From Rhizorhabdus wittichii RW1 (GTDB taxonomy: Bacteria > Pseudomonadota > Alphaproteobacteria > Sphingomonadales > Sphingomonadaceae), in contig CP000699.1 of assembly GCA_000016765.1 (NCBI GenBank), positions 4,467,501-4,531,500 of the forward strand: 64,000 nucleotides of DNA, read 5' to 3'. Below the pieces are notes generated by a model. That model worked only from the letters and a program-made list of their open reading frames with translations, made no database searches and was not told where the DNA came from. The position numbers were made by a program, and so were the translations under genes. Numbering within the stretch: the first letter of the stretch is position 1; every line of letters starts with the position of its first letter. Below, piece after piece: positions 1 through 64,000 of the stretch.

Positions 1-861
1 CGCTTCGGGTGCCGCGGTGACGCGGCGGACGACCGGACCACCGACCGCCTCGACGTCGAACGCTTCGCGCTCATCGCGCACCACCGCGAAACCGCTCGCG
101 ATGAGCTGGTCGAGATCCCAAAGATAGCCGCCGCCGCTATGCTCCTTGAGACGCAGCACGAACAGGTCGTTGCGACTGCCGTCGAGGCGCACGCCCTCGT
201 CGCGTTCGGTCAGCAGCCAGACATCGCCGCGATAATTTTCGGGGCGATAATCCTTTAGCAGATCAACCTTGAGGCTACGGGGCTGAGTATCGAGAAGCTC
301 GCGCATGATCGCGCTTGAGATGAGATCGTAGCGGACCAAGGTGCGGCAGGTCGCCTCATAGCTGGCACCAATGCGCAGCGAGAGCTGATAGGCGATATTG
401 GGTCGGCGAAGGTCGGTGACGGTCCAGCCCTGTCGCGCGCAATGCTGGGCGATCAGCCATTTGGGCATCATGAACGCGATCGCGAATGCATCCGCCTCGG
501 TTTCCTGGAACTGACTGCCGGGTTCCGGGCTCATCGGCATGCGGCGCAGGATGCTTTCATCGTCGAGGCTGGGATCGTGCCGCATCGAGAAATGGCCCAG
601 CTCATGTGCGGCGGTGAACCGCTGGATGCTCATCGGCCGCTCGGTCGTGACCAGCACACCGGGTACCGGTGCGCTGAGATAGGCGCCTAGCAGGCCTTTG
701 AGCGGTCGCAGTAGCAGCGGCAGGTCGAGCGCATGGATCGTGCCGAACACATCTACATTGCCGCCCTGCTGTTCGATCAGGGCCTGGGTGCCAAGCTGGC
801 GATGGAGACGGCCTGCCGCCATCGCGCCTGCCCGGACTGCGCTGGCATAGTCGCGCGCCAC
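1..861 (-). CDS. ImmA/IrrE-family metallo-endopeptidase (3' end outside window)
   Basis: The frame is open from a GTG at 861 through the left edge, so only the first 287 codons are seen. Residues 86-90 read HELGH, the zinc-binding HEXXH motif, followed by an ETEADAFAIAFMMP stretch whose Glu is the usual third ligand in this family. ImmA/IrrE proteases typically cleave or inactivate a cognate XRE repressor. The start lies 3 bp after the stop of the XRE gene, matching the usual antirepressor arrangement; an internal ATG near 822 is an alternative start. The C-terminal half carries no motif I recognise. Family is clear from sequence; the substrate is inference. Confidence 0.85.
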   Translation of the reverse strand, partial: MARDYASAVRAGAMAAGRLHRQLGTQALIEQQGGNVDVFGTIHALDLPLLLRPLKGLLGAYLSAPVPGVLVTTERPMSIQRFTAAHELGHFSMRHDPSLDDESILRRMPMSPEPGSQFQETEADAFAIAFMMPKWLIAQHCARQGWTVTDLRRPNIAYQLSLRIGASYEATCRTLVRYDLISSAIMRELLDTQPRSLKVDLLKDYRPENYRGDVWLLTERDEGVRLDGSRNDLFVLRLKEHSGGGYLWDLDQLIASGFAVVRDEREAFDVEAVGGPVVRRVTAAPEA

Positions 862-864
862 GGA

Positions 865-1242
865 TCAGGCCGCCCCGCCCGACGATCGCGCGAGAAGATA
901 CTCGGCGAAGCGGCTGAGTTCGGCGCGGTCCTCGGTCGACAGATCGGCGACGCGCCGCGCGAGATGGGCGACATCGACCGGCAGGCTCGCCGACGCCTCG
1001 TCCTCGCCAGTGAAATAGGCGACTGACTGCCGGTAGAGCTTGGCAAGGCGCGTGAGTTCGATCGCTTCGACCCGGCGTTGACCACTTTCGATGTCGGTCA
1101 ATGCGGTGCGGGGTATCTTGAGATAGGTCGCAACCTCGTCCTGCTTCAGGCCGAGATATTTGCGGGCTTCGCGCAAGCGGTCGCCCAGCCGCCGACGTTC
1201 GGCCTCGTCATCGGCCGCCTGACCAAGCGACAATTGCGTCAC
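865..1242 (-). CDS. XRE-family helix-turn-helix transcriptional regulator
   Basis: The 125-residue protein has a helix-turn-helix at about residues 20-75: LREARKYLGLKQDEVATYL, then PRTALTDIESGQRRV, the classic XRE/Cro layout. The C-terminal part is helical with no enzymatic motif. Its start overlaps the stop of the upstream acyl-carrier-like gene by 4 bp (ATGA), and the peptidase gene follows 3 bp after its stop, so the three are almost surely co-transcribed. It is the likely binder of the 19-bp palindrome at 1616-1634 inside the operon promoter, which would make the operon autoregulated; that link is inferred. Confidence 0.88.
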   Translation of the reverse strand: MTQLSLGQAADDEAERRRLGDRLREARKYLGLKQDEVATYLKIPRTALTDIESGQRRVEAIELTRLAKLYRQSVAYFTGEDEASASLPVDVAHLARRVADLSTEDRAELSRFAEYLLARSSGGAA

Positions 1243-1577
1243 GGCTTGGCTCCCTTCTTCTTGATCCAGACCTTTTCGATGCGAGGCACCAGATGCGCGA
1301 GCGCTTCCTCGACCGAGACATAGCCGCCGGTCTGGACGATATTGTCACGCAACTCGAAGCCGATCACTGCCTCGACCGCGCACAGCGTATCCACGATCGA
1401 GAGCGAATCGAGCGGCACTGGCGCGTTTCTGATGCCGGCCTCATCCTTGGGAAGCGCGATGCCGCGCAATTGCGCTTCGGTGCGGGCGACATCGAGCAGT
1501 TCGTCGACTAGCGCCTTGATGACATCGTTCTTCGGGAAGGCCGTAATCGTCGGAGCGGGGGGAGCAATGGTCGCCAT
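1239..1577 (-). CDS. Stand-alone acyl-carrier-like protein
   Basis: I start the 112-residue protein at the ATG at 1577 because the upstream in-frame ATG (1634) lies at the edge of the promoter spacer. A GAGG sits 5 bases before the chosen start. Residues 55-95 resemble an acyl/peptidyl carrier domain: PLDSLSIVDTLCAVEAVIGF, then a second acidic segment and a short SVEEAL helix. Ser58 in the D-S-L motif is where a phosphopantetheine arm would attach. No fatty-acid or polyketide enzyme is nearby; instead the gene is coupled to a repressor and a metallopeptidase. It may be a carrier-fold protein without the prosthetic group. Fold assignment is moderate, role unknown. Confidence 0.6.
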   Translation of the reverse strand: MATIAPPAPTITAFPKNDVIKALVDELLDVARTEAQLRGIALPKDEAGIRNAPVPLDSLSIVDTLCAVEAVIGFELRDNIVQTGGYVSVEEALAHLVPRIEKVWIKKKGAKP

Positions 1578-1609
1578 TCGAACCTCGCACGATTTCTCCA
1601 CATATCTCC

Positions 1610-1638
1610 TATATAATGTCGGAAAATCCGACATGCAA
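1610..1638 (-). promoter_or_regulatory. Promoter with a 19-bp palindromic operator filling the spacer
   Basis: Read on the minus strand, TTGCAT (1638-1633) and TATATA (1615-1610) are 17 bp apart, a good sigma-70 arrangement. The spacer holds a palindrome at 1616-1634, arms ATGTCGGA and TCCGACAT around a 3-bp AAA/TTT centre. The first gene downstream starts at 1577. A repressor bound here would exclude RNA polymerase; the XRE protein encoded in the operon is the obvious candidate. Confidence 0.7.
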
Positions 1639-1728
1639 GCGGTTCGAAGAAATCTCGCGAATGCCTCGTGACCGATCGTCCAATTAATTGATTAGCAGTT
1701 GGATCGGAATCCGTTGCAGACGAGTGGG

Positions 1729-2463
1729 TTAGCTATTGGGAATGAGAGCACCGTGGCGCCAAAGCCGAAAACTTGTCCCGCCAGATACCCGCTCACGCGC
1801 GTGGCGGAACGCGACCTTTGTGGTCTCACCTTGCAATAGATGATGGATCAGAAAGCTCTGCAGGAACTGCGAGGCGATCGCGCCATGCACGCTATGAAAT
1901 GCGCCAATATAGGAATCGCAGACTTCTAGACTGGAAAATGGCTTGCCGAGGGGGGCCTGCCCGCCTTGGCAGGCTAGGTTCACGAAATACTTCGCCGCCG
2001 CGCCGGGGATCGAGAGGACAGGGTCTAGCTGTGCGGCAGTCTGCCATCTGTCATTAGCGAACTGAACGGCGCTGCCGTTACCGTGCCCAATTAGGATAAC
2101 ATGACTGTAAGTCGCGTGTTCACGTACCCAGATTGCCCTTAGTTCAGCAATCGAACGAACCTTATAGAAGCGGACTTGGTCATCGGGGACGAGCAGGCGG
2201 CAGAATTGGAGCACTGTCTTTGACAAGGGGTCAAGGAGAGTCGCCTCGGTAGCCCAATCACTGATACAGATTATCAGCAGGCCGACATTGCGTTGGCATC
2301 GGCTACTCGCAATCCAATGATCGGCTCCGCGGAACGTGATCCGCACTTTGCGCCCGGCAACATCCTCAACCGCGGTCCTCAGAAATGCGGACGGGAGATC
2401 TTCGACATCCACCAAGGCCGCCGGCACATAGATCATCTCACCAACCGCAAGATTCTTTGCCAT
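1729..2463 (-). CDS. CHAT/caspase-like protein with His-Cys dyad
   Basis: The 244-residue protein has a hydrophobic strand ending HVILIGHGNG (His127), then YFVNLACQGG (Cys165), then a segment AFHSVHGAIASQFLQSFLIHHL followed by a small amphipathic helix (FRHAR). This order of GHG histidine, cysteine after a hydrophobic strand, and conserved C-terminal helices is typical of CHAT peptidases of the caspase clan. The N-terminal 110 residues match nothing I know, and no TPR or NACHT domain is fused. Its stop is about 95 bp upstream of the operon promoter of the XRE/ImmA module on the same strand. Such peptidases are common in bacterial immunity; this one's role is unproven. Confidence 0.6.
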   Translation of the reverse strand: MAKNLAVGEMIYVPAALVDVEDLPSAFLRTAVEDVAGRKVRITFRGADHWIASSRCQRNVGLLIICISDWATEATLLDPLSKTVLQFCRLLVPDDQVRFYKVRSIAELRAIWVREHATYSHVILIGHGNGSAVQFANDRWQTAAQLDPVLSIPGAAAKYFVNLACQGGQAPLGKPFSSLEVCDSYIGAFHSVHGAIASQFLQSFLIHHLLQGETTKVAFRHARERVSGGTSFRLWRHGALIPNS

Positions 2464-2630
2464 CAGTCGTACCTTGGTTCGCCCTGGATCGATTTGCCCC
2501 TACGTCCATAGATGGTTTGAGCGAAACTGTCGGCCTCAATAACGGCCGCTTTGGAGAACTCTACCAGCTACCCTCGACGACCGATTAGAGGGCGCAATGC
2601 TGACGCTTCAACGTCGAAGGATTCCCCCGC

Positions 2631-3788
2631 TCACCTAATAACGAAATCCCCGATCTCGAAATCGGTCGCCAAGGTGTTGAGGGCCATCACGCTGTCCTTC
2701 GGGATGTCGCTCGACGGCATGCCGGTGCTGAAGAGGTAGGTGTCGGAACCGACCTGGACCGCCGCGATCTCGTTGTAGCCGGCGTGGGCGGTCATCATCG
2801 CCTTCGCCTGCTGGATCGCCGCCTCATAAGAGTCGGCGGTGCCGCTCAGTACCGTCTCGATTTCCGCTCCCATGATCCCGCTGAATTTGATGCGGTCCTC
2901 GCCATGGGTGAAGTCGGTGATCACGCTCAGCTCGGATCGGTCGGCGGGTGGGGTGGCAAAGGAGCGCATGATGAAGAGGTCGGCGCCTTCGCCGCCGGTC
3001 AGGGTGTCGGTGCCGGTCTGGGCGTCGATCGTGTCGTCGCCGAGATCGCCCATCACCACATTGTAGCCGGCCCCGCCTCTCAGATTGTCGTTGCCCTGTC
3101 CGCCGCGCAGGAAATCATTGCCGTCCCAACCGTCGATTATATCGTTGCCCTTGTTGCCGTTGACGGTGTCGTTGCCCTCGCCGCCGAAGATATAGTCGTT
3201 GTCGGCGCCGCCGCTGATGCGGTCCGAACCGAGGCCGCCGTCAAGATCGTCGTTCCCGGCATTGCCCTGGATATAATCGGACCCGTCATTGCCTTCGATG
3301 ATGTCGCTGCCGTCGGGTCCGCCATCGGGGGACTGCCCGTAGAGATGGTCGTTGCCGGGGCCGCCGGAGATCGTGTCGAAGCCCGCTCCGCCCATCACGA
3401 CGTCATGGCCGCCCTGGACGTTGAAATAGTCGTCCTTCGAGCCGCCGGTGATCGAGTCATCGCCGGCGAAAAGCGCGATGCGCGCCGTCGATGCGCGTGC
3501 CGCGGGATCGGCCGCGAAGAGGTCGCCCAGGTCGAGCTGCGCATCGGTCAGCGTGAAGGCCGGCGCGCCGTCGGCGGTGGCCTGGATGGCGGTGATCAGG
3601 CCGTCGGTCGGATGGCCGCCGCGGTCATAGACGATGGCCGCGCCGGTCAGCCGGAGCTGGGTGGTGGCGTTGAGCGCGAACTGGAGCGCCGTCGGCAGGC
3701 GCTCGGTCAGGTCGGCCGTGAAGGCGAGCGACAGATCGAGCTTCGGATGGACGAAGGCGTAGCCGTCCGCGACAGTGATGGTGGTCAT
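2631..3788 (-). CDS. RTX (hemolysin-type calcium-binding) repeat protein
   Basis: The 385-residue protein has no Sec signal peptide. Residues 130-265 contain about a dozen nonapeptides of the GGxGxDxUx type (for example GGAGFDTISGGPGNDHLYG), which bind calcium and form a beta roll. A C-terminal segment around FTHGEDRIKFSG and the end region (FEIGDFVI) are what type I secretion substrates of this kind carry. It is likely exported by an ABC-type T1SS, but no transporter gene is in the window. No enzymatic domain is visible in the first 120 residues. Function outside the cell is unknown. Confidence 0.85.
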   Translation of the reverse strand: MTTITVADGYAFVHPKLDLSLAFTADLTERLPTALQFALNATTQLRLTGAAIVYDRGGHPTDGLITAIQATADGAPAFTLTDAQLDLGDLFAADPAARASTARIALFAGDDSITGGSKDDYFNVQGGHDVVMGGAGFDTISGGPGNDHLYGQSPDGGPDGSDIIEGNDGSDYIQGNAGNDDLDGGLGSDRISGGADNDYIFGGEGNDTVNGNKGNDIIDGWDGNDFLRGGQGNDNLRGGAGYNVVMGDLGDDTIDAQTGTDTLTGGEGADLFIMRSFATPPADRSELSVITDFTHGEDRIKFSGIMGAEIETVLSGTADSYEAAIQQAKAMMTAHAGYNEIAAVQVGSDTYLFSTGMPSSDIPKDSVMALNTLATDFEIGDFVIR

Positions 3789-3911
3789 GATGCCCGGTTA
3801 CGAAGCGCGGTCGGATGCCGTCAATCGGGCTCGGGTCCATTTCGGTGGAAATTCGGGCGATGCAAAATTGGGGGGCGCAACCAAACTAGAGGAGCGCTGG
3901 CCGAGAGGTGA

Positions 3912-3957
3912 GCCAAGCCGAAAGGCGAGAAATAAGCATAGTGTCCCCGAAATAGGG
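3912..3957 (-). repeat. Half copy of a TTTCGGGGACACTAT repeat
   Basis: This block matches the right end of the 130-bp element at 7909-8038: both contain GCCAAGCCGAA-like sequence, a GAGAAATAAG/GAGATAAG stretch and TGTCCCCGAAA(T/C)AGG. Only one end is present here, so it is either a decayed copy or a single-ended member of the family. Confidence 0.55.
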
Positions 3958-3963
3958 GTTTGG

Positions 3964-4158
3964 TCAGCTTTTTCGGGAGGGGTGTTTCATCCAGCGGCGG
4001 CCCGGCGGTTTCAGGATCAGCAGGCCGCACCGGGCGCAGTTGCTGATGAATTCGCCGTCGTCGCTGCGGGTGTAGCGGGGGTCGGGCAGATGGCCGGTCA
4101 GCCAACAGGAAAGATCGAAGTTCAGCGTGCCATCCTCAGGCTCGGCAGGGACGCAATG
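3964..4158 (-). pseudogene. Orphan zinc-ribbon-like reading frame without a start codon
   Basis: Between in-frame stops lies a 64-codon frame with protein-like composition: TLNFDLSCWLTGHLPDP, then NCARCGLLILKPPGRRW, then a basic end. Two cysteine pairs would suit a small zinc site, as in short phage-type proteins. No ATG, GTG or TTG is in frame, so it is probably a remnant, or a gene whose start was lost. The repeat at 3912-3957 abuts its 3' end. Confidence 0.35.
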
Positions 4159-4584
4159 TCATCCGGACGGCCGCGGACGGGAGGCGTTCGGCGACACCGA
4201 TAGGCAGCCTCCGCGAAAAACAAGCCAAATGCAGAGTCCCGATTCATCCCGCTTCAAAAAATAATGTGCCGGAGGCATCTAGGCAATCATCCCCGATCAT
4301 GATAGAAAATTCTCATCGCCGATAAGGATTTTCGGGTATCGCCGGCCAAGATGCGACCGCGCTTCCGCTTGCATGATGGAAGAATATTGCGGATTTGAAT
4401 TGTCTTTATTCGTGCGGTCGGATTTTCCTGATCAATGCGGGGAGCACGAAATGCTCGGGATCGCGGGTCGTCCATTTGGACCGCGCGAGATCATATGCGG
4501 TCGAGATCAATGGCGCTCGCCGCGTCCTCGGCGCCGGATCGGGCCTCGTTCCCCTTCGGCGCGCCTTTCGAAGGATGTCGTCGG
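4159..4584. other. Gene-free, relatively AT-rich interval
   Basis: I see no supported gene here. The stretch 4220-4340 is markedly more AT-rich than its surroundings and probably holds the promoter of the small-gene pair that starts at 4585. Short open frames in this interval look like random GC-rich translations. Confidence 0.5.
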
Positions 4585-4884
4585 ATGAACCACAGGCCCG
4601 CCGGAGGGATCGAGATATTTCCGGCCACCGCCGGCTGGGCCACGGACGAGGACGGCATTCGCGTCCAGGGCCGCTCGGCCGAAGGTCCTTTCACCGTCCT
4701 GATCACGCGGGCCGGCCTAGCCGCGCTGGTGGGCCGGGATCGCTGCGAGCTGTCGGCGTCCATGGCGTGGACGCTGTTCGAGCGCTTTTCGGCGAAGATC
4801 GCGGCGTTGATCGAGCGGGAGCATGCGGCGCGGCCGGCATCTTCCATCCGGATCGACTATGCCGATGTCGAGAGGGTCGGATGA
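4585..4884 (+). CDS. DUF1488-like small protein
   Basis: From ATG 4585 the product is 99 residues (MNHRPAGGIEIFPATAGWA...). The pattern 'IxFP...W...GIxVxGxxxEGPFxVLITRAGLAAL...FERFSAKIAALIEREHA' matches what I remember of DUF1488, a short protein family in which the C-terminal helix is conserved. Longer in-frame starts upstream would add Arg-rich sequence without family character, so the later start is preferred. It overlaps the next gene by 4 bp (ATGA), indicating a two-gene operon. Function of the family is unknown. Confidence 0.65.
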   Translation: MNHRPAGGIEIFPATAGWATDEDGIRVQGRSAEGPFTVLITRAGLAALVGRDRCELSASMAWTLFERFSAKIAALIEREHAARPASSIRIDYADVERVG

Positions 4885-5135
4885 GCGCCGCCTTTTGGGA
4901 GCAGCCCGCCCGGCTGATGCGCGTGCATTACAGCGGCACGATGTGGAAAGGCGCGCGGCAACCCGAGCAGATCGCCGCCGGCCCGCTCGCCGGGATGGTC
5001 CGTCAGATCGCCGCCGAGGATCCCGAGGATATCTGGCGTTTCATCATCGTGACCGATGACGGGCAGCATATCAGGTCGGCCGACCTGCGCGCATTGATCC
5101 GGCGTGCGGATTTTCCCAAGGTGGAGGGACCGTGA
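4881..5135 (+). CDS. Conserved hypothetical protein, 84 aa
   Basis: The ATG at 4881 overlaps the stop of the DUF1488-like gene, and the product reads MSAAFWEQPARLMRVHYSGT at its start, with a central EDPEDIWRFIIVTDDGQ strand-like stretch. I do not recognise a family. Codon use resembles its neighbours, and the ATGA overlap argues it is a real, translationally coupled gene working with the upstream protein. Confidence 0.6.
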   Translation: MSAAFWEQPARLMRVHYSGTMWKGARQPEQIAAGPLAGMVRQIAAEDPEDIWRFIIVTDDGQHIRSADLRALIRRADFPKVEGP

Positions 5136-5201
5136 CGCGCCTTCGCGGAGCCCGCCCGTGATGCCCGATCCTGCCCCGCATAGGCGGGGCGGGAGGGCCG
5201 T

Positions 5202-6134
5202 TCAGGCGGCTTCGTCGAAGCGGGCGAGGCGGCGGCCGGTGCGGAGCGTCTGGCCGATGAACAGCAGGATCAGGATTCCGCCCACCGTGCCCACGAAGAC
5301 GTCGAAGCCGGAGAGCGCGCCGAACAGGCCCGGTCCGCTGCCGAGCAGGATCATCAGCACGGTCAGCACCACCAGCATGATGCGCAGCTCGCTCGGCCCC
5401 GCCGAGAGATAGGAGAGCTTCAGCTCGCCCAGCACGCGGGCCGAGAGGAAGGCGTGGATCGACAGCAGCATGTAGCCGGCCAGCGCGATCAGCGCGACGT
5501 CCATCGTCACGAACGGGCTCAGGCCGATGCCGGCCAGGATGAGCAAGGTCGCCAGCCCGTCGCAGCTATGGTCGATGAAATAGCCATAAGCGGGCCGCTC
5601 GACACGGCGGAACCGGGCCAGGCTGCCGTCCATCGAGTCGCCGAACCATTGGACGGCATAGCCGCCGATCGCGAGCACCAGCCAATAGGGGCTGAGGTTG
5701 CTGGCGACATAGCCGACGAAGATCATCACCGCGCCGGCCATGCCGAAGGCGGTCAGCCGATCGGGCGTGACCCAGGCCGGCATGCGGGAGCATAGCCAGG
5801 TGAGGAGGCGGCGTTCGTTCGCGGCCAGCCAATTCTGCTGGATGCGCGAGAGCTGGGCGGGCTTGGGCGGTGCGATCGTGAAAGCCTTTGTCTGCTGGGA
5901 ACGGCGCGGATCGGCGTCGATGTCCTCGATATGCGCGCTCGCGACGCGGAAGCCGGAACCCGTCCCCGCATCGTTCCCGACACCTACCGCCTGAACGGCC
6001 CCGCGTCCAATCCCTTCGACCGGAATCCCGCGCCATCGGCCCGGGACGGGCCGTTTTCGCGACGGACCCGGCCCCTCAGCCGTCGTTGGAGGTCCGCAGC
6101 CGCACCGATCGCCACGGAATCGTGGCCGGATCAT
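5202..6134 (-). CDS. CDP-alcohol phosphatidyltransferase family membrane protein
   Basis: The core motif is present as D-x2-DG-x2-AR-x9-G-x3-D-x3-D (DSMDGSLARFRRVERPAYGY, then FIDHSCD); the middle spacer is nine residues where eight is usual. About six hydrophobic segments follow, as expected for enzymes that transfer a phospho-alcohol head group from a CDP-linked donor in phospholipid synthesis. The start is uncertain: the only ATG (6134) gives an Arg/Gly-rich N-terminus overlapping the next gene upstream by 59 bp, while similarity to the family begins only near SRIQQNWLAANERRLLTWL. No other ATG, GTG or TTG is obvious between them. The substrate alcohol cannot be told. Confidence 0.8.
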   Translation of the reverse strand: MIRPRFRGDRCGCGPPTTAEGPGPSRKRPVPGRWRGIPVEGIGRGAVQAVGVGNDAGTGSGFRVASAHIEDIDADPRRSQQTKAFTIAPPKPAQLSRIQQNWLAANERRLLTWLCSRMPAWVTPDRLTAFGMAGAVMIFVGYVASNLSPYWLVLAIGGYAVQWFGDSMDGSLARFRRVERPAYGYFIDHSCDGLATLLILAGIGLSPFVTMDVALIALAGYMLLSIHAFLSARVLGELKLSYLSAGPSELRIMLVVLTVLMILLGSGPGLFGALSGFDVFVGTVGGILILLFIGQTLRTGRRLARFDEAA

Positions 6135-6306
6135 GCGCCGGCACGATCGTCATGCCGGTTTCCCGAAGCTCGATGAGCGCCGCGTCGTAGCATTTGGCGA
6201 GATCGCGATATTGCTGCGCCGTCAACGGGTCGACGGCCGCGCGCGCGCTGGCCCACGCCTGCTCCCGCATCGCGGCGAGCGTGGTGAATTCGGGGGTGGG
6301 GGGCAT
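6076..6306 (-). CDS. Conserved hypothetical protein, 76 aa
   Basis: The product MPPTPEFTTLAAMREQAWAS... is helical and charged, with a DLAKCYDAALIELRETGM segment, and ends in a basic tail. I do not recognise a family. The preceding 120 bp contain no gene and can hold its promoter. Its 3' end overlaps the nominal 5' end of the phosphatidyltransferase gene, so the two are probably an operon and one of the starts may be mis-set. Confidence 0.5.
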   Translation of the reverse strand: MPPTPEFTTLAAMREQAWASARAAVDPLTAQQYRDLAKCYDAALIELRETGMTIVPAHDPATIPWRSVRLRTSNDG

Positions 6307-6426
6307 GGCTTCGCTCCTGTGCGAGCGGGAGCGCGGTCATCTCTCAGCCGCGCTCATGCTCGGGGTGGCGGGCGCGGTGGACAGGATATGGGGGCGCGGC
6401 GGGGATTTATAAGGGCCGGCGGAAAA

Positions 6427-7290
6427 TCATCCGGTGCCGGCCATCGCCGTCACCGTCACGTCGACGTCCATGCCCAGCAGGTCGTCGGCCGAACCCGCAT
6501 ATCGCCCCGTCAACGGCATGATCTGGCGGTTCTCGCGCGCAACCGCGACGGGTATCAGATGGGCGTCGCCCACGCGGCCATGGGTCGGGTCGAACGCGAT
6601 CCATCCGGCGCCGGGCAGGAAGACCTCGGCCCACGCATGGGTCGATCCCTGTCCGCCGGCCGCCTGATCCGGATCGTGGAGATAGCCCGACACCGCGCGC
6701 GCGCCGAAGCCGAGGCCGCGGGCGCAGGCGATGAACAAGGCGGCGATGTCCCGGCAGGACCCGCTGCCGAGCGCGAGAGTCTCGGCCGGCGACTGCGTGC
6801 CTTCCTCCTCGCGCGGCCGATAGGCGACGCGCGGGAGCATCCCGGCATTGAGATCCTTGAGCAGCGCGAGCGTGTCGGTCGGCTCGGCGGCGACGAACCC
6901 GCGCGCGAAGGCGGCGACGCTGTCCGCCTCGCCGGACGCCGGGCCGGCGAGCGCGCCGAGGTCGGCCCGGTCGTCCTCGTCATAGGGGAAGGGATATCGG
7001 TGTGCCTCGACGGCGATGGCGAACAACGGCCAGGCCGGAGCATCGAGTTCGACGACCATCGAGGCGTCGATCGCGATCTCGCGCCGGTCGCCGGTGAAAT
7101 CGATCGTGGCGATGCGGTTGCCGAACACGTCGTCGCTCCAGGCGATGGCGGTGTCCGGCCCGGCGTCGAGGATGAACTCGTCGAGCCGAAGCTCCGCCCC
7201 GCAGCGCGGCACCGCGAGCAGGCGATGCGGTTGCACCGTCACCGGACGGCGATAGCGATATCGTGTCCGGTGACGGATGCCGAGCTTCAT
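6427..7290 (-). CDS. Transglutaminase-like cysteine protease family protein
   Basis: The 287-residue protein begins with the bacterial transglutaminase N-terminal beta domain (MKLGIRHRTRYRYRRPVTV). The catalytic triad of the transglutaminase core is visible: Cys179 in LGSGSCRDIAALF, His218 in STHAWAEVFLPG and Asp234 in AFDPTHG. Family members act as peptidases or amidases, sometimes associated with circularly permuted ATP-grasp and alpha-E partners; those are not in this window. The start overlaps the stop of the upstream 58-residue gene by 4 bp, so translation is coupled. Confidence 0.88.
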   Translation of the reverse strand: MKLGIRHRTRYRYRRPVTVQPHRLLAVPRCGAELRLDEFILDAGPDTAIAWSDDVFGNRIATIDFTGDRREIAIDASMVVELDAPAWPLFAIAVEAHRYPFPYDEDDRADLGALAGPASGEADSVAAFARGFVAAEPTDTLALLKDLNAGMLPRVAYRPREEEGTQSPAETLALGSGSCRDIAALFIACARGLGFGARAVSGYLHDPDQAAGGQGSTHAWAEVFLPGAGWIAFDPTHGRVGDAHLIPVAVARENRQIMPLTGRYAGSADDLLGMDVDVTVTAMAGTG

Positions 7291-7463
7291 GCGAGCTGCA
7301 ACGCTCCGGCGCTGCCCGCGGGAAGGTCGCGGCGCTGGAGGTTGATGCGGGCAGCATAGAGATCCGCGAGACGCCTGTGGGCGATCCGCGCCTCGGCCGA
7401 CGTGGCTGCCGCCGCGTTGATCAGCGAGACCTGGTGCCGGGAATGGAGATAGTTGAGGTCCAT
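7287..7463 (-). CDS. Small conserved alphaproteobacterial protein, 58 aa
   Basis: The start at 7463 is preceded by GAGGAAG at good spacing. The product MDLNYLHSRHQVSLINAAAA... followed by ARIAHRRLADLYAARI resembles a short helical protein I recall as widespread in Alphaproteobacteria, with the MDLNYLxxRHQVSL start. No domain or activity is known to me. It overlaps the transglutaminase start by 4 bp and lies downstream of the next small gene on the same strand, forming a three-gene operon. Confidence 0.65.
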   Translation of the reverse strand: MDLNYLHSRHQVSLINAAAATSAEARIAHRRLADLYAARINLQRRDLPAGSAGALQLA

Positions 7464-7482
7464 GGTTTCTTCCTCGAGGCGG

Positions 7483-7701
7483 TTATCCACGGCGCAGGCG
7501 GAGCGGCTGTCGCACGACATTGCCCTGGATGACCTTGGCGCCATAGTGGCGGGCGATCGCGGCGCTTTCGACCGAATTGCTGAGCACGACCCGGGAGCCG
7601 CCGGACGCGAGCGCCTCGATCGTGGTGGCGCGGGCGCCGATCTTCTCGCAGGTCTGTGCGATATGGTCGGGCGTGGCCTGGATGTTGACGGCTCTGGACA
7701 T
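7483..7701 (-). CDS. Small hypothetical protein, 72 aa
   Basis: The protein starts MSRAVNIQATPDHIAQTCEK and contains ARATTIEALASGGSRVVLSN and ARHYGAKVIQGNVVRQPL, a mixed alpha-beta pattern. I do not recognise it, but its composition is protein-like and it sits 19 bp upstream of the 58-residue gene on the same strand. It is probably the first gene of this small operon. Confidence 0.55.
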   Translation of the reverse strand: MSRAVNIQATPDHIAQTCEKIGARATTIEALASGGSRVVLSNSVESAAIARHYGAKVIQGNVVRQPLRLRRG

Positions 7702-7908
7702 GACGTCTCCGTTACGGCGCGAGGGAAAGGGCGGGCATGCGCCAAAAAACGGCGCACTCCGGCTTCGCGAGGCTAGAAAGGGACAAAGGGGGAGCCACGG
7801 CGGCCCGATATCCGTCGCATGCGACGTCAGCCCCGCTCATATAGGCGCTCGGCCGGCAAAATGAAAGGGAGGCCTTCGGAATCGCTCGCCTGGAGCCTGT
7901 TTGGGGAG

Positions 7909-8038
7909 CCTGTTTCGGGGACATGATATTAATTGAAATCCGCCGGCCGATGTGGCCCGGCCGTCCCGCATCGTGATCCCCGCCAGGCGCGGGCCAAAGC
8001 CGAAGCTCGAGAGATAAGTATAGTGTCCCCGAAACAGG
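7909..8038. repeat. 130-bp MITE-like element with 15-bp perfect terminal inverted repeats
   Basis: The ends are CCTGTTTCGGGGACA (7909-7923) and its exact reverse complement (8024-8038). The interior has no open frame but contains a GGCCGATGTGGCCCGGCC-type hairpin. The right-end sequence recurs at 3912-3957. The element fills most of the 360-bp gap between the small operon and the glutathione peroxidase gene; the rest of that gap (7702-7908) shows no gene and likely carries the promoter of the 72-residue gene. Confidence 0.65.
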
Positions 8039-8061
8039 GCGCGATGGGGGCCGGGGGGAGG

Positions 8062-8550
8062 TCAGGCGTCTTCGAGCAGTTCCTCGATCTCGCCGCGGAT
8101 CGCCTCGGGCTTGGTGGTCGGGGCGTAGCGGCTGAACACCTGGCCGGAGCGGTCGATCAGGAATTTGGTGAAGTTCCACTTGATGCCCTCGGTGCCGAGG
8201 ATGCCGCGCGCGTTGCTCTTCAGCCAGCCGTAGAGCGGGTGGGCGGCCGGGCCGTTGACCTCGACCTTGGCGAACATCGGGAAGCGGACGTCGTAGCTGG
8301 TGCGGCAGAAGGCGTCGATCTCCGCCTCGCTGCCCGGCTCCTGCCCGCCGAACTGGTTGCAGGGGAAGCCGAGCACCACCAGCCCGCGGTCGGACAATTG
8401 CTCGTGCAGCATCTCGAGCCCCGCATATTGCGGGGTGAAGCCGCACTGGCTGGCGGTGTTGACGATCAGCAGCACCTTGCCGCGCCAGCGGTCGAGCGGG
8501 ACCTCGCTGCCGTCGATCGCGCGGGCCGAGAAGTCATAGACGGTCGTCAT
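8062..8550 (-). CDS. Glutathione peroxidase (cysteine type)
   Basis: The 162-residue protein starting MTTVYDFSARAIDGSEVPLD carries the peroxidase tetrad: Cys36 in NTASQCGFTPQY (Cys instead of selenocysteine), Gln70 in PCNQFGGQEPG, and Trp125-Asn126 in IKWNFTKFL. It reduces hydroperoxides with thiol donors in the cytoplasm. The start at 8550 is preceded by GAGGAG; a longer form would run into the marR gene. It lies 16 bp downstream of the MarR gene and is probably controlled by it as part of a peroxide-responsive unit. Confidence 0.92.
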   Translation of the reverse strand: MTTVYDFSARAIDGSEVPLDRWRGKVLLIVNTASQCGFTPQYAGLEMLHEQLSDRGLVVLGFPCNQFGGQEPGSEAEIDAFCRTSYDVRFPMFAKVEVNGPAAHPLYGWLKSNARGILGTEGIKWNFTKFLIDRSGQVFSRYAPTTKPEAIRGEIEELLEDA

Positions 8551-8566
8551 CGCTCGCTTCTCCTCA

Positions 8567-9094
8567 TCATCCCCGCTTGCCGGCATGCGGCATGCGCGGC
8601 TTCTCGTCGGGCGGGACCAGCCCTTCGAGCACCGCCCAGAAGCCGGTCACCGCATTCTGCCCGGCCTGGGCATAGGCGCCCGACAGGCGTTCGCGCAGGG
8701 CCTCGAACAGCGACGCCTCCAGCGCCGCGCCCGCCTCGGTGACGCGGAGCAGGCGCTGGCGCCGGTCCTCGCGGCCCATCCGCGTCTCGATCAGCCCGCG
8801 CTCGGCCAGCTCGTTGAGGACGCGGCCGAGCGACTGCTTCGTGATGCCGAGCAGGCGCAGCAGCTCGCTGACCGTGATGTCGGGGTTGCGGGCGATGAAG
8901 TAGAGCGAGCGGTGATGCGCGCGGCCGAGGCCCTGTTTCGCCAGCCCCTCGTCGATGCCGCGCAGCAGGTGGCTGTAGCCGAAATAGAGCAGTTCGACCC
9001 CGCGCCTGATCTCGGGCTCGCGCAGGAAGAGCGGGGAGGCGGCGCGGAAGCCGTCGGGGGGATTTTGGACAGCCATGTTGACGTATTTTGCCAC
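8567..9094 (-). CDS. MarR-family winged-helix regulator
   Basis: The protein shows the MarR winged helix at residues 75-130: ITVSELLRLLGITKQSLGRV is the recognition-helix region and GREDRRQRLLRVTEAGAALE the wing. Flanking helices give the dimer interface. The start could be 9094 or an in-frame ATG at 9076 (MAVQNPP). It sits between the divergently read ilvE-type gene (start 9142) and the peroxidase gene, so it may control both. The sensed ligand is unknown; organic peroxide is plausible from the neighbour. Confidence 0.85.
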   Translation of the reverse strand: MAKYVNMAVQNPPDGFRAASPLFLREPEIRRGVELLYFGYSHLLRGIDEGLAKQGLGRAHHRSLYFIARNPDITVSELLRLLGITKQSLGRVLNELAERGLIETRMGREDRRQRLLRVTEAGAALEASLFEALRERLSGAYAQAGQNAVTGFWAVLEGLVPPDEKPRMPHAGKRG

Positions 9095-9141
9095 TGCTTC
9101 TATCCCGATGCAACGAAAGAATCGTGCGTGGAAGCGGAAAA

Positions 9142-10026
9142 ATGGCTGAGGAAATAACGTTCGACGATCGCGACGGGTTCATCTGGATGGACGGGGCGCT
9201 GGTCCCCTGGCGGGCGGCGAACGTCCATGTCCTCACCCATGCGCTCCATTATGCCTCGTCGGTGTTCGAGGGGGTACGCGCCTATGAGGGCACGATCTTC
9301 GAGCTGAGCCGGCACAGCCGCCGGCTGCGCGAGAGCGCGCGGCTGCTGGGGTTCGAGCTGCCCTGGTCGGTCGAGGCGATCGACGCGGCCTGCATCGAGA
9401 CGCTGGCGGCGAACGGGCTGAAGGACGCCTATGTCCGCCCCGTCGCGTGGCGCGGATCGGAGCAGATGGGGGTGTCGGCGATCCGGACGCGGCCGCACCT
9501 GGCGATCGCCTGCTGGGCGTGGGGCAGCTATTTCGATCCCGACGCGGCGGGGCTCAGGCTCGACATCGCGCCGTGGCGCCGGCCGCCGCCCTATTGCGCG
9601 CCGGTGCAGGCCAAGGCGTCGGGCCATTACATGATCGCGACCATGTCGAAGCACCATGCCGAGGGGCGCGGCTTCCACGACGCGCTGATGTTCGACCATC
9701 GCGGCCAGGTGGCGGAGGCGACCGCGGCCAATATCTTCTTCGTCAAGGACGGCGCGCTGCACACGCCGACGGCGGACTGCTTCCTGGACGGCATCACCCG
9801 CCAGACGGTGATCGGGCTGGCGCGGCGGCGCGGGATCGCGGTGGTCGAGCGCGCGATCTGGCCCGAGGAGCTGGAGGGGTTCGAGCAGTGCTTCCTGACC
9901 GGATCGGCGGCGGAGATCGTCGGCGTCGCCTCGATCGGGCCGTGGAGCTTCGAGACGGGCGATCTCGGCCGGCAGATGCGCAAGGACTATGCCGATCTGG
10001 TGCGCGGGCGGCTGGCGGCCGGCTGA
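9142..10026 (+). CDS. ilvE: Branched-chain amino acid aminotransferase
   Basis: The 294-residue class IV PLP aminotransferase begins MAEEITFDDRDGFIWMDG; I chose 9142 over upstream codons because conservation starts here. Hallmarks are HALHYASSVFEGVRAY near residue 35, the PLP lysine Lys158 in QAKASGHY, and AEATAANIFFVKDG before a catalytic C-terminal GSAAEIVGV. It interconverts Leu/Ile/Val with their 2-oxo acids. Divergent from the marR gene with a 47-bp gap, and convergent with rarD, whose stop is 3 bp away. A D-amino-acid or ADC-lyase relative is possible but less likely. Confidence 0.85.
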   Translation: MAEEITFDDRDGFIWMDGALVPWRAANVHVLTHALHYASSVFEGVRAYEGTIFELSRHSRRLRESARLLGFELPWSVEAIDAACIETLAANGLKDAYVRPVAWRGSEQMGVSAIRTRPHLAIACWAWGSYFDPDAAGLRLDIAPWRRPPPYCAPVQAKASGHYMIATMSKHHAEGRGFHDALMFDHRGQVAEATAANIFFVKDGALHTPTADCFLDGITRQTVIGLARRRGIAVVERAIWPEELEGFEQCFLTGSAAEIVGVASIGPWSFETGDLGRQMRKDYADLVRGRLAAG

Positions 10027-10029
10027 CCG

Positions 10030-10920
10030 CTATTCGGGCAAGGTCGGCGTCACCCGCCCCCGGTGCCAGGTGACGGCGACATAGACCGCGAGCCCCGCCC
10101 AGATCAGCGCGAAGGCGAGCATGTGGATCGGCCGCAGCGGCTCGCCGAACACCGCCACCGCGATCAGCAGTTGCAGGGTCGGGCCGATATATTGGAGCAG
10201 GCCGAGCTCCGAATAGCGCATCCGGTGGGCCGCGCCGACGAACAGCAGCATCGGCACGGTGGTGACGAGGCCGCTCGCCAGCACCAGCCAGAGCGCCGGG
10301 GCGTCGGGCCGGGCGAGCACGTTCGGCATGGTCAGCAGCCAGGCGAGGGCGATCGGCAGCAGCAGCCCGGTCTCGATCAGCAGGCCCTCGACCGGGCCGA
10401 GGCCGACGATCTTGCGGACGAGGCCGTAGAGGCCGAAGGTGGCCGCGAGGCCGAGCGGGATCAGCGGGACGCCGCCCTGGTGGATCGCGAGCGCGGCGAC
10501 GCCGGCCGCGGCGAGCAGGATCGCGAGCGTCTCCGGCCGGCCCAGCCGCTCGCGCAGGAAGACGACGCCGAGCAGCACGTTGACCAGCGGGTTGATGAAA
10601 TAGCCGAGGCTCGCCTGCAGCGTCTGGCCGCTGTTGATGCTGTAGACGTAGATCATCCAGTTGCTGCCGATCAGCAGCGTCGAGGCGATCAGGGCCAGCA
10701 GGAAGCGCGGCGTGGCGATGGCCGTCCGGATCGCCGTCCAGCGCTTCATCGCGGTGGCGAGGACGAGCAGGACCGCGAGCGACCAGATCACCCGGTGCGC
10801 GAGGATGTCCGCCACCGGCATCGCCTGCAACGCGCGGATGAACAGCGGCAGCAGGCCCCAGATCGTGTAGGCGCCGAGGCCCATGGCGATGCCGAGGCGG
10901 GTTTGCGAGCGGGACGACAT
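10030..10920 (-). CDS. rarD: EamA/DMT permease, RarD type
   Basis: The 296-residue protein has ten hydrophobic segments and the RarD-type opening GLGAYTIWGLLPLFIRAL plus HRVIWSLAVLLVL, and a second EamA half containing LLQYIGPTLQLLIAV. DMT-superfamily permeases of this type are inner-membrane exporters with unsettled substrates. It stands alone on the minus strand, with a 150-bp divergent gap to the amidohydrolase gene. Confidence 0.88.
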   Translation of the reverse strand: MSSRSQTRLGIAMGLGAYTIWGLLPLFIRALQAMPVADILAHRVIWSLAVLLVLATAMKRWTAIRTAIATPRFLLALIASTLLIGSNWMIYVYSINSGQTLQASLGYFINPLVNVLLGVVFLRERLGRPETLAILLAAAGVAALAIHQGGVPLIPLGLAATFGLYGLVRKIVGLGPVEGLLIETGLLLPIALAWLLTMPNVLARPDAPALWLVLASGLVTTVPMLLFVGAAHRMRYSELGLLQYIGPTLQLLIAVAVFGEPLRPIHMLAFALIWAGLAVYVAVTWHRGRVTPTLPE

Positions 10921-11070
10921 GAAGGCCGCCTATTGCCGCGCGGGGCGAAAGGCAATCGATCTCCGCCCGCGCGCCACCCAAAACGGGCGGCACCCACCCC
11001 GCGCGCGCTTTGGCGTCGGGCCCGCGATCCGCTTATGGTCGGGGCCGGAAAAGCGTGGAAGGGAGGAGTC

Positions 11071-12312
11071 GTGAATCTCATTCTCACGAACGGCAGGGTC
11101 TTCGACGGAGCGTCGGAGGAGATCGCCGAGCGGCGGTTCGTGTGGATCGAGGACGGCGTCATCCGCGAGGTCGGCGACGTCCCGCCGGCGGCGACGCGCG
11201 CCGAGATGCTCGATCTCGGCGGCCGCTTCCTGATGCCGGGGCTGATCGACGCCCATTTCCACGCTTATGGCATCGAGGCCAATCCGGCGCGGATCGACCT
11301 GGTCCCGCCGGTGCTGCGGGGCTTGCGCGCCAAGCGGCTGCTGGAGGCGGCGCTGCAACGCGGCTTCACCACGGTGCGCGACGCGGCGGGCGCCGACGCC
11401 GCGCTGGCGACGGCGCTGCGCGACGGACTGATCGAGGGGCCGCGGCTGTTCTATCCGGGGCTCGCGCTCAGCCAGACCGGCGGGCATGGCGACCTGCGGT
11501 CGCCCGACCATCACGACCTGTGCGCCTGCGCCTATTGCGGCGCGCTGACGACGGTGGTCGACGGGCCCGACGAGATGCGCAAGGCGGTGCGCGAGCAGCT
11601 CCGCCTGGGCGCGCACCAGATCAAGCTGTTCGTATCGGGCGGCGTGCTGTCGCCGAGCGACCCGATCTGGATGAACCAGTTCTCGATCGAGGAGATCCGT
11701 GTCGCGGTCGAGGAGGCGGCGGTGCGCCGCACCTATGTGATGGCGCACGCCCATACCAACGAGGCGGTGCTGCGCTGCGTCGCCAACGGCGTCCGATCGA
11801 TCGAGCATGCGACGATGATCGAGAATGATGGCGCGCGGGCGATCGTCGAGCATGACGCCTTCGCGGTGCCGACGCTGGCGGTCGGCGACGCGATCCGCAA
11901 GCTGGGGCCCGAGCTGGGCCTGTCGAGCGTGATGCTCGCCAAGGCCGCGGAGCGGGGCAACCAGGCGGTCGCCTCGATCGACAAGCTGCGCAGCGCCGGG
12001 GCGAAGATCGGCTTCGGCACCGACCTGCTCGGCCCGGCGAGCACGCGGCAGTCGCTCGAATTCGGGCTGCGCCGCGAGGTGCTGAGCCCGATCGAGATAT
12101 TGCGATCGGCGACGTCGGTGAACGCGGCGCTGATCGGGATGGAGGGGCGGCTCGGCACGGTGGCGCCGGGGGCGTTCGCCGACCTGATCGTCCTCGACGG
12201 CGATCCGCTGGCCGACGTCGCCCTGTTCGAGCGGCACGAGGCGATCCGGCTGATCGTCAAGGACGGGCGCATCCACAAGAACAGCCTCCCGGCGACGGCG
12301 GCGGGCGGCTGA
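11071..12312 (+). CDS. Metal-dependent amidohydrolase (imidazolonepropionase-like)
   Basis: The start is GTG 11071, behind a strong GGGAGGAG site, giving 413 residues. Amidohydrolase landmarks are the HFH metal motif (His62, His64) in GLIDAHFHAYG, a Lys in HQIKLFVSGGV, His residues in YVMAHAHTNEA and RSIEHATMIE, and the late metal Asp in GFGTDLLGP. The C-terminal GTVAPGAFADLIVLDGDPL is typical of the composite beta-sandwich. Such enzymes hydrolyse cyclic amides or amide bonds of small molecules and peptides. It is the first gene of the catabolic locus and lies 14 bp upstream of the MalT-like regulator gene. Exact substrate unknown. Confidence 0.88.
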   Translation: MNLILTNGRVFDGASEEIAERRFVWIEDGVIREVGDVPPAATRAEMLDLGGRFLMPGLIDAHFHAYGIEANPARIDLVPPVLRGLRAKRLLEAALQRGFTTVRDAAGADAALATALRDGLIEGPRLFYPGLALSQTGGHGDLRSPDHHDLCACAYCGALTTVVDGPDEMRKAVREQLRLGAHQIKLFVSGGVLSPSDPIWMNQFSIEEIRVAVEEAAVRRTYVMAHAHTNEAVLRCVANGVRSIEHATMIENDGARAIVEHDAFAVPTLAVGDAIRKLGPELGLSSVMLAKAAERGNQAVASIDKLRSAGAKIGFGTDLLGPASTRQSLEFGLRREVLSPIEILRSATSVNAALIGMEGRLGTVAPGAFADLIVLDGDPLADVALFERHEAIRLIVKDGRIHKNSLPATAAGG

Positions 12313-12326
12313 GCGAGGCGCCGACG

Positions 12327-14993
12327 GTGGCCGACGCTCCCAGGACATGGACCCGGACGGTCGGGCGGCGGCTGGCGCCGCCCGCGCTGCAGCCGGGGCT
12401 GTGCGAGCGGACGCTGCTGCTGCGCTCGCTCGACGTCGCGTGCGCCGGGCGGCTGACGCTGGTGATCGGCCCGGCCGGGTTCGGCAAGACCACCGCGCTC
12501 GCGCAATGGCATGCGAGCCTGGTCCGGCGCGGCCAGACCGCCTGCTGGTGCACCATGTCGGAGGAGGAGCGCGATCCCTCGCGCTTCCTGTGGATGCTGG
12601 CGCTGGCGCTCGAGGCGGCGGGGATCGCGCTCGACGGCGACGTGCTGCGCACCGTGTCGGACGGGTCGGTCGGGCTGGCCTGCGACGCGCTGCTGATGGC
12701 GCTCGAACGCGCCGCGCCGAAGGGGGCGATCGTCATCGAGGAGTTCGAGCGGATCGACCATCCGCCGATCGCCGCGCTGGTCGCCGAGCTGGTCGACGGC
12801 CTGCCCGAGGACATGCACCTCGTGCTGAGCGCGCGCCGCAAGCCGAAGCTGCCGATCTCGGTGCTGCGCGTGCAGGGCCGGGTGCGGGTGATCGACCCGG
12901 CCGAGCTGCGCTTCGGGCGGCGCGAACTGACCGCGCTGCTCGACGACGGCGCCGACGCGGAGGCGCTGGAGACGATCGAGCAGCAGACCGAGGGCTGGCC
13001 GGTCGCCGTCCAGCTCTATCGGCTGTGGCGCGAGCGGGCGGGCGCCGACGCGGTGGTGCCGAAGTCGAGCGGGCTGGCGAGCGAGGTCGCCGACTATCTC
13101 GCCGAGCAGATCTTCGACGGCCTGGCCGTCGACGCGCAGGACATGCTGATCGACCTGTCGATCGCCGAATATTGCGAGATACCGCTGGCCGACTTCATCC
13201 GGCAGAGTCAGGACAGCGCGGCGCTGCTCCGCCAGGTCGCCGACCAGCTTCCCGGGCTCGTCCAGCGCAGCGACGCCGAGGACGACCTAGTCTATCGGCT
13301 GCACCCGCTGCTGCTGGGCCATGCGCGGGCGCGGCTCGCCCTCAAGCCGGGGCGGGCCGACCTGATCCATGGGCGCGCGTCCGACTGGTACTGGCGCAAC
13401 GCCCGCTTCGCCGCCGCGATCCACCATGCGGTGCTGAGCCATGACGAGGCGCTGCTGGCCCGGCGGATCGAGGAGCTGCCGTTCCTCGACATCCTCGGCA
13501 CGGCCGGGGCGGGCGAGCTGCTCCACATCCTCAACCAGGTGCCGGCGGCATGCCAGGGGCTGCCGCAGGTCCGCCTGATCACCATCCTGCTGCTGTTCCG
13601 CAACGGCCTGTTCCCCGAGGCCGAGCAGATGCGCGCCGAGGAGGAACGGCTGCTGGCCGACCGCGCGGACGCGGCCGACCCGCAGGTCCGCCGGCTGCGG
13701 CTGGGGAACCTGGCGCTCAAGCTGCTGTTCGCGGTCCATATCGACGGCTTCGTGGCCGATCACGACCGGCTGGTCGCCGAGATCAGGGCGCTGTCGCTCG
13801 ACGCGCCGGCGACCTGGGCGTGGGTCGAATGCCTGAGCGCGACGATCCTCCAGATTCGCGGCGACCTCGATGCCGCCGCCGAGGCGCTGCTGCGCGCCGG
13901 CAAGCTGTCCGCCGCGATCGGCAAGCCGACCCCGGCGGCGAGCATGGCGACCTGCCAGACGCTGATCCTCGGCCTCGCGCATGGCCGGCTGGGCCATGTC
14001 CTGGAGACGGTGACGGCGATCCGGCAGCCGGCGGCGGGGCAGGGGACGGAACAGGCGGTGGGGGAGCAGGCGCTCCACGCCATGGCCGGGATCGCGGCGG
14101 CGGTGGTCGACTATGAGCGCGGCTATCGCGTGCAGGCGGCCGAGGCGCTGCGCATGGCGCTGGCCGAGTTCGGCGAGAGCGAGGCGTGGTTCGACCAATA
14201 TGCGCTGGCGCTGCCGATCATCGTCGACGTCACCTATCGGCGGCACGGCTTCGACGCCGCGCGGCAGGAGATCGAGCGGCTGCGCGAACGGGCGAAGCGG
14301 CTGGGGCTGCGCGGGGTGCTGGGGCTGTTGTCGACGATCGAGCTGTTCCAGGCGGTCCGCGCGGGCGAGCCGGCGGTCGCCGACGCGGCCGAGCCCGCCG
14401 ACGATGCGACGCTGTCGTGGCGCGAACGCGACACGATGCGGCTCGCGCTCGGCCGGCTGGCGATGGAGCGCGGCGCGTTCGACCGGGCGGCCGGGCTGGC
14501 GGCGCGGGCGATCGCGGCCGGGGAAGCGGGCGACCGGCTGGGGACGCGGATCAGGGGATCGATCCTGCTGGGCCTGGCGCGCGATCGCGGCGGCGATGCC
14601 GACGGCGCCGACGATGCGCTGCGCGAGGCGGTGCGGCTGTCCTACCCCGAAGGCTATGTCGCGCCCTTCGCGCAGGAGGGGCGATCGATCGTCCCGCTGC
14701 TGCAACGCGCGATCGGCAAGGGATCGGTGATCGAGCAGCGCCTGCTGGCGCAGGTCGCGCGGGCGATCGAGCGCGAGCGCGAGTTCGCCGCCCCCGATGC
14801 GCTGAGCAACCGCGAGGCCGAGATCGTCGCGCACCTGGCCGATGGCGCATCGAACAAGGTGATCGCCCGGCGGCTGGGCCTGAGCGACAACACGATCAAA
14901 TTCCACCTCAAGAAAGTCTACGCGAAACTGGGTGTCAGCAGCCGCAAGGCGGCCGCGGCCGCGGCGGCGAAATTCGTGGCGGACGGGCGATGA
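12327..14993 (+). CDS. MalT-like (LAL-type) LuxR-family transcriptional regulator
   Basis: The 888-residue protein starts with GTG at 12327. It has an N-terminal P-loop (VIGPAGFGKTTALAQW, residues 47-62), a Walker B-like IVIEEFERIDH, a long TPR-like helical middle, and a C-terminal LuxR helix-turn-helix: LSNREAEIVAHLADGASNKV and SDNTIKFHLKKVYAKLGVSS. MalT-type activators bind ATP and an inducer and then multimerise on promoter repeats. Placed between the amidohydrolase and the hydantoinase-like gene, it is most likely the pathway activator, and the GCGCGGCGACCACCCT repeats at 15013 and 17859 are candidate sites. Confidence 0.9.
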   Translation: MADAPRTWTRTVGRRLAPPALQPGLCERTLLLRSLDVACAGRLTLVIGPAGFGKTTALAQWHASLVRRGQTACWCTMSEEERDPSRFLWMLALALEAAGIALDGDVLRTVSDGSVGLACDALLMALERAAPKGAIVIEEFERIDHPPIAALVAELVDGLPEDMHLVLSARRKPKLPISVLRVQGRVRVIDPAELRFGRRELTALLDDGADAEALETIEQQTEGWPVAVQLYRLWRERAGADAVVPKSSGLASEVADYLAEQIFDGLAVDAQDMLIDLSIAEYCEIPLADFIRQSQDSAALLRQVADQLPGLVQRSDAEDDLVYRLHPLLLGHARARLALKPGRADLIHGRASDWYWRNARFAAAIHHAVLSHDEALLARRIEELPFLDILGTAGAGELLHILNQVPAACQGLPQVRLITILLLFRNGLFPEAEQMRAEEERLLADRADAADPQVRRLRLGNLALKLLFAVHIDGFVADHDRLVAEIRALSLDAPATWAWVECLSATILQIRGDLDAAAEALLRAGKLSAAIGKPTPAASMATCQTLILGLAHGRLGHVLETVTAIRQPAAGQGTEQAVGEQALHAMAGIAAAVVDYERGYRVQAAEALRMALAEFGESEAWFDQYALALPIIVDVTYRRHGFDAARQEIERLRERAKRLGLRGVLGLLSTIELFQAVRAGEPAVADAAEPADDATLSWRERDTMRLALGRLAMERGAFDRAAGLAARAIAAGEAGDRLGTRIRGSILLGLARDRGGDADGADDALREAVRLSYPEGYVAPFAQEGRSIVPLLQRAIGKGSVIEQRLLAQVARAIEREREFAAPDALSNREAEIVAHLADGASNKVIARRLGLSDNTIKFHLKKVYAKLGVSSRKAAAAAAAKFVADGR

Positions 14994-15012
14994 CCAAGGG
15001 GCCACCCATCCT

Positions 15013-15028
15013 GCGCGGCGACCACCCT
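15013..15028 (+). repeat. 16-bp intergenic direct repeat, copy 1
   Basis: GCGCGGCGACCACCCT lies in the 123-bp gap before the hydantoinase/oxoprolinase gene. The identical 16 bases recur at 17859-17874, in the gap before the TonB receptor gene of the same locus. Both positions suit an activator site about 100 bp upstream of a start codon. Confidence 0.45.
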
Positions 15029-15116
15029 TATCGACGCTGGAGAAGGCCGTGGCCGCGTGTATCAAACCCCGGTCCGGTTCCGCCCGAGGCGGCCGGTGAT
15101 GACAAGATGGGACTGA

Positions 15117-16673
15117 GTGATGGGTGAAAAGCTTCGTTTGGGCATCGACGTGGGGGGGACCAACACCGACGCCGTGCTGATGGCCGGCCAGGAGGTCGTC
15201 GCCACCGCTAAGCAGTTCACCACCGCCGACGTCCGCGACGGCGTGATCGCGTCGGTCGCCAGCATCCTCGACCAGTCGGGGGTCGACCGCGCGAGCATCA
15301 AGGCGGTGATGATCGGCACGACCCAGTTCGTGAACGCCTTCGTCCAGCGCCGCGACCTCGCGCCGGTCGCCGCGATCCGCGTCGCGCTGCCGATGGGGGA
15401 CGGCATCCCGCCCTTCTCCGGCTGGCCGGACGACGCGGTGGAGAGCGTCGGCGGGCATCGGTACATGATCGGCGGCGGTTCCTATTTCAACGGCACCGAA
15501 TATCGCCCGCTCGACGAGGATGCGCTGCGCGCCGCGGCGCTCGACGCCCGCGCAAAGGGCATCGACTGCTTCGCCATATCCGCCAATTTCTCGCCGATCC
15601 GCCCCGATATCGAGGCGCGCGCCGCCGCGATCGTCGCGGCCTGCGTGCCCGGGGCGATGATCACGCTGTCGTCGGAGATCGGCGGCCCCGGCCTGCTCGA
15701 CCGCGAGAATGGCGCGATCATCAACGCCTCGCTGGGGCCGCTGGCCAAGCGGGTGGTCGCCTCGCTCCAGCAGGCGATCCACGACCTGCGGATCGACGCG
15801 CCGATCTTCCTGAGCCAGAATGACGGCACGCTGATCAGCACCGACGTCGCCGCGCGGCTGCCGATCATGACCTGCTCGGCCGGGCCGACCAACAGCATTC
15901 GCGGCGCGGCCTTCCTGACCGGGATCAAGGAAGCGGTGGTGGTCGACATCGGCGGCACCACGGCGGACATCGGCTTCCTGCGCGAGGGCTTCGCGCGCGA
16001 GACGACGCTGCCCAACTATCTGGGCGGGGTACGCACCAATTTCCGCATGCCGGACCTGCTGTCGATCGGCGTCGGCGGGGGAAGCCTGGTTCGTCCGGAC
16101 GGCCGGGTCGGCCCCCGGTCGGTCGGCTTCCGCCTGCAGCAGGAGGGGATGGTGTTCGGCGGCGACACGCTGACCGCGACCGACATCGCGGTGCGCGCGG
16201 GTCATGTCCGGCTGGGCGATCCCCAGGCGGTGGCGGGGCTCGATGCCGCGCTGGTCGAGGCGGCGCTCGACGACATGCACCTCCAGATCGAGGACGGGAT
16301 CGACCAGGTGAAGGTCAGCCCCGAGCCGCTGCCGCTGATCCTGGTCGGCGGCGGCAGCATCCTGCTGTCGAGGCCGCTCAAGGGCACGTCGGAGACGCTG
16401 CGCCCCGCGCATGCGGCGGTCGCCAACGCGGTCGGCGCCGCGATCGCGCTGGTCAGCGGGCAGGTCAACAAGCTCTACGACTTCCGCACCCACGGCCGCG
16501 ACGCCGCGCTGGCGCAGGCCAGGGAGGAGGCGACCAACGCCGCCGTCGCCGCGGGCGCGGCCCGCGACGAGGTGGAAGTGATCGACATCCGCGAGCTGCC
16601 CATGTCGCACATGCGATCCGGCATGGTGCAGGTGCGGGTGCGCGCCGTCGGCCCGCTGGTCGGCCACGCCTGA
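15117..16673 (+). CDS. Hydantoinase/oxoprolinase family protein (HyuA-like)
   Basis: The 518-residue protein has the N-terminal sugar-kinase-like motif LRLGIDVGGTNTDAVLM and a second phosphate motif VVVDIGGTTADIGFL, plus GVGGGSLVRPDGRVG and a C-terminal VGGGSILLSRPL. This is the ATP-dependent ring-opening family that includes 5-oxoprolinase and N-methylhydantoinase A subunits. A GTG (15117) directly precedes an ATG (15120); either may be used. No HyuB subunit is present; instead the DUF917 gene follows after 20 bp, a pairing seen elsewhere. Substrate is probably a five-membered cyclic amide. Confidence 0.88.
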   Translation: MMGEKLRLGIDVGGTNTDAVLMAGQEVVATAKQFTTADVRDGVIASVASILDQSGVDRASIKAVMIGTTQFVNAFVQRRDLAPVAAIRVALPMGDGIPPFSGWPDDAVESVGGHRYMIGGGSYFNGTEYRPLDEDALRAAALDARAKGIDCFAISANFSPIRPDIEARAAAIVAACVPGAMITLSSEIGGPGLLDRENGAIINASLGPLAKRVVASLQQAIHDLRIDAPIFLSQNDGTLISTDVAARLPIMTCSAGPTNSIRGAAFLTGIKEAVVVDIGGTTADIGFLREGFARETTLPNYLGGVRTNFRMPDLLSIGVGGGSLVRPDGRVGPRSVGFRLQQEGMVFGGDTLTATDIAVRAGHVRLGDPQAVAGLDAALVEAALDDMHLQIEDGIDQVKVSPEPLPLILVGGGSILLSRPLKGTSETLRPAHAAVANAVGAAIALVSGQVNKLYDFRTHGRDAALAQAREEATNAAVAAGAARDEVEVIDIRELPMSHMRSGMVQVRVRAVGPLVGHA

Positions 16674-16693
16674 CGTTCATCAAGGAAAGCATA

Positions 16694-17839
16694 ATGTTCA
16701 TCATTCGAGAGCTGCAGGAAGTCCGGGACATGGCGCGCGGCGCCGTGCTGCTGGGAACGGGCGGCGGCGGCGACCCCTATATCGGCGAGCTGTTCGTGGG
16801 CGAGCAGATCAAGCGGGGCAATTTCCCGAAGGTCATCGGGGCCGACGAGCTGGAGGACGACGCCTTCGTGCTGTCGATCGCCGGCGTCGGCGCGCCGACC
16901 GTCGGCAGCGAGAACCTGATCAGCGAGAAGATGCTGATGCGCCTGCTCGCCTATGCCGAGGCGCATTTCGGCCGGCGGGTCGACGCGCTGATCAGCGCCG
17001 AGATCGGCGGCTCGAACTCGATCATGCCGCTGGCGCTGTCGGCGATCAGCGGCGTCCCCGTGCTCGACGCCGACGGCATCGGGCGGGCGATGCCGCAGAT
17101 CGAGATGACGACGTTCAGCATCTATGGCTGCCCGGCCAGCCCCTGCATCCTGACCGACGCGCTGGGCAATGTCGTGACGGTCGACGCGATCAGCGACCGC
17201 AAGGTGGAGGACATCTGCCGGGCCGTCGCCAGCGCGCTGGGCGCGCACGTCACCAGCGCGATCTATCCGATGACCGGCAAGCAGGCGCGCGAGGTGGCGG
17301 TGCAACGGTCGCTGAGCCTCGCCTACGGGATCGGCCGGTGCATCCGCACCGCGCGCGAGAGCTCGTCGAACATCTTCGACGCGCTGCTCGCCTATCTGAA
17401 CGACTGGGATGGCCGCCACGCGCGGATATTGTTCGACGGCAAGATCACCGACGTGATCCACGAGACGCGCGACGGCTGGCATTGGGGACAGGCGACGCTG
17501 AGCGGCCTGGGCGACAATCGCGACGAGTGCGTCATCGAGATCCGCAACGAGTTCCTGATCGCCCGGGTGAACGGCGAGCCGGTGGCGATGGTCCCCGACC
17601 TGATCACCGTGCTCGACCGCGAGACGGGGGAGCCGCTGACCGGCAGCATGCTCGCCTATGGCCAGCGCGTGAAGGTGCTCGGCTATGCGGCCGATCCGAT
17701 GCTCTGCCGGCCCGAGGCGCTCGAGGTCGTCGGGCCGCGCATGTTCGGCATCGACCTCGATTTCGTGCCGCTCGCACAGAGCGCCGCCGCCGCGTCGCGC
17801 GTCGGCGCCAAGGCGACGGCTTCCGACCCGGTGGCCTGA
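16694..17839 (+). CDS. DUF917 / S-methyl-thiohydantoin desulfurase family protein
   Basis: The 381-residue protein opens with IIRELQEVRDMARGAVLLGT then GGGGDPYIG, the signature start of DUF917, and contains ISAEIGGSNSIMPL and GVPVLDADGIGRAMPQIEM. This family is now described from a member that removes sulfur from S-methyl-thiohydantoin. It frequently sits next to hydantoinase/oxoprolinase genes, as here (20-bp gap). Whether this protein is a desulfurase, or a metal-dependent partner of the HyuA-like protein, cannot be told from sequence. Confidence 0.85.
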   Translation: MFIIRELQEVRDMARGAVLLGTGGGGDPYIGELFVGEQIKRGNFPKVIGADELEDDAFVLSIAGVGAPTVGSENLISEKMLMRLLAYAEAHFGRRVDALISAEIGGSNSIMPLALSAISGVPVLDADGIGRAMPQIEMTTFSIYGCPASPCILTDALGNVVTVDAISDRKVEDICRAVASALGAHVTSAIYPMTGKQAREVAVQRSLSLAYGIGRCIRTARESSSNIFDALLAYLNDWDGRHARILFDGKITDVIHETRDGWHWGQATLSGLGDNRDECVIEIRNEFLIARVNGEPVAMVPDLITVLDRETGEPLTGSMLAYGQRVKVLGYAADPMLCRPEALEVVGPRMFGIDLDFVPLAQSAAAASRVGAKATASDPVA

Positions 17840-17858
17840 CGACGCCACTACCTGTTTC

Positions 17859-17874
17859 GCGCGGCGACCACCCT
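17859..17874 (+). repeat. 16-bp intergenic direct repeat, copy 2
   Basis: Second exact copy of GCGCGGCGACCACCCT, 105 bp upstream of the TonB receptor start. Flanks of the two copies are not alike, so a recent duplication of a longer segment is unlikely. Confidence 0.45.
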
Positions 17875-17978
17875 CCGCCGCCGGTTGTCCGGCGACATCA
17901 GGGGTCTAGGGTTTGCCTGCGAAAATCGCGCTGCAAGCCCGGCAGGACCGGGCATCCAGGGAAAAATGAGGGGGTGAT

Positions 17979-20036
17979 ATGGTCTCTCGATACGCACTTG
18001 CGCTTTGTTCCGTTGCTTCCGTCCTGCTGACCGCCTCGCCCGCCTTCGCGCAGAAGAGCGCCGCCGCGGCGACCGAGGCGGACGCCCAGGGCGACATCAT
18101 CGTCACCGCGCGCCAGCGCGCCGAGCCGCTCCAGAAGGTGCCGGATTCGATCACCCTGCTGTCGGCGGACATGATCGAGAAGGCCGGGATCAACTCGACC
18201 GCCGATCTCGGCCGCTTCGTGCCCAACCTCTATTTCCGCGACGGCCACCGGGGCGGCGCCTCGGCGATCACCGTCCGGGGCCTGATCACGCCGCAGGGCG
18301 GCGAGATGCCGATCGCGCTGGTCGTCGATGGCGTGCAGCTTTCGGGCAACGACTATTTCCTCCAGGACCTGCTCGACGTCGAGAACATCCAGGTGCTGCA
18401 GGGGCCGCAGGGCGCGCTCTACGGCCAGGGCGCGGTCGCCGGCGCGGTGATCATCACCACCCGCCAGCCGACCGACGAGTTCCAGATCTACGCGAAGGCG
18501 GGATATGGCAGCGGCGACAACTTCACCGGCGTCGCCCGCATCTCCGGCCCGCTGGTCAACGACCGGCTCTATTTCAAGCTGCTCGGATCGTTCCGCGAGG
18601 CCGACGGCGTGATCAAGGACGCGAACGGCGTGCCCCGCGACTATGCGCATCGCTATCTGGTGCGCGGCGAGATCAAATATGATCATGAGGCGACGCGCGC
18701 CACGGCGGCGCTGAGCTATGGCCGCGACCGCAATGGCGCGATCTACCAGGATTATGCGCCGGTCGTGAACGGCGTGGTCCAGCCCGACGACCCCGGCCTC
18801 GGCATCACCAGCGACATCGTCGGCGTCGACCGGGTCAGGCGCTTCTCCAGCTCGCTCAGGATCGAGCAGGACATCGGCGACGGCGCGCTGGCGCTGACCA
18901 CCGCCTACAACACGCTCGACCAGGTGACGCGCGGCGACGCCGACTGGACCGCGGCGGACCGCTTCTCGCAATATAATCTGAACGACTATCGGCTGTTCAA
19001 CGGCGACCTCCGCTACACCTCGAAGAGCGACCAGCGGCTGCGCTACGTGTTCGGCGCCTTCTACCAGAAGCGCCGGATCGAGGAGGCGGTGCAGGTCGCC
19101 TTCCTGCCCGGCTCGGGCCGGACGGGCTTCGCGGTCGACACCCGCGACACCCAGCGCAGCGAGGCGTGGGCGCTGTTCGGGCAGCTCAACTATGACGTCA
19201 CCAGCAAGCTCGAGCTGACCACCGCGCTGCGCTACGACGACAACAACCGCAAATTCTTCAACATCGGCACCAATGTGAAGATGCGGGCCAAGTTCAACAA
19301 ATTGCAGCCCAAGGTGTCGCTGGCCTACAAGTGGACCGACGGCCTGATGACCTATGCGACCTATGCGCAGGGCTTCAGGAGCGGCGGCTTCAACACGGCG
19401 GCGTCGCTGTTCGCCGGGCCGATCATCGCGGCGGAGAAGTCGAACAACTACGAGCTCGGCTTCAAGGCGCGCCTGCCGCTCCATTCGAACCTGACGGCGT
19501 CCTTCTACCGCATCGACGTCAAGGACGCGCAATTCTACTTCGCGTCGTCGATCCCGCCGTCGCAGAACACGATCAACATCAAGTCGGTGAAGATCACCGG
19601 CGGCGAGGTGCAGCTTTCGTCCAACCCGATCAAGCCGCTGCGCATCGACCTGGGCGTCGGCGTCAGCCATTCCGAGATCCAGGATTTCAACGGCACCGGC
19701 TTCAACGACGGCAACATCTTCCCGACGGTGCCGGCCTATTCGATCCGCGGATCGATCAGCTACGCCATCCCGGTGGGCGAGGACCTGACCATCACTCCGC
19801 GCGTCGACACCTATGAGCGCGGCCGGCTGTTCTTCGACGCCGCCAACCTGGTGCGGTCGGGGCCGATCAACCTGACCGACCTCCGGCTCAACGTCGAGAC
19901 CGGGCCGTGGGAGTTCTCCGGCTTCGTCACCAATGTCGGCAACACCCGCTATGGCGAGACGGTGACGCCGACCAGCGGGCTGCGGACGATCAATGCGCCG
20001 CGGACCTATGGCTTCTCGGTGAGTTTCCGTCATTAA
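17979..20036 (+). CDS. TonB-dependent outer-membrane receptor
   Basis: A 24-residue signal peptide (MVSRYALALCSVASVLLTAS, ending AFAQ) is followed by a TonB box-like DIIVTARQRAEPLQKVP and a plug domain with ITVRGLI, IALVVDGV, NIQVLQGPQGALYGQGAVAG and VIITTRQP. The remaining 500 residues alternate as a 22-strand barrel would, ending in FSVSFRH, close to the aromatic C-terminus rule. It probably imports the compound handled by the upstream enzymes. The 140-bp upstream gap carries the second 16-bp repeat, so it may have its own promoter. Confidence 0.93.
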   Translation: MVSRYALALCSVASVLLTASPAFAQKSAAAATEADAQGDIIVTARQRAEPLQKVPDSITLLSADMIEKAGINSTADLGRFVPNLYFRDGHRGGASAITVRGLITPQGGEMPIALVVDGVQLSGNDYFLQDLLDVENIQVLQGPQGALYGQGAVAGAVIITTRQPTDEFQIYAKAGYGSGDNFTGVARISGPLVNDRLYFKLLGSFREADGVIKDANGVPRDYAHRYLVRGEIKYDHEATRATAALSYGRDRNGAIYQDYAPVVNGVVQPDDPGLGITSDIVGVDRVRRFSSSLRIEQDIGDGALALTTAYNTLDQVTRGDADWTAADRFSQYNLNDYRLFNGDLRYTSKSDQRLRYVFGAFYQKRRIEEAVQVAFLPGSGRTGFAVDTRDTQRSEAWALFGQLNYDVTSKLELTTALRYDDNNRKFFNIGTNVKMRAKFNKLQPKVSLAYKWTDGLMTYATYAQGFRSGGFNTAASLFAGPIIAAEKSNNYELGFKARLPLHSNLTASFYRIDVKDAQFYFASSIPPSQNTINIKSVKITGGEVQLSSNPIKPLRIDLGVGVSHSEIQDFNGTGFNDGNIFPTVPAYSIRGSISYAIPVGEDLTITPRVDTYERGRLFFDAANLVRSGPINLTDLRLNVETGPWEFSGFVTNVGNTRYGETVTPTSGLRTINAPRTYGFSVSFRH

Positions 20037-20053
20037 GCGATGAGGCGATGGGG

Positions 20054-20088
20054 AGGGTGGCGGCCGCCGGCCGGCCGCCCTTTCCTTA
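20054..20088 (+). terminator. Probable intrinsic terminator after the TonB receptor gene
   Basis: AGGGTGGC (20054-20061) pairs with GCCGCCCT (20074-20081) with one G-T wobble, and a TTTCCTT tract follows. The loop is GC-rich and may extend the pairing. The MFS gene begins 11 bp after it, so termination is likely partial. Confidence 0.45.
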
Positions 20089-20098
20089 ACGGGATGGG

Positions 20099-21400
20099 AT
20101 GCCGATGACCGAGCGAACGCAGCATCCACGGGCCTGGCTGTTCGTCGGCATCTTCACCTTCTGCTATCTGGTGTCGTCGCTCGACCGTTATGTCGTCAAC
20201 CTGACGATCCAGCCGATCGCCACCAGCCTGCACCTGGACGACGTCCAGATCAGCATGCTGGTGGGACTGGCCTTCACGCTGTTCTATTCGACGGCGGGGC
20301 TGCTGCTCGGGGCGCTCGTCGACCGCTACGACCGGCGGGTCATCGTCGTCTGCGGGATCGTCATCTGGACGATGGCGACCGCGTTCACCGGCCTCGCCTG
20401 GAGCTATGCGTCGCTGCTGCTGGCGCGCATCCTGGTCGGGACGGGCGAGGCGGCGCTGTCGCCCTCGGCCTATTCGATCATCGCCGAGACCTTTCCGCCG
20501 GCGAAGCTCAGCCGGCCGACCAGCATCTATTTCCTCGGCGGGGCGATCGGGCCCGGCATATCGCTCGTCCTCGGCGGGCTGATGCTGGGCGTCGCCGAAC
20601 ATCTCAACCAGGCCCAGGCGCTCGGCTGGCTCGACAATGAGCCGTGGCGCTTCGTGCTGCTGCTCGCGGCGGCTCCGGGCGCGCTGGCGGCGCTGGCGGT
20701 GTTCCTGTTCGTCACCGATCCGCGCCGGTCGCGGCCCGCGCCCGAGCGCGCCAGGCCCGCGACCAGCCTGGTCGGGGAACTGCGCACCAAGCCGGCGCTC
20801 TATGCGGCGCTGCTGATCGGCGTGAGCGCCGTGTCGGTCCAGATCAACGGGCTCGCCGTGTGGTGGCCGACCCATGCGCTGCGCAGCTTCGGCTGGCCGC
20901 TGACGCAGAGCGGCGTCTGGTTCGGCGGGGCGCTGGCCGGCGGCGCGCTGATCGGCATCGCCCTGGGCGGGTCGCTCGGCACGGCGATGAGCCGCCGGCT
21001 CGGCGAGCGCGGCGTCAGTCTGGCGATGGCGCTGCTGTCGGCGGGCGCGCTGATCCCGATGGCGGGCGCGACGCTGATCCCCGATCCGATGATGCAGTTC
21101 GGCGCGGTCGCGCTGTCGCTCGCGCTCGCCTTCGCGGTCAACTGCCTGGCGCCGACCGCCTTCCAGCTCGCCGCCAGCCCCGACGTGCGCGGGCGGATCG
21201 CGGCGCTCTACGTCAGCGTCGGGACCGTGGTCGGCGCCGGCGTGGGGCCGGTGCTGGTCGCCTTCATCGGCCAGATGCGGATCGGCGGCGCTCCGGCGGG
21301 GCTGGGCGTCGGGCTCGCCAGCGTCGGTTTCGGCAGCGGCCTGTGCATGATCCTCGCCTTCGCCTGGGCGAGCCGGAGCGGCGCCTCCCGGACGGTTTAG
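20099..21400 (+). CDS. MFS transporter
   Basis: The 433-residue protein has twelve hydrophobic segments. Motif A between segments 2 and 3 reads GALVDRYDRRVIV, and SSLDRYVVNLTIQPI in segment 1 with LVGTGEAALSPSAYSIIAE in segment 4 are typical of the aromatic-acid/hexuronate (phthalate permease-like) branch. It is likely the inner-membrane uptake step behind the TonB receptor encoded 62 bp upstream. Start could also be the ATG at 20105. Its stop overlaps the stop of the convergent TauE gene. Confidence 0.9.
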   Translation: MPMTERTQHPRAWLFVGIFTFCYLVSSLDRYVVNLTIQPIATSLHLDDVQISMLVGLAFTLFYSTAGLLLGALVDRYDRRVIVVCGIVIWTMATAFTGLAWSYASLLLARILVGTGEAALSPSAYSIIAETFPPAKLSRPTSIYFLGGAIGPGISLVLGGLMLGVAEHLNQAQALGWLDNEPWRFVLLLAAAPGALAALAVFLFVTDPRRSRPAPERARPATSLVGELRTKPALYAALLIGVSAVSVQINGLAVWWPTHALRSFGWPLTQSGVWFGGALAGGALIGIALGGSLGTAMSRRLGERGVSLAMALLSAGALIPMAGATLIPDPMMQFGAVALSLALAFAVNCLAPTAFQLAASPDVRGRIAALYVSVGTVVGAGVGPVLVAFIGQMRIGGAPAGLGVGLASVGFGSGLCMILAFAWASRSGASRTV

Positions 21401-22185
21401 GCCAGTGCCTTCCACAGGCTGAAGACGCTGGTCGCGACGAGGACGATGCCGACCATCGTCAGCAGCCGCTTCGCCGGGATGCGCTTGACCAGCAGCGCGC
21501 CGATCGGCGCCGCGAGCAGGCCGCCGATGATCAGGCCGACCGCCGCGATGGTGAAGGCCTGCAGTCCGAGCGTCGCGACGAAGGTCAGCGAGATGGTCGA
21601 GGTCAGGAAGAACTCGGCGGTGTTGACCGTGCCGATCGTGCGGCGGGGCTCGGTGCCCTGGACCAGCAGGTTCGAGGTCACGACCGGCCCCCAGCCGCCG
21701 CCGCCCGCTGCGTCGAGGAAGCCGCCGACCAGGCCGAGCGGGGCGATGACCTTCGCCGGCTTGTGCTCGGCGCCATGGTCCATCCGCCAGGCGCGCCACA
21801 GCAGGTAGACGCCGATCCCGACCAAATAGGCCATCACGAACGGCCGCGCGACCGAGCCGTCGATATTGGCGAGCAGATAGGCGCCGAGGATGCCGCCGAG
21901 CATGCCGGGCAGGACGAGCCGCGCGAACAGCCGCCAGTCGACGTTGCGCTGGGCGATGTGGCTGACCGCCGAGGCGGCGGTGGTGAAGGTCTCGACCAGA
22001 TGGACGCTGGCGGAGGCGCGCGCCGGGGCGATGCCGATGACGCTGACCAGCAGCGTATTGGTGATGACGCCGAACGCCATGCCGAGCGCGCCGTCGACGA
22101 CCTGCGCCACGAAGCCGACGGCGATGAACGGCGCCAGCGCCTCGATATGGGCGAAGGTCAGTTCGGGAAGCAAGAAGGAGAACAT
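21397..22185 (-). CDS. TauE/SafE-family sulfite exporter-like membrane protein
   Basis: Starting at the MFSFLLPELT methionine (22185) the product is 262 residues with eight hydrophobic segments. GFVAQVVDGALGMAFGVITN near the start and LVGGFLDAAGGGGWGPVVTS in the second half are the duplicated family motifs. TauE/SafE proteins export sulfite or organosulfonates produced during degradation of sulfur compounds. An earlier ATG (22233) is possible but less conserved. Its presence beside a DUF917 gene is consistent with release of inorganic sulfur in this pathway, which is inference. Confidence 0.88.
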   Translation of the reverse strand: MFSFLLPELTFAHIEALAPFIAVGFVAQVVDGALGMAFGVITNTLLVSVIGIAPARASASVHLVETFTTAASAVSHIAQRNVDWRLFARLVLPGMLGGILGAYLLANIDGSVARPFVMAYLVGIGVYLLWRAWRMDHGAEHKPAKVIAPLGLVGGFLDAAGGGGWGPVVTSNLLVQGTEPRRTIGTVNTAEFFLTSTISLTFVATLGLQAFTIAAVGLIIGGLLAAPIGALLVKRIPAKRLLTMVGIVLVATSVFSLWKALA

Positions 22186-22200
22186 GCGACTGGTCTTCCA

Positions 22201-22241
22201 TCCGGAAAATCCCGGCCGGCGCCTTTCAGGCACCGGCCGGG
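22201..22241 (-). terminator. Intrinsic terminator after the minus-strand TonB receptor
   Basis: On the minus strand CCCGGCCGGTGCC pairs with GGCGCCGGCCGGG (22241-22211) around a TGAAA loop, followed by ATTTTCC. This is a strong 13-bp stem with one mismatch, 38 bp after the receptor stop and just before the TauE start. Confidence 0.75.
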
Positions 22242-22278
22242 ACGGGAAAGCAAGGCAGCTTTTGTCGGCTGCCGGCTA

Positions 22279-24723
22279 TCAGAACTTCGCCTTGACGGTC
22301 GCACCCCAGGTGCGCTGGTCGCCGAGGGTGCCGGCGATCAGGCCGACATTGCCGGGGGCGACCTGCAACAGATCGATATATTTCTTGTCGAAGGCGTTGC
22401 GGACCCAGCCGAAGACGTCGAACCGCTCGGTGCGGAAGCCGGCGCGGAAGTTGGTCACGATATAGCCCTTCACCTCGGTATAGACCGACGGCGAGGCGTT
22501 CGAGTTCCAGTGCGAGCGGTAATTGCCGTCGGTGCCGATATATGCCTGGCCCTCGTTCGCCAGCAGCGCGACCGGGATGTTGGCCTCGGCGCCGAAGGAG
22601 GCGGACCAGCGCGAGACGCCGGGGAGGCGCTGGCCGGAGATGTCGCACTGGCGCGGGCTGAGCGCACCGGGGACGCCCGGCTGCGAATAGTCCGGCGTGG
22701 CGCCCGCCGGCTGGAGCGTGCCGCCCGACAGCTCGGGCGGGCAGGGCGCGTTGTCGAACTTCTTGTACTTCGCGTCGGTGTAGGCGCCGCTCACATAAGC
22801 GAGGAAGCGCTCGCTGGGATTGATGCGGAAGTCGGTCTCGACGCCCTGCGACCGGACCTTGCCGGCGTTGGCGAGATAGCCGCGCACCGTGCCGAACTGA
22901 CCGCCGTTCACGGTCGCCTGGAAATTCTTGATGTCGGTGCGGAAGGCGCTGATGTTGAAGGTGGCCCTGCGATCCCAGAACTGGGTCTTGAGGCCGACTT
23001 CGAAGTGATGGACCGATTCCGGCTTCACCGTGCTCGCCGAGAGATCGGGCACGTTGGCCGCGGTGAGCGGCAGGCCGTTCTGGTTGATGCCGACGGTCTT
23101 GAAGCTCTTCGCATAGGTGGCGTAGCCGAGGATGCCGGGCGCGAACTTGTAGTTCACGTTCAGATCATAGCTGAAGTTCCACTTGCTCACCGACGGGCTG
23201 GTCGACTGCGGCTGATACACGCCGCACTGGGCCGCCAGGGCGGTGCCCGCCGCCGGAGCCGGGGTGCAGCTGATCACCTGGCCCGCGCCGTTGGTGACGA
23301 CGCGCTCATAGAAGCCGCTCTTCTTGTCGTAGTTCAGGCGGACGCCCGGCTGGATGGTCAGGGCGTCGGTCACCTTCCAGGCGAGCTGGCCGAAGGCCGC
23401 CGCGCTGGTGCTCTTGAGATATTGCGTGTTGGTGGCGGTCAGGCCGTCGAGGATGCTCGGATCGTTCGCCTGGGCGCCGGTGAGGCTCCAGCGGCTGGCG
23501 TCGATGCCCTGGGATTCGGTGCCCTGGGTGTCGATGCGCTGCTTGAAGCCGAACAGGCCGACGACGAAGTCGATCTTCTCGCCCTCGTAATTATAGCGGA
23601 ATTCCTGGCTGTACTGATCCTGCTGCGACGGGTTCTGCGACTTGGCGACGACCGACAGGCCGGTGAAGTCGCGGTCGTTCTCCGGCTTCCAATCCCAGAA
23701 GCGCCAGGCGGTGATCGAGGTGAAGGTGCCGATGCCGGCATCCCAGACCGCCTTGAGCGACACGCCGCCGATCTTGTTGCCGGCATTGAGGCTGGAGTCG
23801 AGATCGGTCAGGCGGTCATAGGGATTGCGGCTCGGCACCTGATAATTGCGGCCGGCGGCGTTGGCGGCGGCGACGAGCGCGTCATATTGGCGGGAGAGGG
23901 CGCGCTGGGTCCGGCCGACGCGGACGAAGGTGGTGCCGTAGCCCAGGGGGTCCTGCTTGCTGTAGTCGCCCGACAGGGTGATCTTGAGGTCGTCGCTGGG
24001 CTTGAACAACAGGGTGCCGCGCACGCCGAGATTGTCCTGCTCGTTGATATATTGCCCGGTGGTGACGTTGTAGAGCGTGCCGCGGCGCGAGGTCACGCCA
24101 CCGGCGACGCGCACCGCGACCTTGTCGGACAGCGGACCCGACACGGCGGCCTTGGCCTGCTTGAACTCCAGGTTGCCGGCCGTCACCTCGGCGCGGCCCT
24201 CGAAATCGAAGGTCGGCTGGTTGGTGGTGATGTTGATGGCGCCGGCGGTGGTGTTCTTGCCGTAGAGCGTGCCCTGCGGACCGCGCAGCACCTCGACCTG
24301 GTTCACGTCGAGGAAATCGAACACGGCGGCGGCGACGCGCGAGTTGTAGACGTCGTCGACATAGATGCCGACGCCCTGCTCGAAGCCGTCGCTGGTCAGG
24401 CCGAACGGAACGCCGAGGCCGCGGATGTTGACCGAGGTGTTGCGCGGGTTGGACGAATAGACCTGCAGCGTCGGCGCGAGCTGCTGCAGCTTCAGGATGT
24501 TGAAGTTGCCGGTGCTCTCGATCTGGTTGGCGCCGACCACCGAGATCGCCAGCGGCACTTCCTGCGCGGTCTCCTGCCGGCGGCGCGCGGTGACGATGAT
24601 CTCGCTGTTCGCGCGCGGCGATTCGAACTGCGCGGCGTCGTCGGCCGCAGGCGGCGCGTCCTGCGCATGGAGCGGAGTGGTGAGGCCGGCCAGTGCGGCG
24701 CTCGCCAGGAGCAGTTTCTTCAT
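22279..24723 (-). CDS. TonB-dependent outer-membrane receptor
   Basis: The 814-residue protein has a signal peptide (MKKLLLASAALAGLTTPLHA), a SEIIVTARRRQETAQEVPLA plug start, VNIRGLGV, IYVDDVYNSR and VEVLRGPQGTLYGKNTTAG. Barrel strands follow to a C-terminal WGATVKAKF ending in Phe, as required for assembly by Bam. The gene is headed by a distinctive leader: a -10 TATAAT, a 16-bp palindrome and a 12-bp hairpin. The substrate may be related to that of the neighbouring transporter genes. Confidence 0.93.
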   Translation of the reverse strand: MKKLLLASAALAGLTTPLHAQDAPPAADDAAQFESPRANSEIIVTARRRQETAQEVPLAISVVGANQIESTGNFNILKLQQLAPTLQVYSSNPRNTSVNIRGLGVPFGLTSDGFEQGVGIYVDDVYNSRVAAAVFDFLDVNQVEVLRGPQGTLYGKNTTAGAINITTNQPTFDFEGRAEVTAGNLEFKQAKAAVSGPLSDKVAVRVAGGVTSRRGTLYNVTTGQYINEQDNLGVRGTLLFKPSDDLKITLSGDYSKQDPLGYGTTFVRVGRTQRALSRQYDALVAAANAAGRNYQVPSRNPYDRLTDLDSSLNAGNKIGGVSLKAVWDAGIGTFTSITAWRFWDWKPENDRDFTGLSVVAKSQNPSQQDQYSQEFRYNYEGEKIDFVVGLFGFKQRIDTQGTESQGIDASRWSLTGAQANDPSILDGLTATNTQYLKSTSAAAFGQLAWKVTDALTIQPGVRLNYDKKSGFYERVVTNGAGQVISCTPAPAAGTALAAQCGVYQPQSTSPSVSKWNFSYDLNVNYKFAPGILGYATYAKSFKTVGINQNGLPLTAANVPDLSASTVKPESVHHFEVGLKTQFWDRRATFNISAFRTDIKNFQATVNGGQFGTVRGYLANAGKVRSQGVETDFRINPSERFLAYVSGAYTDAKYKKFDNAPCPPELSGGTLQPAGATPDYSQPGVPGALSPRQCDISGQRLPGVSRWSASFGAEANIPVALLANEGQAYIGTDGNYRSHWNSNASPSVYTEVKGYIVTNFRAGFRTERFDVFGWVRNAFDKKYIDLLQVAPGNVGLIAGTLGDQRTWGATVKAKF

Positions 24724-24766
24724 GATGTCCCCCTTCTCGAGATATCGGTTTGCCCGGGACGCCGAT

Positions 24767-24797
24767 GGGGAGAGCGGGGTGGGCGCCCGCTCTCCCC
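24767..24797 (-). promoter_or_regulatory. 12-bp hairpin in the leader of the TonB receptor mRNA
   Basis: GGGGAGAGCGGG (24767-24778) and its exact complement (24786-24797) flank a 7-base loop. The hairpin lies 44-74 bases upstream of the receptor ATG and downstream of the predicted promoter, so it is in the 5' untranslated region. No U tract follows. It may affect mRNA stability or be a regulatory fold; no known riboswitch is recognised. Confidence 0.5.
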
Positions 24798-24860
24798 GCC
24801 CCCGGGGTGTGAGGGAGACATTATCTCTACTCTTTTGAGAGAGAAGAAAGAAAATCTATC

Positions 24861-24892
24861 ATTATAGTAGATAAAAGAGTTTAGCTAAACTC
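24861..24892 (-). promoter_or_regulatory. TonB receptor promoter with 16-bp palindromic operator
   Basis: On the minus strand a perfect TATAAT (24866-24861) is preceded by the perfect palindrome GAGTTTAGCTAAACTC (24877-24892), which covers where the -35 box should be. The surroundings are the most AT-rich stretch of this part of the window. A dimeric repressor binding the palindrome would block the promoter. Confidence 0.55.
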
Positions 24893-24942
24893 AAGATATT
24901 GATTTTAAAGGTGTATTTTTGGCTTTGTGAGTTTCCTTATCT

Positions 24943-25033
24943 GTCATTCCCGCGAAAGCGGGAATCCACGGTCGCGGCACATTCCGTCTCCTGCGGGCCG
25001 CCGTCCATGGATTCCCGCTTTCGCGGGAATGAC
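24943..25033. repeat. 91-bp REPIN-like element (copy A)
   Basis: Two inverted units, GTCATTCCCGCGAAAGCGGG and its complement, flank a 40-bp centre. The whole element is nearly identical to the reverse complement of 44690-44780, including the centre, so these are dispersed copies of the same mobile unit and not just similar palindromes. Confidence 0.8.
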
Positions 25034-25070
25034 GGAAGCGAGGGCGGGAGGTGACGGGAGAGGGGTGCCC

Positions 25071-25274
25071 TCAGGCGGGCTGGACGCCGTCGGCGTCGAC
25101 ATGGTCGGGGCCGATCAGGACGCCCCGGACCCTCACCCGTTTCTCGACCAGGTCGACCGGGGTGCGGTGCAGGTCGAGGCGGTAGAGGCCGCCCCGGTCG
25201 CGCTGGAGGATGAAGCCGCCGCCGACGCGGCGGAGCAGGCCCGTCTCGTCGACCCCCGTCTCGTCGACCCCCAT
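25071..25274 (-). CDS. DUF5818-like small protein, 67 aa
   Basis: From ATG 25274 the protein reads MGVDETGVDETGLLRRVGGG and continues GLYRLDLHRTPVDLVEKRVR, then GPDHVDADGVQPA. The middle and end match the small OB-like protein I recall as DUF5818, found next to pyrF in sphingomonads. Its N-terminus contains imperfect repeats of the 12-base unit encoding VDET, unusual for the family, and the frame stays open upstream to the pyrF stop. Function unknown. Confidence 0.6.
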   Translation of the reverse strand: MGVDETGVDETGLLRRVGGGFILQRDRGGLYRLDLHRTPVDLVEKRVRVRGVLIGPDHVDADGVQPA

Positions 25275-25294
25275 CTCGTCGACCGGCGTGCCGG

Positions 25295-25975
25295 TCAGAG
25301 CGTCGCCTCGATCGCGCGGGCGGCGTGGTCGGGGTCCTCGGCCTGGGTGATCGGGCGGCCGATGACGAGGATCGAGGCGCCCTGGTCGAGCGCCTGGCGC
25401 GGCGTCATGACGCGCTTCTGGTCGGCATGGCCGTTGCCGTCGGCCGGACGGATGCCGGGGACGACGAAGAAGCCCTGCGGCCACAATTTGCGGGCGGCCT
25501 TCACCTCGTTGCCCGAGCAGACCACGCCGTCGAGCCCGGCCTGCCTGGCGAGCAGGGTGAGCCGCTCGACCTGGGCATGGGTGTCGGGGGCGACGCCGAT
25601 CGAATCGAGGTCGTTGCCGTCGAGGCTGGTGAGCACGGTCACCGCGACGACCTTGGTGCCGGCCGGGGCCGCCGCCTTGGCGTCCTCCATCATCGCCAGC
25701 CCGCCGGCCGCGTGGACGGTCAGGATCGCGGGCTTCAGGCTCGCGAGCGCCTGCACCGCCTTGGCGACGGTGTTGGGGATGTCGTGGAGCTTGAGGTCGA
25801 GGAAGACGGGCAGGTCGAGCGCCGCCATCTCCCGCACCCCGGCCTGGCCATGCGCCGAGAAGAATTCGAGCCCCAGCTTGATCCCGCCGACATGGTTGCG
25901 GACGCGCGCGGCGATCTCCCTGGCGCGGGCGATGTCGGGCGTGTCGATCGCCACATAGATGGGGCTGCGGGTCAT
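25295..25975 (-). CDS. pyrF: Orotidine-5'-phosphate decarboxylase
   Basis: The 226-residue TIM-barrel protein has the catalytic D-x-K-x2-D motif in FLDLKLHDIPNT, an N-terminal IYVAIDTPD and a C-terminal phosphate site FVVPGIRPADG with ILVIGRPITQA. It converts OMP to UMP, the last step of de novo pyrimidine synthesis. Its start overlaps the stop of the lapA-type gene by 4 bp (ATGA). Confidence 0.96.
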   Translation of the reverse strand: MTRSPIYVAIDTPDIARAREIAARVRNHVGGIKLGLEFFSAHGQAGVREMAALDLPVFLDLKLHDIPNTVAKAVQALASLKPAILTVHAAGGLAMMEDAKAAAPAGTKVVAVTVLTSLDGNDLDSIGVAPDTHAQVERLTLLARQAGLDGVVCSGNEVKAARKLWPQGFFVVPGIRPADGNGHADQKRVMTPRQALDQGASILVIGRPITQAEDPDHAARAIEATL

Positions 25976-26280
25976 GCTTCGGTTCCAGGGAGCGGCGGGG
26001 TCGCGGTCGGTTCGGATGCCGCGGGCGCGGGCGGGGTCGCCACTAGCGCATTGCGCTCGAGATTGTCGATCCTGCGATGCAGCCGCCACAATTTGGTGCG
26101 GTGGACGGCATAGGTCGGCAGGAAGCCGATCAGGACGCCGAGGAGGAGGAGGACCGGCAGCTTCACGTCGGCGGTCATCCCGGCCCACAGGTTGATCGGC
26201 ACCGGCGCCCAGTTCCGCAGCGAGAAGATCACCGCGATCACCGCCAGGACCACCCAGAACAAGGTCTTGAGGAAATGCAT
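25972..26280 (-). CDS. LapA-domain (DUF1049) membrane protein
   Basis: The 102-residue protein starts MHFLKTLFWVVLAVIAVIFS and has a second hydrophobic helix LPVLLLLGVLIGFLPTYAV, then a cytoplasmic basic helix (HRTKLWRLHRRIDNLE) and a Pro/Ala-rich tail. LapA/YciS-type proteins take part in control of lipopolysaccharide assembly at the inner membrane. It precedes pyrF with a 4-bp overlap, an arrangement common in sphingomonads. Confidence 0.82.
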   Translation of the reverse strand: MHFLKTLFWVVLAVIAVIFSLRNWAPVPINLWAGMTADVKLPVLLLLGVLIGFLPTYAVHRTKLWRLHRRIDNLERNALVATPPAPAASEPTATPPLPGTEA

Positions 26281-26330
26281 GGCCCCGCTTGTCCCCTACC
26301 CGTCCGGCGCGGTCAAGATGCGGGGGATCG

Positions 26331-28655
26331 TTACGTGCTCGGTCCGATCTCGCTCTCGATCGTCGCGATCTGGTCGGGAATCGTCTTCAGCCGGTCGCGC
26401 TCCTCGTCGAGGATCGCGTGGAACAGGCGGCGCTTGACGGCGACGACGTCCTCCTCGGCGAGGGTCTCGCCCGCCGGGATGGTCGAGATCAGCACGTCGA
26501 TCATCCGCTCGGCGCCATGGAGGCGGCCCCACAGATAGTCGTTCTCCCGATAGGCGCGGCTGAAGAAGGCGCCGAACAGGTTGAACTCGATCCCCCTGAG
26601 CGTCGCCGCCGCGCCGCCGCCCCGGATCGACGCGCAATCGTCGGGGGAGATGCGGTCGACCTGGATGGCGTGGAATTCCTGCGCGCCCTGCAGCCGCATC
26701 AGCGACAGGGTGGCGAGGTCGAAGAAGCTGAAGCCGAGATAGCCGAGCAGCAGGCTGCGGCGATCGGTCCTGGACAGGCGCGGCAGCACCGCGGCGATCG
26801 CCCGGTCGGTCTCGACGTCGAGCGCCTCGAGCGCGCGGGTCGCGGCGATGCTGGCGAGCGCGGTTGCGGGATCGCCGGCGAAATGCTGCGCGGCGGCGGC
26901 GACCGGCCGTTCATAATGATCGCGCATCTGGAGGTTGAGGAAGGGCGCCAGCGAACCGTAGATCGCGTCGCGCGCGGCCTGGAGCGCCGCCTCGTCGCTG
27001 CCGCCGTTGCCGGTCTCGATCTCGGTCAGCCGGTCGGCCAGGAAGCGCAGCCGGCGGATGCGGAAGCCGAGGTCGTGCTGGCGAAAGAATTCGAGCAGCG
27101 GCTCGGCGGTGGCGCCGCCGCTGAGCGCGTCGGGCTCCTCGAAGCCCTTGTCGCGCATATGGGCGCCGATCCCCGCCCGCGCCGCGTGGCGGAAGCTGTC
27201 GTCGTCGCCGCCGCCGATCAGCGCGATCGTCGAGGCGAGCTCGTTGGCGATGATCGACAGCTTGAGCTGCCCGTAGCCGGCATAGGTGAACCCCGCCTGG
27301 CGCGCGGCCTGCTCATGCGCGCGCGACCGCCAGCTTCCGAGCCGCTCCGGGCTGGGGCGGTAGAGCAGGATCTGCCGGCCCATCGCGGCCTCGACCGCCG
27401 CCTCGACCTCCGGCCGGATCGCGTCGATGATCCGCTTGGTCTGGGCGATGCGGGCCGAGCGCTGCTCGATCAGCTCGAGATTGTCGCGGATCGGCTGCTC
27501 GCGCGGGATGGTCGACATCGCGCCGAAGATGGTCGCGAAGAAGCCGGGCAGGCGGACGACGCCGTCGCTGTGCCGCTCGGGCGGGGCCTGCGCGTTGGCG
27601 GTCGGGTCGAGATAGAGGAAGCGCCGGTCGACCTCGCGCCGCGCCGGGCGGTTGCGCAGCGCGTCGATCGCCGGGCCGAAGGGCGCGTTGGCGAGCACCG
27701 ATCCGTCGATCAGCACCAGGTCCTCGGGACTGCCGCTCGCCGCCGCGCTGGGGAAGATGCGGTGGAGGAAGGCCTCGCGGCCGTGCCAGTCGCGCCTGCG
27801 GACCTTCAGCACCTTGTCCATCTCGGCGACGTTGAAGGGCGGGAAGGCACCGGGGAAGCTGGCGGTGGCGCGGCCCGCGAAGGCCAGCTCGATCGGGTCG
27901 GCGAGCCGCCGCTCGCCGATGCCGCGATCGGTGAAGCCGATCGTCAGGCGATGCTCGCGCTCCTCGGCCAGCGCCGGGCTGTGCAGCCGCAGCCGCTGGT
28001 CGTAGCCGTGGAAGTCGGTGACGGTGACCGAGACGTCGAGCGGCTGGCGATCGGGCAGCAGCGGCGGCCCGACGGGGCCCTTCGCCATCGCGTCGAAGGC
28101 GTCGAGGATCAGGTTGGTGAAGGTGACGCCGCCGAACGGCGGGTGGAACCAGCGCGCCCGGACGAAGCCCGACAGCTTGCGGCGGACCTCGGCCCGCGTC
28201 TCGGCCGACACGGTGCGCTCGACCGTGCCGCCGCGCTTGCGCGCCAGCATCCAGGCGAAGGGCAGCGCCCACAGCTTGGTGAACCAGCGCAGCGGCCGCG
28301 CGTCGGGATCGAGCAGCACCTCCACATCGGCCTTTTCCAGCCACAGGGTGGTGAGCGGTTCGAGCGACTGGCCGGTCGAGACGGCATGGCCGAGGAAGAT
28401 GCCGTTGAGCCCGCCCGCGCTGGCGCCGGCGATGACGTCGATCAGGGCGCGGACGCGGACGCCCTTCTCCGCCTCGATCTGTTCGAGCAGGCGGCGATAG
28501 ATCGCCTCGCTGCCGGTCGAGGCGGCGGCCCCGTCGTGGAAGGCGCGGCTGGCGCGAGCGAGCCGCCACAGCTCCTTGGTGATCCCGTGCATGTACACGG
28601 CCAGGCTGACCCCGCCATAGCAGACCAGCGCGAGCCGCAGTTCCTTCTCCCGCAT
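26331..28655 (-). CDS. Patatin-like phospholipase family protein (DUF3376 type)
   Basis: The 774-residue product begins MREKELRLALVCYGGVSLAV at 28655. The nucleophile elbow is GASAGG (VIAGASAGGLNG, with G-x-S-x-G) and the dyad Asp lies in LVLIDGSVLANAPFG. The oxyanion hole is the early CYGGVSLAVYMHG. The long C-terminal region contains a DUF3376-type helical part with FFDLATLSLMRLQGAQEFHA. Such proteins are lipid acyl hydrolases of unknown in vivo role. The gene stands alone between the LapA/PyrF operon and a REPIN. Confidence 0.85.
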   Translation of the reverse strand: MREKELRLALVCYGGVSLAVYMHGITKELWRLARASRAFHDGAAASTGSEAIYRRLLEQIEAEKGVRVRALIDVIAGASAGGLNGIFLGHAVSTGQSLEPLTTLWLEKADVEVLLDPDARPLRWFTKLWALPFAWMLARKRGGTVERTVSAETRAEVRRKLSGFVRARWFHPPFGGVTFTNLILDAFDAMAKGPVGPPLLPDRQPLDVSVTVTDFHGYDQRLRLHSPALAEEREHRLTIGFTDRGIGERRLADPIELAFAGRATASFPGAFPPFNVAEMDKVLKVRRRDWHGREAFLHRIFPSAAASGSPEDLVLIDGSVLANAPFGPAIDALRNRPARREVDRRFLYLDPTANAQAPPERHSDGVVRLPGFFATIFGAMSTIPREQPIRDNLELIEQRSARIAQTKRIIDAIRPEVEAAVEAAMGRQILLYRPSPERLGSWRSRAHEQAARQAGFTYAGYGQLKLSIIANELASTIALIGGGDDDSFRHAARAGIGAHMRDKGFEEPDALSGGATAEPLLEFFRQHDLGFRIRRLRFLADRLTEIETGNGGSDEAALQAARDAIYGSLAPFLNLQMRDHYERPVAAAAQHFAGDPATALASIAATRALEALDVETDRAIAAVLPRLSRTDRRSLLLGYLGFSFFDLATLSLMRLQGAQEFHAIQVDRISPDDCASIRGGGAAATLRGIEFNLFGAFFSRAYRENDYLWGRLHGAERMIDVLISTIPAGETLAEEDVVAVKRRLFHAILDEERDRLKTIPDQIATIESEIGPST

Positions 28656-28717
28656 GGCCCCTGTCTTCCATAGGTTGGCGGGGCGTGGCCAGCGGAAAGC
28701 GACGCAGGCCACAGACC

Positions 28718-28815
28718 GTCATTCCGGCGAAAGCCGGAATCTCCCTTCCTTCTTCAGCCGTACGGTGGGGAAGGCGTCGAAAAGGCAGGGAGATCCCGGC
28801 TTTCGCCGGGATGAC
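28718..28815. repeat. REPIN-like inverted pair (copy B)
   Basis: GTCATTCCGGCGAAAGCCGG (28718 onward) is inverted at the far end as CCCGGCTTTCGCCGGGATGAC. The centre is unrelated to copy A. It lies between the divergent patatin and radA genes, ending 82 bp before the radA start. Confidence 0.75.
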
Positions 28816-28897
28816 GGGGATAGGAGGGGTCGAGCGTTGCCGGTTGCCCTTCGGCGCATGGCCCGCTATGTTCTTGGTTCGTTCATATGGGGTTGGA

Positions 28898-30265
28898 ATG
28901 GCGAAGCCGCAGAAACGCTATGTCTGTCAGGCCTGCGGCGGCGTCGCGACGCGCTGGCAGGGGCAATGCGCCGATTGCGGCGAATGGAATTCGATGATCG
29001 AGGAGGCGAGCAACGTCACCGTCTTCTCGGCGAAGCATGATCTGCGAACCGGCGGGCGGGCGATCACGCTGGTCGGGCTCGACGCCGACATCCCGCTGCC
29101 GAAGCGCTGGACGACCGGCATCGCCGAGTTCGACCGCGCGCTCGGCGGCGGGCTGGTGCCGGGATCGGCGACGCTGATCGGCGGCGATCCGGGGATCGGC
29201 AAGTCGACGCTGCTGCTCCAGGCCTCGGCGCGGATGGCGATGGCGGGGCAGCCGGTCGCCTATATCTCGGGCGAGGAGGCGGCCGACCAGGTGCGGCTGC
29301 GCGCGCGGCGGCTGGGCCTCGGCCAGGCGCCGGTGCAGCTCGCCTCGGCGACCTCGGTGCGCGACATCCTGACCACGCTGGAGAAGGCGCCGCCGTCGCT
29401 GCTGGTGATCGATTCGATCCAGACGATGCACAGCGACCTGATCGAGGGCGCGCCGGGCACGGTCAGCCAGGTGCGCGCCTCCGCCCAGGAACTGATCCGC
29501 TTCGCCAAGGAGCGCGGCACCGCGGTGGTGCTGGTCGGCCACGTCACCAAGGACGGGTCGATCGCCGGGCCGCGCGTGCTGGAGCATATGGTCGACACGG
29601 TGCTGAGCTTCGAGGGCGAGCGCAGCCACCAGTACCGCATCCTCCGCGCCGCCAAGAACCGCTTCGGCGGCACCGACGAGATCGGCGTCTTCGCGATGGC
29701 CGAGGCGGGGCTCGACGAGGTCGCCAATCCGAGCACGCTGTTCCTGACCGATCGCGGCGAGGAGATGAGCGGCGCGACCGTCTTCCCGGCGATCGAGGGC
29801 ACCCGGCCGGTGCTGGTCGAGATCCAGGCGCTGATCGTGCGGTTGCAGAGCGGGGCGACGCCGCGCCGCGCGGTGGTCGGCTGGGATTCGGGGCGGCTGG
29901 CGATGATCCTCGCGGTGCTGGAGGCGCGCTGCGGGCTCAGCTTCTCGACCGCCGAGGTCTATCTCAACATCTCGGGCGGCTACCGGGTGTCCGATCCGGC
30001 GGCCGACCTCGCGGTCGCGGCGGCGCTGGTCTCGGCGCTGGCCGAGCGGCCGGTGCCGACCGACTGCATCGCCTTCGGCGAGGTCGCGCTGTCGGGCGAG
30101 GTCCGGTCGGTCGCGCATGCCAACCTGCGGTTGAAGGAGGCGGCCAAGCTCGGCTTCGCCAAGGCGTGGGGCCCCAAGGCGAAGGACGGCCCGCCAGCCG
30201 GCATGCGGCAGGAAAGCTTCGCCAGCCTCGGCGCGCTCGTTGACCATATCCTCGGCCGCCGGTAG
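28898..30265 (+). CDS. radA: DNA repair protein RadA
   Basis: The 455-residue protein starts MAKPQKRYVCQACG. It has the four-Cys zinc finger (CxxC...CADC), a RecA-type Walker A GGDPGIGKSTLLLQ, the RadA-specific KNRFG motif in RAAKNRFGGTDEIGVF, and a C-terminal Lon-like domain (GEVALSGEVRSVAHANLRLK). RadA promotes branch migration in recombinational repair. Upstream ATGs would add sequence derived from the REPIN, so 28898 is preferred. cvpA follows after 12 bp. Confidence 0.96.
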   Translation: MAKPQKRYVCQACGGVATRWQGQCADCGEWNSMIEEASNVTVFSAKHDLRTGGRAITLVGLDADIPLPKRWTTGIAEFDRALGGGLVPGSATLIGGDPGIGKSTLLLQASARMAMAGQPVAYISGEEAADQVRLRARRLGLGQAPVQLASATSVRDILTTLEKAPPSLLVIDSIQTMHSDLIEGAPGTVSQVRASAQELIRFAKERGTAVVLVGHVTKDGSIAGPRVLEHMVDTVLSFEGERSHQYRILRAAKNRFGGTDEIGVFAMAEAGLDEVANPSTLFLTDRGEEMSGATVFPAIEGTRPVLVEIQALIVRLQSGATPRRAVVGWDSGRLAMILAVLEARCGLSFSTAEVYLNISGGYRVSDPAADLAVAAALVSALAERPVPTDCIAFGEVALSGEVRSVAHANLRLKEAAKLGFAKAWGPKAKDGPPAGMRQESFASLGALVDHILGRR

Positions 30266-30277
30266 CTAACCGCATCT

Positions 30278-30847
30278 ATGAGTGGATTGACCGGTCTCGA
30301 CATCATCGTGCTGCTGGCGATCTTCGGCGGCGCGATCTTCGGCGTGATGCGCGGCTTCGTGACCGAGGTGATCTCGCTGTTCGCCTGGGTCGCGGCGATC
30401 GTCGCGCTCAAGCTGTTCCACGGCGTCGCGACCAGCCTGCTGATCCATGTCGTCGGCAATCCGAGCGGGGCGAGCGTGCTCGCCTTCGCGCTGGTCTTCC
30501 TGATCGTCTACGCCGGGGGCAAGCTGATCGCCGGGACGCTGGGGCAGCGGATGCGCAGTTCGGTGCTGGGGCCGCTCGACCGGGTGCTGGGCTTCGGCTT
30601 CGGCGCGCTCAAGGGACTGATCATCGTCACGCTCGGCTATCTGCTGATCAACCTCGGCTACGACACGCTCTATGGCGCGGCGGCCGAGCGGCCCGGCTGG
30701 ATGCGCCATTCGCGGACCCACCCGCTGCTCAACGCCACCGGCCGCGCGATCGTCGACTGGGTCGGCAACCGGCGCAAGGCGGGCGGGCTGATCGGCGACG
30801 GCAATGAGGCGAAGCCGGCGGAGCAGGCCAAGCCGGCCGGGGAGTAG
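30278..30847 (+). CDS. cvpA: CvpA family membrane protein
   Basis: The 189-residue protein has four hydrophobic helices starting LTGLDIIVLLAIFGGAIFGV, with GFVTEVISLFAWVAAIVALK and DRVLGFGFGALKGLIIV, all typical of CvpA. It then has a charged tail. CvpA is tied to colicin V production and, in more recent work, to envelope and polar stress resistance. It is co-oriented with and 12 bp downstream of radA. Confidence 0.9.
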   Translation: MSGLTGLDIIVLLAIFGGAIFGVMRGFVTEVISLFAWVAAIVALKLFHGVATSLLIHVVGNPSGASVLAFALVFLIVYAGGKLIAGTLGQRMRSSVLGPLDRVLGFGFGALKGLIIVTLGYLLINLGYDTLYGAAAERPGWMRHSRTHPLLNATGRAIVDWVGNRRKAGGLIGDGNEAKPAEQAKPAGE

Positions 30848-30862
30848 GCTTCAGAAGGACTC

Positions 30863-30950
30863 GTCATGCCGGCGGAGGCCGGCATCTCGGGAGAGGGGAG
30901 ACGAGCGCGAGGCAGGAGCCGCCTGAGATGCCGGCCTCCGCCGGCATGAC
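30863..30950. repeat. REPIN-like inverted pair (copy C)
   Basis: GTCATGCCGGCGGAGGCCGG at the left is matched by its complement at the right (CCGGCCTCCGCCGGCATGAC), around a purine-rich centre. It lies between convergent cvpA and VOC genes and could act as a bidirectional terminator. Confidence 0.75.
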
Positions 30951-30966
30951 GAACGGATAGGGCCTT

Positions 30967-31395
30967 CTAATCCCGGAAGTTGAGCTCCAGGGTCACGTCG
31001 CTGGGGTCGTTCACCAGGATCTGGCGAAGCTGGTAGGCGGGCAGGTCGAAGGTCCGGTAGGGCGCGCCGTGGGCCTCGAGCCGCGCCACCATCGCGTCAT
31101 AGTCGTCGCAGTGGAAGGCGATATGGTCGACCGCGCCGCCGCCCCGCATCGCGTCGGGATCGAGCGGCCCCGCCAGTTCGCCGAGCCGGTGGCGGATCTC
31201 CCCCAGTGACGCGTCGCGATTGTCGGTGTCGAGGTCGATGACGTGGACGACCGCGACGTCGCTGTCGTCGTAGAGCCAGGCGCCCCGGTTCATGCCGGGC
31301 ACCGGGCCCGCGCGGAGGCCGATCACCTCCTCGTAGAAGCGGATCGTCGCCGCCAGGTCGAAGCTGCGGATGTTGCAATGTTCCAGTCGGGCCAT
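30967..31395 (-). CDS. VOC-fold protein (glyoxalase/dioxygenase superfamily)
   Basis: The 142-residue protein MARLEHCNIRSFDLAATIRF has paired beta-alpha-beta-beta-beta modules. Probable metal ligands are His7 in EHCNIR, His in AVVHVIDLD, His in VDHIAFHCDD and Glu in DVTLELNF. The start at 31395 is preceded by GAGGAAG; a longer in-frame version would extend into the repeat upstream. Substrate unknown; lyases, isomerases and dioxygenases share this fold. Confidence 0.8.
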   Translation of the reverse strand: MARLEHCNIRSFDLAATIRFYEEVIGLRAGPVPGMNRGAWLYDDSDVAVVHVIDLDTDNRDASLGEIRHRLGELAGPLDPDAMRGGGAVDHIAFHCDDYDAMVARLEAHGAPYRTFDLPAYQLRQILVNDPSDVTLELNFRD

Positions 31396-31418
31396 GGTCT
31401 TCCTCTCTTGCCGCCATC

Positions 31419-31453
31419 CTAGAGCAGTCTGCGCGATTTCCATATCGCGCAGA
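31419..31453. repeat. CTAGAGC-type hairpin repeat
   Basis: Begins CTAGAGC and contains a perfect 10-bp inverted repeat, TCTGCGCGAT and ATCGCGCAGA, with a 6-base loop. It belongs with the elements at 40928-40996 and 47447-47553 by its CTAGAGC end. It occupies the divergent region between the VOC and radical SAM genes. Confidence 0.5.
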
Positions 31454-31522
31454 TGGATTTTGGCGTCTTGCGTAAGAAAATGTCGATTTTGTCGCGCGGC
31501 GATCAGGCTTGCGCGGCTATTT

Positions 31523-31537
31523 GTTCATGATATGTTC
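31523..31537 (+). promoter_or_regulatory. LexA (SOS) box, GTTC-N7-GTTC
   Basis: GTTC at 31523-31526, seven bases, GTTC at 31534-31537: exactly the alphaproteobacterial LexA consensus. It lies 6 bp upstream of the radical SAM start codon, so the promoter must be immediately above and the site would block transcription or early elongation. Confidence 0.6.
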
Positions 31538-31542
31538 TAGTG

Positions 31543-32631
31543 ATGAGCGACTCGGCACCGATATTGCCGCCGGCCGTCAAGGGCCGGGGGGCGGCCAGCG
31601 CGCGGCTGAGCGCGCGCTTCGACGACCGGGCGCGCGAGGAGGACGGCGACTGGCTGGATGCGAGCGCCGCGATCGACGGGGAGGGACCGCCGCTCCGCAC
31701 CGAAGTGACGATCGAGACGCCGAAGACGATCATCACGCGCAACCGGTCGCCCGACCTGCCGTTCGACCGCTCGATCAACGCCTATCGGGGGTGCGAGCAT
31801 GGCTGCATCTACTGCTTCGCGCGGCCGACCCATGCCTATCAGAACCTGTCGCCGGGGCTCGACTTCGAGACGAAGCTGTTCGCCAAGCCCGACGCGGCGG
31901 CGTTGCTGCGCCGCGAGCTGGCGAAGCGCGGCTATCAATGCACGCCGATGGCGATGGGGACCAATACCGATCCCTACCAGCCGATCGAGGAACGCTATCG
32001 GATCACGCGCGGCGTGATCGAGGTGCTGGCCGAGCATGACCATCCGCTGGTGATCACCACCAAGTCGGCGCGGATCGTCCGCGACATCGACCTGCTCGGG
32101 CCGATGGCGGCGAAACGGCTGGCGGCGGTGATGATGTCGGTGACGACGCTCGACCCGGGGCTCGCCCGCCGGATGGAGCCGCGCGCCTCGGCGCCGCGCC
32201 AGCGGATCGCGGCGATCGCGGCGCTGGTCCGGGCGGGGGTGCCGACCTCGATCAGCGTCTCGCCGATCGTCCCCGCGATCAACGACCATGAGATCGAGGC
32301 GATCGTCGCCGCCGGCGCGGAAGCGGGCGCGCGCAGCGCCTTCTCGATCGTCGTGCGGCTGCCGCACGAGGTGGCGCCGCTGTTCCGCGAATGGCTGGAG
32401 ATCCACTATCCCGACCGCGCCGCCAAGGTGATGGCGATGATCGCGGCGATGCGCGGCGGCCGCGACAACGAGCCCAATTTCTTCGACCGCTTCCGGCCGC
32501 AGGGCGCCTATGCCGCCGCGCTCCGGGCGCGGTTCAAGCTCGCCTGCCGCCGGCACGGGATGAACGCGGAGCGGTTCGAGCTGCGCACCGACCTGTTCCA
32601 GGTGCCGACCGACCAGTTCAGCTTGTTCTAG
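31543..32631 (+). CDS. PA0069-family radical SAM protein
   Basis: The protein (about 362 residues) has the 4Fe-4S motif C-x3-C-x2-C in YRGCEHGCIYCFARP, followed by SPGLDFETKLFAKPDAAALL and a PMAMGTNTDPYQPIEE block typical of this family, which is related to SplB (spore photoproduct lyase). A GTG at 31540 just precedes the ATG at 31543. The LexA-type box directly upstream suggests induction by DNA damage. A DNA-repair role is thus plausible but unproven. Confidence 0.9.
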   Translation: MSDSAPILPPAVKGRGAASARLSARFDDRAREEDGDWLDASAAIDGEGPPLRTEVTIETPKTIITRNRSPDLPFDRSINAYRGCEHGCIYCFARPTHAYQNLSPGLDFETKLFAKPDAAALLRRELAKRGYQCTPMAMGTNTDPYQPIEERYRITRGVIEVLAEHDHPLVITTKSARIVRDIDLLGPMAAKRLAAVMMSVTTLDPGLARRMEPRASAPRQRIAAIAALVRAGVPTSISVSPIVPAINDHEIEAIVAAGAEAGARSAFSIVVRLPHEVAPLFREWLEIHYPDRAAKVMAMIAAMRGGRDNEPNFFDRFRPQGAYAAALRARFKLACRRHGMNAERFELRTDLFQVPTDQFSLF

Positions 32632-32691
32632 GGGGACGTTTGTAATCTGGACTCGATGCTCCCCGCGGATCGCGGTTAGCCCCACTCTTTC

Positions 32692-32787
32692 GTCACCCCA
32701 GCGTAGGCTGGGGTCCATGTCTCTCTTCAACCCGAGACGGCATCTGAGAAGACGACAGACATGGATGCCAGCCTTCGCTGGCATGAC
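32692..32787. repeat. REPIN-like inverted pair (copy D)
   Basis: GTCACCCCAGCGTAGGCTGG and an inverted unit GCCAGCCTTCGCTGGCATGAC flank a centre containing CCATGTCT...AGACATGG, itself an inverted repeat. Same subtype as the copy at 34159. Confidence 0.7.
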
Positions 32788-32933
32788 GGCCAGGGTATTT
32801 CCGGTTTCGATGGGAGCCGGGTGTGCTCCAGCGGTTGGAGCATCTGCAACCACTTGTTTCACCTGCGTTTCCGCAACCCTGGGACGGCTGGATCGTTCTG
32901 ACCGGCGATTCCCGGAAACGCAGGAGAGATGCC

Positions 32934-33485
32934 ATGTTGGAGGAAAAGACCACGCGGAGCTTCGCGATCGGCGCCGCCGCCGGCCTGACCGCCGGGCTCG
33001 CCGCGAACGCGGTGCGCAAGATCTTCGTCCAGGCGCCGACGATGATGGCCGGCGAGTGGGACGACGCGCTGGCGGCCGAGCATCGCGCCGTGCTCGAACT
33101 GTTCGACCAGATCCAGGCGACCGAGGAAGGGCATGCCACGCGCCGCTCGCTGCTCCTCACCCAGATCGGCCATGCGCTCGCCAAGCATGCGATGGAGGAG
33201 GAGAATGCGGTCTACGCGACGCTGCGCATTCATGGCCAGGTGGCGGACGCCGACCGGCTCAACGGCGACCATGGCTATGTGAAGCAATATCTGTTCGAGC
33301 TGGGCCAGATGGCGCCGGAGCACCCGCTGTTCCTTTCCAAGATCGGCGATTTCCGGTCGATGCTCGAGGAGCATATGCGCAGCGAGGAGGAGACGGTCTT
33401 TCCCAAGCTGCGCGGCGTGCTGACCGAGGAGGAGAATGAGCGGCTGACCAAGATGATGAACCTGGAGGGATTGAAGATAGCGTAG
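32934..33485 (+). CDS. Hemerythrin-domain protein
   Basis: From ATG 32934 (GGAGAGA site) the product has 183 residues. A short Gly/Ala-rich N-terminal segment (AIGAAAGLTAGLAANAVRK) precedes a four-helix hemerythrin-like domain with ligands in AAEHRAVLELFDQI, ALAKHAMEEENAVY, GDHGYVKQYLFEL and LEEHMRSEEETVFPKL. It probably binds a di-iron centre and may sense or store oxygen or nitric oxide. It stands alone between two REPINs of the same subtype. Confidence 0.85.
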   Translation: MLEEKTTRSFAIGAAAGLTAGLAANAVRKIFVQAPTMMAGEWDDALAAEHRAVLELFDQIQATEEGHATRRSLLLTQIGHALAKHAMEEENAVYATLRIHGQVADADRLNGDHGYVKQYLFELGQMAPEHPLFLSKIGDFRSMLEEHMRSEEETVFPKLRGVLTEEENERLTKMMNLEGLKIA

Positions 33486-33510
33486 TTTGTTTGGCCCTCA
33501 GGCGCCGGGC

Positions 33511-33538
33511 GGCCCGCATCCGCGGGCCTTGGCTTTCG
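33511..33538 (+). terminator. Probable terminator after hemerythrin gene
   Basis: GGCCCGC (33511-33517) and GCGGGCC (33522-33528) form a perfect 7-bp stem with a 4-base loop, followed by TTGGCTTT. It lies between convergent hemerythrin and moaB genes. Confidence 0.5.
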
Positions 33539-33609
33539 CGGGGATACCGCGACGCGCGTTCGCGCTTGCAGGCCGCTGACGCGGCCTGGTCGCTCATCCT
33601 GGCTGCCCG

Positions 33610-34137
33610 TCACCTTTCGGTCAGGCGGGGCATCAGCTCGACGAAGTTGCAGGGCATGTGGCGGCTGTCGAGCTGGGTGGCGAGGATGTCGTCCCAGCCG
33701 TCCTTCACCGCCCCGGTCGATCCCGGCAGCGCGAAGATATAGGTGCCGCGCGCGACGCCGGCGGTGGCACGCGACTGGATCGTCGAGGTGCCGATCTTGG
33801 CATAGCTCAGCCAGCGGAACAGTTCGCCGAAGCCGGGAATCTCCTTGTCCCAGACGCGGGCCAGCGCCTCGGGCGTGACGTCGCGGCCGGTGACGCCGGT
33901 GCCGCCGGTGGTGATCACGCAGTCGACGTGCGGGTCGTCGATCCAGCCGTGCAGCCGCGCGACGATCCGGTCGACGTCGTCGGTGACGATCGCGCGGTCG
34001 GCGAGGATATGGCCGGCGCCCTCGATCCGCCCGACGAGCGTGTCGCCCGATCTGTCGGTGGAGAGGTCGCGGCTGTCGGAGACGGTCAGCACCGCGATGC
34101 GGACGGGGTGAAAGGGCAGGTCTTCCTTGATCGGCAT
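33610..34137 (-). CDS. moaB: Molybdenum cofactor biosynthesis protein MoaB
   Basis: The 175-residue protein has [40 protein letters not shown] and [15 protein letters not shown], the MoaB/MogA signatures for molybdopterin binding and adenylylation. Start 34137 (MPIKEDLPF) is chosen because codons above it derive from the REPIN. It is followed in the minus direction by no further gene until the convergent hemerythrin gene. Confidence 0.92.
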
Positions 34138-34158
34138 CGAATGAATCCCACTGAAATC

Positions 34159-34305
34159 GTCACCCCAGCGTAGGCTGGGGTCCATGTCTCTATCCGCGAA
34201 CGATGATCATCGTGTGGGAAAACAGACATGGATGCCAGCCTTCAGCCTTTGGCCGAAGTTTATCCCGAGCGCCTGCCTTGCAGGCAGTCGAGGGGCTGGC
34301 ATGAC
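34159..34305. repeat. REPIN-like inverted pair with expanded centre (copy E)
   Basis: The left unit GTCACCCCAGCGTAGGCTGG and centre CCATGTCT...CAGACATGG match copy D. The right unit starts the same (GATGCCAGCCTTC) but is then interrupted by about 60 bp, including a GCCTGCCTTGCAGGC hairpin, before GGGGCTGGCATGAC closes it. It separates moaB from slt. Confidence 0.65.
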
Positions 34306-34331
34306 GGTTAGGGGCCAATGACGTGGGGGAA

Positions 34332-36104
34332 TCAGTCCGCCGCCGCCGTCGCGCCCAGCGCGGTAAGGCGGACGGCGTCGCGGCCGGGCATGCCGGGGAA
34401 GCGCGGCCACAGGCCCTGCGAGATCGCGGTCAGGCTGGCGGCCTTGGCGCCGCTGTGCCGCTGGTACATCCAGTAGTTGCGCAGCACGACCGCGACATAG
34501 GCGCGGGTCTCGGCGAAGGGGATCGATTCGATGAACAGCAGCGGGTCGTCGAGGCTGCGGCCGCGCGCGTTCCAGTTGGCGACCGAGCCGGGCCCGGCGT
34601 TGTAGGCGGCGATCACCTTGGGCAGCAGCCCGCCGGTGCCGCTATTGTCGGCCAGTTCGCGCAGATAGGCCTGGCCGAGGTCGATGCTGGTCGCGGGCTG
34701 GAACAGCGACGCCGGATCGACGGTGCGGCCGAGGTGGCGCGCGACCATCTGCGCGGTGGCGGGCATGAGCTGCATCACCCCGCGCGCGCCGGCCGAGCTG
34801 ACCGCGTCGGTCTTGAAGCGCGATTCCTGGAGCGCGTGGGCGAAGACCAGCGCCTTGTCGACCTGCCAGCCCGAGGCCGGGGTCCAGGCGGGCATCGGAT
34901 AGCGCGCGGCGGCCGAGAGCTGGGCGCCCGACGGGCCGTTCTGCGCCAGCCAGATCTGCGCGGCCGGAAGGTCGAGCCGGGCGGCGAGGTGGATCAGCGA
35001 TTCATGGTCGCGGCTGAGGCCGATCTTCGCCTGGTGGCGGAGCATCTCCTCGGCGAGGCCGGTCTCGCCGATCTCGGCCAGCGCGGTGGCGCGGCGGACA
35101 TTGGCGATCGCGCCGATCGACGCCCAGTCGTTGGCGGTGAGCTTCATGCTCGTGCCGCTCTCGTCGGCGATGCCCAGCGCGGCCTGCGCGATCAGGCCGT
35201 AGAAGCTCTCCTTCATCCGCGCGGCGGAGCGCAGGCGCGGCTCGATCCGCTCGGGATGGCCGCAGGCCATGTCGGCGCGGCTCGCCCAATAGAGGCCGGC
35301 GGCGGTCATCTCCGGATCGCGGGCGCGGCCGGCGACCTCCTCGAAGGCGGTGCCGGCGGACTGGCAGTCATGCTGCCGCCAGGCGGCGAGGCCCGAGACC
35401 CAACTCGCCTGCACCGCCCAGTCGCCAGCGCCGGGCCGCGCCTGATCGGCGACGCGGCGCGCGGAGGCGTCGTCGCCCGACAGATAATAGGCCCAGGAGA
35501 CGCGCTGCAGCCATTCGGTCTGCGCCTCGGCCGAGAGCTGGCCCAGGCGATCGACGACCAGCGCCTCGGCCTCGCTCGGCCGGTCGTCGCGCAGCAGCGG
35601 CGTCGCGACCTGCGCGAGCGCGGCGGCGGCCCGGTCGCTGCGCAGCGAGCGGGCCGACTGGCGCTTCGAGGGGCCGGCGTAGCGGACGAGATCGCGGGTG
35701 ACCGGCAGCGCCGCCGTGGTGAGGCCGCGGCGGGAGGCGAGGCCGGCGAGCTGGGCGGCCTGCGGCAGATCGGGCGCGGTGGCGACGAGCTGGATGAGCT
35801 GATCGTCCGAGATACGCGGCGATCCCTTGGCGAGGATCAACTCGGCTTCGGCGACGTTGCTGAGCGGTCCGGTCGGGATCGCGTCGATGCCGGCCTGGGC
35901 GGCGCTCCAGTCGCCGGACCGGATCGCGGCGAAGATCGTGCGATAGGCGGTGCGCTGGTCGGCGGTGAGGCCCGACACGATCGGCAGCGGTTGGGCGGCG
36001 GCGGCGAGGCCGACCGCGGCAGCGGGCACGGCCACCGCATTCTGGGCGGCGGCGGTGAAGGGGGCGAGGGCGATCGCGCCGGCAAGCAGATATCTACGCA
36101 TCAT
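34332..36104 (-). CDS. slt: Soluble lytic murein transglycosylase
   Basis: The 590-residue protein has a signal peptide (RRYLLAGAIALAPFTAAAQ), a long alpha-helical superhelix and a C-terminal SLT catalytic domain: VFAHALQESRFKTDA gives the catalytic Glu, then GARGVMQLMPATAQ and VIAAYNAGPGSVANW. It cleaves peptidoglycan glycan strands in the periplasm. Its ATG overlaps the stop of the upstream UDG-like gene by 4 bp, an unusual coupling of a DNA-repair-fold gene with cell-wall remodelling. Confidence 0.92.
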   Translation of the reverse strand: MMRRYLLAGAIALAPFTAAAQNAVAVPAAAVGLAAAAQPLPIVSGLTADQRTAYRTIFAAIRSGDWSAAQAGIDAIPTGPLSNVAEAELILAKGSPRISDDQLIQLVATAPDLPQAAQLAGLASRRGLTTAALPVTRDLVRYAGPSKRQSARSLRSDRAAAALAQVATPLLRDDRPSEAEALVVDRLGQLSAEAQTEWLQRVSWAYYLSGDDASARRVADQARPGAGDWAVQASWVSGLAAWRQHDCQSAGTAFEEVAGRARDPEMTAAGLYWASRADMACGHPERIEPRLRSAARMKESFYGLIAQAALGIADESGTSMKLTANDWASIGAIANVRRATALAEIGETGLAEEMLRHQAKIGLSRDHESLIHLAARLDLPAAQIWLAQNGPSGAQLSAAARYPMPAWTPASGWQVDKALVFAHALQESRFKTDAVSSAGARGVMQLMPATAQMVARHLGRTVDPASLFQPATSIDLGQAYLRELADNSGTGGLLPKVIAAYNAGPGSVANWNARGRSLDDPLLFIESIPFAETRAYVAVVLRNYWMYQRHSGAKAASLTAISQGLWPRFPGMPGRDAVRLTALGATAAAD

Positions 36105-36886
36105 CCGAGGAGCTTCATCAGGAGTTGCAGGTCTTCCCAGGCACGGCGCTTCTGCTGGGGGTGCTGGAGGAGGGTGCGGGGGTGGAAGGTCGCGACGGCG
36201 TTGACCGCTCCGCCCGGAAGCTGGACGTCGTGGACCCGGCCGCGCGCCTCGACGAAGCCGAGGTTCAGGAAGGTGCGCGAGGGCTGCTCGCCCATCAGCA
36301 GCAGCGCGCGGGGCTGGGCGAGGAGGACGTGGTGGCGGGCGAGCCGGCCGAACAGCGCGCCCTGGGTGGGATCGACGAAGCCGCCGGAGGGGCGGCCGGG
36401 CGCCATGGCGGAGAGATAGAGCGACTGGCGGTCGCGGCCCATCGCGCCAAGCATCTTGTCGAACAGGTCGCCGGCGGGCCCCGACAGCAGCCGGCCGTTC
36501 GCCGGGTCCTCGGCCTCGGGAAGGTCGACCAGCACCATCAGGCCGGTCGCCGGATCGCCCGAGGCGGCGATCCGCGCGGACATCGGCATGGTGATCTCGT
36601 CGCTGGTGGCGAGCCAGGACTGGAAGCCGTCGAGCGTGTCGGGAAAAGCGGCGGCGCGGGCGGCGGGCTGGGCCGGAATCGGGGCCGCGACGGTCGGTTG
36701 CGCGGGAACCGGAGCGGGGGCCGCGACGGCCGCAACGGGCCGCGCGACGGGCGGAACGACACGCGCGAGCCAGTCGCGCGGAGCCTCGTCCACCAGCACG
36801 TCGAGCCCTGCATCCTCCCACCAACCCATTAGGCTCGTGATTTCTGCGGTCGAACCGAGACTTGCCCCCAAATCCATATCGCTCAT
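36101..36886 (-). CDS. Uracil-DNA glycosylase-fold protein lacking the Fe-S cysteines
   Basis: The 261-residue protein has a Pro/Ala-rich linker (residues 40-80) and then a type 4/5-like UDG fold: VDLPEAEDPANGRLLSGPAG at motif 1, ALLLMGEQPSRTFL in the middle and ATFHPRTLLQHPQQKRRAW at motif 2. There is no cysteine at all in the protein, so the 4Fe-4S cluster of type 4 enzymes cannot form, and the usual GEAPG at motif 1 reads VDLPE. It may be a non-enzymatic or altered-specificity relative. Its stop overlaps the slt start. Confidence 0.75.
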   Translation of the reverse strand: MSDMDLGASLGSTAEITSLMGWWEDAGLDVLVDEAPRDWLARVVPPVARPVAAVAAPAPVPAQPTVAAPIPAQPAARAAAFPDTLDGFQSWLATSDEITMPMSARIAASGDPATGLMVLVDLPEAEDPANGRLLSGPAGDLFDKMLGAMGRDRQSLYLSAMAPGRPSGGFVDPTQGALFGRLARHHVLLAQPRALLLMGEQPSRTFLNLGFVEARGRVHDVQLPGGAVNAVATFHPRTLLQHPQQKRRAWEDLQLLMKLLG

Positions 36887-36988
36887 CTAAAGGAATGGGT
36901 TGACGAAGGCGTCAATCTGCGGGCAGCGGCTTTGGGGCATGACGTTTGAATGATGCGATGACCGGATAGCAGGACAAGGACGAGGAAA

Positions 36989-38638
36989 ATGTCGACGCGC
37001 GAATCGATGGCTTACGACGTCGTCATCGTGGGCGCCGGGCCCGCGGGACTGGCGGCGGCGATACGACTCAAACAGCTCGCTGTCGAGACGGGACGCGAGA
37101 TCGCGGTCTGCGTCCTCGAAAAGGGATCGGAGGTCGGCGCCCACATCCTGTCGGGCGCGGTGGTCGACCCGATCGCGCTGGACGAGCTGCTGCCCGACTG
37201 GAAGGACATGGACAGCCCGCTGACCGTGCCGGTGACCGAGAACCACCACTGGATCCTGACCGCGAAGCGCCAGTTCTCGATGCCGCACATCGCGATGCCG
37301 GGCTTCATGCACAACAAGGGCACCTACACGCTGTCGCTCGGCAATCTCTGCCGCTGGCTGGCGGGGCAGGCCGAGAATCTCGGCGTCGAGATATTTCCCG
37401 GCTTCGCCGCCGCCGAGATCCTCTACAATGAGGACGGGTCGGTGAAGGGCGTCGCCACCGGCGACATGGGCATCGGCCGCGAGGGCGAGCACAAGCCCGA
37501 CTACCAGCCGGGCATGGAGCTGCACGCGCGCTACACCTTCTTCGCCGAGGGCGTGCGCGGGCATCTGTCGAAGATGCTCAAGGGCCATTTCGACCTGGAG
37601 GCCGACTGCCAGCCGCAGACCTATGCGATCGGCATCAAGGAGCTGTGGGACATCGACCCGGACAAGCATGTCCCGGGCCGCGTCATCCACACCCAGGGCT
37701 GGCCGCTCACCGACGAGGTCGGCGGCGGCTTCCTCTATCACCAGGCGAACAACCAGGTCGCGCTCGGCTTCGTGGTCGGCCTCGGCTACAAGAATCCGCA
37801 CCTCTATCCGTTCGAGGAATTCCAGCGCTGGAAGCAGCATCCGAAGATCCGCGAGATCCTCGAGGGCGGCCGCCGCGTCTCCTATGGCGCGCGGGCGATC
37901 AACGAGGGCGGCTGGCAGGCGGTGCCGAAGCTGGTCTTCCCCGGCGGCGCGCTGATCGGCTGCTCGGCGGGGTTCGTCAACGTGCCGCGCATCAAGGGCA
38001 GCCACACCGCGATGAAGTCGGGCATGCTGGCGGCCGAGGCGGCGTTCGACGCGATCGCCGCCGACCGGACCGGCGACGAGCTGGCCGCCTATCCCGACGC
38101 GCTCGAGCATAGCTGGATCGCCAAGGAGCTGAAGGTCGTCCGCAACGCCGAGCCGTTCATCGCCAAGCTCGGCCCGGTCGCGGGAACGCTGCTCGCCGGC
38201 GTCGACATGTGGATGCGCAACCTGGGGCTGGGCCTGCCCTTCACCCTCAAGCATCACAAGGACAATGAGGGGATGTGGCGCCAGGACGTCGCGCCGAGGA
38301 TCGACTATCCCAAGCCCGACGGGGTGATCAGCTTCGACCGGCTGTCGTCGGTGTTCCTGTCGAACACCAACCATGAGGAGGACCAGCCGGTCCACCTGCA
38401 GCTCAAGGACCCGAGCGTCCCGATCGACATCAACCTGCCCTGGTACGACGCGCCCGAGCAGCGCTATTGCCCGGCGGGGGTGTACGAGATCGTCGGCCGC
38501 GACGAAGGCGATCCGCGCCTCCAGATCAACGCGCAGAACTGCGTCCACTGCAAGACCTGCGACATCAAGGACCCGACCCAGAACATCAACTGGGTGACGC
38601 CCGAGGGCGGCGGCGGGCCGAACTATCCGAACATGTGA
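36989..38638 (+). CDS. Electron transfer flavoprotein-ubiquinone oxidoreductase
   Basis: The 549-residue protein has an N-terminal FAD motif (YDVVIVGAGPAGLAAAIRLK), GSEVGAHILSGAVVDPIALD, the ETF-QO-typical GCSAGFVNVPRIKGSHTAMK, and a C-terminal 4Fe-4S domain with CPAGVYE and INAQNCVHCKTCDIKDPTQN. It passes electrons from ETF, reduced by acyl-CoA and other dehydrogenases, to ubiquinone at the membrane. It is single-gene and ends at a strong terminator. Confidence 0.96.
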   Translation: MSTRESMAYDVVIVGAGPAGLAAAIRLKQLAVETGREIAVCVLEKGSEVGAHILSGAVVDPIALDELLPDWKDMDSPLTVPVTENHHWILTAKRQFSMPHIAMPGFMHNKGTYTLSLGNLCRWLAGQAENLGVEIFPGFAAAEILYNEDGSVKGVATGDMGIGREGEHKPDYQPGMELHARYTFFAEGVRGHLSKMLKGHFDLEADCQPQTYAIGIKELWDIDPDKHVPGRVIHTQGWPLTDEVGGGFLYHQANNQVALGFVVGLGYKNPHLYPFEEFQRWKQHPKIREILEGGRRVSYGARAINEGGWQAVPKLVFPGGALIGCSAGFVNVPRIKGSHTAMKSGMLAAEAAFDAIAADRTGDELAAYPDALEHSWIAKELKVVRNAEPFIAKLGPVAGTLLAGVDMWMRNLGLGLPFTLKHHKDNEGMWRQDVAPRIDYPKPDGVISFDRLSSVFLSNTNHEEDQPVHLQLKDPSVPIDINLPWYDAPEQRYCPAGVYEIVGRDEGDPRLQINAQNCVHCKTCDIKDPTQNINWVTPEGGGGPNYPNM

Positions 38639-38646
38639 GATCGATG

Positions 38647-38674
38647 CGGGCCGGGGGGAACTCCGGCCCGTTTT
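38647..38674 (+). terminator. Intrinsic terminator of the ETF-QO gene
   Basis: CGGGCCGG (38647-38654) and CCGGCCCG (38663-38670) form a perfect 8-bp stem with an 8-base loop, followed by TTTT, 9 bp after the stop codon. Confidence 0.85.
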
Positions 38675-38773
38675 CGTTGGGGAGGAGGCGCGCGCGGAAA
38701 AAAAATCGCGAGGCGCGTCACAGGCGGGCAGGGGCGATCGTCATGCCATCGTAGACCAACGATGGAGATTGCC

Positions 38774-39205
38774 ATGAACGCCACGTCCGCCCCCCGCTAC
38801 GAGCAGGAGACGCCCGACATCATCAAGGCCTTCACCGACGCGCAGGCGGCGGTGGGCGGCCATGGGCTGGAGCCGCTGCTCCGCCACCTCGTCATGCTGC
38901 GCGCGTCGCAGATCAACCGCTGCGGCTTCTGCGTGCAGATGCACACGCGCGAGGCGCGCGCCGACGGCGAGAGCGACGAGCGGCTGGATCGCGTGATCGT
39001 CTGGGATCAGGTAAGGGACTTCAGCGAGCGCGAGAAGGCGGCGCTCGCCTGGACGGAGGCGCTGACCGTGCTCGACCATCACAGCGATCTCGGCGCGTTG
39101 CGCGCCCGGTTGCGCGAGCATTTCTCCGAGGAGGAGATCGCCGCGCTGTCGGGGCTGATCGCGATGATCAACCTGTGGAACCGCATCGGCATTTCGAGGC
39201 ACTGA
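38774..39205 (+). CDS. Carboxymuconolactone decarboxylase (AhpD-like) family protein
   Basis: The protein (143 residues from ATG 38774; an ATG at 38762 is possible) has the AhpD-like redox motif in INRCGFCVQMHTREAR, with C-x2-C followed by His, and ALSGLIAMINLWNRIGIS at its end. This is the alkylhydroperoxidase branch, not a true decarboxylase. The SigJ-type sigma gene starts 2 bp after its stop, a pairing common in Alphaproteobacteria and Actinobacteria, suggesting oxidative-stress control. Confidence 0.9.
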   Translation: MNATSAPRYEQETPDIIKAFTDAQAAVGGHGLEPLLRHLVMLRASQINRCGFCVQMHTREARADGESDERLDRVIVWDQVRDFSEREKAALAWTEALTVLDHHSDLGALRARLREHFSEEEIAALSGLIAMINLWNRIGISRH

Positions 39206-39207
39206 CG

Positions 39208-40086
39208 ATGGACGGCCGGGACTTCGCCCTGTTCGAACGCGCGCGGCCCCGGCTGCTCGGGCTGGCCTATCGCATCCTCGGCTCGCGGGTCGACGCCGAG
39301 GATGCGGTCCAGGACTGCTTCCTCAAGTGGAGCGCCGCCGACCGCGACGCGATCGACAATCCCGACGGCTGGCTGACGACGATCTGTACGCGCCGCTGCC
39401 TCGATCTGCTGCGCGCCGCGCACCGATCGCGCGTCGACTATGTCGGCGCCTGGCTGCCCGAGCCGATCCATATGCGCGTCGACCCCGAGGAGGCGCCGGC
39501 GGAGCTCGCCTCCTCGCTCGGCGCCGCCTTCCTGCTGATGCTCGAGCGGCTGACCCCGAAGGAGCGCGCCGCCTATCTGCTGCACGAGATCTTCGACCGG
39601 CCCTATGACGAGATCGCGGCGACGCTGGAGATGGAGGAGCCGGCCTGCCGCAAGCTGGTCTCCCGCGCCAAGGCGAATATCGACCAGGGCAAGGTGCGCC
39701 ACCGGACCCCGGTCGAGACGCAGCAGCGGCTGCTCGACGCCTTCCGCCAGGCGGTGACGAGCGACCGGCCCGACCAGCTCGGCGCGCTGCTCGCCACCGA
39801 CATCCGCGTCACCGCCGACGGCGGCGGCAAGGTCCGCGCCTTCCTCGACGTGCTCGAAGGCCAGCGCCTCGCGCTCGCCTTCATCCACCAGGCGAGCCGG
39901 TGGTGGGCGGGCTATGAATGGGAGGAGATCGACATCAACGGCGGACGCGGGCTGATCCTGCGCGACCAGGGCCAGGTGGTGGCGACCGTCTCGTTCGGCT
40001 ACGACGCCGACGACCGCATCGCCGACATCTTCATCACCCGCAATCCCGACAAGCTCGGCCGGCTCGACCCCGCGCTGATTCAGTAA
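39208..40086 (+). CDS. SigJ-type ECF sigma factor with SnoaL-like C-terminal domain
   Basis: The 292-residue protein has sigma region 2 (GLAYRILGSRVDAEDAVQDC, then WLTTICTRRCLDLLRAA) and region 4 (LTPKERAAYLLHEIFDRPYD, EIAATLEMEEPACRKLVSRA). Residues 175-292 form an NTF2/SnoaL-like domain that in this ECF group replaces a separate anti-sigma factor. ATG 39208 follows the CMD stop by 2 bp. It likely directs its own operon in response to oxidative stress. Confidence 0.92.
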   Translation: MDGRDFALFERARPRLLGLAYRILGSRVDAEDAVQDCFLKWSAADRDAIDNPDGWLTTICTRRCLDLLRAAHRSRVDYVGAWLPEPIHMRVDPEEAPAELASSLGAAFLLMLERLTPKERAAYLLHEIFDRPYDEIAATLEMEEPACRKLVSRAKANIDQGKVRHRTPVETQQRLLDAFRQAVTSDRPDQLGALLATDIRVTADGGGKVRAFLDVLEGQRLALAFIHQASRWWAGYEWEEIDINGGRGLILRDQGQVVATVSFGYDADDRIADIFITRNPDKLGRLDPALIQ

Positions 40087-40089
40087 TAG

Positions 40090-40123
40090 CAAGGTGCGGG
40101 GATGCTGACGCATCCGCACCTTG
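40090..40123. terminator. Stem-loop between convergent genes
   Basis: CAAGGTGCGG...ATGC (40090 on) pairs with GCATCCGCACCTTG (40110-40123), a 14-bp stem with a 2-base bulge. No long T tract follows. Its position 4 bp after the sigma gene stop suggests it ends transcription from the left. Confidence 0.55.
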
Positions 40124-40171
40124 GAACGCTCAAGCGCCGCGCGGGCTTAGCCTATGGGCGATGAGTCAGAC

Positions 40172-40477
40172 TCACCGCCCATCGGCATAGGGCGCGCAGG
40201 CGTCGTCATCGCCCGCGCGGCAGGCCTCGACCCGCCGGCGCCATTCGGCGCGTTCGCGCTCATAGCGTTCCTGCGCGCGCCGGTTGGTCGCGCGGACGTC
40301 GGCGTTGGAGCGGTCGCGCCGGTCGACCGCCGCCTGGGCGCGGCGATTGAGCTCGATCGTGCGGAGCCGGTCGGCGCGATGCTCGGCATCCTCGGGCTGA
40401 GCGCGGGCCGCGCCGGGGATCGCGATCATGGCCGCGAGGAGGGCCAAGGACGACAGGGCGAGCAGCGGGCGGGCCAT
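40172..40477 (-). CDS. Small secreted/periplasmic hypothetical protein, 101 aa
   Basis: Starts MARPLLALSSLALLAAMIAI with a signal peptide ending GAARAQ; the mature part is highly charged and helical (ELNRRAQAAVDRRDRSNADV, ERERAEWRRRVEAC) and has two late cysteines (EACRAGDDDACAPY) that could form a disulfide. I do not recognise a family. It is divergent from the gene at 40565 with an 87-bp gap. Confidence 0.65.
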   Translation of the reverse strand: MARPLLALSSLALLAAMIAIPGAARAQPEDAEHRADRLRTIELNRRAQAAVDRRDRSNADVRATNRRAQERYERERAEWRRRVEACRAGDDDACAPYADGR

Positions 40478-40564
40478 GCGGGTCCCTTGCCGCAGGCCGC
40501 CTTGCGGCAGGCTGAACCGCGTCGCGCTTGCGTTGTCGGCCGCGCCCCGATATGCGCGCCTGCG

Positions 40565-40930
40565 ATGTCCACTCCGCGCAAGACCCTCTCGCTCAGCCGC
40601 GTCGTCGCGCCCGCCGAAGGCCCGGCGCTCACCGGCGATGCGCAGATCATCGCCCAGGCGGTCCGCCGCAAGCTGGCGATCACCGCCGTGTACAACCGCA
40701 CCAACATGGTGATCGCGCCGCACATCCTCTACACCAAGCATGACGACCTGTTCATCGACGGTGTGGTGACGCTGCGCGACGGCAAGGTGCCGGCGGAACT
40801 CAAGCTCGGCACCTTCAAGCTGGCGGGGCTCAACAGCGTCTCGCTGACCGTCGACACTTTCACGGTCCAGCCCTTCTACGATCCCGCCGACGCCAAATAT
40901 GAAGGCGTCACGGTCGCCAAGGTCGATTAG
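40565..40930 (+). CDS. Conserved hypothetical protein, 121 aa
   Basis: The product has a basic start (MSTPRKTLSLSRVVAPAEG), a helical IIAQAVRRKLAITAVYNRTN and a beta-rich C-terminal half (APHILYTKHDDLFIDGVVTL). The pattern 'ITAVYN...APHILYTKHDDLFIDG' recalls WYL-type ligand-binding domains in transcription regulators, here without a DNA-binding domain; this is a weak resemblance. Its TAG stop is the first TAG of a repeat element. Confidence 0.65.
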   Translation: MSTPRKTLSLSRVVAPAEGPALTGDAQIIAQAVRRKLAITAVYNRTNMVIAPHILYTKHDDLFIDGVVTLRDGKVPAELKLGTFKLAGLNSVSLTVDTFTVQPFYDPADAKYEGVTVAKVD

Positions 40931-40996
40931 AGCGGTCCGCAATTACCCGCGATTTCGAGTCTGCGGATGTTTCCATCTGCCTGGCCATCGCTCTAG
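40928..40996. repeat. 69-bp TAGAGCG...CGCTCTA element supplying both flanking stop codons
   Basis: The ends TAGAGCG (40928) and CGCTCTA (40989-40995) are inverted copies. The interior has GCGGATGTTTCCATCTGC, shared with 47520-47538. The left TAG is the stop of the plus-strand gene ending at 40930 and the right CTA is the TAG stop of the minus-strand nucleotidyltransferase. Confidence 0.65.
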
Positions 40997-42063
40997 CTTC
41001 TGAAGATGTCCCGCGACCCGGCCCGGCGGAGATAGGAGGGCAGGTTCCGAAAGTGGCTGCGCAAAATCCCGACCAGGCCCCTGCCCGTCATGTCCCGCCA
41101 GAGGCTGGGCGTGAAAACCGCCCCGAAGACATTCTGCACGTAACGGACGACTACGGATTGGCGATAGCCGCGTTCCCAGAGGCCGATGAAGCGCTCGTCG
41201 CGCACACCGTCATAGGGCAGGTCGCCCCAGCCGCTGAAGGCGGTCAGCGCCAGCCGGTCGGCATCCTCCATCGCGCCCGATATACCGAGATCGGCGCGAT
41301 CGCGCACCGGGCCCAGTCCCATGCTGTGAACGCGATCGAGGCAATCGAGCCACTTCATCATCGTGACATAACCCTTGTCCGCGCCGACGCCGTAACGGCA
41401 TTGGAGATAGGACAGGGCCAGCGCCGATCGGTCGTCGAGCAGGCGATAGCCGATCCCGTCGCAATGCTGCGGGCGAGCAGCCGCGGCGATAGCTGGTTGA
41501 TCGAGGAACCCGGCGAAGGTTGAACCCACTATGCCCCGGTGCAGTTCGACGCGCGCAATCTCCCCATCGTGGAAGAAGGGTGGATAATGCGGGCTATGGA
41601 GCGACGTCGCGGGGTCCGCGCGCATCGCATAGCCCAGATCGTGGAGGCAACGGATCGCCTGCTCCTGCTGGGCAGGGTCGGGCACCCAGATGTCGATGTC
41701 CAGCATCATCCGCCGGTAGCGGCTCGCATCGTGGGCCAGCAGGAAAGGGGCGCCCTTCAACAGGATCGGCTCGATCCCCACGGCATTGAACGCGCGGCAG
41801 AAGGTCAGCAATTGCCGGCGCAGCCGATCGTTGCGATGTCGGCACAGTTCCAGCGCGGCTTCGAGGAAATCGGCGACCGCATCGCCCGTCTCGTCGCGGC
41901 GCGGCAATAGGCCGAGCGCGAGGCGTGGGAGGACCAGATGCCGGTCGGCGACCTTGAAGATATCGGCCCAGGCGTCCGGCGCGGGCAATGCCGGCGTCTC
42001 CGCAAATGGCGAGCAGAAACGCCATAGCCAATGTACCGCCGCCAGTTCGCTGCGCCCGCTCAT
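40993..42063 (-). CDS. Nucleotidyltransferase-family protein of a peptide-modification operon
   Basis: The 356-residue protein matches the uncharacterised nucleotidyltransferase family found with lasso-peptide and HprK-related systems: GIEPILLKGAPFLLAHDASR then YRRMMLDIDIWVPDPAQQEQ gives the D-x-D metal pair of the NTase fold, and FFHDGEIARVELHRGIVGS follows. Such enzymes are thought to add nucleotide or sugar-phosphate groups to peptides or peptide-linked phosphates. It overlaps the PqqD-HprK gene stop-to-start by 4 bp and is the last gene of the operon. Confidence 0.78.
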   Translation of the reverse strand: MSGRSELAAVHWLWRFCSPFAETPALPAPDAWADIFKVADRHLVLPRLALGLLPRRDETGDAVADFLEAALELCRHRNDRLRRQLLTFCRAFNAVGIEPILLKGAPFLLAHDASRYRRMMLDIDIWVPDPAQQEQAIRCLHDLGYAMRADPATSLHSPHYPPFFHDGEIARVELHRGIVGSTFAGFLDQPAIAAAARPQHCDGIGYRLLDDRSALALSYLQCRYGVGADKGYVTMMKWLDCLDRVHSMGLGPVRDRADLGISGAMEDADRLALTAFSGWGDLPYDGVRDERFIGLWERGYRQSVVVRYVQNVFGAVFTPSLWRDMTGRGLVGILRSHFRNLPSYLRRAGSRDIFRS

Positions 42064-43274
42064 GCCAGTTGCGCCAGTTCTCGTTCGGCATCGTCCAGCC
42101 GGTCATATTCCAGCCGGTAACACGGCGCCGAGCGAATCAGCTCGATCAGCGTCGCAAAGCCGTCCAGATCGGGCGAAGCGCTCGCGCCGCTCCCCGATTC
42201 GAGGATCGACCTCAGGGCTTCCCCCTCGGAGATGCCCCGCAGCGAGCAGGTCGAGCCCGCGACATAGCGGGGGAATACCAGCGCTATCGGCCGGCGACCC
42301 TGATGCTCCGGGCCGATATGGTGAGAGGCCGGGACGGGCAGATAGCGGACCTGCTTGCCTTCGTAGCGGACCTCCGGAAGATCATGCAGCGCGGGGAAAT
42401 GGGGCGCCAGCAACGCCCAGGAGCCCGTCTTGATGCCCAGCGCGGAAGGCAGTGGCAGCAGCAGCAGTCCCGCGTCCGGCGTCTCGGCCCGGGCCAGGCC
42501 GATGATGTCATCGCCGCCATAGCGCCAGCCTTGCGCGGCCAGATAGGCCGTGAGCGTGGTTTTGCCCGAACCCGATATGGCGGGCATGATGATCGTTCCC
42601 CCGGCATTGCCGATGGCTCCGGCATGCAGGGTGATGGGGTTGCGGCACTCGGGATATGCGTGGTTCACCAACGCCTGAAAGAGAAAGCCGGTCGCGTCCG
42701 AGAGGCCCTGCGTCGTTCGATGGACGCCGTCGAGCGACAGGTGGCATTGCGGCCCGTCGATCCAGATGGCGAGGCGGGACCGCCCCGGTCCCTCCGCCTG
42801 CGGCAACCCGCCGAGGAAACCTTGCAACCGCTCCACCCCCTCGCGCGACGTATGGTCGGGGGTCACCCAGATCTCGACCGCGACCGTCTCGACATGCAGG
42901 CGGATGCCGCGCGACCAGACCAATTGCGCGCCTCCACCCCGCCAATCGGCAGTGGCCTTGTCGGAGCGAGCATCATCGGCACCGGCGGACGGATCGCCGT
43001 TGACCTCCCAGCGCCCGCTCGCGCCCTGCCGGCACAGGCCCTTTGCTTCCCAGTCGCCGAGCAACGCGGTGATCCCCGTCGCCTGTCCGAAAGGAAGATC
43101 GGGGAAATAGCCCGCGAGAATATCGGCCAGCTCCGCTTCGGAGCAAGGCGCTTCGGTCAATGCCAGCCAGAGGATCGATGCGCTCCGATTGAGGAACAGC
43201 GCCTCACCGGAGGCGGCATCGACAACGACCAGCGCATCGTCGATTTCGTACCAGCCGAAACGTTGCGAAACCAT
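42060..43274 (-). CDS. PqqD-like domain fused to HprK-related kinase
   Basis: The 404-residue protein begins with a PqqD-type peptide-binding domain (residues 1-85: DDALVVVDAASGEALFLNRS, ILWLALTEAPCSEAELADIL). After a variable middle comes an HPr kinase-like domain: ITLHAGAIGNAGGTIIMPAI, P-loop SGSGKTTL (234-241) and GWRYGGDDIIGLA. PqqD domains present precursor peptides to modifying enzymes; HprK-like kinases phosphorylate Ser in lasso-peptide precursors. In 'HprK-related kinase A' systems the two are usually separate; here they are one protein. Two small peptides directly upstream are its likely substrates. Confidence 0.8.
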   Translation of the reverse strand: MVSQRFGWYEIDDALVVVDAASGEALFLNRSASILWLALTEAPCSEAELADILAGYFPDLPFGQATGITALLGDWEAKGLCRQGASGRWEVNGDPSAGADDARSDKATADWRGGGAQLVWSRGIRLHVETVAVEIWVTPDHTSREGVERLQGFLGGLPQAEGPGRSRLAIWIDGPQCHLSLDGVHRTTQGLSDATGFLFQALVNHAYPECRNPITLHAGAIGNAGGTIIMPAISGSGKTTLTAYLAAQGWRYGGDDIIGLARAETPDAGLLLLPLPSALGIKTGSWALLAPHFPALHDLPEVRYEGKQVRYLPVPASHHIGPEHQGRRPIALVFPRYVAGSTCSLRGISEGEALRSILESGSGASASPDLDGFATLIELIRSAPCYRLEYDRLDDAERELAQLA

Positions 43275-43294
43275 CCGATCGGTGACCCGGCCTC

Positions 43295-43465
43295 CTACGA
43301 GGCGGCGGCCGCCTTCGAGGACAGGCTCGCCAGGACGATGGGTACGGCGAACGTCCCTATTGCAAATTTGCGCATGAGGGACCGGCGCTCGGCGATCTTG
43401 CCGTCGGCCTCACCCTCATCATTGGGAGTGTCTACGCGTTCGCCCTGATCCGGTGATTTATCCAT
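43295..43465 (-). CDS. Short peptide B, candidate substrate (56 aa)
   Basis: The 56-residue product MDKSPDQGERVDTPNDEGEA has an acidic leader-like half and then RRSLMRKFAIGTFAVPIVLA ending LSSKAAAAS, with Ser as the last residue. It is a paralogue of the peptide encoded just upstream, sharing RRxLMRKxAxGxFAVPxVLA and LSS. The C-terminal half also resembles a signal peptide with a twin-arginine-like start. It is encoded 20 bp before the PqqD-HprK gene, so it is a candidate precursor whose Ser may be phosphorylated. Confidence 0.6.
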   Translation of the reverse strand: MDKSPDQGERVDTPNDEGEADGKIAERRSLMRKFAIGTFAVPIVLASLSSKAAAAS

Positions 43466-43476
43466 GAGCCGACCCT

Positions 43477-43647
43477 TTAGTTGACGGAGGCGTGAGCAGG
43501 CGTCGACGAAAGCGCCGCCAACACGACCGGCACGGCGAATGCGCCCACCGCCAGCTTGCGCATCAACGCGCGGCGATCGGCCGTCGCGTCGTCGGCCTGC
43601 TCGACCGAGCTTTCGGCCGACACGTCTTGCTCGTGCGGATTTTCCAT
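43477..43647 (-). CDS. Short peptide A, candidate substrate (56 aa)
   Basis: MENPHEQDVSAESSVEQADD is an acidic leader-like half; DRRALMRKLAVGAFAVPVVL follows, and the end is LSSTPAHASVN. It has exactly the same length as peptide B and lies 11 bp upstream of it. In both, a charged RR(A/S)LMRK precedes a hydrophobic run of 12-14 residues. Either this is a precursor peptide for the PqqD-HprK system, or a secreted peptide with an AHA-type cleavage site. A longer frame starting at 43683 is less likely. Confidence 0.6.
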   Translation of the reverse strand: MENPHEQDVSAESSVEQADDATADRRALMRKLAVGAFAVPVVLAALSSTPAHASVN

Positions 43648-43812
43648 GAAATGCCCCCTTGCGCCCCTGACGGTCAGCGACAAGCCTAGGGAGCAAAGCC
43701 GATCACGGCAAGGGCCATCAGATCAGTCCCATCGTCGTCCGTTCGACATGCAGCTCCGTCGGCATAGGATCGCCTTCGTCTTCATCAGCCGCGACGAACT
43801 TGCGGCCACCGC

Positions 43813-44655
43813 CTAGCGCAGCCGGCTCGTCAGCCGCCACCAGTCGGGGCGACGGTGGGCGAGGGCGCGGTCGGCGGCGTCGCGGTCCGCTTCCGATCCG
43901 AACAGCGCGAAGCAGGTGGCGCCCGATCCCGACATGCGGGCGAGGATCGCGCCCGGCTGGGCCGCGAGCAGCGTAACGACCTCGCCGATCACCGGGTGGA
44001 GCAGCGTCGCCGGCGCTTCGAGGTCGTTGCGCCCGGCCAGCGCCGCCGCGAGCGGATCGCCCGGCGCGAGCGGGCCGCGGTCGACCCGGTCCCAGGCCGC
44101 GAAGACCGGGCCGGTCGGCAGCGCCACGCGCGGATTGACCAGCAGCAGCGGCAGGCCGTGGAGGCCATCGGCCGCGATCGATTCGAGCCTGTCGCCGCGC
44201 TCGCCGCCGCGCACCGTGGCCGATCGGACGCAGGCGGGGACGTCGGCGCCGAGCGTTGCGGCGAGCGTCATGACGCGGGGATCGTCGGCGGCGATGCCAT
44301 ATGCACGACCCAGCAGCCGCAGCACGGCGGCGGCATCGGCCGATCCGCCGCCGATCCCGGCCGCGACCGGCAGCCGCTTGTCGAGCCGGATCGCCGGCCG
44401 CGCCGCTTCCCCCGCCAGTGCGCACAAGCCGTCGGCGGCGCGCATCACCAGATTGTCCTCGGGGTCCTCGCCCGCGAGTGCCGGGGCGAAAGGCCCGGCC
44501 AGCATCAGCCGCGCCGGGCCGGGTTCGGCCGCGACGATGTCGCCATGCTCGGCGAAGGCGAAGATCGTCTCGATGTCGTGATAGCCGTCGGCCCGGCGTC
44601 GCCGGACGTGCAGCGCCAGGTTGATCTTGGCGTAAGCGATCTCGGTCGGGTGCAT
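43813..44655 (-). CDS. ispE: 4-diphosphocytidyl-2-C-methyl-D-erythritol kinase
   Basis: The 280-residue GHMP kinase starts MHPTEIAYAKINLALHVRRR, with AYAKINL typical of IspE, the ATP loop LPVAAGIGGGSADAAAVLRL and the C-terminal ILARMSGSGATCFALFG. It performs the fourth step of the MEP isoprenoid pathway. ATG 44655 is chosen since residues upstream lack conservation. It lies downstream of the TPR gene, with a REPIN between. Confidence 0.95.
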   Translation of the reverse strand: MHPTEIAYAKINLALHVRRRRADGYHDIETIFAFAEHGDIVAAEPGPARLMLAGPFAPALAGEDPEDNLVMRAADGLCALAGEAARPAIRLDKRLPVAAGIGGGSADAAAVLRLLGRAYGIAADDPRVMTLAATLGADVPACVRSATVRGGERGDRLESIAADGLHGLPLLLVNPRVALPTGPVFAAWDRVDRGPLAPGDPLAAALAGRNDLEAPATLLHPVIGEVVTLLAAQPGAILARMSGSGATCFALFGSEADRDAADRALAHRRPDWWRLTSRLR

Positions 44656-44689
44656 GCTCGGCTCAGGCCACCGATGTCCGCTTCCTACC

Positions 44690-44780
44690 GTCATTCCCGC
44701 GCAAGCGGGAATCCATGGACGGCGGCCCGCAAGAAACGGAATGTGCCGTGACCGTGGATTCCCGCTTCCGCGGGAATGAC
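44690..44780. repeat. 91-bp REPIN-like element (copy F)
   Basis: Reverse-complement twin of copy A (24943-25033): same 91-bp length and the same centre (GGACGGCGGCCCGCA...GGAATGTGCCGTGACCG). Lies between the TPR gene and ispE. Confidence 0.8.
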
Positions 44781-44820
44781 GTGGTGAGGTGGGAGGCGTT
44801 CAAGACGGATCGGAACGGTG

Positions 44821-46497
44821 TCAGTTCGCGCTGAGCCGGTCGCCGGGGCCGTCGGCCATCTTGCGCTTGATCCGCTCGCTGTCGGTCTTGCCGGCCTGGA
44901 CCAGCGCCGCGCGCCAGGCGTAGCGCGCCTCGATCCGCCGGCCGACCGCCCAATAGGCGTCGCCGAGATGCTCGTTGATCACCGACTGGCCCGGCTCGCC
45001 CGCCACCGCGCGTTCGAGGGCGGCGATCGCGCCCGGATAGTTGCCGCGCTTGTAATAGAGCCAGCCGAGCGAATCGGCGATCGCCGCGTCGTTGGGATCG
45101 AGGCTGCTCGCGCGCTCGATATAGGCCTGCGCCTCGGGCAGGTTCTCGCCGCGATCGAGCATGCCATAGCCGAGATAGTTGAGGATCACCGCCTGGCCCG
45201 GCGCCAGCTTGCCGGCCTGGCGCAGCCGGTCCTTGGCGCCCTCCCAGTCGCCGGCGCGGTCGAGCGCGCCCGCCTGCAGGAACAGATGCGCCCAGTTCGG
45301 GATACCCTGCGCCGTATCGATGTCGATCGCGCGCTGATAGGCCTTCACCGCTTCGGCCGGGCGGTCGAGATCGGAAAGGATGCCGCCCAGCTCGACCAGG
45401 GTCGCGGCGCTGGCATCGGGTTGCGCGGCGGCCTTCTGCGCATCGGCGAGCGCGGCCTGGCGATTGCCCATCGACAGCAGGATGCCGCTGCGTTCCTGCC
45501 GCGCGGCTTCGCGGAGCGGATCGTCGGCGGGCACCTTGTCGAGCAGGGCGAGCGCCGCGTCATGATAGCCGTTGGCGGTCAGCAGGTCGGCGGTGGCGAT
45601 GATCGCCGCGGCGTTGGTCGGCGCCAGATAGCCGGCGATGCGGGCGAGTTGCAGCGAGACGGGGGAGCGGCCGTCGCCCTTCACGTCGATCGCGAGCTGC
45701 GCGAACAGGTCGGACAGGCCCAGCTCGGGCGTGTCGATCGCGCCGCCGAGCGGCTTGCCGGCGTCGAGCGTGGCGCGGGCCTGGATCAGCTCGGGCGTCT
45801 GGCCGTCGAGGATGGCGCGGGCATCGGCCATGTCGCCGCGCTTGGCGAGCAGCGCCGCGGCGGCGAGCTGAAGGCGCAGCGAGCGCACGTCGTGCGCCGC
45901 GATCAGCCGCCGCAGGTCGGCCAGCACCTCATGGCGGCCCATCGCCAGCGCGATCAGCATATAATGGTCGCGCGAATAGGCGTTCGAAAGCTGCGAGCCG
46001 CCGGCCGGCGCGGCGAGCCGGGCGGCGTCCGACGACTGGCGGCCATAGGCGACCCAGCCGCGCATCACCGGCGCGAGGAAGCCGAACACCTGTTCGCGCT
46101 CGATCCGCCCGATCGTCGCATTGGCGCGCTTCCAGTCGTGCGCGGTGACCGCCTCGGCGAACAGCAACAGCGTGCCGTCGGGGGGCAGGGCGCCGAGCCG
46201 GTCGAGCTGCGCGGTGGCGAGCCCGGCGAGCTTGTAATTGCCCGCGGTCAACGCCTGGCGATAGGTGCGCAGCGCCAGCCGCTTGTCCTGCGGCGACGCC
46301 TGGAGCAGGCGCGCATAGCTGGCAGCGGCCGCTTCGGGCATGCCGGCGGCATCGGCGAGCCGGGCGTGGACATATTGCCGCATCTCCGCCGAGGCGTCGT
46401 TGACCATGGCGGGGGCCATGGCCGGCCAGGCCAGCAGCAGCCCCGCGGCGATGGCGACCCGTCCGCGCTTCATTCCCATCTTCCGGCTCCGAACCAT
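44821..46497 (-). CDS. Periplasmic/outer-membrane TPR protein
   Basis: The 558-residue protein has a signal peptide (MKRGRVAIAAGLLLAWPAMA) and about ten helix pairs of TPR type; the clearest are in the C-terminal third (PAEAVKAYQRAIDIDTAQ, YIERASSLDPNDAAIADSLG, YPGAIAALERAVAGEPGQSV). In sphingomonads such proteins are encoded just before ispE. It is likely a scaffold or assembly factor; partner unknown. Confidence 0.85.
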   Translation of the reverse strand: MVRSRKMGMKRGRVAIAAGLLLAWPAMAPAMVNDASAEMRQYVHARLADAAGMPEAAAASYARLLQASPQDKRLALRTYRQALTAGNYKLAGLATAQLDRLGALPPDGTLLLFAEAVTAHDWKRANATIGRIEREQVFGFLAPVMRGWVAYGRQSSDAARLAAPAGGSQLSNAYSRDHYMLIALAMGRHEVLADLRRLIAAHDVRSLRLQLAAAALLAKRGDMADARAILDGQTPELIQARATLDAGKPLGGAIDTPELGLSDLFAQLAIDVKGDGRSPVSLQLARIAGYLAPTNAAAIIATADLLTANGYHDAALALLDKVPADDPLREAARQERSGILLSMGNRQAALADAQKAAAQPDASAATLVELGGILSDLDRPAEAVKAYQRAIDIDTAQGIPNWAHLFLQAGALDRAGDWEGAKDRLRQAGKLAPGQAVILNYLGYGMLDRGENLPEAQAYIERASSLDPNDAAIADSLGWLYYKRGNYPGAIAALERAVAGEPGQSVINEHLGDAYWAVGRRIEARYAWRAALVQAGKTDSERIKRKMADGPGDRLSAN

Positions 46498-46771
46498 GTC
46501 GTCCCCCGTCTACTCCAGCGGGACGAGGGTCGGCCAGCCCTCAAACGCCGCGCCGTGCCGCAGCACCCGCATTTATCTGCTATTGCGAGTGATTATCAAA
46601 CTTGCTAGGTCATGGGGCCTGACGAGAAAGCGGCCCTGCCCCGGGCCGTCAGGCGCCGGTTCGCTGCCCTAACCTTCGGTTGGCCACGGCCGGAGAGCGG
46701 ACCGGCGCCACCCTTCTCCGACGATGCCGCCAGGGCTGTGGCGTCGGTGACCGGCTACGCTACAAGGGGGC

Positions 46772-47371
46772 ATGATTCGCCGTTTCCTTCCGATCGCGCT
46801 GGCGCTGCTGGCCACCGCGCCCGCCCAGGCCGTTCCGGCTCCGTCGCTGGTCAAGGTCGCGCTCAAGACCAGCGAGGGGACGATCGTCGTCGCCGTCGAC
46901 ACGAAGCGCGCGCCGATCACGGCGAACAATTTCCTCGCCTATGTCGACCAGAAGAAGCTCGACGGCACGACCTTCTATCGGGCGGCGCGGGCGATCGGCA
47001 ATCCGAAGCGCGGTTTCATCCAGGGCGGCGTCCATCGCGACGCGCGCCGGTCGTTGCCGCCGATCCGGCACGAACCGACCAGCAAGACCGGCATCCACCA
47101 CGTCGACGGCGCCATCTCGATGGCGCGGCGCGAGCCCGGGTCGGCGATGGGCGAGTTCTTCATCCTGGCCGGCGCGGCCCCGGCGATGGACGCGAAGCCC
47201 GGCGGCGGCGACGCCAATGCCGGCTATGCCGCCTTCGGCAAGGTGGTGTCCGGCATGCCGGTGGTGAAACGCATCCTGGCCGTGCCGACCTGGCCCGGCG
47301 GAGCGGGGGCGATGAAGGGGCAGCTCATCAGGCAGCCGGTCAAGATCATCGAGGCGAAGCGGATCGGCTAG
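46772..47371 (+). CDS. Periplasmic cyclophilin-type peptidyl-prolyl isomerase
   Basis: The 199-residue protein has a signal peptide (MIRRFLPIALALLATAPAQA) and a cyclophilin domain: VALKTSEGTIVVAVD, APITANNFLAYVDQKKLDGT, TFYRA, GFIQGGV, and ARREPGSAMGEFFILAG and YAAFGKVVSGMPVVKRI. It catalyses proline cis-trans isomerisation in the periplasm. The usual active-site Arg is in TFYRAARA. It stands alone, 401 bp from the gene to its left, with no supported gene between. Confidence 0.9.
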   Translation: MIRRFLPIALALLATAPAQAVPAPSLVKVALKTSEGTIVVAVDTKRAPITANNFLAYVDQKKLDGTTFYRAARAIGNPKRGFIQGGVHRDARRSLPPIRHEPTSKTGIHHVDGAISMARREPGSAMGEFFILAGAAPAMDAKPGGGDANAGYAAFGKVVSGMPVVKRILAVPTWPGGAGAMKGQLIRQPVKIIEAKRIG

Positions 47372-47398
47372 GGCGGGGCGCCTGTTTTCCTATCCTCC

Positions 47399-47424
47399 GT
47401 CATTCCCGCGAAAGCGGGAATGAC
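47399..47424. repeat. Single REP unit
   Basis: GTCATTCCCGCGAAAGCGGG closes on itself as GTCATTCCCGC-GAAA-GCGGGAATGAC, a single 11-bp hairpin equal to one end of copies A and F. Lies after the isomerase gene and may end its transcript. Confidence 0.7.
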
Positions 47425-47446
47425 GGAGGAGGGGCCAGGTCAAACC

Positions 47447-47553
47447 CTAGAGCGGTTCACGATCTGATTGCATCAGATCGGCCGCTCTAGGTGATTGTTT
47501 TATCGCGATTTCCGAGCCGGCAGATGTTTCCATCTGCCTAGAAATCGCTCTAG
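47447..47553. repeat. Double-hairpin CTAGAGCG...CGCTCTAG element
   Basis: First part 47447-47490: CTAGAGCGG and CCGCTCTAG enclose GATCTGAT-TGC-ATCAGATC. Second part to 47553: CGATTTC...GAAATCG enclose GGCAGATG-TTTC-CATCTGCC, and it ends CGCTCTAG. The final CTA provides the stop of the flavin reductase gene. Related to 40928-40996. Confidence 0.65.
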
Positions 47554-48038
47554 CGCGCGGCGTTGGCGAAGGTGCCGTCGACCCAGACCAGCGGCGAGAT
47601 CTCGTCATGGTTCACGACATGCTCGACCTCGCCGAGGAACAGCGTGTGGGTGCCGACGTCGATCCGCTGCGTCGTGCGGCAGACCAGGCTGGCGAGCGCG
47701 TCGCCGAGCACCGGGATGCCGTCCGGTCCGGCGATCCAGCCGCCGTCCTCAAACCGCTCGAGGCCCTTCTTCTTGCCGCTGAAGATGCCGACGAGATCGC
47801 GGTGCCGGTCGGCCAGCAGGTTCACGCAGAAACGTTCATGGCCCATCAGCACGGGATGGATGCTGGCGGTGCGGTTGACGGCGGTCAGCAGGGTCGGCGG
47901 TTCGGCGCAGACCGACATCACCGCGGTCGCGGCCATGCCCGTCCAGTTCTCGCCCTTGCCCGACGTGATCAGCGCGATCGTCGTCGCCAGCCGGCGCATC
48001 GCATGGCGGAAGCCTTCCTTGATCTCGTCCTCGCTCAC
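47550..48038 (-). CDS. Flavin reductase domain protein
   Basis: The 162-residue protein has the FMN-binding flavin-reductase fold: FRHAMRRLATTIALITSGKG, WTGMAATAVMSVCAEPPTLL, NRTASIHPVLMGHERFCVNL and IDVGTHTLFLGEVEHV. It reduces free FMN/FAD with NAD(P)H, often for a two-component monooxygenase. No partner oxygenase is adjacent. The TAG stop is contributed by the repeat element. Confidence 0.9.
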   Translation of the reverse strand: MSEDEIKEGFRHAMRRLATTIALITSGKGENWTGMAATAVMSVCAEPPTLLTAVNRTASIHPVLMGHERFCVNLLADRHRDLVGIFSGKKKGLERFEDGGWIAGPDGIPVLGDALASLVCRTTQRIDVGTHTLFLGEVEHVVNHDEISPLVWVDGTFANAAR

Positions 48039-48207
48039 CTTGGTCTCCTCCTCGCTTTCCCAGCGGCGCTAGAGAATTGGCCGGCGCGGCGCAATCGCCT
48101 CTATGCCCCATCGATCGTTTTACGCCTGTCCGGCACCGCTTTTCTTTTGCTGGCCAAGCGCGTATGGCGACGCGAAATCCCGAAGACCAGCCTGATGAGG
48201 AACGAGT

Positions 48208-48426
48208 TTGGCCAAGGAAGAATTGCTCGAAATGCGCGGGCAGGTCGTGGAACTGCTGCCCAATGCGATGTTCCGCGTGAAGCTCGAGAATGATCACGAG
48301 ATTCTCGGCCACACTGCCGGGAAGATGCGCAAGAACCGCATCCGCGTGCTGGTGGGGGACGAGGTTCTGGTCGAACTGACCCCCTATGACCTGACCAAGG
48401 GTCGCATCACCTATCGCTTCAAATAA
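48208..48426 (+). CDS. infA: Translation initiation factor IF-1
   Basis: The 72-residue protein [20 protein letters not shown] then [20 protein letters not shown] is unmistakable IF-1, an OB-fold protein binding the 30S A site. The start codon is TTG (48208), behind TGAGGA at proper spacing; an IF-1 with a TTG start may itself be subject to start-codon discrimination by initiation factors. Maf follows after 13 bp. Confidence 0.97.
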
Positions 48427-48439
48427 GGGGCGGGGCCCC

Positions 48440-49081
48440 TTGTCCCCGTCCGACTCCCCGCTCGTCCCCGCATCGCTTGTCCTCGCCTCGGCCAGCCCGC
48501 GCCGGGCCGAGCTGATCGGCCGGCTGGGTGTGGCGCCCGCGGCGATCGACCCCGCCGACATCGACGAGACGCCGCACAAGGGCGAGCTGCCCTCGCCCTA
48601 TGCCGCGCGCATGGCGGCTGGGAAGGCGGCCCGCGTGGCGGCGCGCCATCCCGGTGTCGCGGTGCTCGGCGCCGACACGGTGGTCGCCGCCGGCCGCCGC
48701 ATCCTGCCCAAGACCGAGACCGAGGCCGAGGCGCGCGCCTGCCTGCAGCTGCTGTCCGGCCGCCGTCATCGCGTCCATTCGGCGGTCACGCTGATCGACG
48801 CGGGCGGCGCGGCGCGGCACCGGCTGTCGACCAGCATCGTCCGTTTCAAGCGGCTGACGACGGCCGAGATCGAAGCCTATCTGGCCGGCGGCGACTGGCG
48901 CGGCAAGGCGGGCGGCTATGCGATCCAGGGCTATGCCGAGAGCTGGGTCGCGATGCTGGCGGGCAGCCATTCGGGGGTGATGGGCCTGCCGCTGTTCGAG
49001 ACGCGCGCGCTGCTCGCCGCGGCGGGCCTGCTGCCGTCCGGCCTCCCGTCGACCGACCCATTGTCGACCGACGATGCGTGA
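48440..49081 (+). CDS. maf: Maf-family nucleotide pyrophosphatase
   Basis: The 213-residue protein starts with a TTG at 48440 and shows LVLASASPRRAELIGRLG, VAVLGADTVVAAGRRILPKT and GGDWRGKAGGYAIQGYAESW, the Maf/septum-formation signatures. Maf proteins hydrolyse non-canonical or specific NTPs. The 3' end overlaps the RNase E/G gene by 8 bp. The infA-maf-RNase-yacG order is widespread in Alphaproteobacteria. Confidence 0.93.
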   Translation: MSPSDSPLVPASLVLASASPRRAELIGRLGVAPAAIDPADIDETPHKGELPSPYAARMAAGKAARVAARHPGVAVLGADTVVAAGRRILPKTETEAEARACLQLLSGRRHRVHSAVTLIDAGGAARHRLSTSIVRFKRLTTAEIEAYLAGGDWRGKAGGYAIQGYAESWVAMLAGSHSGVMGLPLFETRALLAAAGLLPSGLPSTDPLSTDDA

Positions 49082-50075
49082 ATGGCTCTACGAGGCGGGG
49101 ATCGGGGAAGCCCGGGCCGCGCTCGTCGAGGATGGCGTCATCATCATGGCCGAGATCGAGCCCGACGATGACGGCGCGCGCGCCGGCACGATCGTCGAGG
49201 CGCGGCTCGACCGTGTCGTCATACCCGGCCGCCGCGCGATCGTCCGGCTCGATTCGGGCGAGGAGGCGCTGATCGAGCCGGTGCCGAAAGGCGTGTCCGA
49301 GGGCGGGCGGCTGCTGGTCGAGATCCACCGCGCCGCGCTCGCCGAGACCGGGCGGACCAAGCTGGCGTTGGCGCGGCTCGCTACGGAGGGTGCGGTGCCG
49401 GCGGCGGGCCCCGGCCTGCTGGCACGGATCCAGGCGGGCGGCGATCCGGTGCGCCAGCTCCATGCGCATCAGGCGGATGCGTTCGAGGCGGCGGGCTGGT
49501 CCGAGCTGATCGAGGAGGCGGCGAGCGGGGAGGCGGCGTTCGACGGCGGCGCGCTGCACCTGTCGCTGACCCCGGCAATGAGCCTGATCGACGTCGACGG
49601 CTGGCTCGATCCGGCCGCGCTGGCCTTGGCCGGGGCGGCGGCGGCGGCGCGGATGATCGTGCGGCACGGCCTGGGCGGATCGATCGGCATCGACCTGCCG
49701 ACCGTCGAGGGCAAGGCGGCGCGGCTGGCGGCGGCCGAGGCGATCGACGCGATCCTGCCGCAGCCGTTCGAGCGGACCGCGGTGAACGGCTTCGGCTTCC
49801 TCCAGATCGTCCGCAGGCGGGCGCGGCCGTCGCTGCCCGAGCGGCTGCGGCGCGATCCGGTGGGCGCCGCCGCCCGCGCGCTGCTGCGCCGCGCCGAGCG
49901 AACGCCGGGGGCGGGGGCGCGGACGCTGACCGCCGCGCCGGCCGTGATCGACCGGATCGCGGGCCGGACGGATTGGGCGGCGGAGCTCGAACGGCGGCTC
50001 GGCGCGCGGCTCGTCTTGCGCGCCGACGCCGGGCTCGCCATATCGGCGGGCCATGTCGATGCGCAAACCCCCTAG
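49074..50075 (+). CDS. Ribonuclease E/G family protein (short form)
   Basis: The 333-residue protein lacks a full S1 domain but has GTIVEARLDRVVIPGRRAIV near the start and the catalytic-site pattern SLIDVDGWLDPAALALA with D-x-D, then GLGGSIGIDLPTVEGK and VNGFGFLQIVRRR. It is shorter than RNase G (about 490), the usual form in this alphaproteobacterial cluster. It probably cleaves single-stranded RNA. yacG overlaps its 3' end by 23 bp. Confidence 0.85.
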   Translation: MREWLYEAGIGEARAALVEDGVIIMAEIEPDDDGARAGTIVEARLDRVVIPGRRAIVRLDSGEEALIEPVPKGVSEGGRLLVEIHRAALAETGRTKLALARLATEGAVPAAGPGLLARIQAGGDPVRQLHAHQADAFEAAGWSELIEEAASGEAAFDGGALHLSLTPAMSLIDVDGWLDPAALALAGAAAAARMIVRHGLGGSIGIDLPTVEGKAARLAAAEAIDAILPQPFERTAVNGFGFLQIVRRRARPSLPERLRRDPVGAAARALLRRAERTPGAGARTLTAAPAVIDRIAGRTDWAAELERRLGARLVLRADAGLAISAGHVDAQTP

Positions 50076-50214
50076 ATGCCCCGGCTGCGGCAAGGCCCCG
50101 GTCGAGCAGTTCGAACCCTTCTGCAGCCAGGGATGCCGCGATCGCGACCTGCTCAAATGGCTGGACGAGGGCTATCGCATCCCCGGCCCGCCGGCCGATC
50201 CCGAGGGCGAATAA
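50053..50214 (+). CDS. yacG: DNA gyrase inhibitor YacG
   Basis: The 53-residue protein (MSMRKPPRCPGCGKAPVEQF...) carries the zinc set CPGC...FCSQGC and CRDRDLLKWLDEGYRIPGPP, the YacG signature. YacG binds GyrB and blocks gyrase DNA binding. It overlaps the RNase gene's end by 23 bp; the next ATG at 50059 is an alternative start. It was recovered by hand because of its shortness. Confidence 0.93.
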   Translation: MSMRKPPRCPGCGKAPVEQFEPFCSQGCRDRDLLKWLDEGYRIPGPPADPEGE

Positions 50215-50281
50215 AAAAGCGAAAAGCGGGCTGGACAGAATGCGCGACCCGCCTCTATAGGCACGCCTCCAACGCGCGAGT

Positions 50282-50357
50282 GCCCAGGTAGCTCAGTTGG
50301 TAGAGCATGCGACTGAAAATCGCAGTGTCGGCGGTTCGACCCCGTCCCTGGGCACCA
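50282..50357 (+). tRNA. tRNA-Phe (GAA)
   Basis: A 76-base cloverleaf: acceptor arm GCCCAGG pairs with CCTGGGC followed by A and encoded CCA; D-arm GCTC...GAGC; anticodon arm TGCGA-CTGAAAA-TCGCA with anticodon GAA; T-arm with GGTTCGACC. It is the target site of the island whose integrase starts 166 bp downstream. Confidence 0.97.
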
Positions 50358-50460
50358 CATTCCTGTTCGCGGATGTTCACGCGCGTTCTTGAATCCTCAA
50401 CAAAATCAGCATAATTTCAAACCGATCATTCGGCACTGTTCGTCCGTGATCGCCTGTAGC

Positions 50461-50521
50461 TGCCCCCAGATGGGGGCATGCTCGGGGGCACGGTTTGGCT
50501 TCCGTGGAAGGGATGCCCCCA
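50461..50521. repeat. Four TGGGGGCA sites upstream of the integrase
   Basis: TGCCCCCA (50461-50468), TGGGGGCA (50471-50478), CGGGGGCA (50483-50490) and TGCCCCCA (50514-50521) lie just before the integrase start, in alternating orientation. In DUF4102-type integrases such repeats are presumed arm-type binding sites. Confidence 0.55.
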
Positions 50522-50523
50522 TT

Positions 50524-50905
50524 ATGGCGCTCACCGATACAGCAATTCGAGCCCTCCAGCCGGCAGAATCCCCTTACAAGCGCGCCGATGAGCGGGGCCT
50601 ATATGTTGAGGTTTTTCCCAACGGATCGAAGCTGTGGCGCCTGAAATACCGCGTTGGGGGCAAGGAGAAGCGCTTGGCTCTGGGGGCCTATCCCGAAACC
50701 TCGCTGAAGGACGCGCGCACCGGTCGCGACGAAGCTCGCAAGCTGATCGCCGCCGGCGTCGACCCATCGCTGGAGAGGCAGCGCGATCGCCGCCGCGGCC
50801 GCGATGAGGCGACCAATAGCTTCGAGGTGGTCGCGCTGGAGTATTTCGACAAGCGCCGGCGCGACGGCAAGAAAGGTTGGTCGGCCGCCACGGAGACGAA
50901 AGCTC
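50524..50905 (+). pseudogene. 5' fragment of a DUF4102-type tyrosine integrase
   Basis: MALTDTAIRALQPAESPYKR and VEVFPNGSKLWRLKYRVGGK then EKRLALGAYPETSLKDARTG are the DUF4102 N-terminal arm-binding domain. Similarity ends after about 127 codons at GWSAATETKA; the core and catalytic domain (R...HxxR...Y) are absent. The frame continues for another 300 codons as translated shadow of the LysR region. It marks a former P4-like island in tRNA-Phe whose integrase has been cut by a deletion. Confidence 0.85.
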
Positions 50906-51598
50906 CGGATCGCGATTACCGCCGACATGTCGGTCGAAAGCCTTCGTTCCAGCATATCGGAATTCGCGCGGCTGTCGCCGCACACCGAAATCGACATCGC
51001 GGTGATTCCGACCGACGCGATCGACCGGGCGATCGTCCGGGCCGCCTGTCATTTCGCCCTGTCCGGCTCCTCCATGAGGACATCTCCGGCCGTGGCGGCC
51101 TTTCCGCTCTACTCCGGTCCGCTGGTCGCCGTCGTCCGCGGCGATCACCCACTGGCCGACGGAAAAGCCGTCGGCGCCGCGGATTTCGCGGGCTATCCCC
51201 TGGTGGCCGGCTGCAGTGCGGCGATACGGCGCAGGCTGGAAGATGCCTTGACGTCGGCCGGCGTCGCCGCTGCATTCCGCCTCCAGACGACCGATGCCGA
51301 GATGATCGAACGGCAGCTGCGATCGACCGAGGCCGTCGCCATCGTCGGCGCGGCAGCGGTTCCGCCCGCCTGGCGGCATCGCCTGGTCGTCCTGCCGATC
51401 GCCCTGCACGATCTGGCCCCGTTCGAAATGTGGCTGTCGGTCGGCAGGGCGGCCGCGCTGCCGGACCAGGCGCTGGCCTTCCTCGACATCCTCGCCCCGC
51501 ATCTCGCGGCGCGGCGGTTGGCGGCCTGCCTGCGCGACGGTGTCGATCAGCGGCCGGAGGCCCCCGTCGGTTGGCCGCAGGATATCTCCACGCCCTGA
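50900..51598 (+). pseudogene. LysR effector-binding domain fragment without HTH
   Basis: Reading in another frame from about 50900, KLRIAITADMSVESLRSSIS, HTEIDIAVIPTDAIDRAIVR and PLVAVVRGDHPLADGKAVGA match the LysR-type substrate-binding domain through to the stop at 51598. The helix-turn-helix is missing; the 5' end is fused within the integrase fragment. Whether any protein is made is unclear; a start at 50804 inside the integrase would give a hybrid protein. Confidence 0.75.
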
Positions 51599-51674
51599 TC
51601 GCTGCGCCGCAACGACGTCATCGCTTCATCGAGCGATTATTGCCCGTCGCCGATAACGTGGTAAGCCTTACCCC

Positions 51675-52412
51675 ATGTCAGAGGGCATCGTCGGGATACG
51701 CCGGGGCGTCTCAGCCGCGGATCGCAAGGATATTTTCAATGCCATCTCGGCCAGCCAGTGGCTCGGGACATGGCCTTGCGAGGTCAGGCAGCTGTTGGCG
51801 CAATCCGCATGGATCAAGCGCTATCCCAACGATACGGAGGTTCATCCTGCCGGTACCCCCGTTCGCGAGCTATGGATGGTGATGGAGGGGGCGCTGGAGT
51901 TGCGCAGGGACGCCTATACCGGCGCCCGTTCGGTGCTGTCCTTCTCGCAGCCTGGCGAGATTCTGGGCTTCAACTCCCAATTCTCGGATGCCGTCCCGAC
52001 ATATAATGTGATGACCTACGGCTTCACCAAGCTCCTGCATATTCCGGGCTCGACCATGCGGGACGTGTTGCGCGAACAGCCGGAACTCGTCTGGACGGTG
52101 GCCAGCTATTACTTTACGCGGCTCCAGCTGCGAACCGATTATATCGCCTTGCATGCCACGGCGCCGCTGAAGGAGCGGATCATCCTGCAACTCCTGCAGA
52201 TGGCGCGCCAGACCGCCAATATGACGGATGAGATCCATCTGCGGCTTTCGCAGGAGAGCCTCGCCTTTCTGCTGGGCACATCGCGCCAGAGCATCAATCG
52301 CGAGCTCAAGACCCTGAAGGATCTCGGCCTGATCGACTACAAGGGCGGTAAGATCCACGTTCCCAGCCTGTCGACGTTAATGTCGCTGCACGATCTATCG
52401 ATGAAGAATTGA
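51675..52412 (+). CDS. Crp/Fnr-family transcriptional regulator
   Basis: The 245-residue protein has a cyclic-nucleotide-like beta roll (IKRYPNDTEVHPAGTPVREL, GALELRRDAYTGARSVLSFS, FSQPGEILGFNSQFSDA) and a C-terminal winged helix SQESLAFLLGTSRQSINREL with IDYKGGKIHVP. There are no N-terminal cysteines for an Fe-S cluster, so it is not an FNR oxygen sensor. It is the one gene between the island fragments that looks intact. Confidence 0.85.
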   Translation: MSEGIVGIRRGVSAADRKDIFNAISASQWLGTWPCEVRQLLAQSAWIKRYPNDTEVHPAGTPVRELWMVMEGALELRRDAYTGARSVLSFSQPGEILGFNSQFSDAVPTYNVMTYGFTKLLHIPGSTMRDVLREQPELVWTVASYYFTRLQLRTDYIALHATAPLKERIILQLLQMARQTANMTDEIHLRLSQESLAFLLGTSRQSINRELKTLKDLGLIDYKGGKIHVPSLSTLMSLHDLSMKN

Positions 52413-52630
52413 GATCTGCGAGTGGACGGGGCTCGTAGCCTCGTTGTGCATTGGGCTATGGCATCGAACCCACAGCTCGTGCTGTGGTAGTTCAGGTAGC
52501 ATTCCACAATGATCAAATGTAGGTTTCGATCAAAAGATCCCAAATTGCAATGTGTACGAGGTTCAAAGTTGTGATTGAGCATCGATATGAGGCGCGCATT
52601 GACAGTTGCAGAATGGGCGAAGGGTCACAC

Positions 52631-52758
52631 TGAATAGCCCCTAGATTTCTAGACGCCTTCCGCTTTCAAACACTGCTGCCGTTCGAACTCGACGGGTGAC
52701 AGCATTCCGTTCCTGACATGCTTGCGCACCGGGCTGTAGAACATCTCGACGTAATCGA
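52631..52758 (-). mobile_element. IS3-family transposase 3' remnant
   Basis: On the minus strand IDYVEMFYSPVRKHVRNGML and SPVEFERQQCLKAEGV, then stop (52651-52649), are the C-terminus of an IS3-family OrfB. An IS-end-like TGAATAGCCCC follows at 52631-52641 (plus-strand reading). The rest of the transposase is missing: at 52758/52761 the sequence switches to the peptidase gene. Confidence 0.75.
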
Positions 52759-52760
52759 TC

Positions 52761-53228
52761 ATCCCCGACGAGGTCAGGGTGGAGGGCACGATTCGGAACT
52801 ACGACCCACAGGTGCGGGCGAAGCTGGTGGCCGGGGTCGAGCGTGTCGCGCGTGCGGCCGCGATGATGGCCGGCGCGCCGGAACCCGATATCAAGATCGG
52901 CGATGGATCGGACTCGGTCGTCAACGAGCCCGATCTAACCGACCGGACGGCGGCGGTGTTCCGAGAAGCCTTCGGTCCGAACGCGATTCCGAAAACGGAT
53001 TTCATCTCGGCGAGCGAAGACTATTCGGCTTACGCGGCGGCTAGAGTGCCGCACTCGCTCTTCTTCGAGATCGGCATCTATGACCCGGCCCAGGTGCAGG
53101 CCGCCAAAAATGGCGGGCCGCCGCTGCCCTTCAATCATTCACCCTATTACGCCCCGGCTCCCGAGCCGACGATCCGGACGGGCGTGGAGGCGATGACGCT
53201 GGCGGTGCTGAACCTGCTCGGAAATTGA
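52761..53228 (+). pseudogene. 3' fragment of an M20-family amidohydrolase/peptidase
   Basis: Reading starts in the middle of a domain (IPDEVRVEGTIRNYDPQVRA) with the end of the M20 dimerisation domain, then SEDYSAYAAARVPHSLFFEI and a PFNHSPYYAPAPEPTIRTGV end with the last metal-binding His. About 155 codons remain of roughly 430. The IS3 remnant lies directly against the cut. Probably inactive. Confidence 0.75.
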
Positions 53229-53755
53229 CGCGCCGAAAGGACCGCCTCTTGAGGAGCCGGACCAGATGCTAGGCGAATGCCTTTAGACATTTCGAACCGG
53301 ACATCCACATGCCTGTTTCCCGGAGAATTGGTGTTTGGTGGCCTATTTGGGCAGGTCGTAGTCATTTTGAGCTGCACGGCGAGGTTCGCTTGCGTGTCCG
53401 CGATCATCCGATGGGGGTGTGCTGAGATGGGCGTGCGATCGTCACTGGCATTCTGTCGAGCGCTCACGTCTATATGTCCGTCGAGCTTCCGATATATGTT
53501 TCGGTGAGTGGCTTCGTTCGCCCGACCAAAGGCAGGTCGTCGCGCAGGAGCGCGAGCACATCAGAAAGCGACACTGAGGACTGCGCTTCCGGCAGAAAGG
53601 CTATTTCTCGGCCACCTCTGGCAACATCATCGGTACCATCATCATGTGGATCGACATACCTACAAACAGGGCTTCAGTCCGCCTCATGATCTTACCGGAG
53701 GCAATCGATCTATTTTCCAGCCTGTGTCTTCCCGACCGGTCGATAGTGCGGCGCG
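53229..53755. other. No supported gene; low-GC decayed island DNA
   Basis: Short frames on both strands here lack family resemblance and start signals. Base composition is lower in GC than the flanking core. A minus-strand stretch around 53480-53600 reads like the C-terminus of some protein (LSDVLALLRDDLPLVGRTK) but I cannot identify it. Confidence 0.4.
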
Positions 53756-53902
53756 ATGAAGTCCGACGATACCGCAGCCACGATCACCAGGGTCATCGAG
53801 AACGCGCCCGATTGGCTCCGCCAGGACTTGGCGTTGAAGGATTCCGGCTTGCGGACCCGAGCCGAGGAAACTCTGGCCGCGATGATCGCCACCGCGCTTT
53901 AG
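53756..53902 (+). CDS. DUF6771-like small protein, 48 aa
   Basis: MKSDDTAATITRVIENAPDW then LRQDLALKDSGLRTRAEETL and AAMIATAL: this matches a small sphingomonad protein family I recall as DUF6771, of unknown function, usually carried on mobile islands. It is intact in frame. Confidence is limited by the short length and lack of a strong ribosome-binding site. Confidence 0.55.
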   Translation: MKSDDTAATITRVIENAPDWLRQDLALKDSGLRTRAEETLAAMIATAL

Positions 53903-53918
53903 AAATAGCTGCTGGTTC

Positions 53919-54335
53919 TCAGCCGAACCCCAGCATCTCGCGCTGCTGCTGCCAGTCGATCGGCAGGTTTGTCGTTCGCGCCAGCCGCTGCCGGTTGAGC
54001 TGCGCCGGTTGCCGTCCATCGAGAATGGCCGCGACGATGTCGGGCGCGAGATAGGAGATGCGGAGCAGCACGCCAAAATAGTCCTTGCTCAGCCCTTGTT
54101 CGGCAGCGAGGTCGGCAATGCTCTTCTCTCCCGCAGATGCGACCGCTTCACGGGCGATATGCGCCTTGGCGACCAGCTTGATCAGCGCCGGATCCCGTTC
54201 GCCGGTCGCCCGCTCCTCGGGCGGTAGCGCCAACCTGGATTCCCTACCTCGTCGAATGAGCACGGCCGGCACCGATATCCGTGCCGGGTCCCCCGCCGTC
54301 TCGGCAAAGGCGATTCGAACATTGATCAGCCACAA
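53919..54335 (-). pseudogene. C-terminal remnant of a site-specific recombinase-like protein
   Basis: The segment KSIADLAAEQGLSKDYFGVL with LRISYLAPDIVAAILDGRQP and LPIDWQQQREMLGFG resembles the C-terminal helix-turn-helix tail of sphingomonad large serine recombinases. The catalytic N-terminal domain is missing upstream, where the thiolase gene stop lies 9 bp beyond. It supports recombination at the cluster boundary; the call rests on recalled tail similarity only. Confidence 0.5.
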
Positions 54336-54343
54336 TGGAGCGA

Positions 54344-55549
54344 TCAGCCTCCGACACCTTCATAGAGGGTGACGACGCAAGCTCCTCCCAGGCCCAGATT
54401 ATGCTGGAGGGCGTGACGGAGGTCGTCGACCTGCCGGGGCCCCGCGGTGCCTCGCAACTGGTGGGTGAGCTCGTAGCATTGCGCGAGCCCGGTCGCGCCG
54501 AGCGGGTGGCCCTTGGAGAGCAGGCCGCCCGAGGGGTTGGTGACGATGCGTCCGCCATAGCTGTTGTCGCCATCGGCTATGAACCCGGCCGCGCCGCCCT
54601 CGGGGCAGAAGCCGAGCGCCTCGTAGCTGATCAGCTCGTTGTGCGCGAAGCAGTCGTGCAGCTCGGCGGCGCGGATGTCCTCGGGGCCGACCCCGGCGGC
54701 TTCGTAGACCGCCTCCGCCGCGCGCCTGGTCATGTCGCTCCCGACGAGATGGATCATGTCGCTCGCGTCGAAGGTGGAGGGCTTGTCGGTCGTCATCGCC
54801 TGCGCGGCGATCCTCACCTTCGCATCGATCCCATGGCGCCGCGCGAATTCGATCGAAACGACGATCGCTGCCGCTGCCCCGCAGGTCGGAGGACAGGCCA
54901 TGGGCCGCGTCATCACGCCCGGCCAGAGCATCGGCGCAGCGAGGACCTCATCCTCGCTCATGATCGTCCTGAACAGAGACATGGGGTTGTTGGCCGCGTG
55001 GCGGCTGGCCTTGGCGCGCACCCTGGCGAAGTCCCGCAGGGTGGTGCCGTACCGTTCCATATGGTCTCGCCCGGCGCCGCCGAAATAGCGCAGCGCCAGC
55101 GGCAGGTCGACATCGATCCGCGCGTCGCAGGCCGCGTCGAAATCGGCGAATGGATCGACGCGATCGGGAAAGCTGGAGCGGATCGCGCCGGGCCGCATCT
55201 CCTCGAAGCCCACGGCCAGCGCGCATTCCGCGGCGCCGGTCGCGACGGCCTGGCGGGCGAGGAACAGGGCGGTCGAGCCGGTCGCGCAATTGTTGTTGAC
55301 GTTGACGATCGGGATGCCTGTCATCCCGGCCGCGTAGATCGCCTTCTGGCCGCAGCAACTGTCGCCATAGACATAGCCGGCATAGGCTTGATCGACCCGG
55401 TCATAGGCGAGGCCGCCATCGGCCAGCGCCCGGCGGATCGCTTCGGCGGCCATGGCGTCATAGGCGGGGCCGACGCCCGGCTTGGTGAAGGGGATCATCC
55501 CGACGCCGGCCACCAGCACGTCCCTTTGGCCACGCGACCCCCGCCTCAT
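54344..55549 (-). CDS. Thiolase / lipid-transfer (SCP2-type) family protein
   Basis: The 401-residue protein has VLVAGVGMIPFTKPGVGP, the active-site Cys in IVNVNNNCATGSTALFLARQ, the HDCFAHNELISYEALG His/Cys region, and SGGLLSKGHPLGATGLAQCY at the C-terminus. Members act in beta-oxidation-like or side-chain cleavage of aromatic and steroid compounds. ATG 55549 overlaps the stop of the GST gene by 4 bp. Last gene of the minus operon. Confidence 0.88.
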   Translation of the reverse strand: MRRGSRGQRDVLVAGVGMIPFTKPGVGPAYDAMAAEAIRRALADGGLAYDRVDQAYAGYVYGDSCCGQKAIYAAGMTGIPIVNVNNNCATGSTALFLARQAVATGAAECALAVGFEEMRPGAIRSSFPDRVDPFADFDAACDARIDVDLPLALRYFGGAGRDHMERYGTTLRDFARVRAKASRHAANNPMSLFRTIMSEDEVLAAPMLWPGVMTRPMACPPTCGAAAAIVVSIEFARRHGIDAKVRIAAQAMTTDKPSTFDASDMIHLVGSDMTRRAAEAVYEAAGVGPEDIRAAELHDCFAHNELISYEALGFCPEGGAAGFIADGDNSYGGRIVTNPSGGLLSKGHPLGATGLAQCYELTHQLRGTAGPRQVDDLRHALQHNLGLGGACVVTLYEGVGG

Positions 55550-56190
55550 CGTACGGCCTCCGCTATCCGGTCGAGCGAGCCTTCGATCGTCAGCACCCTC
55601 GCCACCGCGGGCCGCTCGATCATCCGTGCGGCATGGCGTCGCAGGGCGGGCAGCGGCGACAGGTCCAGCCCGGCGAAGCTGGCCCAGTTGAAGAAGACCA
55701 TCGCATAGCCGTCGCACAGCGTGAACCGATCGCCCATCAGCCAAGGCCCGCCTTCCAGCATCGCCTCGATCCGCCGGAGGTTGTGGAGGAAATCCTCCTT
55801 CCCGCGCGCCGCGATGCCGGCATGGGCGGTTTCCTCGGCGGTCAGGACCATCGGCCGCATCATGTGCCGGAACGAGATGTGGACGCTGTTGGAGAACCAG
55901 GCGAGACGCGACAGCGCGACCGCCGCGGACAGCGGATCGTCGGGCATCAGCCGGGCCGACGGCGCCGCGGCGGCGACATAGGCCTGGATGGCGACGTTCT
56001 CGGTCAGCACATGGCCGTCGATCTCCAGCGCCGGCACCTTCCCGGTCGGCACCCGGGCGAGATAGGCGGAACTCTTCTGCTCGCCGTCGAATATCGAGAT
56101 CGCCGTCCGCTCATAGGCCAGGCCGCTCTCCTCGAGCGCGATATGGGAGGCGAGCGAGCAGGCGTTCGGGCCATAATATAATCTCAGCAC
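55546..56190 (-). CDS. Glutathione S-transferase family protein
   Basis: The 214-residue protein starts MLRLYYGPNACSLASHIALE, with the GST N-domain GSH site TGKVPALEIDGHVLTENVAI and an all-helical C-domain (GGPWLMGDRFTLCDGYAMVF). The PNACS serine/cysteine region suggests a bacterial beta-class enzyme. In a degradation cluster it may isomerise or de-conjugate an intermediate. ATGA overlap with the downstream thiolase gene. Confidence 0.9.
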   Translation of the reverse strand: MLRLYYGPNACSLASHIALEESGLAYERTAISIFDGEQKSSAYLARVPTGKVPALEIDGHVLTENVAIQAYVAAAAPSARLMPDDPLSAAVALSRLAWFSNSVHISFRHMMRPMVLTAEETAHAGIAARGKEDFLHNLRRIEAMLEGGPWLMGDRFTLCDGYAMVFFNWASFAGLDLSPLPALRRHAARMIERPAVARVLTIEGSLDRIAEAVR

Positions 56191-56200
56191 GTCGTCCTCC

Positions 56201-57718
56201 TCAGATCCTGCGCGTCTCGCGCCCCCAATAATGGTCGCGTATCTCGCGCTTCAGGACCTTGCCGACCGGGCTGCGCGGCAGTTCGGGCCAGAAGTCGATC
56301 CGCTTCGGGGTGCGGATGCTGCCGAGGTGTTGCCTGCAAAGCGCGATCAGCTCCTCCGCGCCGCACGCGCGGCCCGGCTTGAGCTCCACCACCCCCAGCA
56401 CCGCCTCGCCCCATTTCTCGTCGGGGCAGCCGATGACGGCGCAGTCCTGGACGGCGTCGTGGCTCCAGAGCACCTGCTCTATCTCCGATGGAAAGACGTT
56501 GAAGCCGCCGGTGATGATCATGTCCCGCTTCCGGTCGGTGATCGAGACGAAGCCGGCGTCGTCGATGAAGCCGACATCGCCCGTCCTCTGCCACCCCTCG
56601 CCGATGCGGCAGGCGGCCGACGCCTCGGGATTCTCGAAATAGCCGGCCATGAGCAGGTCGCCCTTCACCGCGATCTCGCCGGTCTCGCCGGCGGGAAGGG
56701 GGCGGCCGGCGTCGTCGACGATCATGACCTGCGTCAGCAGCGCCGGCCGGCCGCAGCTCGCGAGCCTCGCCTCGTCCCCGCGCGCGACCGCGTCGGCATG
56801 ATCCTCCCGGGTCAGGATCGTGCACAGCATCGGCGCCTCGGCCTGGCCGAAGGTCTGCACCATGACCGGACCGAACAGCTCCATCGCCTCGCGCAGCTTC
56901 CCGACCGACATCGGCGCTGCCGCGTAGATCAGGTTCTGGAGCGACGAGAAATCGTGTCGGCGGGCCTCCGGATGCGCGAGCATCGTGTAGATCGCGGTCG
57001 GCGGCAGGAACAGCGTCGTCACCCGATGCCGCTCGATCGACGCCATGACCAGCGACGGTTCGGCGCGGTCGATGATGACGGTCGTCGCCCCGATCGCGAA
57101 CATGCAGATGGCGACGACCCCCGCCGCATGGGTGATCGGCGCCGCGGCCAGATGCACGGCATGGCCTTCATGCCTGATGCCGGCGTGGAAATTGGCGAAG
57201 AGCGAGGCCCAGGTCCGGTGGGACCACATGGCGGCCTTGGGCGATCCGGTCGTGCCGCCGGTCGCGAACAGGGTGCAGATGTCGTCCATGCGCCATTCCC
57301 CCGGCGGTGCGGGAGAGGGTCGCAGGTTTCCGGGATCGGACAGGATCGCGACCGCGCATCCCGCGATGCCGGCCGCCCGTTCCGCAGCCTCCCCTAGGTC
57401 GGGATGGGCCAGCAGGAGATCGCAGCGCGTCGTCGCCAGGAAGGCGCCGATATCGTCGGCCGGCATCTTTGCATTGGCGGGTATCCAGAGCGCCCCCAGC
57501 CGGAAGATCGCCAGGATGGCGACGATCGCGTCCGCGCCATTGGGCGCCAGCACGGCGATGCGGCTTCCCGGCCGGTCGAGGCGGGGAGCGATCCAGGCGG
57601 CCAGCGCGCAGCTGTCCGCCCGCACCTCCACATAGCTGCGGCTCGACTCTCCCTCGATCAGGCAGGCGCGGTCGGCGAACTGCCCGGCAGCCCGGTCGAA
57701 GATATCGATGATCCGCAT
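56201..57718 (-). CDS. AMP-binding acyl-CoA ligase
   Basis: The 505-residue protein from ATG 57718 (MRIIDIFDRAAGQFADRACL) has the ATP loop FATGGTTGSPKAAMWSHRTW, an FGQAEAPMLCTI substrate/AMP region, GWQRTGDVGFIDDAGFVSIT and the catalytic Lys motif RSPVGKVLKREIR. It activates an organic acid as its CoA thioester by way of an acyl-AMP. An aromatic or fatty side-chain acid is likely here. Upstream codons give Ser/Arg-rich junk, so the start is set at 57718. Confidence 0.92.
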   Translation of the reverse strand: MRIIDIFDRAAGQFADRACLIEGESSRSYVEVRADSCALAAWIAPRLDRPGSRIAVLAPNGADAIVAILAIFRLGALWIPANAKMPADDIGAFLATTRCDLLLAHPDLGEAAERAAGIAGCAVAILSDPGNLRPSPAPPGEWRMDDICTLFATGGTTGSPKAAMWSHRTWASLFANFHAGIRHEGHAVHLAAAPITHAAGVVAICMFAIGATTVIIDRAEPSLVMASIERHRVTTLFLPPTAIYTMLAHPEARRHDFSSLQNLIYAAAPMSVGKLREAMELFGPVMVQTFGQAEAPMLCTILTREDHADAVARGDEARLASCGRPALLTQVMIVDDAGRPLPAGETGEIAVKGDLLMAGYFENPEASAACRIGEGWQRTGDVGFIDDAGFVSITDRKRDMIITGGFNVFPSEIEQVLWSHDAVQDCAVIGCPDEKWGEAVLGVVELKPGRACGAEELIALCRQHLGSIRTPKRIDFWPELPRSPVGKVLKREIRDHYWGRETRRI

Positions 57719-57734
57719 CAGAATATGTCCATGT

Positions 57735-58322
57735 TCATGCGAGCCGCGCGTCCATCGCGCTCCTGATCGCGACGCGCCAGTCGGCGATGGGGGAGAAGGA
57801 GCTACCCTCGCGCGCCAGCCGCTCGGTGCGCGCGAGGATCTCATCGTCGTCGAGGCCCAGGTCGAGCGGTTCGAACACCGGCTGGGCGCAATACCATGGG
57901 GTATCGACGAAGAATTCCAGGAAGTTCCTCTCGGGATCGTGGAGATAGATGCTCCATGCCGTTCCGTGATTGGCGTAGAGCGGTGCGACAGCGGGACAAC
58001 GCCGCCGGAGATGGGCGTCGAACGCCTTGAGCGCGGGCAGGTCGGCCAGTGCGAAGGATATCTGGTTGATGCAGGGTCCGAACATCGGATTGGCGGTGTT
58101 CGCGGGCAGGTCGGCGGGCCGGCCGGTCCCCAGCACGATCTGGTGATGGTCCATCGGATCGCGGCTCAGGAACACCAGGTCGCAGCCCAGCGCGTTGCCG
58201 CGATCCGTCACCGTGAAGCCCAGCATGTCGACGTAGAAGCGCTCCATCCGGCCGATGTCGGACGTGCACAACCCCATATGGCTGAAGCGGAAATGGGGGA
58301 CTCTGGCGATCACTTCGTTCAT
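57735..58322 (-). CDS. VOC-superfamily (extradiol dioxygenase-like) protein
   Basis: The 195-residue protein has likely metal ligands in RFSHMGLCTSDIGRM, PMDHHQIVLGTG and RNFLEFFVDTPW, plus YLHDPERN. The order His...His...Glu fits the vicinal oxygen chelate dioxygenases. The long C-terminal tail (GLDDDEILARTERLAREGSS) is unlike catechol 2,3-dioxygenases. First gene of the minus operon; the start at 58322 lies directly under the MarR-type operator. Confidence 0.82.
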   Translation of the reverse strand: MNEVIARVPHFRFSHMGLCTSDIGRMERFYVDMLGFTVTDRGNALGCDLVFLSRDPMDHHQIVLGTGRPADLPANTANPMFGPCINQISFALADLPALKAFDAHLRRRCPAVAPLYANHGTAWSIYLHDPERNFLEFFVDTPWYCAQPVFEPLDLGLDDDEILARTERLAREGSSFSPIADWRVAIRSAMDARLA

Positions 58323-58345
58323 GGCGCTCTCCTGAAGCAATATTG

Positions 58346-58360
58346 GTAATATTGTATTAC
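58346..58360. promoter_or_regulatory. Palindromic MarR-type operator, site 1
   Basis: GTAATATTGTATTAC: perfect 6-bp arms and 3-bp centre. It lies in the divergent region between the VOC and marR start codons, 24 bp above the VOC start. Same family as sites at 58988 and 60758. Confidence 0.65.
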
Positions 58361-58443
58361 TATATAGTCAACACATCTTCCCATATTGTATTGGCGGCGG
58401 GGCTGTGGGAGCTTGCCGCCCACAAGGAAAGCCGTTCAGGGCA

Positions 58444-58971
58444 ATGGAGGCGTCGATTACGGATCGTGATGTCAAGCGTGGCCGGAAAGCCCGGCCGCCG
58501 GAGGTGCGGGGGGCGAGCCTGGAAAATCTCCGCCAGGAGCATATCGGCCGGTTGTTCCTGCTCGGATCGCGGGTCTTCGAGCGCCTTGCGCTGGCCGAGC
58601 TGCGCGCCAATGGGTTCGACGACCTGCGTCTCGTCCATCTCGCGCTGATCCGCGCCCTGCCGGTCGAGGGGCTGAGGACCACGGAGATCGGGGAGATCGC
58701 CGGCATGACCAAGCAGGCAGTGGGGCAGCTCGCGATCGAACTCGAAAAGGCCGGCTATGTTGTCCGCCTGCCCGACCCGACCGACGGCCGCGCCAAGCTG
58801 GTGCGCTATGCGGCGCGGGGGCAGAGCCTCGTCGCCGTCATTCCCCAGGTGCTGCTCCGCGCCGAGGCGAGGATCGAGCAGATGGTCGGCGGCGAGGATT
58901 TCATCGTGATGCGCCGGGCGCTGCGACGCCTTCTCGCCCTTTCCGGGGAGGCGCAGGACAGTCATGGCTGA
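58444..58971 (+). CDS. MarR-family regulator of the catabolic cluster
   Basis: The 175-residue protein from ATG 58444 has GLRTTEIGEIAGMTKQAVGQ as the helix-turn-helix, RLPDPTDGRAKLVRYAARGQ as the wing, and helical ends for dimerisation. It is divergent from the VOC operon and is followed by the monooxygenase gene. The shared palindromes upstream of three units indicate it is their repressor, released by a pathway intermediate; binding itself is inferred. Confidence 0.85.
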   Translation: MEASITDRDVKRGRKARPPEVRGASLENLRQEHIGRLFLLGSRVFERLALAELRANGFDDLRLVHLALIRALPVEGLRTTEIGEIAGMTKQAVGQLAIELEKAGYVVRLPDPTDGRAKLVRYAARGQSLVAVIPQVLLRAEARIEQMVGGEDFIVMRRALRRLLALSGEAQDSHG

Positions 58972-58987
58972 AAGCTGTTGCCATAAA

Positions 58988-59002
58988 GTAATATGATGTT
59001 AC
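58988..59002. promoter_or_regulatory. Palindromic MarR-type operator, site 2
   Basis: GTAATATGATGTTAC: one mismatch between arms. Lies 36 bp upstream of the FAD monooxygenase start and 17 bp after the marR stop. Confidence 0.6.
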
Positions 59003-59037
59003 TAAATCCCCGGCGACAGTGAGTCGGGGAGAGATGC

Positions 59038-60717
59038 ATGTCGAATGTCGAGGCCGTTGCCGGACGCCTGCCGTCGCGGACGGAGGTCCTGATCGTCGGG
59101 GCCGGGCCGGTCGGCCTCACCCTGTCGCTGGAACTGTCCCGCTACGGCATCGATCATGTGCTGGTCAGCGACGGCGACGGGCCGTCGGCCCATCCCAAGT
59201 GCAACACTACCAATGCGCGGTCGATGGAGCATTTCCGGCGGCTAGGGCTCTCCCGCGCGTTGCGGTTCGGCGGCCTGGCGGAGAATTATCCCACCGACAT
59301 CGTCTATCTGACCCGCCTGGGCGGCGAGGAGATCGGCCGCATCCGCTTCCCTACGGCGCGGCAGGCGGCCGAGCACGACGGCAGAAGGAACGGGCCCTGG
59401 CTGACGCCGGAGCTGCAGCATCGGATCTCCCAGATATTCCTCGAGCGCATCCTGCTCGACGAAGCGCGCGGCCGGCCGCGCGCGGGCATCTTCCTGCAAC
59501 GGCGGCTGCTCGATTACCGCGACGACGGGACCGGCGTCGACGCCGTCGTCCAGCCGGTCGAGGGCGGCGAGAGCCAGGTCGTGCGCAGCCGGTGGATCAT
59601 CGGTTGCGACGGGGCGCGAAGCGCGGTGCGCAGGGTGGCCGGCATCGCCTATGAGGGCGAGAGCGGCGCCGACCGGCCGATGTTCGGCGGCACCATGGTC
59701 GCCACCTATTACCGGTCCCGCCGGCTCGCCGAACTCTTCGCCGGGCGTGAAGGCTTCATGTACTGGACGGTCAACCCCGATATCCGGTCGGTGACGGTGG
59801 CGATCGACGGGAAGGACAGCTTCCTGACGCACATACAGGTCCCCGCCGAGGCGTCGCCGGAAGCGATGGACCCCCGCGATTTCCTGCGCCATGTCGCGGG
59901 GGAGGACATCGACGTGGAGATCATGTCCAGCGCCGTCTGGAACGCCGGCCTGCGCCTCGTCGCCCGCGAGCTGGTCAAGGGCCGCGCGGTCCTCGCCGGC
60001 GATGCGGCCCATCTGTTCACGCCGACGGGCGGTTTCGGGATGAACACCGGGATCGACGACGTCGCCAATCTCGCCTGGAAGCTTGCCGCCGACGTCCAGG
60101 GCTGGGGCGGGCCGGCGCTGGTCGCCAGCTACGACGCTGAGAGGCGGCCGATCGCCCACCGCAACACCCTGGCGGCCAGCGAAGTGGCCGACATATTGGG
60201 GGCGTTTCCGGTCCCCGACGCGATCGAGGGGGCCGGCGTGGCGGGCGAGCAGGCGCGCGAGCTGGTCAGGGACGCCATCGCGCATGTCGCGGTCGAGGAG
60301 TTCGGCACCGTCGGCGTCCAGCTCGGCGCGCGCTACGAAGGGTCGCCGATCGTCGTCCCCGACGGCACGCCGCCCCCCGCCGACAGCCGCACGCGCTATG
60401 TTCCGACCGCCCGGCCTGGTTCGCGGCTGCCGCATTTCCTGCTGGACGGCGGCGTGCCGGTCTTCGACCGGCTGGGCATCGGGCTCACGCTGCTCGATTT
60501 CTCGGACGGTGGCGCCGACCCCCGGCCTTTGCTGGAAACCGCCCGGGCGCGCGGGATAGACGTCGCCTATGTGGCGATAGCGTCGGCGGAACGGCCCGCG
60601 TCGATCGGGGCGGACATCGTCCTGGTCCGGCCCGACGGACATGTCGCGTGGCGCGGCGATCGGCTGCCGGACGACGGCGACGCTTTCTTCGACAGGATTC
60701 TCGGATGGCTTTGCTGA
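59038..60717 (+). CDS. FAD-dependent aromatic monooxygenase (class A)
   Basis: The 559-residue protein has VLIVGAGPVGLTLSLELSRY at the N-terminus, an FAD/NAD(P)H DG-type motif WIIGCDGARSAVRRVAGIAY and GDAAHLFTPTGGFGMNTGID, the three signatures of flavin hydroxylases in the TfdB/PheA/resorcinol hydroxylase family. The C-terminal thioredoxin-like domain (residues 440-559) is usual. A GGGGAGAG precedes the ATG. It probably hydroxylates an aromatic ring ahead of the VOC dioxygenase. Confidence 0.92.
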   Translation: MSNVEAVAGRLPSRTEVLIVGAGPVGLTLSLELSRYGIDHVLVSDGDGPSAHPKCNTTNARSMEHFRRLGLSRALRFGGLAENYPTDIVYLTRLGGEEIGRIRFPTARQAAEHDGRRNGPWLTPELQHRISQIFLERILLDEARGRPRAGIFLQRRLLDYRDDGTGVDAVVQPVEGGESQVVRSRWIIGCDGARSAVRRVAGIAYEGESGADRPMFGGTMVATYYRSRRLAELFAGREGFMYWTVNPDIRSVTVAIDGKDSFLTHIQVPAEASPEAMDPRDFLRHVAGEDIDVEIMSSAVWNAGLRLVARELVKGRAVLAGDAAHLFTPTGGFGMNTGIDDVANLAWKLAADVQGWGGPALVASYDAERRPIAHRNTLAASEVADILGAFPVPDAIEGAGVAGEQARELVRDAIAHVAVEEFGTVGVQLGARYEGSPIVVPDGTPPPADSRTRYVPTARPGSRLPHFLLDGGVPVFDRLGIGLTLLDFSDGGADPRPLLETARARGIDVAYVAIASAERPASIGADIVLVRPDGHVAWRGDRLPDDGDAFFDRILGWLC

Positions 60718-60757
60718 GCGGCATCCGGCCCATATCGGGCCGACGCGGCTCTATATG

Positions 60758-60793
60758 GTAATATAGTGCTACTATATGGTAATATGTCTTTAC
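60758..60793. promoter_or_regulatory. Two MarR-type operator half-palindromes, site 3
   Basis: GTAATATAGTGCTAC (60758-60772) and GTAATATGTCTTTAC (60779-60793) are imperfect versions of the same palindrome, 21 bp apart, i.e. two helical turns, placed before the TonB receptor start at 60811. Confidence 0.6.
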
Positions 60794-60810
60794 AAAATAA
60801 TGGGGAGAGG

Positions 60811-63069
60811 ATGATGACCAAAGGAAAGATACTGCTCTGGGCGTTGGCGAGCACCGCCTTCACGGCTCCCGCGTCGGCGCAGGATGGCGATGCCGGGCGC
60901 GCCGCGGACGAGATCGTCGTCACCGCGCGCCAGCGCGCCGAGGCCCTTCAGGACGTGCCGGTCGCGGTCTCGGCGATATCGGGCGTCGCCCTGGAGAAGG
61001 CCGGGGTGACGCAGACCCGCGAATTGTTCGCCTCGACGCCCGGGCTGTATTTCAGCCAGACCGGGCAGCGCCAGAATGACGAGCAATTCTATCTCACCAT
61101 CCGCGGCGTCGGCAGCTCGCCGGTCGTCGAGCCCTCGGTCGGCGTGTTCGTCGACGGCGTCTATATGCCGAGCCTGGGATGGACGGCCGATTTCCTCGAC
61201 CTCGAACGGGTCGAGATTCTTCGCGGCCCGCAGGGCGCGCTGTTCGGCCGGAACACGGAAGGCGGCGCGGTCAGCATCGTCACGCGCAAGCCGTCGGCGG
61301 AGCTGCGCGGGCGCGTTTCCGCCGAGGTCGCGGAGTTCGGCAGCTGGCGGGGCAGCGCCTCGGTTTCGGGGCCGCTCGCGGAGAATCTCTATGCCGGCAT
61401 CAGCGGCTTCGCGTCGACGACCAACGGATATATGCGCAACGTCACGCGCAACGAGCATCAGGACAACCGGGATCGTCACGGCGGCCGCCTGATGCTGCGC
61501 GCGGTCGACGTCGGCGGCTTTGAGGTGCTTCTCTCGGGCGACTATATGAAGTCGAAGGGGCGGTTCGACGCGTTCGGCGACGCGGTGGCCGGCCAGGCGA
61601 TCACCGTGGTCGATCCGCAGGCCCCCGCCGCGGCGCGCGGCACGACGCTGGTGAGCAATCCCCTGGCGGGCCGGCGCTACACCACCTACGGCAATGACGA
61701 GAACCGCGTCTCCTCCGAGAATTACGGCGCGGCGCTGCAGATCATGCGCGACATCGGCCCGGCGGTGCTGACCTCGATCACCGGCTATCGGCGCGTACGC
61801 TCCCGCGACATATATGACAACGACGCCATCGCTACCGCCTCCTCGGTCAACGGCGCGCTGACGAAGCAGCGCATCCTTTCGCAGGAGTTGCGCCTCGTCT
61901 CCGACACGCAGGGGCCGCTGTCGTGGATCGCCGGGGCCTATGGCTTCAAGGAGCGGCTCGATCAGGATCGTCTCTCGCAATTCTTCAGCGGGACGACCGC
62001 CGGGCCGATCGCCGGCAGCGGCAACGGCTTCGGCTATGTCAGCGACGAGGCGACGATCCGGCGCGACGGCCTCGCGATCTTCGGCGAGGTGAACTACGAC
62101 GTCACCGAACAGCTCGAACTCTCGCTCGGCGCGCGCTATTCCTACGAGAAGGTCAGGCAGGACCCCAACCTCAACGTCGCCGTCCAGATCGGGGCGGTGG
62201 TGGTCAACGTCGCGAACGCCACGCCGCGGCGCAAGGCGTTCGACGGCTTCTCGCCTTCGGCGTCGCTGTCCTACAAGCTGCAGCCCGGCATCCTCGTCTA
62301 TGCGTCGGCCGCGACCGGCTTCAAGGGCGGCGGCTTCACCAAGGAGGTGCCGAACACGCCGCTCCAGAACGCGGCGCTCGATAACGAGACGTCGCTCAAC
62401 TACGAACTGGGCCTGAAGGCGGACCTGCTCGATCGCGCCGTCCGGCTGAACATGGCGCTCTTCTACACCAAGCTGAAGGACCAGCAGCTCGCGACCCGGA
62501 TAGAATTGTCCCCGGGGACGGGCGTCTACATCCCGTCCACCCTCAACGTCGGCCGGGGCCATTCGCAGGGGGTCGAGGTCGAGACGGTCATCCGGCCCGT
62601 CCGCCCGCTCCGCATCGCCGGCAACCTGTCCTACACCGACACGCGCTTCGACGACTATGTCGCATCGCCCGCGACCGCCACGGCGCCGGCCTATGACAGG
62701 GCGGGGCAGGCCTTCCCCGAAGTGCCGAAATGGCTGGCCTCGGCGAGCGTCGAATATGCGTTCGAGCTGGGCAACGACCTGACGCTCGTCCCCAATGTCA
62801 GCTGGCGGCACGTCGGCAGCAAATATGTGGGGCAGGGCAATGCCTCGATCCCCTTCATCACGATCGACTCCTACGACCTGTTCGACGCGCAGCTTTCCTT
62901 GTCCAAGGGGCCCTGGTCGGTCGTCGCCTTCGTGAAGAACATCGGCGACAAATATTATCTGGCAAACCGCTTCCAGAACCAGCCGGCGACATCGGCGCCC
63001 GGATTCCTGAACTGGGGCAAGCCGGGGGCGCCGCGCCAGTTCGGTGCGAGGTTCTCCTATGACTTCTGA
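60811..63069 (+). CDS. TonB-dependent outer-membrane receptor
   Basis: The 752-residue protein starts MMTKGKILLWALASTAFTAP with a signal peptide ending ASAQ, then DEIVVTARQRAEALQDVPVA, LTIRGVGSSPVVEPSVGVFV and VEILRGPQGALFGRNTEGGA as plug, and a barrel ending FGARFSYDF with terminal Phe. GGGGAGAGG precedes the ATG. It should import the aromatic substrate of the cluster. The hydrolase ATG overlaps its last codons by 11 bp. Confidence 0.93.
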   Translation: MMTKGKILLWALASTAFTAPASAQDGDAGRAADEIVVTARQRAEALQDVPVAVSAISGVALEKAGVTQTRELFASTPGLYFSQTGQRQNDEQFYLTIRGVGSSPVVEPSVGVFVDGVYMPSLGWTADFLDLERVEILRGPQGALFGRNTEGGAVSIVTRKPSAELRGRVSAEVAEFGSWRGSASVSGPLAENLYAGISGFASTTNGYMRNVTRNEHQDNRDRHGGRLMLRAVDVGGFEVLLSGDYMKSKGRFDAFGDAVAGQAITVVDPQAPAAARGTTLVSNPLAGRRYTTYGNDENRVSSENYGAALQIMRDIGPAVLTSITGYRRVRSRDIYDNDAIATASSVNGALTKQRILSQELRLVSDTQGPLSWIAGAYGFKERLDQDRLSQFFSGTTAGPIAGSGNGFGYVSDEATIRRDGLAIFGEVNYDVTEQLELSLGARYSYEKVRQDPNLNVAVQIGAVVVNVANATPRRKAFDGFSPSASLSYKLQPGILVYASAATGFKGGGFTKEVPNTPLQNAALDNETSLNYELGLKADLLDRAVRLNMALFYTKLKDQQLATRIELSPGTGVYIPSTLNVGRGHSQGVEVETVIRPVRPLRIAGNLSYTDTRFDDYVASPATATAPAYDRAGQAFPEVPKWLASASVEYAFELGNDLTLVPNVSWRHVGSKYVGQGNASIPFITIDSYDLFDAQLSLSKGPWSVVAFVKNIGDKYYLANRFQNQPATSAPGFLNWGKPGAPRQFGARFSYDF

Positions 63070-64000
63070 TGCGCTGGTGGATCGCCGCACCCTGATGAAC
63101 GCGGCGGCGGTGGCGATGCTGTGGAGCGCGGGCTCGGCCGCCCACGCGCAGGGGGCGCCGGGGGCGCTTCCCGCCCCGGCGGGCGGGCGAAGCCCCGCCG
63201 CCCCGCCGCCGGGCTTCGCGGCGAAGCGGTTCGTCTCGCCCAACGGGACGCTCAGCTATACCGAGGGGCCGGACAATGGGCAGACCTTGCTGTTCCTGCC
63301 CGGCATGGGTGTCCCCCGGCAAAGCTATCATCCGGCGGCGGCGCTCCTCTCCGACCATTTCCACGTCGTCCTGCTCGACCAGCGCGGGCAGGGGGAATCG
63401 GACTGGGCGGCCGACGGGCGCTATCGCGTCGTCGATTATGGCGCGGACCTCGTGGCGTTCATCGCCGGGCCGCTGCGCGGCCGCAAGGTCATCGTCTCGG
63501 GCCATTCGCTCGGTGGCCTCGTCGCCTTGTGGCTGGCCTCGCGCCATCCCGAGCTGACGGCGGGGCTCAATGCCGAGGACAATCCTTTCCTGATGTCCGA
63601 GCGCGGCTATTGGGAAGGCCATTGGGTGAAGCCGCTGTTCGAGGCGCAGGAGGCGCGGCTGCGCGCCTTCCAGGCCTCGGGACGCGATCCGGCGGTGCTG
63701 GGCCGCCACTTCGCCGACGAGCGGGCGGTGATGCCGCGGCAGGACGTGCCCTATCTCCAGCGGGTGCGCGCGCTGGGCAAGCAGCTCTCGATCCTGACGC
63801 GGCGGGGCGTCCTGCCGGCGGACGCCGCGGAGCAGGCGCGCCTCGACGCCGCCTATGCGCGGTGGCTGGCCGGCGAGCCGCTGCGCAACCGCAACATGCT
63901 GCCGGCGGGCGTCCTGGCGGCGGCACCGGCCATGTCCGCGACGATGGACCCGCTGGTGCCGCATTTCGCGGTGACGGCCGAGCTGAACGACGGCTTTCCC
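63059..64000 (+). CDS. Exported alpha/beta-hydrolase (3' end outside window)
   Basis: The frame opens at ATG 63059, inside the last codons of the TonB gene, and runs past the right edge (314 codons seen). A Tat-like signal is present: DRRTLMNAAAVAMLWSAGSA, ending AHAQ. Then comes an alpha/beta-hydrolase core: VVLLDQRGQGESDW and the nucleophile elbow VSGHSLGGLVALW (Ser in GHSLGG). It may hydrolyse an ester or lactone of the imported compound in the periplasm. Translational coupling with the receptor is likely. Confidence 0.85.
   Translation, partial: MTSDALVDRRTLMNAAAVAMLWSAGSAAHAQGAPGALPAPAGGRSPAAPPPGFAAKRFVSPNGTLSYTEGPDNGQTLLFLPGMGVPRQSYHPAAALLSDHFHVVLLDQRGQGESDWAADGRYRVVDYGADLVAFIAGPLRGRKVIVSGHSLGGLVALWLASRHPELTAGLNAEDNPFLMSERGYWEGHWVKPLFEAQEARLRAFQASGRDPAVLGRHFADERAVMPRQDVPYLQRVRALGKQLSILTRRGVLPADAAEQARLDAAYARWLAGEPLRNRNMLPAGVLAAAPAMSATMDPLVPHFAVTAELNDGFP

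Follow-up and report, generated by a model that had tools for sequence, protein, structure and literature searches.

A four-gene cassette of Rhizorhabdus wittichii RW1, apparently from a branch of phosphorylated peptide natural products not described before

In Rhizorhabdus wittichii RW1, two very short genes stand directly ahead of a gene that joins a PqqD-type RRE to an HprK-like kinase. Are the two peptides the substrates of this protein, and what would it make of them? RREs of lasso systems and of linear polyphosphorylated peptides (LPPs) bind a [Y/W]xxP motif, and the kinase LppK phosphorylates a core Ser of the LPP precursor (PMC13381572); a lasso kinase phosphorylates a C-terminal Ser (PMC8498205). 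LPPs are described as confined to Bacillota (PMC13381572). A preliminary description of the locus had taken HprK-related peptide kinases to be known by annotation only, a view corrected by the bench studies of phosphorylated lasso (PMC8498205) and LPP (PMC13381572) kinases. Among the papers listed from the open-licence PMC literature we recognised none on RRE–HprK fusions, and that literature gave none for HPr-rel-A, TIGR04352, TIGR04353, HprK-related kinase A or PqqD family peptide chaperone.

The cassette and its two peptides

The operon lies on the minus strand at 40993–43647 of the window (the whole 64,000-nucleotide stretch that was analysed) and is tightly packed. It runs from pepA (43477..43647), encoding a 56-aa leader-like precursor (...RRALMRKLAVGAFAVPVVLAALSSTPAHASVN), over a gap of 11 nt to pepB (43295..43465), encoding its 56-aa paralogue (...RRSLMRKFAIGTFAVPIVLASLSSKAAAAS), and after a further 20 nt to the gene for the 404-aa PqqD (RRE)–HprK-like kinase fusion (42060..43274), which overlaps by 4 nt the gene for a 356-aa PF14907 (NTP_transf_5) nucleotidyltransferase with an Asp-Ile-Asp motif (40993..42063). 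The four-gene cassette with two paralogous 56-aa peptides is confirmed as first described: its coordinates, lengths and gene order were all correct, both peptides carry RR(A/S)LMRK and FAVP(V/I)VLA, and pepB ends in Ser. The FAVP of pepA (43528..43539, minus strand) is a candidate RRE-binding [Y/F/W]xxPx[V] motif and recurs in pepB (43340..43351, minus strand). Judging from the ends of family members, the C-terminal Ser56 of pepB (43298..43300, minus strand) is a candidate phospho-acceptor; pepA ends in Ser-Val-Asn (43480..43488, minus strand) after a candidate AHA cleavage site.

The likeness of the two peptides goes beyond chance, because their differences are biased to third codon positions (8, 1 and 15 at positions 1, 2 and 3; 24 codons) and both match a leader model built without any window sequences (leave-one-out HMM, E 2.7e-5 for pepA and 1.3e-2 for pepB). 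For this pair dS was 2.47 and dN 0.20, and dN was below dS in 8/8 peptide pairs, which were picked by hand; the compared pairs are under purifying selection.

The four genes form a 2.9-kb unit (40931..43813) that is gained or lost as a whole and is missing at this site in the five same-genus relatives compared; in one alignment (L249), window position 40930 corresponds to subject position 1501 and 43814 to 1499. The unit holds four plausible genes only, and within it we found no SpI-like leader peptidase, no MsbA-like exporter, and no asparagine-synthetase-like cyclase with B2 protease.

The fusion protein and the nucleotidyltransferase

The N-terminal part of the fusion (about residues 1–90; 43005..43274, minus strand) had been called a PqqD domain. 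A PF05402 match is indeed present at residues 16–80, at 21.2 bits for the window protein alone, under the Pfam cut-off of 23.4; among the 15 members of alignment A4, the window included, 9 match PF05402 at E<=0.01. In the PDB, the A4 profile came closest to the lasso RRE TbiB1 (E 1.5e-5), the structure of which was solved together with its leader, and TfuB1 also matched (E 0.002). By these profile comparisons the N-terminus resembles leader-binding RREs of the RRE/PqqD fold.

HPr kinases matched the catalytic part of the same profile in the PDB search. The HprK-like domain (about residues 205–404; 42063..42662, minus strand) matches TIGR04352 at 210–403 with 83.9 bits, below the curated cut-off of 200, and the TIGR04353 PqqD chaperone score is likewise below its cut-off (18.1 versus 35 bits). 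Residues H217, G235, G237, K238, D255 and K282 are invariant in alignments A2 and A4, and D256 in A4; the catalytic residues that one would expect are there. A Walker A motif exists as had been described, at 232–239 (AISGSGKT, the first Gly being Ala) rather than at 234–241. The AF2 model of the fusion (pLDDT 86.4, pTM 0.86) has PEPCK and HprK/P as PDB look-alikes among the Foldseek and VIA matches listed; no RRE is among these, which says nothing against one. Scanning for close homologues with the window fusion as sole query gave no match: the family has diverged widely, its aligned members being 18–34% identical to the window protein. When the peptide of locus L178 was co-folded by AF2 with its kinase, the peptide block means of pLDDT were 24–63 (14 rows); the peptide was therefore placed without confidence, and the co-fold argues neither for nor against binding.

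The nucleotidyltransferase belongs to PF14907 (E 1.4e-20; 74.4 bits, cut-off 31.2), a family still labelled uncharacterised in Pfam.

Recurrence of short peptides beside RRE–kinase fusions

The fusion had been thought unusual, but after score thresholds we counted 31 distinct loci, the window included. Left out before this count were L219 (147.5 bits; a 71-aa leader peptide present), L203 (139.7 bits) and L137, both with no peptide seen, L177 (domains swapped; RR peptide present), and kinases that match only a portion of the profile, L190 and L193 among them. A nucleotidyltransferase accompanies 29 of the 31; L186 has none in its available stretch, and that of L191 stops 363 bp past the kinase.

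Near these kinases, an initial regular-expression pattern for RRxL peptides picked up the window pair only, and looser criteria were then required. With a leave-one-out leader HMM (E<0.1; seeds drawn from the same locus set, own-locus seeds removed and near relatives kept), a related short leader peptide was found within 2 kb of the fusion in 26 of the 31 loci: 22 have it upstream, on the strand of the fusion, and four (L129, L131, L133, L180) only downstream or on the opposite strand. The preliminary description had looked to homologous operons without any short peptide gene as counter-evidence; most carry one, the exceptions within 2 kb being L130, L173 and L174, and L042 is interrupted by a contig end. 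At E<0.01 the model matched 42/339 upstream ORF fragments versus 4/286 downstream and 4/890 on the opposite strand, and of four plasmid records examined beyond the seed set, three have an upstream leader peptide. Related cassettes occur in many proteobacteria.

Short peptides number 40 across 16 of the 31 loci, with up to six copies per locus; they cannot count as independent, since Ancylobacter and its kin contribute many paralogues. Almost the whole of each is leader: RR…xxP…AxA and a few residues. The residue before xxP is Y in 31, F in 2 and W in none (Y/F in 33/40). Ser or Cys forms the C-terminus in 27/40, from 11/16 loci; the other 13, pepA among them, end differently, and five of the 16 loci have no Ser/Cys end. 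Jointly, Y/F-xxP and a Ser/Cys end were seen in 21/382 upstream fragments versus 2/3283 in the background. Looser markers proved unspecific: the raw RR...P pattern, without Y/F or Ser/Cys, occurred in 57/382 upstream versus 251/3283 background fragments, and we therefore base no claim on it, while an opposite-strand ORF with RR and a hydrophobic stretch was present in 57/105 loci.

Since related short peptides recur at homologous fusions (26/31), pepA and pepB are, on sequence grounds, very probably RRE–kinase substrates. This part of the earlier interpretation is supported, as is the emphasis on the C-terminus, where Ser or Cys is common; the rarity of the fusion and the annotation-only status of the kinases are not.

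The likely product and its alternatives

The closest likeness is to the LPP cluster lppAKBSDN of Paenibacillus alginolyticus, which has a YxxP leader, an RRE, an HprK-like kinase, an NTP transferase, no cyclase and one to three short precursors (PMC13381572). There, however, the RRE is discrete and an SpI-like leader peptidase and an MsbA-like exporter are present, whereas the window has an RRE fused to the kinase and neither peptidase nor exporter; the studied LPP has a 45-residue core with phospho-Ser at core position 3 (PMC13381572), and window-type precursors are almost coreless. The LPP motif is [Y/W]xxP; the window peptides carry FxxP twice, with neither Y nor W. Phosphorylated lasso peptides (paeninodin type; the Sphingobium yanoikuyae cluster) share the RRE, an HprK-like kinase acting on C-terminal Ser and, in some clusters, a nucleotidyltransferase (PMC8498205), but have a macrolactam cyclase and B2 protease, both missing from the four-gene unit. 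The NCBIfam HPr-rel-A system (TIGR04352 kinase, TIGR04353 PqqD) has a homologous kinase domain, PqqD and nucleotidyltransferase neighbours and, in most non-fused loci, an upstream RR-leader ORF; it differs in its separate PqqD gene, in its larger cargo, often ending CxxS, and in that the window kinase falls below the TIGR04352 cut-off. Of 100 non-fused HprK-related-A loci, 83 are preceded by an RR-leader ORF in which CxxS stands close to the end. Elsewhere in the RW1 genome lie a lasso-like cluster with HprK and nucleotidyltransferase (L035), in which cyclase/protease-type genes were seen by eye, and a canonical HPr-rel-A set (L037).

We favour, as rather likely, a linear phosphorylated RiPP-like product, a Pseudomonadota relative of LPPs made from micro-precursors that would be modified close to their C-termini. 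Within the fusion, the N-terminal RRE would bind the RR...FxxP region of pepA and pepB, and the HprK-like domain would phosphorylate the far C-terminal Ser (Ser56 of pepB; for pepA, the Ser within SVN is the probable target). Next, the nucleotidyltransferase would act on the phosphate or on the peptide. With its twin Arg, hydrophobic stretch and AxA near the end, the leader may double as a Tat/Sec signal peptide, and because of this resemblance housekeeping export and signal peptidase would do the work for which LPP clusters have their own peptidase and exporter. In a bolder version, which we think unlikely, the class would be all leader: one N-terminal segment would be both Tat/Sec signal and RRE-binding leader, the 'core' would shrink to the final one to three residues (S, C, DS, GS, SVN), RRE-kinase and nucleotidyltransferase would build on the terminal Ser/Cys in the cytoplasm, and housekeeping signal peptidase, cutting after AxA, would free a modified product of one to three amino acids in the periplasm.

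Tat-like export had earlier been offered as a further possibility; a Tat-like N-terminus is plausible, and it is compatible with the substrate role. A stricter form, in which pepA and pepB would be ordinary signal remnants of Tat type, or small helpers that depend on Tat like the formate-dehydrogenase-region TAT targets, and the kinase would have another, unlinked substrate, is unlikely. RR, a hydrophobic stretch and AxA are all present, and the nearest family is that short signal-like RR peptide, TIGR02811 formate_TAT, for both pepA (17.9 bits, below the cut-off of 48.45) and the L178 peptide (23.3 bits); neither pepA nor pepB matched TIGR01409 or PF10518, or any Tat model at its cut-off. Yet such peptides turn up repeatedly next to RRE–kinase fusions, the four genes come and go together, and some homologues are poor signal peptides, for example the third peptide of L132/L186 (...LLAIRRAAADS). 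To our knowledge, Tat export requires neither [Y/F]xxP nor a Ser/Cys end, which also counts against this explanation, and we know of no RRE or kinase partner of TIGR02811 peptides. It is improbable that the modified peptide instead stays in the membrane uncleaved, its phosphate- or sugar-bearing C-terminus in the periplasm: the strongly hydrophobic stretch of 12–15 residues in pepA and the near absence of residues past AxA would suit such an anchor, but the AxA that most members carry close to their end points to cleavage. Decay of a lasso-peptide or HPr-rel-A cluster, leaving truncated precursors that have lost their core, is very improbable, for although the same genome holds L035 and L037, leader-only peptides recur in 16/31 loci in up to six copies and the compared pairs are under purifying selection.

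The cassette family has the look of a branch of phosphorylated peptide natural products that has yet to be described. If the preferred reading of a linear phosphorylated product is true, phosphorylated linear RiPPs would extend from Bacillota, the range given in PMC13381572, to many Pseudomonadota, and in their minimal form would need, besides one or more precursors, just a single RRE–kinase protein and a single nucleotidyltransferase. The cassette offers a compact, testable model of an RRE handing a peptide to a kinase within the same chain, and likewise of PF14907 nucleotidyltransferase chemistry. Carriers include strains with culture-collection names, such as Ancylobacter aquaticus DSM 101 and Methylobacterium tardum DSM 19566, so that isolation of the product is possible.

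The four genes of the cassette

The cassette lies on the minus strand and is composed of four plausible genes: pepA (43647–43477), pepB (43465–43295), a 404-aa fusion of a PqqD-type, putatively leader-binding domain (RRE) to an HprK-like kinase (43274–42060) and a 356-aa nucleotidyltransferase (NTase; 42063–40993). The genes are separated by 11 and then 20 nt, the last two overlap by 4 nt, and the whole is bordered by ispE (44694–43813; the name is our reading of the sequence) on one side and by a plus-strand ORF ending at 40930 on the other. The NTase is a clear member of PF14907 (74.4 bits versus a cut-off of 31.2). In the fusion, the PqqD match at residues 16–80 (21.2 bits) falls under the cut-off of 23.4, and the HprK_rel_A-like match at residues 210–403 scores 83.9 bits against a cut-off of 200. 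The peptides match no Pfam or NCBIfam family above cut-off, the nearest being formate_TAT.

Judging by their sequences, pepA and pepB are genuine genes. Their 24 aligned leader codons differ at 8 first, 1 second and 15 third positions (NG86 dS 2.47, dN 0.20). In seven more homologous peptide pairs, picked by us from other species, dN (0.03–0.17) was lower than dS (0.14–0.88) in every pair.

Relatives of the fusion and their leader peptides

With the window fusion as query, 103 of 249 family genomes gave matches; most of these cover the kinase part, and many lie in open frames of about 300 aa. Full fusions are rarer than kinase-only matches. A profile built from 13 fusions was run on 398 genomes of the phylum, including some that had contributed members to it, and gave 11 matches covering positions ≤17 to ≥377. 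A scan of genome contigs with three fusions returned 65 named loci, in many of which the kinase is partial or not fused. When a fusion was defined as an ORF scoring >150 bits and spanning the profile from position ≤25 to ≥365, 55 loci qualified, representing 31 distinct kinases (the window counted). Carriers include Ancylobacter aquaticus DSM 101, A. vacuolatus, A. polymorphus, A. rudongensis, a Xanthobacteraceae bacterium and Sphingomonas formosensis, as well as MAGs named Rhizobiaceae, Bauldia, Hyphomicrobiales, Hyphomonadaceae, Dechloromonas, Methylobacter, Methylococcaceae and Burkholderiales.

We searched up to 2 kb on each side of these fusions with a leader HMM built, for each locus, from 21 seed leaders minus that locus's own. 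Matches at E <0.1 were present in 26 of the 31 loci, in 22 of them upstream on the kinase strand; four loci (L129, L131, L133 and L180) had matches downstream or on the other strand only. At E <0.01, matches were found in 42 of 339 upstream ORF fragments, compared with 4 of 286 fragments downstream and 4 of 890 on the opposite strand. These eight off-place matches, which include three tandem copies in L180, appear to be true members. Among the five loci lacking an HMM match, L138 has a Gly-rich RR peptide 1.4 kb upstream, preceding a gene identified by eye as YcbB-like, L042 ends at a contig end, and no leader peptide was found within 2 kb of the fusion in L130, L173 and L174. Outside the seed loci, tblastn of plasmids gave 15 records; of the four examined, Methylobacterium tardum pMt-1 (E 1.4e-5), Rhizobium sp. 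007 (4.9e-8) and Leisingera aquaemixtae (2.2e-7) carried an upstream leader peptide and Methylosinus sp. C49 did not.

Motif parsing yielded 51 peptides in 25 of the 31 fusion loci. Forty of them (16 loci) are short, with ≤30 residues past the Pro, and are not independent, many being paralogues within Ancylobacter and its kin. Their first xxP residue is Tyr in 31 and Phe in two, both of these the window peptides; 20 end in Ser and seven in Cys, and 11 of the 16 loci encode at least one peptide with such an end. Tyr or Phe combined with a Ser or Cys end occurred in 21 of 382 upstream fragments versus 2 of 3283 background fragments. The peptides fall into a subtype that is nearly all leader (16 loci, including the window's) and one with 35–126 residues past the Pro, often Gly-rich or basic (L038, L134, L135, L139, L172, L221, L129, L131 and L133). 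The part constant across both is the leader.

Several arrangements were seen by eye. In two same-genus genomes (L138, 2993–6274 in kinase orientation, and L042) a gene for a YcbB-like L,D-transpeptidase stands before the fusion. In L177 (4378–5927) the domain order is apparently swapped, HprK-like first with a PqqD-like stretch C-terminal, and the gene is preceded by an RR peptide with RGSWGS repeats.

Loci with non-fused HprK-type kinases

We also analysed 100 non-fused HprK_rel_A-like loci (L007–L033, L045–L057, L060–L095 and L099–L128, minus duplicates and cut ends), picked by similarity to the window's kinase or the genome's second kinase rather than by the NCBIfam cut-off. A small upstream ORF with RR and a hydrophobic stretch was present in 91, and in 83 loci it carried CxxS within its last 45 residues; the last CxxS reads C[YWLF]xS[LIF] in 68 of the 91 ORFs. 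As a control, the opposite strand was examined in 105 such loci: 57 had an ORF with RR and a hydrophobic stretch and 9 had one with CxxS, the choice of ORF favouring CxxS in both counts alike. The specific part is therefore CxxS, not RR, and its conserved Ser may be the kinase target in these loci. Seven precursors drawn from fused and non-fused loci matched no Pfam or NCBIfam family above cut-off.

Two other sets were noted in the window's own genome. L035 (6819–13313; C1 ~5,000,818–5,007,312) is a lasso-type cluster with PqqD (PF05402) and, as judged by eye, a B2-like protease, an asparagine-synthetase-like cyclase, an HprK-like kinase, an ABC exporter and a nucleotidyltransferase. L036 (1011–6536; C1 ~3,706,010–3,711,535) holds a further set of PqqD, HprK-like and nucleotidyltransferase genes, accompanied, by eye, by an ABC transporter and glycosyltransferase-like genes; no precursor is visible there.

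Proposed mechanism and the cassette as a unit

By NCBIfam cut-offs the cassette is not a member of the HPr-rel-A system, and it is not a lasso cluster, since it has neither a cyclase nor B2. The closest described family that we found is that of the linear polyphosphorylated peptides (LPPs), which works alike; however, the cassette lacks the three LPP features tested (a discrete RRE, an SpI-like peptidase and an exporter), and the LPP authors describe their family as restricted to Bacillota (PMC13381572). The neighbourhood in L245 (1–6585, Leisingera aquaemixtae plasmid), where an RR peptide, fusion and nucleotidyltransferase have a large protein with Ig-like domains on one side and a gene for polysaccharide export on the other, resembles the capsule-locus setting of LPPs. 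We found no description of RRE–HprK fusions with leader-only precursors in the open-licence papers searched.

In lasso and LPP systems the RRE cleft is described as holding the leader stretch [Y/W]xxPx[L/V/I/F/A], and in LPPs the complex becomes weaker when the Tyr or the Pro is replaced (PMC13381572). FAVPVV and FAVPIV of the window peptides match this stretch with Phe replacing Tyr. The RRE of the fusion would bind FAVP, the fused kinase would then phosphorylate the tail Ser, and the NTase would act after phosphorylation; the pseudomycoidin NTase is reported to put one or two hexoses on a phosphorylated lasso peptide in vivo (PMC8498205). The presence of RR and AxA suggests that the peptides' leader doubles as a signal peptide, which housekeeping machinery would export and cut, substituting for LppS and LppD. 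As a structural test of binding, peptide and kinase of L178 were co-folded, and the peptide was not placed with confidence (peptide pLDDT block means 24–63).

The ispE protein is present in all 14 genomes of the genus searched (the window's own counted). The top-scoring fusion match in another genome of the genus has 34% identity. The cassette site was compared with the window in loci of 5 of the 13 relatives, and in all five the flanks are present and the cassette is absent. In L249 (88–94% identity) the subject positions matching window positions 40930 and 43814 are 1501 and 1499. The flanks are 97 bp apart in L248, 18 in L250, 146 in L251 and 726 in L252; in the last of these, other DNA may lie between them. 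The four genes were therefore acquired here or lost in the relatives as one block, an argument for their being the complete system.
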